This document shows positions 1 to 33,692 of a DNA stretch of 33,692 nt, in pieces. The notes below the pieces were generated by a model. It was not told the DNA's origin and did not search any database. It saw only the letters and a list, made by a program, of their open reading frames with translations. The stretch is from Gammaproteobacteria bacterium. Its GTDB lineage: Bacteria; Pseudomonadota; Gammaproteobacteria; DSM-16500. Location of the stretch: positions 6,935 to 40,626 of the forward strand of contig DAIDIB010000005.1 of assembly GCA_027459575.1 (NCBI GenBank), read 5' to 3'. Made by a program: the position numbers and the translations under genes. Position 1 is the first letter of the stretch. Every line of letters begins with the position of its first letter.

Positions 1-309
1 TTCGGTTTCCCGATTATTCTCAAAGATGGCACACCGTTTAGCGTGAAAGACATCACCAGTTACATGCAAGCGCGCAAGATTGAAACCCGCCCAATTATCG
101 CGGGCAACATGGCGCGTCATCCGGCATTTAAAATGTATCAACATCGTGTCGCGGGCGAATTAAACGGCGCGGATACGGTGATGCATAAAGGCTTTGCGTT
201 TGCTTGCCATCATGCGGTTAATCAGGCTGCACGCGAATATGTGGTGAATACCATTGACGCTTTCATAGCTGAGTTTATGGCGGGTAAAATAGCGAAGGCG
301 GCAAACTAA
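1..309 (+). CDS. C-terminal part of DegT/DnrJ/EryC1 (RfbH-like, CDP-4-keto-6-deoxyglucose-3-dehydrase-type) aminotransferase, truncated by window edge
   Basis: Frame is open from base 1: FGFPIILKDGTPFSVKDITSYMQARKIETRPIIAGNMARHPAF...; the (I/E)TR..(F/I)AGN..R.PA motif is typical of RfbH-type C-termini. Confidence 0.75.
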   Translation, partial: FGFPIILKDGTPFSVKDITSYMQARKIETRPIIAGNMARHPAFKMYQHRVAGELNGADTVMHKGFAFACHHAVNQAAREYVVNTIDAFIAEFMAGKIAKAAN

Positions 310-1274
310 TGACAAAAACAAAAGTACTTATCTGCGGCGCGACGGGCTTCATCGGCCGCAACATGACTGAGCAACTGAGCAAACGCGCGGATTTAGAAGT
401 ACACGCCGTGCGCTTCAACCGTCCGGAATATAAATGCGATAATGTCACCTGGCATCAGGCTGACTTGCGTAATCAGGCCGACCTCGAGCGCGTGATCAAA
501 GGTGTGGATGTGATTATTCAGGCGGCGGCCACGACCTCTGGCTCCAAAGACATCGTGACACGACCTTATATACATGTCACGGATAACGCTGTGATGAATT
601 CTTTGCTGTTCCGTTCCGCATTCGAACACAAAGTAAAGCATGTCGTCTTCTTCAGCTGCACCGTGATGTATCCCTCCAGCGACAAAGCACTGAGAGAATC
701 TGATTTTGACGCCAACAAACCCTTGCATCCGCGGTATTTTGGCGTGGGCAACACGAAACTGTACATCGAAAAAATGTGCGAGTTTTACGCCGGCATTTGC
801 GATACGAAATTCACCGCTATCCGCCATTCCAACATCTACGGCGCACACGACAAATACGACCTGGAACGCAGCCATGTGTTCGGCGCCACCATCACCAAAG
901 TGATGACCGCTACTGATAAGATTTCTGTGTGGGGTACTGGCGAAGAAGAACGTGATTTGTTGCATGTTGATGATCTGGTGCGTTTCGTTGAATTAGCTAT
1001 CGCCAAACAACCTGAAAAATATCGCTTATATAATTGCGGTCTAGGTCAGGCAATCGCGATTCGCGATTTAGTGCGCAAGATAGTCGACTACTCCGGCAAA
1101 AACTTAAAAATCGAGCATGATCTTTCTCAGCCGACTATTAAAACCAGTTTGTTTCTGGATTGCTCTTTTGCCAAAAAAGAACTGGGCTGGGAGCCGCAAG
1201 TCAGTTTAGACGATGGCATTAAGACCACACTTGCCTGGTGGAAAGAACATATCGGCATGAAAGCTGTCGCTTAA
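309..1274 (+). CDS. NAD-dependent epimerase/dehydratase (extended SDR)
   Basis: GATGFIGRN Rossmann motif at N-terminus, YxxxK-like region, GxGEEERDLLHVDDLV typical of sugar epimerases; ATG overlaps preceding stop. Confidence 0.9.
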   Translation: MTKTKVLICGATGFIGRNMTEQLSKRADLEVHAVRFNRPEYKCDNVTWHQADLRNQADLERVIKGVDVIIQAAATTSGSKDIVTRPYIHVTDNAVMNSLLFRSAFEHKVKHVVFFSCTVMYPSSDKALRESDFDANKPLHPRYFGVGNTKLYIEKMCEFYAGICDTKFTAIRHSNIYGAHDKYDLERSHVFGATITKVMTATDKISVWGTGEEERDLLHVDDLVRFVELAIAKQPEKYRLYNCGLGQAIAIRDLVRKIVDYSGKNLKIEHDLSQPTIKTSLFLDCSFAKKELGWEPQVSLDDGIKTTLAWWKEHIGMKAVA

Positions 1275-1275
1275 T

Positions 1276-1310
1276 GTAGCCCGGATGAGAAAAACACTCA
1301 TCCGGCCTAC
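1276..1310. repeat. Inverted repeat GTAGCCCGGATGAG-AAAAACA-CTCATCCGGCCTAC (copy 1 of a dispersed hairpin repeat)
   Basis: Read directly; 14-bp arms with one mismatch; same arm sequence recurs at 25263-25297. Confidence 0.8.
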
Positions 1311-1311
1311 T

Positions 1312-2742
1312 CTAGTTCGGCACCAATGTTACTTTAAACACGTACGGCGAAGCAGCGGAATCTGAATCAACATTTGTATTTGGCAAGGTACTTTGTATAC
1401 CGCCAACGATATATCCAATCACCGTCGACTGCTTAATCGCATCCAGATTAATCACCTTATTAGGATACTGAGGAATATTGTTGGGGATAAAATACGCGCC
1501 AGCGCCAAAGAGCAACGCATTACCGGGATTAGAAGCGGTCGATAGTATCGTCGGATACTGGTTAGGCATTAAGTATTGCGTAAAGTTACCATTCATATCC
1601 ATTTTCACCGTTGTGACTTGATTAATGAACGGAATTCCGCTGTCTGTGGTAAAAACGCCGTTCTGATAAAATCCATACGAAATCCCGCCAAAAAAGATAT
1701 GGTAATTACTCGCGTTTTTTCCTGAATACAAGCTGGCGGTCGCGCAAACGTACTGATTCATCCCCTGCTTGAAACTTGATGGCGAATTGGGATCAGCCAT
1801 GACTGGATCATTCACGCCATTAATAACAACAGGGACCGTCCATACACCTGATGCGAGAGTAAAAACACCCGCATAAGCCACCAAACCATATTGGAGAAGG
1901 TTATTGCTATCTTTGAGCATGGTGGGAATAACATTCAGATCACGACGTCTAAAATTAGGATCCGGCAAAGCAGGCATGGAGCTGTAATAATCCGCGGCAA
2001 GTTTTCCACCCACACTTTTAATGACAAACTGCCTTACTTGCTTGCTATAAATACCGTTACTGTCGGTGGTATAGACGCCATCAAAATTTTGCCCGAAGAC
2101 TAACTGTGTCATATTCCCAAGCTTATACATTCTACCGCCAGTAATCTGAAATTGCTGGTTATAGAGTTGCTGCATATTTTTAGCTACCGAATTTTTGCCA
2201 GCTCCTCCTTTGATTACCCAATCGATTATCCCCGGCAGATAAAGTGCCGTTAAAACAGGCTTGGTGCCATATGTTCCCGTTGAGGAATCAACACCATAAC
2301 CACCTGTCATATAAAGCGTGTCGCCTTCCTGATGGCCCTGTGGGCTGGTTACAGATAAGGTCTCAATTTGCTGCTCACTCAACCCTGAACTTGGATCATT
2401 TAACGCGCGAAAGTTGACAGCGCCCGTTTGAAAATCCACGACATAAATACTTGAATTTTGCTGGTCGGGAGGAAAAGGATCAGAACCAAACCCATGCAAG
2501 CCGTTTATGCGCCCCGCTATGAATACCCATTTTCCTTTGGAAACACCCACCACACCCGAATGAAAGCCTACTGGCAAGCGAAAATTAGCTTGCTCTATTA
2601 CAATCTGGAAAGGTAGTTCTGATCCAGAAAGAATAGGACTTAAGGTATCTGTTTGGTTATCACCAGCATTAGCATAAACAGACATCATTCCGAAACTAAT
2701 AGCAACAAGCCATCTCAGAAACGCGATAGAAATCCTTTTCAT
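1312..2742 (-). CDS. Secreted hypothetical protein, possible Kelch-like beta-propeller
   Basis: N-terminal signal peptide (MKRISIAFLRWLVAISFGMMSVYANAG); recurring hydrophobic-GG/AG strands (WVFIAGRING, LYMTGGYGVD, IFFGGISYGF, GYIVGGIQST). Confidence 0.65.
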   Translation of the reverse strand: MKRISIAFLRWLVAISFGMMSVYANAGDNQTDTLSPILSGSELPFQIVIEQANFRLPVGFHSGVVGVSKGKWVFIAGRINGLHGFGSDPFPPDQQNSSIYVVDFQTGAVNFRALNDPSSGLSEQQIETLSVTSPQGHQEGDTLYMTGGYGVDSSTGTYGTKPVLTALYLPGIIDWVIKGGAGKNSVAKNMQQLYNQQFQITGGRMYKLGNMTQLVFGQNFDGVYTTDSNGIYSKQVRQFVIKSVGGKLAADYYSSMPALPDPNFRRRDLNVIPTMLKDSNNLLQYGLVAYAGVFTLASGVWTVPVVINGVNDPVMADPNSPSSFKQGMNQYVCATASLYSGKNASNYHIFFGGISYGFYQNGVFTTDSGIPFINQVTTVKMDMNGNFTQYLMPNQYPTILSTASNPGNALLFGAGAYFIPNNIPQYPNKVINLDAIKQSTVIGYIVGGIQSTLPNTNVDSDSAASPYVFKVTLVPN

Positions 2743-2754
2743 AAAAATCCTTTT

Positions 2755-3447
2755 TTATGCGAATTTATAGTTAATGCCGAGCGTACCTTGCACGATCGTA
2801 TTTGCAATCTGGAAAATATTGCCGGTGTTATCCGAGGTCGAATAACTGTTAGGCATAATGGCATCCACTTTGAGGCGAGCCGAAAATTTATCGTTGATAG
2901 CATATTCAATACCAGCGCCAACTGCTGATCCGAGCGGTTTCTTCTCCACATTGAATGAATTAAAGAAAGGAACGCTGCTTACGTTGGTTGTAGTGCCGGA
3001 TAAGTTAGTCCATGACAAACCAGCCGCCAGAAATAACAGCGTTCTCTCGGCTGCTATGCCGCCAATTAACTCCAATAAACAAAGATCGTTTAATTCATTC
3101 GTTGAATTCAGCTGATAAGTAGCGGTGGGAGAACCATATTGTTTATAAAAGGTATCGTTAGAGAATTCGGCGCTGAATTCCACGCCATAAACACCCGATA
3201 CCTGAGTCAGATCCATTTGGCGGCGATACCCTACTTGAAAACCGCCAGTAAAATGCGGGTTAGCGTTTTGCTGAATAGTGGCATTAAAAGTGGTGGCTTG
3301 ATTATCCGTGATAGACATGGTGTGTTGCTCGGCGCCGATATTGAGACCACCGTAGAGACCAGTCCAGTTATAATTAGCAAAAACAGGGGATGAAAGTAAG
3401 GAGACACTAACTAGCAAGCTAGAGGTAGCCAATTTGAATCGTTTCAT
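2755..3447 (-). CDS. Outer-membrane beta-barrel protein
   Basis: Signal peptide ending at ...SSPVFA, NWTGLYGGLNIG start, amphipathic strands, terminal ...LGINYKFA ending. Confidence 0.75.
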   Translation of the reverse strand: MKRFKLATSSLLVSVSLLSSPVFANYNWTGLYGGLNIGAEQHTMSITDNQATTFNATIQQNANPHFTGGFQVGYRRQMDLTQVSGVYGVEFSAEFSNDTFYKQYGSPTATYQLNSTNELNDLCLLELIGGIAAERTLLFLAAGLSWTNLSGTTTNVSSVPFFNSFNVEKKPLGSAVGAGIEYAINDKFSARLKVDAIMPNSYSTSDNTGNIFQIANTIVQGTLGINYKFA

Positions 3448-3602
3448 TTAAAAAGTCCCTTTATTGATGATTCTGCAAATGTGACGGAGTGTTTAATAAC
3501 TTAGCGGAAGATTAGGACAAATGCAAATATAACCATGCTCTTAACTGGCCTTGAACGGCGGACTTAAAAACCGTCGCCCTGACAACACCTAATGAGACAG
3601 CA

Positions 3603-4134
3603 TTATTTTTTCACAGAAGGTTTATGATCACGCGCCTTAATAAGAGTCTCTATCCCACATCTCGCACTCGGACGTTTTGCAACATCAACACGCCAACAAG
3701 CTTTAAAAAAATGCGCTACCCGCCGATTACATTTTTTGTCTATTTCCTCCGGCATGCCGCTCATCTTTTTAACTTGAATTGTAAGCGATTTTTGGCCAAC
3801 AGCCTCAAACGGGTCCTTTTTATGAAGCATGCTCCAAAACGTTAGTCCCAGTGCATACATATCAGAACCTTTGGTATTGTAAGCATGGCCTGGCATCATT
3901 ATTTCAGGCGCGACATAAAGCTCCGTTCCATATTTAGTACAACGTTTTTTAGCTTCTTCACTAGTGATAGCCAAACCAAAATCACATAATCTGGCGTGAT
4001 TGTCAGCGGTCAATAAAATATTTGCCGGTTTAATATCACAGTGCAAATAGTCAAAGGCATGCATAAACGATATTGCTGTGGTCGTTATTGATATCCGTTA
4101 TTTTAAGCGGAGTGACTTTTTTGCGAGATTCCAT
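3603..4134 (-). pseudogene. Eukaryotic-like Ser/Thr protein kinase remnant with N-lobe missing
   Basis: ORF 3603..4064 carries HCDIKPANILL, DFG and APE but no P-loop/VAxK N-lobe. A plausible original start at 4134 (MESRKKVTPLKITDINNDHSNIVYACL*) runs out of frame 4134->4051 and overlaps the kinase frame (..AISFMHAFDYLHCDIKPAN). Confidence 0.7.
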
Positions 4135-4228
4135 GCGGCATCCTTTCGTAGCACAGAGTTATTTCAGACTACATTAGATCGAACGTATGGAATATAGGGA
4201 TTTCCCATTACTAAAATGGGGTTCTACC

Positions 4229-4951
4229 TTAAAATCTATCTTTCCACTCTCTCAACTCTCGAAACTTCGCAACATTTTGTTTGCAGCGCAGAAAAGGGTT
4301 TGTCAAACGTTCAAGTCGCATATCAGATGGCACGGCTGGCTTTCCGCTACTGCGAAGATTGACTACCGCTTCGTAGCGTTTGGCAATATCAGCATTTTCC
4401 GGTTCTACCTGTACTGCGAAACGTAAATTATTCTGCGTGTATTCGTGTCCACAATAGACCTGTGTGTCATCCGGCAATGCAGCAAGCCGCTCTAGCGAAG
4501 CGAGCATTTGCTCTGCTGTTCCTTCAAACACACGTCCACAACCCGCGCAGAATAATGTATCGCCACTGAATAATAGTGGCTTGGCATAATACGCAACATG
4601 ACCGAGCGTGTGACCTGGAATATGAATAACAGTAAATGGCTCCGGCCACATCGAAAGCTTGAACACCTCACCATCTTTCACATGATGCGTCACAGACGAA
4701 ACATTTTCCAAAGCATGCGCATACACTTGCAAATCAGGATAGCGACTAACCAACTCCTCTATCCCACCCGTATGATCCCAATGTTTATGCGTCACCAAAA
4801 TCGCGATCGGCTTAAGCGAATGCTCCCTAAGATACGCCAACACCGGCGCCGCCTCACCCGGATCGACTATAAATACTTCTGCCAGCTCGCGATTGATGCC
4901 AAGCCAGATGTAGTTATCTTTGAGCGCGGGGATGAGGATTATTTCAAGCAT
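4229..4951 (-). CDS. gloB: Hydroxyacylglutathione hydrolase (glyoxalase II)
   Basis: ALKDNYIWL start, THKHWDHTGG metal-binding motif, PGHTLGHVAYY, FSGDTLFCAGCGRVFEGT, YCGHEYTQNNLRFA. Confidence 0.95.
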   Translation of the reverse strand: MLEIILIPALKDNYIWLGINRELAEVFIVDPGEAAPVLAYLREHSLKPIAILVTHKHWDHTGGIEELVSRYPDLQVYAHALENVSSVTHHVKDGEVFKLSMWPEPFTVIHIPGHTLGHVAYYAKPLLFSGDTLFCAGCGRVFEGTAEQMLASLERLAALPDDTQVYCGHEYTQNNLRFAVQVEPENADIAKRYEAVVNLRSSGKPAVPSDMRLERLTNPFLRCKQNVAKFRELREWKDRF

Positions 4952-5375
4952 AAATAATGTCCGAATGATGTGTTATATATTTATCAATAAACTCTCTTGG
5001 TTTGATAACTAGAATGTCGTTGAATCCATTAATTACAAGCAAATCATCATCGCCGCTAATAATGATTTTAGTACCTGATGCAATTGCACAAGCAATAAAT
5101 TTATCATCGTCTTTATCGCGAGAAATAGATTGCGTAAGCGACGGCACGTTATATATATGAGAATTAGTAATCAAAAGATCAATGATGTCGTTTACTTTTA
5201 CCTTCGGGTATTTTTTATAAAGAACCTTACTAACCCGAATATATTCATCGAGAATATCCACAGATAAAATTAAATCAATCTTTTTATTTTGCCAAGCATC
5301 TAATATTTTAGCAGGGGGACCAGACCAGAATATTCCAGACATAATAACATTAGTATCTAAAATAACTTTCATCAC
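4944..5375 (-). CDS. PIN-domain toxin
   Basis: MMKVILDTNVIMSGIFWSG start, SRDKDDDKFIACAIAS and ISGDDDLL acidic motifs. Confidence 0.85.
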   Translation of the reverse strand: MMKVILDTNVIMSGIFWSGPPAKILDAWQNKKIDLILSVDILDEYIRVSKVLYKKYPKVKVNDIIDLLITNSHIYNVPSLTQSISRDKDDDKFIACAIASGTKIIISGDDDLLVINGFNDILVIKPREFIDKYITHHSDIIYA

Positions 5376-5632
5376 TTTTTTCTTACTTCCTTAATGGCAT
5401 CTAAAAGAGCTTCCTTTGTAAGTCCAGCAGATTTGGCTTGCTTTCTTGCCTTAGCAATTAAACTTGAAAATTCATTGAGCGATGGCTGTGTGATTCGCTT
5501 TAAAATAACCACATCTTTCTCAGCAACAGCAATAAATTGGTCTCCTGCATGCAGGTCCATAATCATTCGGATTTCTTCTGGTATAACGATTTGTCCTTTT
5601 GAAGACATTCTGGTTGTCGATAGAGTACTCAT
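5372..5632 (-). CDS. AbrB/SpoVT/MazE-type antitoxin
   Basis: SSKGQIVIPEEIRMIMDLHAGDQF swapped-hairpin motif; stop overlaps toxin start; ATG at 5632 preceded by GAGGTG RBS (track start at 5641 is GTG). Confidence 0.85.
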   Translation of the reverse strand: MSTLSTTRMSSKGQIVIPEEIRMIMDLHAGDQFIAVAEKDVVILKRITQPSLNEFSSLIAKARKQAKSAGLTKEALLDAIKEVRKK

Positions 5633-5653
5633 TAATATCACCTCATTATTCAG

Positions 5654-5667
5654 TCTTACTAGTAAGA
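5654..5667. promoter_or_regulatory. Candidate operator of the TA operon (perfect 14-bp palindrome TCTTACTAGTAAGA)
   Basis: Perfect palindrome read directly, about 20 bp upstream of the antitoxin start; autoregulation is inferred. Confidence 0.5.
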
Positions 5668-5706
5668 TTATAGCAAATTGGACCGAACATTACAATCATG
5701 AATCAT

Positions 5707-5931
5707 TTATTCCTTTTCCGCACGCAATACCCCAAACCGAATCCTGCCCCATATCCTCTCATGAAAATAAAAAAGGCCAATTTTAGAGATAAACTCAAGC
5801 AAACCGATATAAAGACTGATATCCCACTTTTGCGTGACGATGAACGCCAACAAGGTGGTTGAAAATGTGCCAAACAAACGCCAGCTTGTGGCCTTGATGA
5901 TGCTGCGCAGATGTGATTCCTTCATTGCCAC
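5707..5931 (-). CDS. DUF2061 family small membrane protein
   Basis: SIIKATSWRLFGTFSTTLLAFIVT..., FISKIGLFYFHERIWGRIRFG, characteristic of DUF2061. Confidence 0.8.
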   Translation of the reverse strand: MAMKESHLRSIIKATSWRLFGTFSTTLLAFIVTQKWDISLYIGLLEFISKIGLFYFHERIWGRIRFGVLRAEKE

Positions 5932-5976
5932 TTCCTGTAAAAACTATTAGGATGTGCCAAGCGAAAAAAAGAATCA

Positions 5977-7002
5977 ATGGGGAATAAAATGAACTTTTAT
6001 AAGGGTAAAAATGTACTCGTTACCGGCGGCACTGGTTTGATTGGCCGTCCTTTAGTGGAAATGCTTGTGCAACAAGGCGCCAATGTTACGGTAGTCTCAC
6101 TCGATGACCCTTCCCGCGCGCCACAAGGCGTTACTTTCAAACGCGCAGATTTACGCGAGTTCAGCAACTGTTTAGAAATCTGTCAAAGTCAGGAAATCGT
6201 ATTTCAACTCGCTGGCGTCAAAGGCTCCCCCGCCATGACCGCCAAACGCCCTGCGAGCTTTTTTGTCCCGACCATCACTTTCAGCATTAACATGATGGAA
6301 TCTGCCCGTCGCGCTGGCGCAGAACGCTTCCTGTTTACCAGTTCGGTAGGTGTTTACTCCCCTGCCGAAGTATTTTACGAAGACGATGTATGGAAAACCT
6401 TCCCCTCGCCAAATGATCGCTTCGCTGGCTGGGCTAAACGCATGGGCGAACTACAAGCCGAAGCGTACAAAATAGAATACAACTGGGACAAAATCTCCAT
6501 CGTGCGCCCTGCGAACGTATATGGCCCTTACGATAATTTCGATCCGGCTAACGCCATGGTCATCCCCTCGCTCATCCGTCGCGCGATGGATGGCGAACGT
6601 CCATTGACTGTGTGGGGCGACGGCTCACCGATACGCGACTTCATCCACGCACGAGACGTGGCACGAGGCATGATGCTGGCGGTTGAGAATGGCATTAACG
6701 AACCTATCAATTTAGGTAGCGGTACTGGCGTCACCATCAAGCAAATCGCGGAAATTGTCGCGGCAAATGTACCTGGCGCGCCGGTAGAGTTAGTGTGGGA
6801 TACCACCAAACCCAGCGGCGACGCCAAACGCTTGATGGACATGAAGCGCGCCAATGGTTATGGCTTCACACCGCAAGTTTCCATTGAAGATGGCATTAAG
6901 GAAACAATTGCGTGGTTTGCGGAAAACCAGGGCAAAACTGAAAACAGATACAATGCCTTCACCGAAAAAGCTCACTTACCGACGGAAGCGGATAAAGCAT
7001 GA
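5977..7002 (+). CDS. NAD-dependent epimerase/dehydratase (GDP-fucose synthetase/UDP-sugar epimerase-like)
   Basis: VTGGTGLIGRPLVEML, NVYGPYDNFDP, WGDGSPIRDFIHARDVA; in-frame second Met (MNFYKGKN) is a plausible start. Confidence 0.9.
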   Translation: MGNKMNFYKGKNVLVTGGTGLIGRPLVEMLVQQGANVTVVSLDDPSRAPQGVTFKRADLREFSNCLEICQSQEIVFQLAGVKGSPAMTAKRPASFFVPTITFSINMMESARRAGAERFLFTSSVGVYSPAEVFYEDDVWKTFPSPNDRFAGWAKRMGELQAEAYKIEYNWDKISIVRPANVYGPYDNFDPANAMVIPSLIRRAMDGERPLTVWGDGSPIRDFIHARDVARGMMLAVENGINEPINLGSGTGVTIKQIAEIVAANVPGAPVELVWDTTKPSGDAKRLMDMKRANGYGFTPQVSIEDGIKETIAWFAENQGKTENRYNAFTEKAHLPTEADKA

Positions 7003-7730
7003 GAAAAGTCGCGATCGTGACAGGTGCCAGCCGAGGCATAGGGGCTGCGACAGCAGAACTACTAGCAAAAAATGGCTATGCTGTCTGTGTCAATTATCTA
7101 GGTAACGAAACACGCGGGAATGAAGTTGTTGCCGCCATCAAAAAAAATGGTGGTAACGCGATTGCTGTTAAAGCCGATGTGAGCAAAGAAGAAGATATTC
7201 TCAGATTGTTTGCGACTGTCGATAAAGAACTTGGTCCAGTCACCGCGCTGGTTAATAATGCCGGCACGAATGGCGGCATTTGCGAAGTTGCTGATATCAC
7301 TTTTGACCGGTTACATTCAGTATTCGCAGCCAATGTTTATGGCACCTTCATCGCCTCGCGCGAAGCGGTCAAGCGCATGAAAGAAAATGGCGGCGGTTGC
7401 ATTGTGAATGTTTCTTCTGAAGCATCAAAATTTGGTGGTACTAACCTGTCACACTATGCTGCTTCTAAAGCTGCGGTTAATACCTTCACCGTGGGTTTTG
7501 CTCGCGAAGTAGCACCATTCAACATTCGTGTTAATACGGTTAGCCCGGGCGTCATCGACACCGAGATGCATCACTCCTCCCCACCCGACCGTATCGCCAA
7601 TTTGCTCAAGACCCTGCCGATGGGTAGAATGGGCAACGTAACAGAAGTAGCCGAGATGATTAAATGGCTGGTATCGCCAGAATCATCTTATGTCAGCGGT
7701 GCGATTATTCCAGTAACAGGATCACGATAG
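6999..7730 (+). CDS. Short-chain dehydrogenase/reductase (FabG-like)
   Basis: VTGASRGIGAATAELL, VNNAGT, SHYAASKAAVNTFT, NTVSPGVIDTEM; ATGA overlap with upstream gene. Confidence 0.92.
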   Translation: MRKVAIVTGASRGIGAATAELLAKNGYAVCVNYLGNETRGNEVVAAIKKNGGNAIAVKADVSKEEDILRLFATVDKELGPVTALVNNAGTNGGICEVADITFDRLHSVFAANVYGTFIASREAVKRMKENGGGCIVNVSSEASKFGGTNLSHYAASKAAVNTFTVGFAREVAPFNIRVNTVSPGVIDTEMHHSSPPDRIANLLKTLPMGRMGNVTEVAEMIKWLVSPESSYVSGAIIPVTGSR

Positions 7731-7745
7731 GATGAGTTTTCCCTT

Positions 7746-9017
7746 ATGAGTATTTTTTTATCTATATTTGCTGCCACTTGCCGTCCACACAATATCACCC
7801 ATTTTCTCGATAATTTAAAAAACACCGCGGACGATTATTCTTCCTTTGAAGTATTGCTAAAACTGGACGAAGACGCGGATGACATGGCCAAGCTAATAGA
7901 AGATTACAAACAGTCATCGCCACTCAATATCAAATATTTGAAAACCGCGACACTGGATGGCTATTACTCGCTGGATGTCGGTTATAACGAATTGCTGAAA
8001 ATAGCTGACCCAGAGACTTATTTCTGTTGGCTTTTAACAGATGAAATTCGCCTGGAAACACAAGGCTGGGATACGATACTCAAAAAACAGATTGGCTTTT
8101 ATCCGGATGATATTTTTCGTATCAAGCTCTCGATCTTTCAGCTAAAGAATTACAATGACTTTTTTGAATGTTTGCCATGTCCCGACAATTACGCAGTGAC
8201 CACTCGCAAGTGGCTGGAAATTACGGGTGGCTGGGGCAATTTCTGGGGGCCGGATTCGTGGCATCAGTGTGTGGATTATTATTTGGGGTTGTGTAAGAAC
8301 AAGGATAATCCGTATGGGATTTGGCGGTCGTATCCGTTGTTTGATATTAAGGTGGGTGGGCAGGAGGCGGGGCAGGGGATTGAGGATCCAAAAAAACTGC
8401 GAGAACGCGCAAGAAAAATCTGGCGCGGCTGGGCGCGGCATAGCACGCATGCGGCGCAGGAAAATTTCAAGCGCCTTGCCCAGCGGTTAAATGCGCATAT
8501 CGTTGCCCATTCCCAAAAGTTAAACGAGTATACCCTTACAGAAAACTTATCAACAAAAACTATTACATTGATGGGGTCTGGACAAACCAGACAACACATT
8601 GACAAATGGAGCTATCAGCTACCACGATTACAACTAAGGTTTTTTTTGGGTAACAAAAAAATAAAATTGATTCATCTTATTCCTTTTCTTGCCATATATC
8701 ATAGAAAAGTGAAATATTATTGTAATATCGCCGTTTTGTTACGTTTACCTAAAAAACTAAGTGCGATTATTTATAGATCTTCCATTAAAAAAATTATTCA
8801 ACTGCCTCGCTTGATTATAAACCTACTAGAACTTCTGTTAGATTCACCTTATTATTCGTATAGAATCCTTTGTTTAATTTTACGTAGCTTGACGACTATT
8901 TTTAGAAAATTTTGTTCGTTTTTTATGCGATCAAATACTAGGGCGCTGATTACTTATAACTATAATGGCAAGAGTTTAATAATTAATAGCCCAAACCAGG
9001 TTGGGACTGTTAAATAA
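7746..9017 (+). CDS. Putative GT-A-like glycosyltransferase (family A, copy 1)
   Basis: Paralogous to 17892..19409; LLKLDEDADD, TDEIRLETQGWDTILKK; in a glycan locus. Confidence 0.6.
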   Translation: MSIFLSIFAATCRPHNITHFLDNLKNTADDYSSFEVLLKLDEDADDMAKLIEDYKQSSPLNIKYLKTATLDGYYSLDVGYNELLKIADPETYFCWLLTDEIRLETQGWDTILKKQIGFYPDDIFRIKLSIFQLKNYNDFFECLPCPDNYAVTTRKWLEITGGWGNFWGPDSWHQCVDYYLGLCKNKDNPYGIWRSYPLFDIKVGGQEAGQGIEDPKKLRERARKIWRGWARHSTHAAQENFKRLAQRLNAHIVAHSQKLNEYTLTENLSTKTITLMGSGQTRQHIDKWSYQLPRLQLRFFLGNKKIKLIHLIPFLAIYHRKVKYYCNIAVLLRLPKKLSAIIYRSSIKKIIQLPRLIINLLELLLDSPYYSYRILCLILRSLTTIFRKFCSFFMRSNTRALITYNYNGKSLIINSPNQVGTVK

Positions 9018-9028
9018 TCTTGTCACTT

Positions 9029-10201
9029 CTAACAGTAGGTTGCTTTCTCTTTAGCTGTGAATTGTTTATTAGCATTAACAGCTAAAAAATCAGCCAGACG
9101 ATCACCTATCATTGCAATCACATCTTGATTAGTATCAATTGAAAATGGCAAACCAAGCATTGCCTGACTCAAGTATTCGGTATTTAATAGTCGTAATTCT
9201 TTAGGGAGACCCTGATAAGCAGGGTACGTGTGACAACCTTTATTCCACCAGATTCGGGATTCAATATTCTGATCTAACATATAATCGCGAGCTAATTCCG
9301 CCAGACCTGACACTAGCACATTGCAAGTACTACTGAGCCAGTCGATAGAAAGCCAGGATTTTAAACCCAACTGGTCAAACATGGTTATATAATTACTTGT
9401 CACTGCCAGGCGTTTCTCTCTAATTTCATCCCAGGCGTCCAACACTGCCAGACCAATGCCAGCCTGATATTCAGACATTTTGGCATTCGTGCCAAGGTAG
9501 GAGGAGGTGCGTGACACATCAAAACCAAAATTAGACATGCCTTTGACACGACTGATGAGATCAACATCCGATGAAAGCAACATTCCACCCTCTCCGATGC
9601 CAAATATTTTTGTACCGTGCAGACTAACCATCATGGGTGTTGCGCCTGGCCGCATCTGGGGTAAACGATGAACTGCATCAAACGATGCCGCCGCGTCAAT
9701 CATAACGGGGATTTTTGTTTCCGCAGTAAACGCATCCCACTCTGCACGCGGAATGGGATAACCAAATGGTGAAACCACCATTACAGCGCCAATTTCTTCT
9801 ATTGGAACATGGTCATGAGCAAGAAACTGCTTAACTAGCGCGGGTGTCAATGCCTGCGTATCCAGATCAACATCCAAAAATAATGGCCTTAATCCTGCTA
9901 ACATGGCGGAAGCAGGTGTTGCAGAAAAAGTCCATGATGGCATCAGACAATATTTATCTTTATCTATACCCATCGCCATTAATCCAGTCTGCAGGGCAAG
10001 CGTACCGTTACACACCATCACAAGATTATCCCGAGGAATTTGCAGCAAATCCGCCATGCGTTGTTCAAACAAATTAAATAATTTGCCAAAATTACTATGA
10101 CAGCGATTGTTTTCTATGTGTGCAAGATAAGGAATCATTCGTTCAAAAGGAGGTAAACTGCTTTGCAAAATAGGTAAACGGTGTTCCAGTTTATTTTTCA
10201 T
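9029..10201 (-). CDS. DegT/DnrJ/EryC1/StrS-type PLP-dependent sugar aminotransferase
   Basis: NGTLALQTGLMAMGI, PSWTFSATPASAMLAGLRPLFLDVD, SLHGTKIFGIGEGGML around the catalytic Lys. Confidence 0.88.
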   Translation of the reverse strand: MKNKLEHRLPILQSSLPPFERMIPYLAHIENNRCHSNFGKLFNLFEQRMADLLQIPRDNLVMVCNGTLALQTGLMAMGIDKDKYCLMPSWTFSATPASAMLAGLRPLFLDVDLDTQALTPALVKQFLAHDHVPIEEIGAVMVVSPFGYPIPRAEWDAFTAETKIPVMIDAAASFDAVHRLPQMRPGATPMMVSLHGTKIFGIGEGGMLLSSDVDLISRVKGMSNFGFDVSRTSSYLGTNAKMSEYQAGIGLAVLDAWDEIREKRLAVTSNYITMFDQLGLKSWLSIDWLSSTCNVLVSGLAELARDYMLDQNIESRIWWNKGCHTYPAYQGLPKELRLLNTEYLSQAMLGLPFSIDTNQDVIAMIGDRLADFLAVNANKQFTAKEKATYC

Positions 10202-10228
10202 GTAAAATCCCTAGTGTTCCTAAATCGT

Positions 10229-10885
10229 TCATAACTGCGAATATAAATTATCGCGAATCTGAGTAGGTTCTTGCTCTGCCAGACATTGAATAATACTGTG
10301 ATACTCCCCATTATAATCAGGCAAAAAACGCAGCTTTATACCACGCTGCTGAAAAACATTCTCTTCATAAAGCGCACGCCCACCAGAAGCATTGACATAC
10401 TCTGTTGCCTGAAAATGACTGGCAATGTGCAATATTCTATCCTGACTCTTAATATTGGCTGGAATATTTAATGAGGCAGAATAAGTTATATTGAATGGAA
10501 TGGCAAGAATGTGACAAATTTCGCGCAAACAATTTACAATATAATCGCAAGGAGTCAATTTTAAATCTCTTATAGTGTTATATAACACAGGATATTTTTG
10601 CTCAATGACGCTTAATGCACTGTATCGCTTTAGCGTATCGTGCCATTCATCTTGTGCGCTCTCGCGAAATAATAAATCCTTGATAACTGTGTCCATTGGC
10701 TGCTTTTGTAGTGGCATAGTCAGATAATCGAGTGCGCCAGATTTCGTTTTTAATCGGTTGCGATGAACCCAACTACGTCTTGGAAATTGAACACAGTTAT
10801 AAATCACAAAAAGATCTGTCGCGCACAGCAGACGCAAGTAACCACTGTAAGGAAGAAAATTTGGCTGCATAATGGATATTTTCAT
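10229..10885 (-). CDS. WbqC family protein
   Basis: MKISIMQPNFLPYSGYL, D.FVIYNCVQFPRRSWVHRNRLKT, characteristic WbqC-like N-terminus; TAATG coupling to upstream gene. Confidence 0.9.
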   Translation of the reverse strand: MKISIMQPNFLPYSGYLRLLCATDLFVIYNCVQFPRRSWVHRNRLKTKSGALDYLTMPLQKQPMDTVIKDLLFRESAQDEWHDTLKRYSALSVIEQKYPVLYNTIRDLKLTPCDYIVNCLREICHILAIPFNITYSASLNIPANIKSQDRILHIASHFQATEYVNASGGRALYEENVFQQRGIKLRFLPDYNGEYHSIIQCLAEQEPTQIRDNLYSQL

Positions 10886-12363
10886 TAGACAGTCTCACTC
10901 GAACACCAGCGTTCCCACATATGCAGATAGGCTGTCTCGAAGTTTTTATAAAAATGATGAATATTGGTGAGAGATGAAGTGACCATTTCTTCGTGTAATT
11001 GTTTACGATAATGAGCTATTTGACCTGGTTTGCAAGCAAGAGTAGTTGCGAGTTTAACATAATCATCTACTGTTTCAGCAATCAATTCGGGATGATTGAG
11101 TGTTGTTAACACACTGGCGCCCGAACGCGCAGCCCAACGTTGTCCACGCAAGGTGACGATTGGCACTCCTTGCATCAACGCTTCAAAAGTAGTAGAGCCG
11201 CCTGTAACGGGCATATTATCCAGCATAATATCAATTTCGTTATATTTCTTTAGTGCGTCGGCTTGTTCAGTCCAGCCAAGCAAAATCACACGATCACCAG
11301 CTATGCCGCGATTTGCAAAATGTGTCGCAAACACCCGACGATATAGATCATGACTAAAGGTACCGCACTTCAGAATAAGACGTGAATTGGGCACTTGTTT
11401 TAAAACTCGCGCCCACGCATCAAGGTTTTCATGTGTAATTTTATGGCCGCTACCAAAATTACCAAAAGTAATAAAACCGTTTTTTTTGACCGGCGGCTCT
11501 TGAGTCCTGCTACCGAACAACTCCGCATCATAACGTACAGCCGCATTGAACTGATCGCAACGATAAACCTGTTCCACATAATAAGGTATATCATCGTCCG
11601 CGATAGAAACCCGGTCACTCATGACGTAGTCAATAAAAGGCAAGCCTGTGGTTGAAGTATGATTGTACCAGTTTATTTGTATTGGCGCCGGTCGGTAAGA
11701 GAGCGCGTTAAACCGGTTAATAATGCAAAAACCATTCATTTCCTGCAGAATATCAATGCCATGTTGTTTGATTAAGGCAGCAAGATCACTATCCGATTTA
11801 CCTCGCGTATCAAGCCAGTGATCAGCATACTGCCTTAAATGTTCAGGCGTTTCGCCATCATCGTAACAATATATCTCAAATCTACTCTTGTCATGTAACT
11901 TTAAAAACGGTAAAAAACAATTGTGCGCAATACTGTTCGCAAAAAAATGACAAACGTAACCCAGTTTTATTTTCTTATTTTTTTCTTTACTCATGCCCTT
12001 TTCCCAGCCGACACGACGCGCGGGTGAATCATAAAGTTCTGCCCACTCTTTATGCGCCTTGAGTAACGATGCATTTGTTGTGCTTGAGCAAAGCAACAGG
12101 TTTTGTAAATACATGCCGTGAACTCTGTCATCGTTCTGGTCATTTAAAAATCGCATATAGAATTCAGACGCTTTTTCATGCTGGCCAGCATTCATTAGCG
12201 TCTGTGCAATTTCTACATAAGGATGCAAAATGGATTTTTTTTCGTTTTCATAACGCACACGCCAACTATCTATTACCGCCAGATCTAGCGGGAGATAAGG
12301 CTTGACTTCATTACCTACCTTATTCGTGTCAAAACGTTTTCGCAAAAAATCAAACCATCCCAT
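10885..12363 (-). CDS. SPINDLY/OGT-like (GT41) glycosyltransferase
   Basis: PIQINWYNHTSTTGLPFIDYVMSD, ITFGNFGSGHKITHENLDAWARVLKQVPNSRLILK, DIMLDNMPVTGGSTTFEALMQGVPIVTLRG. Confidence 0.88.
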   Translation of the reverse strand: MGWFDFLRKRFDTNKVGNEVKPYLPLDLAVIDSWRVRYENEKKSILHPYVEIAQTLMNAGQHEKASEFYMRFLNDQNDDRVHGMYLQNLLLCSSTTNASLLKAHKEWAELYDSPARRVGWEKGMSKEKNKKIKLGYVCHFFANSIAHNCFLPFLKLHDKSRFEIYCYDDGETPEHLRQYADHWLDTRGKSDSDLAALIKQHGIDILQEMNGFCIINRFNALSYRPAPIQINWYNHTSTTGLPFIDYVMSDRVSIADDDIPYYVEQVYRCDQFNAAVRYDAELFGSRTQEPPVKKNGFITFGNFGSGHKITHENLDAWARVLKQVPNSRLILKCGTFSHDLYRRVFATHFANRGIAGDRVILLGWTEQADALKKYNEIDIMLDNMPVTGGSTTFEALMQGVPIVTLRGQRWAARSGASVLTTLNHPELIAETVDDYVKLATTLACKPGQIAHYRKQLHEEMVTSSLTNIHHFYKNFETAYLHMWERWCSSETV

Positions 12364-12365
12364 AT

Positions 12366-13319
12366 TTATACACTCGCGAGCTTTCTTACAAAATTTTTGA
12401 GCCTTGCACTAAATGAAGCAGTGGGGGTCACAGCCATTGTTTCAGTTGCTACAGCGGGCGGCGGTTCGGCATTAAACATAATTAAATGACGGAAATTGAA
12501 CATGGATCGGTGAGTATCTGGCTTTGTCGCTGATGGATTGGGGGATGGCAAATTGATAATGTTTGTTTTCCAGGTTTCTTCCGGCATAAAATCCTTGGGA
12601 TGAATACGTATATCAATACTGTATCTTTCAACCGAATAATCCTCACTAAAGCTGGTACGATGCGGACAATAAGGATCAAAAATTAACACATCTCCTACTT
12701 CCATGTGCGGTCGCCAACGTAAAGGACTCGCTTTTACAGTAAGCATTTCATCTGACATGCCCTTACCGCTATAAGAAACTTCCAGGCCGTTATCCTGATG
12801 CAGCCTCTGATGCATTTTTTTCGGTATCAAATCCAGTCCGGGCGTTTTTGCATCGATCTTCATCAATGGCATCCAGCACGTGAAAAACTTATCACCGCGA
12901 TCAAAAATATCCTGATGCCAGGGCAAATAATTTTTCCATTCAGTTGGATCGCAACGACGAATACCCGTTGATTCCACATGAACAACAAATTCGTCTTTAT
13001 TAAAATAATCTTTCAGGCAATCGATAAATCTGGTTTTATTCAATACTTGCTCTAACGAAGCGAGGCTAGGCAAAATCCCTGCGGGGTGGCCACCTGCCAC
13101 ATAGCTTTCGTTTTCAGGCGACAATAACTTGTTATGCATCAGGTTTTTAATAACATAAAATAAATCGAGCGTTTCATTTTTAATATGATCTACTTCTTCC
13201 GGCGCAAATAGACCGCGAATCATAATGCAACCGTATTTTTTCATGGTTTCACTGAACAACGCGGGTGACAGTGACGCGTAAGAGACTGTCATTTCATTGC
13301 CTGAGACATATTCCATCAT
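12366..13319 (-). CDS. Phytanoyl-CoA dioxygenase (PhyH) family Fe(II)/2-oxoglutarate oxygenase
   Basis: WHQD...PHRTSF...RYSIDIR facial-triad pattern; GCIMIRGLFAPEEVDHIKNE N-terminus. Confidence 0.8.
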   Translation of the reverse strand: MMEYVSGNEMTVSYASLSPALFSETMKKYGCIMIRGLFAPEEVDHIKNETLDLFYVIKNLMHNKLLSPENESYVAGGHPAGILPSLASLEQVLNKTRFIDCLKDYFNKDEFVVHVESTGIRRCDPTEWKNYLPWHQDIFDRGDKFFTCWMPLMKIDAKTPGLDLIPKKMHQRLHQDNGLEVSYSGKGMSDEMLTVKASPLRWRPHMEVGDVLIFDPYCPHRTSFSEDYSVERYSIDIRIHPKDFMPEETWKTNIINLPSPNPSATKPDTHRSMFNFRHLIMFNAEPPPAVATETMAVTPTASFSARLKNFVRKLASV

Positions 13320-14273
13320 TTATTCTCCTTCACTCATGGAAGCAAGACCTATGCCAGTCTTGCCAAAGCCATTGCCGTTATAAAACATATAATATTTGCC
13401 GTTGGTTTTAACAACCGAAGGAAACGCGAGCATTACTGAATCCCAGTCATTTTCAGAACGCTTGAGATTGACCTGATCATCGTGTCGATCCCAGTTTTTT
13501 GCATCCTTTGATTCGGCGTAACCGATCCAGTAAGCGCCATTTCCTTCCCGGAAATCTTCAATGCTGCGATAACTATACCACATCCTGAAAACACCGTTTT
13601 CCTTGATCACACTCGCATTTGAAATGCACTCAAAATCATAATTTTTATTTAAAGCCACTACCGCATCTCGATGCCAGTCTATACCATCCTTCGAATGCGC
13701 GTAATAAAGCGTGAACATGCCTTCAAAACGGCCTTTAATTGGCACCCATTTTTCCAGATTCAGATAATACATATGCCAATCATCGCCATCTTTGATTACA
13801 TAGGGATTGTTGGAAAAAATCGGCTCTTTTTTAGTGCGGTCGAAGAGTGGTGCAGGTGAATATCGCTCAAAGGTATGACCACCATCATGACTGATGGCAA
13901 GGCCTGTTGTGAGTCTGTGGGGTGTTAATGTTAAAGCATTCCAACCGTGATAATAAAGATAAACCTTGCCATCATGGTGCATCGCGCAACTTGGCGTCAC
14001 GCCACAATCATCAAATGTTCCCGGCTCACCTAAATCCAGCACGGGCTTGTCTGAATGACCCAACACTTGTGTTGGATCATTCACATCTACATCCACATAA
14101 CCCATCCGTCCGCGATTATCTTTATCGCGCGTAGTAAAAAAAACTCTTATTCTATCTTGCAGGACTATTGCTTTAGGAAATGAAGCATGCGAATGCATCC
14201 AGTCCGCATGTTTGTCAACGTGAAAAATCATGCCATGCTTTTGCCATGTTTGTTTTTGATCTGCTTTACTCAT
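13320..14273 (-). CDS. Glycosidase-like five-bladed propeller protein (GH43/GH32/GH130-like)
   Basis: SFPKAIVLQDRIRVFFTTRD, DDCGVTPSCAMHHDGKVYLYYHGW, SNASVIKENGVFRMWYSYR, YYMFYNGNGFGKTGIGLA. Start taken at MSKADQK (14273), overlapping the upstream stop, rather than track start 14384. Confidence 0.75.
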   Translation of the reverse strand: MSKADQKQTWQKHGMIFHVDKHADWMHSHASFPKAIVLQDRIRVFFTTRDKDNRGRMGYVDVDVNDPTQVLGHSDKPVLDLGEPGTFDDCGVTPSCAMHHDGKVYLYYHGWNALTLTPHRLTTGLAISHDGGHTFERYSPAPLFDRTKKEPIFSNNPYVIKDGDDWHMYYLNLEKWVPIKGRFEGMFTLYYAHSKDGIDWHRDAVVALNKNYDFECISNASVIKENGVFRMWYSYRSIEDFREGNGAYWIGYAESKDAKNWDRHDDQVNLKRSENDWDSVMLAFPSVVKTNGKYYMFYNGNGFGKTGIGLASMSEGE

Positions 14274-15294
14274 AAACTTTTTCCTCTTTCTCTTTTGCAG
14301 CCCAATATGCTGGAAAATATCCCGTGAGATTTTCAGGATCGACACCATACTTTGCACACGATTGCGTATATGCTGACTGATCATAAATTTGTTTTAGCGC
14401 ATAGGTCGTCATGGGTTTGCCGCCAAATCGCGCCTTGAATTGCTCAAGCGCATCACCTTCACGCACACCACAACCCAGATGCAGCCACTTCGCACCTTGC
14501 TCATGAAAATATGTGACGGCATCAAACAGAATACCACGCGCGTGTGCACGCCCCTCATCATTAGAGGCGATCATGTAGTAATCGACGATGTCATGATAAT
14601 GAATGAAAATGGTAACTGCCTGAATATAACCATCAACCGCCACACTTAATAAATGCGAATGCGGTGAGGCAATTATCTGACGCCAGGCTGTTTCGCCAAA
14701 ATCATAAACGGCCGCTGCGTTTCTGGCCTGAAGTGCGGCTGAATAATGTTTCACAAACGAAGCAATAACATCTTCACTTTTTTCCCTACAAACGACAAAT
14801 CCCGCTTTTTGCCATTGGCGCAAACGCTGTCGATGATCATTTGAAAAATTTTTTCGTATTGCTTCAAGGTCTGATGTTAAATCCAGCATGTAAGTGGTTT
14901 TGCCAGCAAATAAATCGCTCGGTCTAAAAGTAAACTCTGCATTGACAAAAGGATGTAGCGCAATGTGACCGCAAATGTACCCTTGCTCTTGCATAAATGA
15001 GTACCAGCTCTCAGCAAACTCATGGCAAGTGCCATGATAGGCGAAACCGGAAAACCCATAAGGTGTAGTGATATCTGATGAATCTTGGGGTGACTTGCGG
15101 CGTGGCGAGATAGGACATACCACGCTGAAATTTTCATTTTGCGCGACATACAAAAAAATGTCGCGATTTGAAGCGCTACGCATCGCCTGATTGTACCAAT
15201 GGGTATGAGTATAAGCATGATGAGGGACATCGGCTAGCGCCGCTTCCCACTCTTGCTTCGCGTGTAATGGAATTAATTTCTGCCTCAGCTGCAT
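14266..15294 (-). CDS. FemAB/GNAT-like acyltransferase
   Basis: FSNDHRQRLRQWQKAGFVV, YYMIASNDEGRAHARGILFDAVTYFHEQGAKWLHLGCG, LEQFKARFGGKP; start chosen at MQLRQKL just after upstream stop. Confidence 0.8.
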   Translation of the reverse strand: MQLRQKLIPLHAKQEWEAALADVPHHAYTHTHWYNQAMRSASNRDIFLYVAQNENFSVVCPISPRRKSPQDSSDITTPYGFSGFAYHGTCHEFAESWYSFMQEQGYICGHIALHPFVNAEFTFRPSDLFAGKTTYMLDLTSDLEAIRKNFSNDHRQRLRQWQKAGFVVCREKSEDVIASFVKHYSAALQARNAAAVYDFGETAWRQIIASPHSHLLSVAVDGYIQAVTIFIHYHDIVDYYMIASNDEGRAHARGILFDAVTYFHEQGAKWLHLGCGVREGDALEQFKARFGGKPMTTYALKQIYDQSAYTQSCAKYGVDPENLTGYFPAYWAAKEKEEKVYE

Positions 15295-15298
15295 ATTC

Positions 15299-16738
15299 TT
15301 ATAGCCAACTCTTGTCCCATTCGTTTGCGATATTAAAAACACCTAAATTCGGCCGCAGACGTTCCTGAATATGCGGATGCAAGGCGCGATCAACCAATGC
15401 CTGAATATTACGGTTATTCAAATCCACGTGATTTTCAAACCAAAACCAGAAGCGAGCGATTTCGATGCGAAACGGCACATGCTCTTCCTGCTGCGATGCC
15501 CATTGAATATTTGTCAGTAGCACGCGGCCATCCAGCACGGCGGCCCAAAGGGTATCTTTAATATAAAGTGATTGGTCTATAGCACCTTGATAATTCCATT
15601 CAAAATGAAATCCTTTTTCGGGTGAAGCGCACATAAAAAATGCAAAATTAGCGTGTTTTCCTTCAATAACCACTTTTACATTGACGTTAAAATCAAGATT
15701 CCACTTCGTTAGCCATTTATTTAGATGAGCAAGATAGATTTTGGTACGCTCTTGCAGATTATCGATAGGCGCAGAATCCAGCCATTTGCGCAAATTGGTC
15801 ACTTTATCTTTGAACTTATCCCTGACTTTGTCGATCAAGGTAAGATAATTATTCCAGTCGATTTCAGGATGATTGCGCTGTAACCCACCCTCAAGCGACC
15901 AAGTGTCGGTAGGATACATAATAACAACATCAATGTTTTTCTCAGGGTAATTATCTTTAACAAAATCTTCAAACAATTTAGGTGTGGCGCGATTAGACCA
16001 GTTGCAATGATAAAGACTGTCATCCAGCCACGCAAAATCACCCGCAAACGGCGCAATGCGTTTTACTTTCAACATTTCAATCATGTTACGCTGTTGCGTC
16101 CAGCTATGCTTGCGACGGGTGGAAGCGTCACGAATTTCATCCATAGTCATGCGAAAACAGCCAGGAAACATGGAAACGCCCGAATACTGCACAAAAGCAA
16201 GATCAATTTCGCCAAATAAATTATCGACTTTATCGTAAACTTCTTTATCCGATGGACAATCGTTCATGTTTAAAATTTTCTGCCCATGGTAATTCAGCAT
16301 AAAACCAGAATTTTCCCAATCCCAATATTTTGTTTTGGCCGCGGGAATCAATGTAAATGTCGTATCAGCATCCAGCTGCAAGGTTGCAAATGGTTGCAGC
16401 TTAATAATGTTATGGAAGCCGAGCTCACGAAATGTTCGCTCAACAGTCTGTGCTCGCAAACAAGGGTAATCTGCATACTCCGGCAAAATAATTTTCAAAT
16501 GACGTGGCAACAGATTGAGTGAGGGAATATGCAGATGATCCTCATGCGGATGACTAAGGTACAGGTAATCAATGTCCTTTACTACTTCCTCTGGCGACAT
16601 AATAGCCGCAGGAAATTTCCAGGTAGTGAAAGCGTAAATTGGTTCATTCAAAATCCAGGGGTCTGTCAAAAGGCCGCCAAAACTGCCGTTCAATTTAATA
16701 CAGGCATGAGTAACATAGGTAATGATCAACTTGTCCAT
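15299..16738 (-). CDS. Metallo-beta-lactamase-fold protein resembling the catalytic domain of CMP-N-acetylneuraminate hydroxylase (UlaG/CMAH-like)
   Basis: IITYVTHACIKLN, LLTDPWILNEPIY, YLSHPHEDHLHIPSLNLLP, GFMLNYHGQKILNMNDC, RIAPFAGDFAW; start at MDKLIITY (16738) preferred over track start 16765. Confidence 0.75.
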   Translation of the reverse strand: MDKLIITYVTHACIKLNGSFGGLLTDPWILNEPIYAFTTWKFPAAIMSPEEVVKDIDYLYLSHPHEDHLHIPSLNLLPRHLKIILPEYADYPCLRAQTVERTFRELGFHNIIKLQPFATLQLDADTTFTLIPAAKTKYWDWENSGFMLNYHGQKILNMNDCPSDKEVYDKVDNLFGEIDLAFVQYSGVSMFPGCFRMTMDEIRDASTRRKHSWTQQRNMIEMLKVKRIAPFAGDFAWLDDSLYHCNWSNRATPKLFEDFVKDNYPEKNIDVVIMYPTDTWSLEGGLQRNHPEIDWNNYLTLIDKVRDKFKDKVTNLRKWLDSAPIDNLQERTKIYLAHLNKWLTKWNLDFNVNVKVVIEGKHANFAFFMCASPEKGFHFEWNYQGAIDQSLYIKDTLWAAVLDGRVLLTNIQWASQQEEHVPFRIEIARFWFWFENHVDLNNRNIQALVDRALHPHIQERLRPNLGVFNIANEWDKSWL

Positions 16739-16830
16739 GAGCAACCTCTCTGGTACGATTTCCACCAGAATTTTAGGTAATTGAGTCCCTCATTACAAGG
16801 AATATCGACAATCTTAGCGATGGCGAGCAA

Positions 16831-17487
16831 ATGACAGACACAATAGCAAATTATCTAGACATCGCACACTTCTACGAAGCCTGTCTCGATAAACATGGCG
16901 CCACGCCACAAGGTGTAGATTGGCCTAATCAGGCGGATAATGAAAAGCGCTTTGAGGTAATGCTCAATTTAATGTGTAGAGAAGCAAAAAATGCCACTAT
17001 TAGCTTACTCGATTTGGGTTGTGGTTACGGTGCAATGGCTGATTATTTAATCAAAAATAAAAAATCAGCAAATATTTTGTATAATGGTATCGATATTTCA
17101 CCCAAAATGATTGGCAAAGCCACCGAACTATTTCCTGATCAGTCCTTCTCAACCCGCGATATATTACAAAACCCCTTGCCGGTAGAAAGTGTTGATTATG
17201 TCATCATGAATGGCGTCTTGACTGAAAAACGCAGCCTAACATGGGATGAAATGAAAAACTTTGCCCAGCGCATAATTAAGGCAGCTTTTGATACCTGCCG
17301 CAAGGGAATCGCCTTCAATGTCATGTCACAACAGGTTGACTGGTGCGGCTTGCAGTTATTTCATTGGTCATTTGATGAAGTGGCTGCTTTCCTGTTTAAA
17401 TCATGCTCGCGGCACGTTGTGTTTCGTAGTGATTATGGATTATATGAGTACACAGTCTATGCCTACAAAGTCCCAAATGAGAAATGA
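16831..17487 (+). CDS. Class I SAM-dependent methyltransferase
   Basis: LLDLGCGYGAMADYLI, YNGIDISPKMIGKA, VDYVIMNGVL. Confidence 0.88.
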   Translation: MTDTIANYLDIAHFYEACLDKHGATPQGVDWPNQADNEKRFEVMLNLMCREAKNATISLLDLGCGYGAMADYLIKNKKSANILYNGIDISPKMIGKATELFPDQSFSTRDILQNPLPVESVDYVIMNGVLTEKRSLTWDEMKNFAQRIIKAAFDTCRKGIAFNVMSQQVDWCGLQLFHWSFDEVAAFLFKSCSRHVVFRSDYGLYEYTVYAYKVPNEK

Positions 17488-17977
17488 AGTCGCTTTTCGG
17501 CGACCTGTCGTGACAGAAGCGGTAAAAGTTCAGACTTTTTTTAAAAGAAATCTGGCTGATAACTTCGCCTATTTTCCTCAGGAAGCGCATCAGCATTACA
17601 GCAAACCATGGGAAACTGAGATACTTGCGCGCAGACTTGCGCAACAGCAAGATTTGCTCATTTGCGCTTGGGACGATGATAATATCGTGGGCATGGTATC
17701 CGGCACGTCGGCGGAAGGCGGTATTGGCACGATTATCTGGTTAACGGTAGATCGCAAATGGCAAAATCAAAAGATCGGCGCCAAATTACTTGAGCAGGCG
17801 AAGTCACATTACCATGCTATCGGCGCACACAAATTAAAGCTTACTGTGCACGATAAAAAAGCAGTCAGTTTTTATGAACGCGAAGGCATGATCATAGAAG
17901 CATTGCATCCTCAGCACTGGTGGAAGCTGGATTTTTGGGAGATGGCGTATTTTCTTCGCCAGCCATCTTCATCTTAA
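17477..17977 (+). CDS. GNAT N-acetyltransferase
   Basis: IIWLTVDRKWQNQKIGAKLLEQAKSHYHAIGAHKLKLTVHDKKAVSFYEREGM; start at MRNEVAF (17477; MPTKS at 17459 possible), since the track start 17288 lies inside the methyltransferase gene. Confidence 0.85.
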   Translation: MRNEVAFRRPVVTEAVKVQTFFKRNLADNFAYFPQEAHQHYSKPWETEILARRLAQQQDLLICAWDDDNIVGMVSGTSAEGGIGTIIWLTVDRKWQNQKIGAKLLEQAKSHYHAIGAHKLKLTVHDKKAVSFYEREGMIIEALHPQHWWKLDFWEMAYFLRQPSSS

Positions 17978-19409
17978 ACCCATCATCGCAAACAACAATA
18001 ATAGCATTTTCCATTTGCTTATACGCTTCATTCTGCTTTTTAATCGCATCTAGCGCCCACTGCTGATCTTTATCAGAAACAGGTATCAACGCTTTTGGCC
18101 ATCTAGAACCGCCAAATAGACCTAGCAAAGATCTTTTATCTGAAATACCTGGCGGCGGCCCAACCAGGGCGAGCTGAATGGTATCAAGTATATTATTAAA
18201 TAAACCACGAATAGTAATAAAATAAACAATAGCGCTCTTTTTTACACGACCAATTTTTTCCACAGGCATTTCGTTATTTAACCTAACAAGATCATCAACC
18301 ATTGGCTTCATAAATGACAGCGACTTACGATTCTGCAGGAAACGCGTTAAGCGCAATTCTTTGTAAGGATATAGCTTATCAAGCACGGAATTTATTTTGC
18401 CAAGGACCCAATTGGTAGGCGGCATGTAAATCCCCTCACCCCATATTTTCATTTCAACCGCTGCAACCTTTACTTTTCGAATCATATTGGCGCAGAAGAA
18501 ATTTAACCGCGGCAATCGATAAGATACTTCGCGCTGCAGTACGCCCGCTTCATCGATCACCTGCACCGTCTTTTTAAGTGTATTTTTATAAAGTGTAAAT
18601 CGTTGCAGATTATTCGCTCTCGCCCAGATATAAGATGAGATACGTTTGGCAACATACGAAAAATGCTCCTGGTGATAATGAGACATGTTTTTATTCCACA
18701 GTTGCCTCACCCACAGTCCGCGATTTTTTTGTATCTCGGCGGATACACCCACGCCAAACTCAAGGCCTTCAAATTTGATGTCCAGCAACTGTACGTCTCT
18801 ATTAATGCCGGTATCATAAAACGGCGTGTTGTGGTACTTATAACCCTGTTCACCCAAACTTAAATGATAAGCAATAAATTGATTGATAATATCGGATGCC
18901 CAGCAATGCGTTCCCAGTCCTAACGCTAAATATAGCCATTGTTTAGTATAAATCGGAAAGCTATCGGGAATCTGATTGCAATTAAACAAATTAGGACAGG
19001 TTCTAAATTTAAATTGTGACATTCTCAACCTGAATACGTGATCGGGAAAATAGCCAACATATTTTTTCAAAATTTCATCCCAATGCATCGTTTCGAATCT
19101 GACTTCGTCAGAAATCACCTGGATGAAATAAGCATCTGGTTTAAAAATGGTGAATAAATCGTTACAAGCCACACCTGTCGCACTCACACCGTTTAAGCGT
19201 GGCGTTAAAATATATTTAATAGTAAAAGGTCGTTTGGCAATTTCAGCCTCGATAAAAGGCTTTGCTTCCACCTGGTCTTCATCTAACTTAAACAAACATT
19301 CAACCACTGCAGGATGCTTGACTGTCGCTTCAATGTTATCCAAAAAACTTTTTATAATATTCAAATTACGACTAGGGCAGATAAAACTAATCAGTTTCGT
19401 TGACGTCAT
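17892..19409 (-). CDS. Putative GT-A-like glycosyltransferase (family A, copy 2)
   Basis: Paralogous to 7746..9017: CLFKLDEDQVE, SDEVRFETMHWDEILKKYVGYFPDHVFRLRMSQFK, YRLPRL. Confidence 0.6.
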   Translation of the reverse strand: MTSTKLISFICPSRNLNIIKSFLDNIEATVKHPAVVECLFKLDEDQVEAKPFIEAEIAKRPFTIKYILTPRLNGVSATGVACNDLFTIFKPDAYFIQVISDEVRFETMHWDEILKKYVGYFPDHVFRLRMSQFKFRTCPNLFNCNQIPDSFPIYTKQWLYLALGLGTHCWASDIINQFIAYHLSLGEQGYKYHNTPFYDTGINRDVQLLDIKFEGLEFGVGVSAEIQKNRGLWVRQLWNKNMSHYHQEHFSYVAKRISSYIWARANNLQRFTLYKNTLKKTVQVIDEAGVLQREVSYRLPRLNFFCANMIRKVKVAAVEMKIWGEGIYMPPTNWVLGKINSVLDKLYPYKELRLTRFLQNRKSLSFMKPMVDDLVRLNNEMPVEKIGRVKKSAIVYFITIRGLFNNILDTIQLALVGPPPGISDKRSLLGLFGGSRWPKALIPVSDKDQQWALDAIKKQNEAYKQMENAIIVVCDDGFKMKMAGEENTPSPKNPASTSAEDAMLL

Positions 19410-20497
19410 TACACTTTCTCCATTAAATCATAACTTGCTGGTAGCGGTGAGACATTCAAAATATCATCATAATCGCAATAAGCACGGCGTTTATCTACAA
19501 AACTGCCAACGAGTACATTCGCCATAGGCTGGTTGTTTTTAACTTCCGACATTAATTTATTCAGTGAATCGACTGTCTGCGCAGGATCCAGCGTAGATAG
19601 TTCCATAATTAGCGAATGAATATGCTGCTTTTCTGTCTCATCCGCTACTTTCAACCAGGTTGCCATAGCGAGCTCAAGCGCATAATCATAGTAACCTAAG
19701 AGTATTACCGTCGTGAACAAAGCATAAATTTGTCGCTGGCTCAATTTGATAGCCGGCATAGACAGCGGGTCTTTAAAAAATACCGCATCCGCATAAAACG
19801 CTCTTTCTGTCGTCACCTGGTTTTTCTTGTCTAGTAGTTTCTTTGAGCGCGTATGAATAGGCATAAAACCATAAAATGAAAATTGATTTTCCCGCAGTAA
19901 CATTTCTACTTCAGAAAATAATTTCTGGCCTTGATACAATTCGCAAAACGCCACCTCGCACACCATGGTGGTAGTTTGTTTCGCAAGCGTTGCAAGACCG
20001 CCAAGAATGATCTCATATTCCGTGCCTTGTGTATCGATCTTGATAAAATCGGCGAAATAGTCCGGGAGTTGTTCATGTAATACCGCGTCAAGTGTCACTG
20101 CAAGCATTTTTTCTTTGCCAACCAAGGTCCAGTTTTTTTGCATATTGTAGCGTTCAACAAAAACAGGGTTGGGGGGCAATAAAGAATGATTGGTCGACGC
20201 TGATACTAGATGCAATGTTTTTTCAGTTGCTTGTTCAGCCAGCGCAAATGGCAGCATATTAAACGCCGCCCATTGTTCCGCATTTTTACTTGCACATAAT
20301 CGTTGACACTCTGCTTCATCTGGCTCAAACCCCAATACACTGGTGAGTCCCGCGACAGGCAACACATAATCGTGCACACCACCTCTTGCACCAATGTCGA
20401 TGAAACCTAATTTCGTTTGCTGTAATTCTTTAAATGCAGCAGACGCTTTAAAATGTGGATTATTTAATAAAGAATTTCGATCAGTCAGCTTTTGCAT
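19409..20497 (-). CDS. FkbM family methyltransferase
   Basis: LGFIDIGARGGVHDYV, VLGFEPDEAECQRL, FADFIKIDTQGTEYEIILGG; about 100-aa C-terminal extension. Confidence 0.88.
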   Translation of the reverse strand: MQKLTDRNSLLNNPHFKASAAFKELQQTKLGFIDIGARGGVHDYVLPVAGLTSVLGFEPDEAECQRLCASKNAEQWAAFNMLPFALAEQATEKTLHLVSASTNHSLLPPNPVFVERYNMQKNWTLVGKEKMLAVTLDAVLHEQLPDYFADFIKIDTQGTEYEIILGGLATLAKQTTTMVCEVAFCELYQGQKLFSEVEMLLRENQFSFYGFMPIHTRSKKLLDKKNQVTTERAFYADAVFFKDPLSMPAIKLSQRQIYALFTTVILLGYYDYALELAMATWLKVADETEKQHIHSLIMELSTLDPAQTVDSLNKLMSEVKNNQPMANVLVGSFVDKRRAYCDYDDILNVSPLPASYDLMEKV

Positions 20498-20507
20498 TTA
20501 ATCTCTC

Positions 20508-21215
20508 TTATGTCAATTGCACAACATTTCTTTGAGCATATTTACCCACCCGGAATTTTTCACCTGCTCTAATGTAGGTGCACAGCAATACATAACGGAA
20601 TTCATTGGTCGCATTCATATTCGACGCATGCACGACATGGCCGTGAATAAAAAGTGCGGCTCCTTTAGGCACAGTAGCATGAATAGGCTTGTAAACTTCA
20701 GGCACTACGCACTCTTCGTTGTTAGCATTGGGATCTTGCGAAGACGATGCTTCCATCTGGACCTTTCTGACTGGCAGCAAACCTTCTTTATGACTGCCTG
20801 GGTAAACAATAAGACCGCCTTTTTCAGGGTAGGTATCTGTCAACGCCACCCAGGCAGAGAGAAAAACACCATAGTTAGCCTCGACAAAAAAATTGTCCTG
20901 ATGCAAAGAAAATCCACGTGTGCCGGGTTTACAAAAGAAAAATTCGGTTTGCAGCCCAACCGGCTCGCCCTCACAAAATATCTCGACAAGATCAACAATC
21001 TTTTTATTTTTGAGCGCTGTCAAGTACACATCATTAATGCGGTGCGGCATCATTTGCGGACGATAAGTACCAGATTTGGCATTTTCAAAATCTCGCGAGT
21101 GGACAATGAGGTGATCGCATTCTTCTGGAGTAAATACAGCAGGTTCGATGTGATAACCATGCTCATTAAACGCGGCAAGTATTCGACTATCGGTTTGCTT
21201 CATTATTGCATCCAT
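20508..21215 (-). CDS. Phytanoyl-CoA dioxygenase (PhyH) family oxygenase
   Basis: FSLHQDNFFVEAN...GGLIVYPGSHKEGLLP...IHGHVVHASNMNATNEFRYVL (HxD...H...R). Confidence 0.9.
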   Translation of the reverse strand: MDAIMKQTDSRILAAFNEHGYHIEPAVFTPEECDHLIVHSRDFENAKSGTYRPQMMPHRINDVYLTALKNKKIVDLVEIFCEGEPVGLQTEFFFCKPGTRGFSLHQDNFFVEANYGVFLSAWVALTDTYPEKGGLIVYPGSHKEGLLPVRKVQMEASSSQDPNANNEECVVPEVYKPIHATVPKGAALFIHGHVVHASNMNATNEFRYVLLCTYIRAGEKFRVGKYAQRNVVQLT

Positions 21216-21235
21216 CTATCAAATATATTATTTCA

Positions 21236-22837
21236 TCAAAGCACTATCACTTCACCAACTTTGACGTCATCAAATTGCTTATCTATCACCACTGTTGCTT
21301 CTGACTGTAGATACGATTCACCACGTTGACTATATGTTATCCCAATTACGCCTGGCTCAAGATTCTTGAGACATTTCATGCTCTTTTTCTGAGATTCACT
21401 ATTTTCAGTGGGACCGGTGTTGGCAGCCCCACACCACTTAATGCTATAGTTGCCATGTCCTAATGCTTGCGACAACGCCCCGCTCGCCAGAAAATAACGG
21501 TTAAAAGCATACTCTTCTTTTTCAGTAATAAAATGAATGCGCTTTAATTCATGCTGGTCTGTCAGCCAGCTTTGGATAATCGCTTCAGATTGATGTAAAT
21601 ATCCCACAAAATGCCACGCGGCACGCATCATGTTCAGATTTGCCTGATAAGCCTGCAATGAAAGATAGAACATTAACACTGCGGTTATCGTGATTGAACG
21701 TATCACAACAGGTAAAACCGAAGCACAACGATAAACCGACCATATCACGATAATAATGCCAGCCGAAACAGAGCCCATGAACAAACGAGCTCCCGCATTA
21801 TAAGAGGGAATAACCAGGGCGAACGCGCAGCAAAGTAAAAATAAGGCGCCAGCAAAGAAAACAGGCTGAGCAAGCCGCGCTGATGTTTTATATCGATAAA
21901 AATAAGTTACCGAACCCAGCAGCAATCCACTAGTTATCAAAAATAAAATGACATTGCCCTGTGTTACATTATTAGAAAGCGGAAGAATAGACCAAATACC
22001 GCCGTAAACGTCCGCAATAGTAAATAGTCTGCTGATCATTTCGACAGGATTAAGATTAGGTTTATCTAGACGATATTCTGGCGGTACCGCTGTGCGACTA
22101 TGAAAATGCATGTTGTAATATGCCCACACGAAGAAAATTACACCGGCAAGCAAAAATATTCTGGCCTCAATCATTACTTCTTTTTTCGACCTGCCCCAAT
22201 CATCGAGACGTGAAAACAGCACTTTCGTAAGCATGAAAGTGCAATAAAAGAATGACATGGCGGGATAGGAAAGCATAGCGAAAATCAGCGAAATGACGGC
22301 GGTCGCTTTCAAAAAACGTGCGGCAGTTGCCGTCTTCTCGTAAGTGTGCGACTTTAACACGCAACGATATGCGATAATCGCTAATAGTATTGGTACTGGC
22401 AAAGAAAGCGCGCCAGTTAATATAGTGTCACCATAAAAATGAGGTATTAAAATCAGCGCGGCTGCAATCAAAAACCCTTGTAGTAGTGATACGCCATACA
22501 TGCGCAACCAGTCGGCAATCAAACCCGCGCTGCAACCCATTAACAACACCGCGACAATGCGAATATCTCGCATGCGCTCAACGGTAAATGCGTAACGAAA
22601 ACTCAGGCAATCCATATACGCCTGTAGCGGCCGCCCCAGGGTCATCATGAAGTGATAACCATCATCCTTCGCGCATGACAACCCAGGATTGCCGAATGTG
22701 TAACGGTAATCATCACCACCGTAGTACAGAAAATTAATAGCTGGCGCGAAAATAAGATAAAGAAGCGCGATACTACATAAGCTATATATCAGCAGCCATT
22801 TTCTTTCTTCGCCAAATTGTTTCAGTCGCGAGCTCAT
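21236..22837 (-). CDS. Polytopic membrane protein, GT-C-like glycosyltransferase family B, copy 1
   Basis: Multiple TM segments; GGDDYRYTFG...C..DDGYHFMMTLGRPLQAYMDC; paralogous to next gene and to 28489..30141. Confidence 0.7.
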   Translation of the reverse strand: MSSRLKQFGEERKWLLIYSLCSIALLYLIFAPAINFLYYGGDDYRYTFGNPGLSCAKDDGYHFMMTLGRPLQAYMDCLSFRYAFTVERMRDIRIVAVLLMGCSAGLIADWLRMYGVSLLQGFLIAAALILIPHFYGDTILTGALSLPVPILLAIIAYRCVLKSHTYEKTATAARFLKATAVISLIFAMLSYPAMSFFYCTFMLTKVLFSRLDDWGRSKKEVMIEARIFLLAGVIFFVWAYYNMHFHSRTAVPPEYRLDKPNLNPVEMISRLFTIADVYGGIWSILPLSNNVTQGNVILFLITSGLLLGSVTYFYRYKTSARLAQPVFFAGALFLLCCAFALVIPSYNAGARLFMGSVSAGIIIVIWSVYRCASVLPVVIRSITITAVLMFYLSLQAYQANLNMMRAAWHFVGYLHQSEAIIQSWLTDQHELKRIHFITEKEEYAFNRYFLASGALSQALGHGNYSIKWCGAANTGPTENSESQKKSMKCLKNLEPGVIGITYSQRGESYLQSEATVVIDKQFDDVKVGEVIVL

Positions 22838-22850
22838 CTTTAAATCCTAA

Positions 22851-24485
22851 TCAGGTTAAGAGCTGCGTGTACCATGTATTTATACGAACGCTTACCGCTT
22901 TAGGTACAATGACTAACATGCCTTCGGTTTGAGTGTAAGGCTCACCGGTATAACTGTAAGTCACCGCGACGACATCATGTGAAGTATTCCGCACGCATTC
23001 CAGCATTTGCGCTTGGTGATCTTTTTCCTCACCTTCTACTCCGCGCGGTAGTGAACACCATTTCAACTTAAATTTGTCATGCCCGTAAATTTCCGACATT
23101 GCCCCGCTCGCCAGAAAAAAATTGCTATGAGGATATTCAGCACGGTCAATGACAAAGTGCAAACGTTTAACGCTGCCGTTTTTGCTCAGGTAACTCATAA
23201 TAGATGAAGTAATGTTATTATGATAATAAAAATGACTCAGCGCATCTGCCATCGTATAAGAACCAGCCTGCAAGGTCTGAAAAATAAAAAAACCTCCTAG
23301 TATCAATGCCGAGGCAGCGGCCTGAATTTTTGTCTTAAAAAGCAAGCCAAGGTTGTTTAGCGCCCAAATTATCAATGCAACATTGGCAGTCATAGCTGCA
23401 TATAACAACCTTGAACCAAGAGAATCTCTAACTGGTATGATCAGAAAAAATCCGCAGCTAAACAAATACAGTAGGACAACATAGAACATAGACTGCCACA
23501 TCGAAAAGCCTGCTATTTTGTTTTTCTTATGCTTTTGCCATAAATTAAAACCAGCGAGGATAACACCGATGCCTAATGTTAAGAGTACAATTTTACCCTG
23601 TGTTGGTGGCTTCATATATGGGAGAAACCACCAAGCGCCATCAAAAGGATTCATCAGACCGAGCATGCGCTCGAACATTTCCAGTGGATTAATAGCAGGA
23701 TGGTCAACACGATAAGCGGATGGCACTGGCGCTTGCGCATTAAAGCGCATATTCAAGTATGCCCAAATAAAATAGACCACACAGACCGATACAAATAGTT
23801 TGATTTCCCTGTTTACCGCGATTTTTGTTAGCGGCCAATCAGATGACTTGGAGAAAAGCACCCGCATTAACATTAAAGTGCAGAATATAAATGCCATGGC
23901 AGGATAGGTAAGCAGTGCGCAGAACAACCACATTGCAGAGAACGCTAACCACAATCGCACACTACCCTGCAACTTGTTAGCAAAAATCAGATGCACCCTT
24001 GCAAGACAGCTATAGGAAAGTATGGCAAAAAGAACTGAATACGGCAGTGACACCGCCCCCAACTGCACAGTGTCAGCGTATAACTTGGGCACCATAAAGA
24101 TGATGCCAGCGGCGAAAAAGGCCGTGAAAAACGCCACCCCCATCGAATAGAGAATTTCCGCCAGCAAGCCCATGCCTAACCCCATCAGACCAACAGTGAA
24201 GAAGCGAATCATTCGCATTCTTTCGAGCGTGTAGCCGTGCTTATAACTGAAGCAATCCATATAAGCCTGCAACGGTCGACCCAAAGTTTTCATAAAATAA
24301 AAACCATCGTCTGAACCACACGTTTTGTCTGGACCGCCAAATACATAACGAATATCTTCACCAGAGTGAAACAGCACACTGGATGCTGGCGCAAAAACAT
24401 AAAAAAGAACCAACATGCTTCCAAAGATATAAAGCCACCTGCGCTTTGTATCAGCAGAAAAATTAATTACTTCAGTTATTTTCAA
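22851..24485 (-). CDS. Polytopic membrane protein, GT-C-like glycosyltransferase family B, copy 2
   Basis: SGEDIRYVFGGPDKTCGSDDGFYFMKTLGRPLQAYMDC; C-terminal KWCSLPRGVEGEEKDHQ...YTGEPYTQTEGMLVI. Confidence 0.7.
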   Translation of the reverse strand: MKITEVINFSADTKRRWLYIFGSMLVLFYVFAPASSVLFHSGEDIRYVFGGPDKTCGSDDGFYFMKTLGRPLQAYMDCFSYKHGYTLERMRMIRFFTVGLMGLGMGLLAEILYSMGVAFFTAFFAAGIIFMVPKLYADTVQLGAVSLPYSVLFAILSYSCLARVHLIFANKLQGSVRLWLAFSAMWLFCALLTYPAMAFIFCTLMLMRVLFSKSSDWPLTKIAVNREIKLFVSVCVVYFIWAYLNMRFNAQAPVPSAYRVDHPAINPLEMFERMLGLMNPFDGAWWFLPYMKPPTQGKIVLLTLGIGVILAGFNLWQKHKKNKIAGFSMWQSMFYVVLLYLFSCGFFLIIPVRDSLGSRLLYAAMTANVALIIWALNNLGLLFKTKIQAAASALILGGFFIFQTLQAGSYTMADALSHFYYHNNITSSIMSYLSKNGSVKRLHFVIDRAEYPHSNFFLASGAMSEIYGHDKFKLKWCSLPRGVEGEEKDHQAQMLECVRNTSHDVVAVTYSYTGEPYTQTEGMLVIVPKAVSVRINTWYTQLLT

Positions 24486-24495
24486 GAGAAACCTC

Positions 24496-25239
24496 TTATG
24501 CTGTTTTCAGCAAATCATCCTTGTTAAGAGAAAATCCAGCTGACTGCGCATCCTTATAAAACATATCCACTGTTTCCAGCGAATACTCCATCAAATCTTT
24601 CCCAACCAAAGACAATTTTTTCAAAATATCATTGGTAACGGTAATAATATGGCAGCCAATATCATGCGCCTGAAAGATATTCAGCAGCTCACGCGGGCTT
24701 GCCCAGATTAACTCCAGTTGCGGATACGGATTCATAATTTCCAATGCTTTTGTCATAATCGGCAACGGATCACGGCCTGTATCCGCGATTCTACCCGCGA
24801 ATACTGAAATATAAGAGGAAGGTGCGTTAGCCAAAGCAGCCGTTACCTGCTCAACCTGATCAAGTGTCATCAACGCAGTCACATTCATTTTGACATTTCT
24901 TTTAGCTAAATTGCTGATGAGCGAATAGGCTGGCTCACCCTTAGTGTTACTCACGGGAATCTTAACGTAAACATTCTCACCCCAGCTCGCGATTTCTAGT
25001 GCTTGTTCGTACATTTCCTCAAAATCGTCTGAAAACACTTCAAATGAAATGGAGCGGTCGGGAACAGATTTGAGCACATCCAATGCGAACGCTTTGTAAT
25101 CAGTGATGCCTGCTTTGCGCATCAAGGTTGGATTGGTGGTAAATCCTTTGATATATGGATGCTGGTACATATCCAGAATCCCTTTTTTATCCGCACCATC
25201 AGCGTAGATTTTTACTTTTAGACTTAATATCGAGTTCAT
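24496..25239 (-). CDS. Transaldolase family protein
   Basis: IYADGADKKGILDMYQHPYIKGFTTNPTLMRKAGI, VYVKIPVSNTKGE, NVTALMTLDQV, SVFAGRIADTGRDP. Confidence 0.92.
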   Translation of the reverse strand: MNSILSLKVKIYADGADKKGILDMYQHPYIKGFTTNPTLMRKAGITDYKAFALDVLKSVPDRSISFEVFSDDFEEMYEQALEIASWGENVYVKIPVSNTKGEPAYSLISNLAKRNVKMNVTALMTLDQVEQVTAALANAPSSYISVFAGRIADTGRDPLPIMTKALEIMNPYPQLELIWASPRELLNIFQAHDIGCHIITVTNDILKKLSLVGKDLMEYSLETVDMFYKDAQSAGFSLNKDDLLKTA

Positions 25240-25262
25240 TACTGCTCTCCTATTTAATTTGT

Positions 25263-25297
25263 GTAGCCCGGATGAGTGCTTTTCTCATCCGGGCTAC
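25263..25297. repeat. Inverted repeat GTAGCCCGGATGAG-TGCTTTT-CTCATCCGGGCTAC (copy 2 of a dispersed hairpin repeat)
   Basis: Perfect 14-bp arms with 7-nt loop; supplies the TAG stop codon of the adjacent HAD gene. Confidence 0.85.
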
Positions 25298-25818
25298 ATA
25301 TTTAATATCCAATCCGCTGCGTGACCCAATGATGTGACTATCGCATCCGCATCATCTGGCTGTCGCTCATCATAATTCCTGTTTATCCAAATCGCTCGAC
25401 ATCCCGCTTTTTTTCCCGCCGTAATATCTTTCCACCTGTCGCCAATCATAAAACTTTGCTGTAAATCGACATTATGATTTTTCGCCGCCTGCAAAATCAA
25501 ACCAGGCGCCGGTTTGCGACAGTCACAATTATCACTGTCGTCGTGATAACACACACGAATCTCATCAAGTGGCAGCTCTTCCATTAACGCGGAATTAATT
25601 GTCTCAACCCAGCTACGCGCAGTTTTACCCCGTGCCACATCCGGTTGATTGGTGGCGCCTAACAACAAAAAGCCCTGCTTTTTCAGCGCTTGCAAAGCAG
25701 GCAGCACATCTTCCGCGATACGGAGTTCTTGTAGAGAAGCAGGTGGATAAGGCTTGCCATTTTTTACAATGGCATCATTTAACACGCCGTCCCTGTCTAA
25801 AAATACCGCGCGATTCAT
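25294..25818 (-). CDS. gmhB: HAD-family D-glycero-D-manno-heptose-1,7-bisphosphate 7-phosphatase
   Basis: MNRAVFLDRDGVLNDAI, LLGATNQPDVARG, CDCRKPAPGLI, FMIGDRWKDITAGKKAGC. Confidence 0.88.
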   Translation of the reverse strand: MNRAVFLDRDGVLNDAIVKNGKPYPPASLQELRIAEDVLPALQALKKQGFLLLGATNQPDVARGKTARSWVETINSALMEELPLDEIRVCYHDDSDNCDCRKPAPGLILQAAKNHNVDLQQSFMIGDRWKDITAGKKAGCRAIWINRNYDERQPDDADAIVTSLGHAADWILNM

Positions 25819-26415
25819 TTATTTAACCGATTCCCATTTGGTTTGCGCGACTTTTAATTTGGGATGCGACACTAACAAATGCCACACTACCGCTTGAAAC
25901 GCTTCTGCGTGCGGCGTGGTATTGTCAGGATTGGGTGTGGGTATAATCACGCAGGCATCCGCTACCTTGCCGGTATAGCCGCCATCGCGACCCACGATGC
26001 CCATAATTTTGGCACCGACCTGTTTGGCGTATTGCAAAGCAGAGACTAAATTAGGGCTGACATTTTTTTCCAGGTTACCGCCACCCACTGACAGCACCAT
26101 TAACATATCATTCGCTTTTAATTTGCTCACCTCTAGCCATTTTGCAAAAATAGTCGCCCAACCTTCGTCGTTGGTGCGGGCGGTTAGTTCGGATACATTA
26201 TCCGTCGGCGCGTAAGCTTCAATACCCACTATTTTGCGGAAATCATTTACAGCGTGCGAGGCATTCGCCGCACTGCCGCCGACGCCGAGTACAAATAAAC
26301 GACCATCGTTTTGACGGGTGTTGGCGAGCAGATCAACGGATTTTTCAATTTGTGTTTTGTCGATTTGATTGATGATGGATACCGCTTCGGAAAAATATTT
26401 ATCAATGAATTGCAT
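25819..26415 (-). CDS. gmhA: SIS-domain sedoheptulose-7-phosphate isomerase-like protein
   Basis: LFVLGVGGSAANASHAVNDFRKI, MVLSVGGGNLEKNVSPNL; start at MQFIDKYF (26415) with GGGAG RBS. Confidence 0.8.
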   Translation of the reverse strand: MQFIDKYFSEAVSIINQIDKTQIEKSVDLLANTRQNDGRLFVLGVGGSAANASHAVNDFRKIVGIEAYAPTDNVSELTARTNDEGWATIFAKWLEVSKLKANDMLMVLSVGGGNLEKNVSPNLVSALQYAKQVGAKIMGIVGRDGGYTGKVADACVIIPTPNPDNTTPHAEAFQAVVWHLLVSHPKLKVAQTKWESVK

Positions 26416-26438
26416 GAAAACTCCCAAATATGTAAATG

Positions 26439-26483
26439 GTGGAGCAAGTCTCGCCTCCGCTAGAATGCGGGAGACTAATCCAC
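26439..26483 (-). promoter_or_regulatory. Interrupted long hairpin in the leader of the gmhA-like gene
   Basis: Nested arms: GTGGA/TCCAC, AGTCTC/GAGACT, CCGC/GCGG around loop TAGAAT. Confidence 0.4.
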
Positions 26484-26554
26484 TCTATGTATTCATTACT
26501 GCGCTCAGATAATACTTGAATTGTTCGATACCTGTAAACGATCATTTAAGAAAA

Positions 26555-26728
26555 TCAACTCTCATTGAATGAGTGCAGTTGGATCGTTTGCTTAGGCTTA
26601 AAGTTTGCCAACAATGCCCAGCCATTTTGCTTAATTTCATTGCCGAGCGTGACCAATAATTCAAAATGAACGGTCAAAGCAATTACTAAAAAAAGCACCA
26701 GATAAATACACTGTTTTATATTAATCAT
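26555..26728 (-). CDS. 57-aa single-TM small protein, not in ORF track
   Basis: Manual translation: MINIKQCIYLVLFLVIALTVHFELLVTLGNEIKQNGWALLANFKPKQTIQLHSFNES*; ATGATTAA overlap with upstream gene stop. Confidence 0.55.
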   Translation of the reverse strand: MINIKQCIYLVLFLVIALTVHFELLVTLGNEIKQNGWALLANFKPKQTIQLHSFNES

Positions 26729-28448
26729 GTGTGACTCTTTTAATCAGGCCAAGAATTTGCTTAAGCATGACTGTTAAAAACAAACCAAGCAAAATAAAAT
26801 AAAAACCATCCAGATAAAATCGATAACGCTGCTCTTCAGTGCCGGTCGTAAAATTAATCATTAAGGTGGTGTATAAAATATTGCACAATATAAAGGCGAT
26901 AATAATATTTTCTTTACATTTTTTTGCTGGTTCAAAATGAGATAACAGATACAAAGGAATTATGCTGATCACATTATATCCTAACACTGCCCACATAACA
27001 TAATATTGAACAGGCCAATCAAAGCGTGTTTTAGTTAAATACAAAAAACCACTAAAGAAGGCTATTAATCCCAACAGATATATAACCGTAAAACTCATTA
27101 ATCGTTGAGGTATTTTGATATAAGCCACACCAAAAATAATCAGTAGTGGCAGCATAAACAGCAAAATCAGACTGATATTTTCACTCCCAGCTGTCATGGA
27201 CGAAGACACATAGGGGTGGTAGCTGAGCCAACTACTTAAAAGCGAATTGGACAACTGACGGGGGTTTCCCATAACATCAAAAAAATAGCTCGGACTTTTG
27301 GTGAAGTACAATCTCCACCCTTCATTAATAGAAGCAAAATAGGCATAGGGATAATGAATGAATGATGCTACGGCGTTTTTTCCATATTCCTGCGACATGC
27401 CAATATTACCCAAGACATTACGATGCAGCCTTTTATCGCCTGACACAGAATTCAGAATAGCAATACCGCTATAATCTTTGTTTAATTTATTTACAAAAGT
27501 ATCTCGATATTTTTGTGCAATAACGTCATAGCAGTAATAGCCTGTATACCCCATATTTTCGAATTTGTTTGGAAACCCATCTGCTGTGTGAGGACATAAC
27601 GCCAAATCCGAAAAATATCCTTTTTTTATGCCATCTAATCTATCTGTCAGACTTAAATGCCATTGCATTGTAGCGTTAGATAAAACTTCGCCCTGCCAAC
27701 TGTTAAGCGTGAAAATATGAAATAGATAATAATTTTTAACATAGGGAACGAGTAATAATACAAATGGGATAATGGCGGATTGTAAAATAATTTTTTTGTG
27801 CTGATTTAATACCCACATCAGGGTGACAAGCACGGGAATAAAATAAAAGGCAATGTGGTATAAAGGTCGAATATTGCACAACAGACTAATTGTCAAAAAG
27901 AAATAAAATCCATTCCGCCAAGAAGGCAGATCGATCAGCTTCATGAGTCGATGTGTAGCGATCAGAAGCAAACACATGACTGGGAAATCATAAAGCCCCC
28001 ATGTTTCAAATAAATTGAAGGTTGGGCTTAAAATGAAAATTAAAATCAGCAGAGTTGCTAAATTTTTATTGACCCCCAAGCGAATTTGAATTTTATAAAG
28101 CGCTGAAATAGCGAACAGCCCCAGGCCTGTGTGCAGCAGATAAATCCCAAGCTGGCCGTCAGGCGGAAAAACCAGCGTGCAGAGAAAAATATAAGCAGTA
28201 AACAACGGAGCCTGCACGTGGTAGTAAAATAGTGATTGCCAGGGGTGACCTTTGACTATATCCCACGGTATCCAAAATTGGGGGAAAATAATGACACTTA
28301 GAAATCCTTTACCAAAGCCTGCGCAGATTAAGGCATATAGGAATTGTGCAAAAAAGAATGAAAAAAAACAAAATAGTAAATTTGGTTCTCGCGTGATGTT
28401 TTTTTTAATCCATTGAGTTAGCATAGGGGTGCCTAAAATGATCGCCAA
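26721..28448 (-). CDS. Polytopic membrane protein, probable GT-C-type glycosyltransferase
   Basis: About 10 hydrophobic segments, IPWDIVKGHPWQSLFYYHVQAPLFTAYIFL reminiscent of GT-C dolichyl/undecaprenyl-P-sugar transferases; start may be at MLTQWIKK (28424). Confidence 0.6.
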   Translation of the reverse strand: MAIILGTPMLTQWIKKNITREPNLLFCFFSFFFAQFLYALICAGFGKGFLSVIIFPQFWIPWDIVKGHPWQSLFYYHVQAPLFTAYIFLCTLVFPPDGQLGIYLLHTGLGLFAISALYKIQIRLGVNKNLATLLILIFILSPTFNLFETWGLYDFPVMCLLLIATHRLMKLIDLPSWRNGFYFFLTISLLCNIRPLYHIAFYFIPVLVTLMWVLNQHKKIILQSAIIPFVLLLVPYVKNYYLFHIFTLNSWQGEVLSNATMQWHLSLTDRLDGIKKGYFSDLALCPHTADGFPNKFENMGYTGYYCYDVIAQKYRDTFVNKLNKDYSGIAILNSVSGDKRLHRNVLGNIGMSQEYGKNAVASFIHYPYAYFASINEGWRLYFTKSPSYFFDVMGNPRQLSNSLLSSWLSYHPYVSSSMTAGSENISLILLFMLPLLIIFGVAYIKIPQRLMSFTVIYLLGLIAFFSGFLYLTKTRFDWPVQYYVMWAVLGYNVISIIPLYLLSHFEPAKKCKENIIIAFILCNILYTTLMINFTTGTEEQRYRFYLDGFYFILLGLFLTVMLKQILGLIKRVTHD

Positions 28449-28488
28449 TTTTAAACCAACAGATTAAATATCACAACGGACAGATTTT

Positions 28489-30141
28489 ATGCAGAACATG
28501 TTTAGCATTGGTTTTAAACAAAAAAGGCTGATTAGTTATATTTTGCTGAGCTTCGTTGTTTTATATGTCATTTTCTCGCCCGCAATTAACCAACTTTACT
28601 ATTCTTCTGATGATTTTCGATATGCATTTGGAGGTTTAAATAAAACCTGCGTATCTGATGATGGATTTGAATTCATGCTTACATTAGGCAGGCCCATTCA
28701 AGCCTATATTGATTGCGCCAGTTATAAATTCGCTTACACGCTGGAGCGAATGCAAATATTGAGACTATTCTCTCTGTTACTGCTCGCCACGACGATTGGA
28801 TTGTTGGCAAATTTGTTTTTTTCACTTCGACTGTCGCTTGTTTCAGCCCTGGCATCAGCCTTCTGTTTCTTTTTAATTCAATATCTTTATAGTCCTGTTA
28901 TTTTAATGGGCACACTGCCCTTAGTTCTTCCCATTTTATTTGCGCTCCTTGCAAATTTATTTTTAAATGTATCGCAACAAGATACAAAAAAAGTTTTCAG
29001 ACTTGCATTATCAGTCATATTGTTACTGTGCGCCTTGTTGACCTATCCTGCTGTGGCTTTCTTTTTTGCTGTCATCATTCTTCTTAAAACACTTTTTTCA
29101 GATTTATCTGATTGGCCTGTTATCAGATCAAGAGTAATTCTGGAAACGCTGACATTTTTTAGTGCCTGCCTGCTTTATTTTGTGTTTGCTTATCTAAATA
29201 TGCACTACAATGCACGAGCACTCATTCCACCCTCCTATCATTTAGATCACCCCAACTTTAATATCCTTGAAATCACTAAACGGCTTGCTTCTTTAATAAA
29301 TATTTTTGACGATAAATGGGCCATCCTGCCTTCTGGACAATCACCGGCTCAAAAAATTATTCTGCTCACTCTACTATTAGCTGGCAGCGTAGCAGGTGTG
29401 ATTTTATTATGCAGAAGTGATTTTTATAAAAAAGAGAAGAAAACCGCTCTATATTTTTTGCTGCAAAAAACTGCGGCGGTATTTTGTTTGCTAATATTGA
29501 GCAATGCATTTTTGCTTGTTATACCTGATTTTGATTTTATAAAGTTCGAACACTGGTTATTGTATGTCTATATCGCCTCTGTCTTTTCCTTATTAATATG
29601 GTGCGCTTATCAATTAAGTGGATTGTTTTCTCCCCATTGGCGACATGCGATTTTCATTTCATTTCTACTTGTCTTTTTAATACCTGCTAGCTTGCAAGCT
29701 AATATAATAATGACAGCAAGAAGCTGGACAGCAGCCAAATACATTAACTATCACCAGCGACTCGTTGCCAATTATCTGTCAAAAAGCGAACCGCTAAAAC
29801 GCATACATTTTATCATTCCCTCTTCTTATTATCCTTACGACCGCTATTTTTTAATTAATGCGGTATTAGTTCAGCTACATGGACGTCACAACTTTGACTT
29901 GACATGGTGTTCGCTCCCACGAGGTATTCCAGGTAAAGAAATCGATCATCAACAAGACATGCGTAATTGTCTTGATAACCTGGGATCAAACGGAATTGCT
30001 GCAACGTATAGTTTTGTTGGCGAACCCTATCAGCAAACACCTGACATGCTTGTCATTGATGATACAAAAATCTCGCCTATCGAATATTTTAATGACTGGC
30101 TTATAAAGTCCCATAATATACGTGGCTGGTCATATTCATAA
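28489..30141 (+). CDS. Polytopic membrane protein, GT-C-like glycosyltransferase family B, copy 3
   Basis: SSDDFRYAFGGLNKTCVSDDGFEFMLTLGRPIQAYIDC; C-terminal TWCSLPRGIPGKEIDHQ...VGEPYQQTPDMLVI. Confidence 0.7.
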   Translation: MQNMFSIGFKQKRLISYILLSFVVLYVIFSPAINQLYYSSDDFRYAFGGLNKTCVSDDGFEFMLTLGRPIQAYIDCASYKFAYTLERMQILRLFSLLLLATTIGLLANLFFSLRLSLVSALASAFCFFLIQYLYSPVILMGTLPLVLPILFALLANLFLNVSQQDTKKVFRLALSVILLLCALLTYPAVAFFFAVIILLKTLFSDLSDWPVIRSRVILETLTFFSACLLYFVFAYLNMHYNARALIPPSYHLDHPNFNILEITKRLASLINIFDDKWAILPSGQSPAQKIILLTLLLAGSVAGVILLCRSDFYKKEKKTALYFLLQKTAAVFCLLILSNAFLLVIPDFDFIKFEHWLLYVYIASVFSLLIWCAYQLSGLFSPHWRHAIFISFLLVFLIPASLQANIIMTARSWTAAKYINYHQRLVANYLSKSEPLKRIHFIIPSSYYPYDRYFLINAVLVQLHGRHNFDLTWCSLPRGIPGKEIDHQQDMRNCLDNLGSNGIAATYSFVGEPYQQTPDMLVIDDTKISPIEYFNDWLIKSHNIRGWSYS

Positions 30142-30208
30142 TGATTGCCTAAGCTGCATTAACTCAGTATTATCCAGAACAAGCAGAGTTAAGGCATACG
30201 GATGTTTC

Positions 30209-30895
30209 ATGAAGGCTCTCAAAAGAATACTTCTAATTACTATCATTAGCTTAATTGTTTGGGTATATGTTAGCCATTCAGGCTTGGATAGTTTATTCTA
30301 TGAACTTCAAACCATGACAGGCATCAAAGCCCTACTCATGTTTTCTCTGGTTTATCTCACCAGTAATCTACTACTTTTACCGCTTGGCTTGCCACTTAAC
30401 TTGCTTGCTGGCTTGCTGTGGGGAACAGTATTAGGGGGATTGTTAATTAATGGATTGGCTACCCTTGTTGCTGGGCTAGCTTTTTTATTAGCCCGCTTTA
30501 TAGGCGCGTCATTTTTTGCCGAGCAAGTTAGTCGTTACACCATACTTCGTCGCTTCAAGGATACAATTAATCGTTATGATTGGCAGTTTATTTTTACGAT
30601 TCGCATTAATCCTATCATCCCTTTTTGTCTCTCCAATTATTTATTCGGCTTGTTGCCCGGCTTATCCTTCAGACACTATATAACAGCTACTGTTGCCGCA
30701 AATTTATTACCTAGCTTTGCCTTTGCTTCTATCGGCGCCATATTTAAAACCGTTTCACTTACTAACACCAATATAAACTATTGGATTATTAATCTTGGTG
30801 TGGCGCTGCTACTAATCACCGGTGTATGGCTGATCAAAAAAACTATTAAAAGGAATTCCAATGAAAATAACATTATGTGTACTGACCCTAAATGA
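30209..30895 (+). CDS. TVP38/TMEM64 (VTT) family membrane protein
   Basis: LPLGLPLNLLAGLLWGTVLGGLLINGLATLVAGLAFLLARFIG, FIFTIRINPIIPFCLSNYLFGL; start set at MKALKRI (30209), track start 30122 overlaps upstream CDS. Confidence 0.85.
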   Translation: MKALKRILLITIISLIVWVYVSHSGLDSLFYELQTMTGIKALLMFSLVYLTSNLLLLPLGLPLNLLAGLLWGTVLGGLLINGLATLVAGLAFLLARFIGASFFAEQVSRYTILRRFKDTINRYDWQFIFTIRINPIIPFCLSNYLFGLLPGLSFRHYITATVAANLLPSFAFASIGAIFKTVSLTNTNINYWIINLGVALLLITGVWLIKKTIKRNSNENNIMCTDPK

Positions 30896-31604
30896 GTACG
30901 ACAGTGTCAAGATAATAATGCCGCAAATAGATAAAAGCTTATTCGACCAGATATTAGTGATAGATGGAAACTCTACTGACGGCACAATTGAATGGTGCCG
31001 ACAACAAGGTTACGAAGTATATATACAGCAACAACGCGGATTACGAAGTGCTTATGAAGAAGCCTTGCCCCACATTCGTGGCGATGTCATGATCACCTTT
31101 TCTCCAGATGGTAATTCTCTCACACAATTATTACCGGATTTAGTAGCTGAACTTAAAAAAGGACGAGACATGGTCATCGTGTCCCGCTACCTAGGTAACG
31201 CCAAGAGTGAAGACGATAGCTTCATCACTCGCTTTGGCAACTGGATGTTCACTACTTTAATTAATGTTTTGCATGGCGGTAAATATACTGATGCTATGGT
31301 GATGTATCGCGGCTATAAAAAAAGCCTGATCACCGATTTGAAACTACTGGATCCCAAAGCTTATAACTTCCCTGAAAAATTGCTTGGCACACGGGTCAGC
31401 ATTGAGCCTTTGCTGTCTATTCGCGCGGCACGCGGCAAGCTAAATGTAAGTGAAATTCCTGGTGACGAGCCTGCACGTATCGGCGGCCAACGTAAATTAC
31501 AAATAATCCGCTGGGGGTTAACATTCTTGTATCAAGTCGTTACTGAAGTTTTTAGACAAAAACCTGTTGTAGTGAAAACTGCAAGTATAAATGAACGGAT
31601 TTAA
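30861..31604 (+). CDS. Glycosyltransferase family 2
   Basis: MKITLCVLTLNEYDSVKIIMPQID, ILVIDGNSTDGTIEWCRQQGYEV, GLRSAYEEALPHIRGDVMITFSPDGNS. Confidence 0.9.
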   Translation: MKITLCVLTLNEYDSVKIIMPQIDKSLFDQILVIDGNSTDGTIEWCRQQGYEVYIQQQRGLRSAYEEALPHIRGDVMITFSPDGNSLTQLLPDLVAELKKGRDMVIVSRYLGNAKSEDDSFITRFGNWMFTTLINVLHGGKYTDAMVMYRGYKKSLITDLKLLDPKAYNFPEKLLGTRVSIEPLLSIRAARGKLNVSEIPGDEPARIGGQRKLQIIRWGLTFLYQVVTEVFRQKPVVVKTASINERI

Positions 31605-32559
31605 ATTAATGATTGGCATAAACCAAACCGCAGCTGATCTTAAATTTCTGACGCCAGATAGCTTATACGAGCAAATAAAGCAATTTACTTCGGGAATGGC
31701 AGTGACCAAAGGTGTATATGAACTGGATGTAGCCATGTGCACGCTGGAAGATTTTGAATGGAACCACATGGATCAGTTGCACAGGCCCGCAATACATCGA
31801 ACGTACGACAAAAATATCCGCATTGCTTTTGGCCATGATTTTGCTGTTTCTCTCACACAATGGGGTAGATGGCCGATTTTTATCACCGTTTCAGATGTGT
31901 ATGTTGCAAAAGGTTTATTCTATCAATCGCTCACACTTGCTGGCATTATTTTTCTACACTCTATTATTTCCATGCAGAAAATCGGCGATGATACGATTCA
32001 CCTAAAGCATGAGTGGTATATTGCTTCGCACAAACTATTTAAATTTTTACATAAACCCATTAGCAAGCAGCTTTATAAATTAAATGTGCGCTTGCAGCAA
32101 GAAGACGAGCAGCTTAGACAAGGACGTTATACGCAGCGGAAAAAAGGATACACTTTTCGCACTGATAATCCGAATTATTATAATTCCAATCGCCTTTCCA
32201 ATAACACCATTTATCCCGCCTTGAAAAACCAGGCATCGATTTCTCTGACAGCCATCACTAATGAACCAACCCTGCAGGAAATCGGCGGCGTCGAGTTTAT
32301 TATTCAGAGAGAAAATAATGATGTTCTGATCTGGCCAGCAGCCTGTCCGCATGAAGGTGGCCCGCTGATCACCGGCAAATTTTGTAATCAGCAAATCACC
32401 TGTCCATGGCACAATTTACGCTTCAGTGCTGTGAAGCTATCTGTTGACACTCCAGTTGGAACTAGATATGGGTTTATGTATCAGCTGACAGATAACCAAT
32501 TATTTATAACGCATGCAGAGTCATTGAAGAAAGAGTATGCTGAAGAAGAATTTGCTTAA
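31591..32559 (+). CDS. Protein with C-terminal Rieske [2Fe-2S] domain and uncharacterised ~200-aa N-terminal domain
   Basis: ACPHEGGPLITGKFCNQQITCPWHNLRFS (CxH...CxxH ligands); start may be MIGINQTAAD (31609). Confidence 0.85.
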   Translation: MNGFKLMIGINQTAADLKFLTPDSLYEQIKQFTSGMAVTKGVYELDVAMCTLEDFEWNHMDQLHRPAIHRTYDKNIRIAFGHDFAVSLTQWGRWPIFITVSDVYVAKGLFYQSLTLAGIIFLHSIISMQKIGDDTIHLKHEWYIASHKLFKFLHKPISKQLYKLNVRLQQEDEQLRQGRYTQRKKGYTFRTDNPNYYNSNRLSNNTIYPALKNQASISLTAITNEPTLQEIGGVEFIIQRENNDVLIWPAACPHEGGPLITGKFCNQQITCPWHNLRFSAVKLSVDTPVGTRYGFMYQLTDNQLFITHAESLKKEYAEEEFA

Positions 32560-32601
32560 AAACATTAACGATCGTTCTTTGCGACACGTTTTAACTCTTG
32601 C

Positions 32602-32616
32602 TGTTAAGTGGACCCC
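32602..32616. repeat. Possible terminal end of the IS3 remnant (TGTTAAGTGGACCCC)
   Basis: Position just beyond the transposase C-terminus and IS3-like end sequence; partner end not found in window. Confidence 0.3.
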
Positions 32617-32661
32617 ATCGTCAAAACAATTTCTTCTTCGAGTTTAAGATGGTGCCGACCC

Positions 32662-32980
32662 TTACGCAGCTGCACAGCGCTGCCCCGTTTCTACCGTTGA
32701 TGACGCTTCTTGCTTCACATTAAATTTATCCACTATCCTGGCACCGCCACCGACCCCAGTCCGGTAAACCTCATCTGGCGTACAATAATCTAATGCCTGA
32801 TGAGGCCTCTCAGTGTTGTAAAACAAAAAATATTCAGTTAGCCCCGCGATCAATGCTAACACACCGGTATAACATCTCAGGTACACGTCCTCATATTTCA
32901 AGCTGCGCTATAGCCGCTCCACGAATATGTTGTCTAGAGCCCGTCCACGGCCGTCCATACTAATCTTGATACCATGCAGT
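32662..32980 (-). pseudogene. IS3-family transposase (OrfB) C-terminal remnant with in-frame amber stop
   Basis: Readthrough: HGIKISMDGRGRALDNIFVERL*RSLKYEDVYL...FYNTERPHQALDYCTPDEVY; TAG at 32908-32910 replaces the conserved W of ERLWRSLKYE. Confidence 0.88.
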
Positions 32981-33002
32981 ATAGTAGGTAACATGGCTTA
33001 GG

Positions 33003-33692
33003 TTACAAATCATCGAAAAATGATGCCATTTTCTCTTTATCTTTTCTAATTTCTCTCATGTGCCTCTTAGTTTTATCACGCAGCTCATTTTTATCTATTG
33101 CCATCGATCCGTCTAGTTTTTTTGTCTTCAGAAATCGCTAGCATTTTTCCGTTGGGTTAAGCTCGGGTGAGTATGGGGGTAAAATTTCTATTTTGAGAGT
33201 TTTTTTATTTTCCTTCTCGAAATTTTTTACGATTTTCGCTGTATGCGTAGGAGCACCATCAACTATAACAATAATAAATCTATCGGAGGACTGCTTCATT
33301 AATTTTTTTAAAAATCGAATAAATATTTTTGCTGCAAACCTCTCTTTCTCTTTCGTCAATTCAAAACATAACCTGCCTTGTTGATTAACAGCTGCAGTTA
33401 TGCCAATATTTTGTCCGCGTTTTCCTGAGACGCGAACAGTGGGCTTCTTGCCCGGATAAGCCCAAGTTTTTCCTATATAAGGAATCAATGAGATAATGGA
33501 TTCATCTGCATAAAATAATAAAGCACGCTTCTTTTTGGCTATTTTTAGGATTTTTGGGAATCGCTCATTTTTCCACTTTCGTAATTCTTTTGAGTCTTGT
33601 TCTAAAGCTTTTCTTTCTGGAAATGTAACTACTCGCACCCCTCATCCAACTATTTCACCTGCAAGTGCCATCTGAATTGCAATTAATGGATT
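33003..33692 (-). pseudogene. IS630-family transposase with in-frame stops
   Basis: LLFYADES, GKRGQNIGITAAVNQQGRLCFE, IIVIVDGAPTHTAK, ILPPYSPELNPTEKC*RFLKTKK...; TAG at 33138-33140 replaces the conserved W; further TGA upstream (GEIVG*G); continues past window edge. Confidence 0.88.

Follow-up and report, generated by a model that had tools for sequence, protein, structure and literature searches.

The window, by which we denote the whole stretch of 33,692 nucleotides that was analyzed (G000:C5:6935-40626), belongs to an assembly of 2.0 Mb in 171 contigs that is 82% complete. It contains a gene for an MBL protein of 479 amino acids, which is read on the minus strand from an ATG at 16738 to a stop at 15299. 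An earlier note on this DNA had placed an open reading frame here and left the strand unstated; it is a real gene, and the plus strand of the same stretch has many stops according to the ORF check. Moreover, the start methionine is conserved in both orthologs, which are 75% identical in G024 (same family as the window genome) and 64% identical in G011 (same genus), whereas the other 33 genomes of the order lack an ortholog. The gene heads a seven-gene operon in the order MBL, GNAT/FemAB-like, beta-propeller (GH43/GH130-like), PhyH, GT41-like, WbqC, and DegT (Table 1), and this operon, already proposed in the earlier note, is real: its genes share the minus strand and either overlap or are separated by no more than ~30 bp. 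The propeller gene may have its true start at the ATG at 14273. A promoter scan of the operon gave sites no more numerous than in shuffles. The seven-gene order is retained in G024; in G011 the MBL, GNAT, propeller, and GT41 genes are retained, WbqC and DegT are inverted, and PhyH is not found at that place. On its other flank the MBL gene is accompanied by genes for a GNAT protein and a methyltransferase-like protein in G000, G024, and G011 alike, and the gene in the matching place of G024 and G011 resembles the methyltransferase of the window in N-terminus and size.

Table 1. Features of the locus, with positions in the window.
Feature	Position	Strand	Basis or remark
MBL protein, CMAH/NamH family, 479 aa, without Rieske domain	15299..16738	-	ORF, Pfam, profiles, tree
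DPW signature, residues 26-28	16655..16663	-	alignment
HxHxDH metal motif, residues 63-68	16535..16552	-	alignment; all four metal-motif residues intact
WENSG, residues 141-145, with Asn143	16304..16318	-	alignment
Bridging Asp160 (NMNDC)	16259..16261	-	alignment
PFAG, residues 230-233, at the position of the hydrolases' last metal His	16040..16051	-	alignment
Operon gene 2: GNAT (Acetyltransf_6) / FemAB-like	14266..15294	-	
Operon gene 3: beta-propeller, GH43/GH130-like	13320..14384	-	below Pfam cut-off
Operon gene 4: PhyH-type Fe(II)/2-oxoglutarate oxygenase	12366..13319	-	missing from this position in G011
Operon gene 5: GT41-like glycosyltransferase	10885..12363	-	
Operon gene 6: WbqC-like	10229..10885	-	
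Operon gene 7: DegT/DnrJ/EryC1/StrS sugar aminotransferase	9029..10201	-	
Divergent methyltransferase adjoining the MBL gene	16831..17487	+	
Protein of 322 aa with a Rieske domain (residues 223-279)	31591..32559	+	PF00355, E=8.4e-9

Besides the operon, the wider region contains genes resembling GmhA, GmhB, and HddA, suggestive of a nucleotide sugar pathway of the heptose type. Sialic acid synthesis genes are absent from the window, as had been noticed before, since neither NeuB-, NeuA-, nor PseB-like genes were found in it. Furthermore, NeuB (PF03102) was not found in the window assembly, in G024, or in G011, the three genomes with the MBL gene, at a completeness of 72-82%. The earlier view of a substrate that is probably other than a sialic acid is supported. 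The glycan region of the window harbors two PhyH-type oxygenases (12366-13319 and 20508-21215), and on the viral contigs L151 and L136 family members likewise have PhyH genes in their vicinity. Three paralogous proteins of ~540 amino acids, probably membrane proteins, are encoded at 21236-22837, 22851-24485, and 28489-30141 and have the block DDxRYxFGG...SDDGFxFMxTLGRPxQAYxDC in common. Judged by eye, the window additionally contains a truncated Ser/Thr kinase-like ORF (3603-4064) and a transposase-like ORF fragment (33138-33638), both on the minus strand.

The chain opens directly at the MBL domain, as claimed previously, and the motifs quoted at that time, THACIKLNGSFGGLLTDPWIL, SHPHEDHL, NYHGQKILNMNDC, and APFAGDF, are all present; their resemblance to the CMAH pattern (HAC, DPW, SHxHxDH, bridging Asp, P.AGxF), pointed out in the earlier note, is right at the family level. 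In one alignment with 59 other members, a count that includes near-copies from viral contigs, DPW, HxHxDH, the bridging Asp160, and P.AG are common to all or most of them. DPW is found in 58 of the 59, whereas all six hydrolases compared have DPI/F/V. The last metal His is likewise present in 6/6 hydrolases, its position being occupied by Ala here and by Ala or a small residue across the CMAH/NamH family. UlaG/NAPE-PLD-like hydrolases share the general fold and HxHxDH with the window protein, but they have two further His ligands (xHW and GxHxG) that it lacks, and with the third and the last metal His both missing, membership in this group was rejected.

The metal site differs from that of the remaining family in one position. 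The Asp of the D(S/T) motif is found in all 18 Rieske-fused and all 41 Rieske-less members outside the window clade, and because of this invariance it likely binds metal, whereas the three members of the window clade all have Asn143. This replacement is a new observation. The metal ligands, which the earlier note had suggested to check, are thus conserved in HxHxDH and the bridging Asp but not in the D(S/T) motif, and therefore hydroxylase chemistry is not simply to be assumed. The exchange, uniform in the clade, would fit a loss of the oxygenase function through Asp143Asn, leaving an altered or non-catalytic protein that binds or scaffolds components of the glycan machinery. However, HxHxDH retains its four residues, the bridging Asp is kept, the clade (n=3) is strongly conserved with 64-75% identity, and Glu142 directly adjoins Asn143 within a loop, WDWENSG, that is invariant in the clade. 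Intact metal residues and strong conservation suggest a site that is altered rather than dead, and we regard such a loss as improbable.

Regarding the family, Pfam gives only the generic MBL domain (8e-8), and a sequence search of the PDB returned FrsH, in first place, and CmlA, both diiron MBL monooxygenases, at ~2e-5. A profile built from the three orthologs matched only four other proteins at E<=1e-12 in 369 genomes of the class, all of them of the CMAH/NamH family and three of four Rieske-fused, and no MBL hydrolase reached this threshold with the same profile in these genomes. The four comprise L056 without Rieske, L006 and L052 with the N-terminal Rieske of the CMAH arrangement, and L055 with a C-terminal Rieske. 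L006 is located near UDP-GlcNAc 2-epimerase and DegT genes and L052 beside a NeuA-like cytidylyltransferase, as expected for a real bacterial CMAH. The best plasmid matches are proteins of Rhodococcus, Tsukamurella, and Nocardia with the MBL domain first and Rieske last; two of them were scanned and both carry PF25451 SCP2_Rv3818 (~1e-48), i.e., they are NamH-type. Rv3818 is namH, the UDP-MurNAc hydroxylase (PMC10234563), whose domain layout and role have been described (PMC10050696), and CMAH and the namH product have been described as distant homologs with the same mono-oxygenation (PMC6481270). A tree with 64 rows splits the family from UlaG/NAPE-PLD-type hydrolases and CmlA-type oxygenases with a support of 98/94. 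The profile alignment spans 266-336 columns against the CMAH, NamH, C-terminal Rieske, and viral stand-alone groups vs 169 against hydrolases; the hydrolase profiles match the CMAH and NamH profiles in score, but over this shorter span. The genomes of relatives were sampled in part, with one per species, so that distant members may be missed. Taken broadly, the MBL protein almost certainly belongs to the CMAH/NamH family.

Within this family the tree shows the window clade (100/100) as an isolated lineage in a fan without a clear branching order, and the CMAH proteins group elsewhere. The previous description as a CMAH-type MBL protein lacking Rieske holds for the type and for the missing domain, but the protein represents a separate deep lineage and not a CMAH from which the Rieske domain was cut off. 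CMAH proteins (L006, L051, L052) have HAC, DPW, SHxHxDH, the bridging Asp, and P.AGxF in common with it, but differ in the N-terminal Rieske, the clade, and the Asp at position 143; moreover, L052 has its NeuA-like neighbor, whereas NeuB is missing from the three genomes (72-82% complete) with the window gene. A true CMAH was consequently rejected, being excluded by clade, the absence of NeuB from these incomplete genomes, and the lack of an N-terminal Rieske. NamH/Rv3818 is similar in that the MBL domain starts the chain, the blocks NMND, QYSG..P, and P.AG are common, and the nucleotide amino sugar on which it acts is of the kind proposed for the window protein, but it has a C-terminal Rieske, an Asp at the position of Asn143, and C-terminal domains without a significant match. 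NamH proper was rejected as well, since both the C-terminal Rieske and PF25451 are lacking. CmlA and FrsH, the top PDB match by sequence and by Foldseek, share the MBL fold and the absence of Rieske, but they have a long N-terminal domain, an acidic ligand in their GEHGD loop, and DPI/V/L in place of DPW, and their substrates are carrier-bound amino acids. The window protein has neither this N-terminal domain nor the acidic ligand of GEHGD and lies outside the CmlA clade, and thus membership there was also rejected.

An AlphaFold2 model from 32 sequences reached a pLDDT of 76 and a pTM of 0.80, whereas three sequences alone gave a pLDDT of only 56. Residues 1-407 are mostly confident and comprise the MBL core followed by helices and four strands (residues 295-402), and residues 408-479 are not confident. 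In the family alignment Arg429 falls on an Arg that is almost invariant. The part after the MBL core gave no significant profile match to the SCP2-like C-terminal domain of CMAH and NamH. Foldseek placed FrsH first (5.9e-14 vs 9.8e-10 for hydrolases), but the TM-scores are nearly equal (0.40 vs 0.38-0.39), and therefore the fold alone is not decisive. A closer relationship to UlaG, named in the earlier note as the outcome that would speak against its reading, did not emerge, as the best Foldseek match is FrsH and the sequence profiles lead to an oxygenase-containing family. Against viral models Foldseek found only generic MBL proteins. The dinuclear oxygenases of the amidohydrolase fold were also considered as a parallel and set aside as not relevant, because their fold differs.

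CMAH and NamH are known sources of N-glycolyl sugars, and their electrons are thought to arrive via the fused Rieske domain. Along the whole 479-residue chain of the window protein no Rieske motif (CxH...CxxH) was found. An apparent C-terminal relic, in which MAFFT set RALHPH against the CPH of the NamH Rieske, was rejected, as this region lacks a Cys/His motif and has a pLDDT <50. CMAH is reduced via cytochrome b5 and its own Rieske centre (PMC9219854), and it follows that a Rieske-less relative, if it is an oxygenase, must be reduced otherwise. The window itself encodes a Rieske protein that had been overlooked in the earlier note (Table 1), and apart from a bc1-type protein it is the sole Rieske match in the assembly. 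Located in the same glycan region at a distance of 15 kb, it could donate electrons in trans to the MBL protein, the two forming a two-component oxygenase. However, the gene is on the opposite strand in a separate neighborhood, and its product, which has a ~200-residue N-terminal part without any Pfam match, finds its best PDB matches in the Rieske oxygenases SxtT/SxtDIOX (E ~1e-6). Furthermore, G008 has an ortholog of the Rieske protein (L168:9458-10417), flanked by large, probably membrane, proteins, but no MBL gene, whereas this Rieske gene is missing from the two MBL-positive relatives, G024 and G011, at a completeness of 76% and 72%, and the stand-alone members on viral contigs likewise lack Rieske. 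Such a pairing is thus very improbable. No redox partner was found near the MBL gene, and none is common to the three genomes except the bc1-type Rieske protein. As the Rieske and the MBL gene do not co-occur across relatives, a dedicated Rieske partner is altogether unlikely for these incomplete genomes.

The absence of Rieske is widespread in the family. Outside the window clade, 41 of the 59 sampled members are stand-alone, ~30 of them on IMG/VR contigs, where a search with the family alignment had yielded 47 matches. Nine of these contigs (L136, L138, L143, L146, L150, L151, L152, L154, L157) have the Rieske-less gene inside nonulosonic-acid operons with PseB-, PseC-, NeuB/PseI-, PseH-, and NeuA/PseF-like genes. 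Five other viral proteins (L128, L132, L133, L140, L149) of ~404-428 amino acids belong to the CMAH clade but lack Rieske, and nine more (L121, L122, L131, L135, L144, L145, L148, L153, L159) show the NamH arrangement of MBL and then C-terminal Rieske. On Halobaculum plasmids, Rieske-less members are located between NAD synthase and ABC transporter genes (L082:8004-9428 and L084:5995-7401). A stand-alone member of G027, which represents another genus of the family to which the window genome belongs, has GmhB/GmhA-like and GHMP-kinase-like genes in its neighborhood, a setting that resembles the window region (L049, 4803-12541). The viral Rieske-less members (L136, L151, L154, and others) share HxHxDH, the bridging Asp, and P.AG with the window protein, but they keep the invariant Asp, belong to another pathway, and are only 16-23% identical. 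The window clade itself was not found among the viral contigs, and the INPHARED phage records gave no match to the protein.

These relatives bear on the main rival of an oxygenase, namely that the protein is a hydrolase on the CMAH/NamH scaffold, e.g., a nucleotide-sugar hydrolase or an N-deacylase of the sugar pathway. Hydrolysis is the generic MBL chemistry and requires no electrons, and therefore this reading accounts for the absence of Rieske, which was matched on none of the 17 IMG/VR records searched whole. Moreover, PseG (TIGR03590), the hydrolase needed in the viral operons, is found on 0/13 records with such operons, so that their MBL protein could take over this reaction; these records may be fragments, however, and a CMP-sugar hydroxylase would occupy the same operons. 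The window operon, in addition, has no Pse/Neu pathway, and throughout the family, including the Rieske-less members, the His of motif 2 and the last His of MBL hydrolases are missing and the acid-rich site is shared with the Rieske-fused hydroxylases. Taking both sides together, we consider a hydrolase rather unlikely. In a wider and equally doubtful view, the CMAH/NamH family might include a large, undescribed, and Rieske-independent half that is spread over bacteria, haloarchaeal plasmids, and viral contigs, its members having another electron supply or being hydrolases that replace PseG in the viral nonulosonic-acid operons, and the window clade with its Asp143 to Asn exchange would then be a further change of chemistry on the same scaffold.

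The reading that we prefer, and to which we give about an even chance, is a hydroxylase that depends on iron, is reduced in trans, and acts on an N-acyl sugar in activated or carrier-bound form. The stand-alone protein would be a non-heme iron-dependent oxygenase, and on an amino sugar linked to a nucleotide or a carrier it would hydroxylate the N-acyl group (e.g., from N-acetyl to N-glycolyl) or some other unactivated carbon. This sugar would be made with the DegT aminotransferase and the acyltransferase of the operon and then be incorporated into a surface glycan or glycoprotein, and a general cellular ferredoxin or reductase would supply the electrons instead of a fused Rieske domain. We infer all four elements, iron, O2 chemistry, N-acyl sugar substrate, and electron donor, and the logic of an N-acetyl to N-glycolyl conversion is drawn by analogy from CMAH and NamH. 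The metal motif, the family placement, and an operon with DegT, acyltransferase, and glycosyltransferase that is kept in relatives support an oxygenase. Asn143, the Rieske domain of the biochemically known members CMAH and NamH, and the lack of a redox partner near the gene count against it, as do the near-equal TM-scores, the scores of the hydrolase profiles, and the C-terminal domain without a significant match. FrsH is a non-heme diiron monooxygenase (PMC7794379), and the Rieske-less CmlA and FrsH, which set a precedent, show that an MBL oxygenase can do without a fused Rieske.

We know of no activity for any Rieske-less CMAH/NamH member, and none was met in a limited search of open papers. 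Such a lineage, Rieske-less and with the invariant acid swapped while most of the MBL metal site is retained, is a natural test of the roles of the Rieske domain and of this acid. If the sugar is hydroxylated, glycans with N-glycolyl or hydroxyacyl groups may occur more widely in bacteria than thought; if it is hydrolyzed, this would be an unrecognized switch of chemistry within the CMAH/NamH family.
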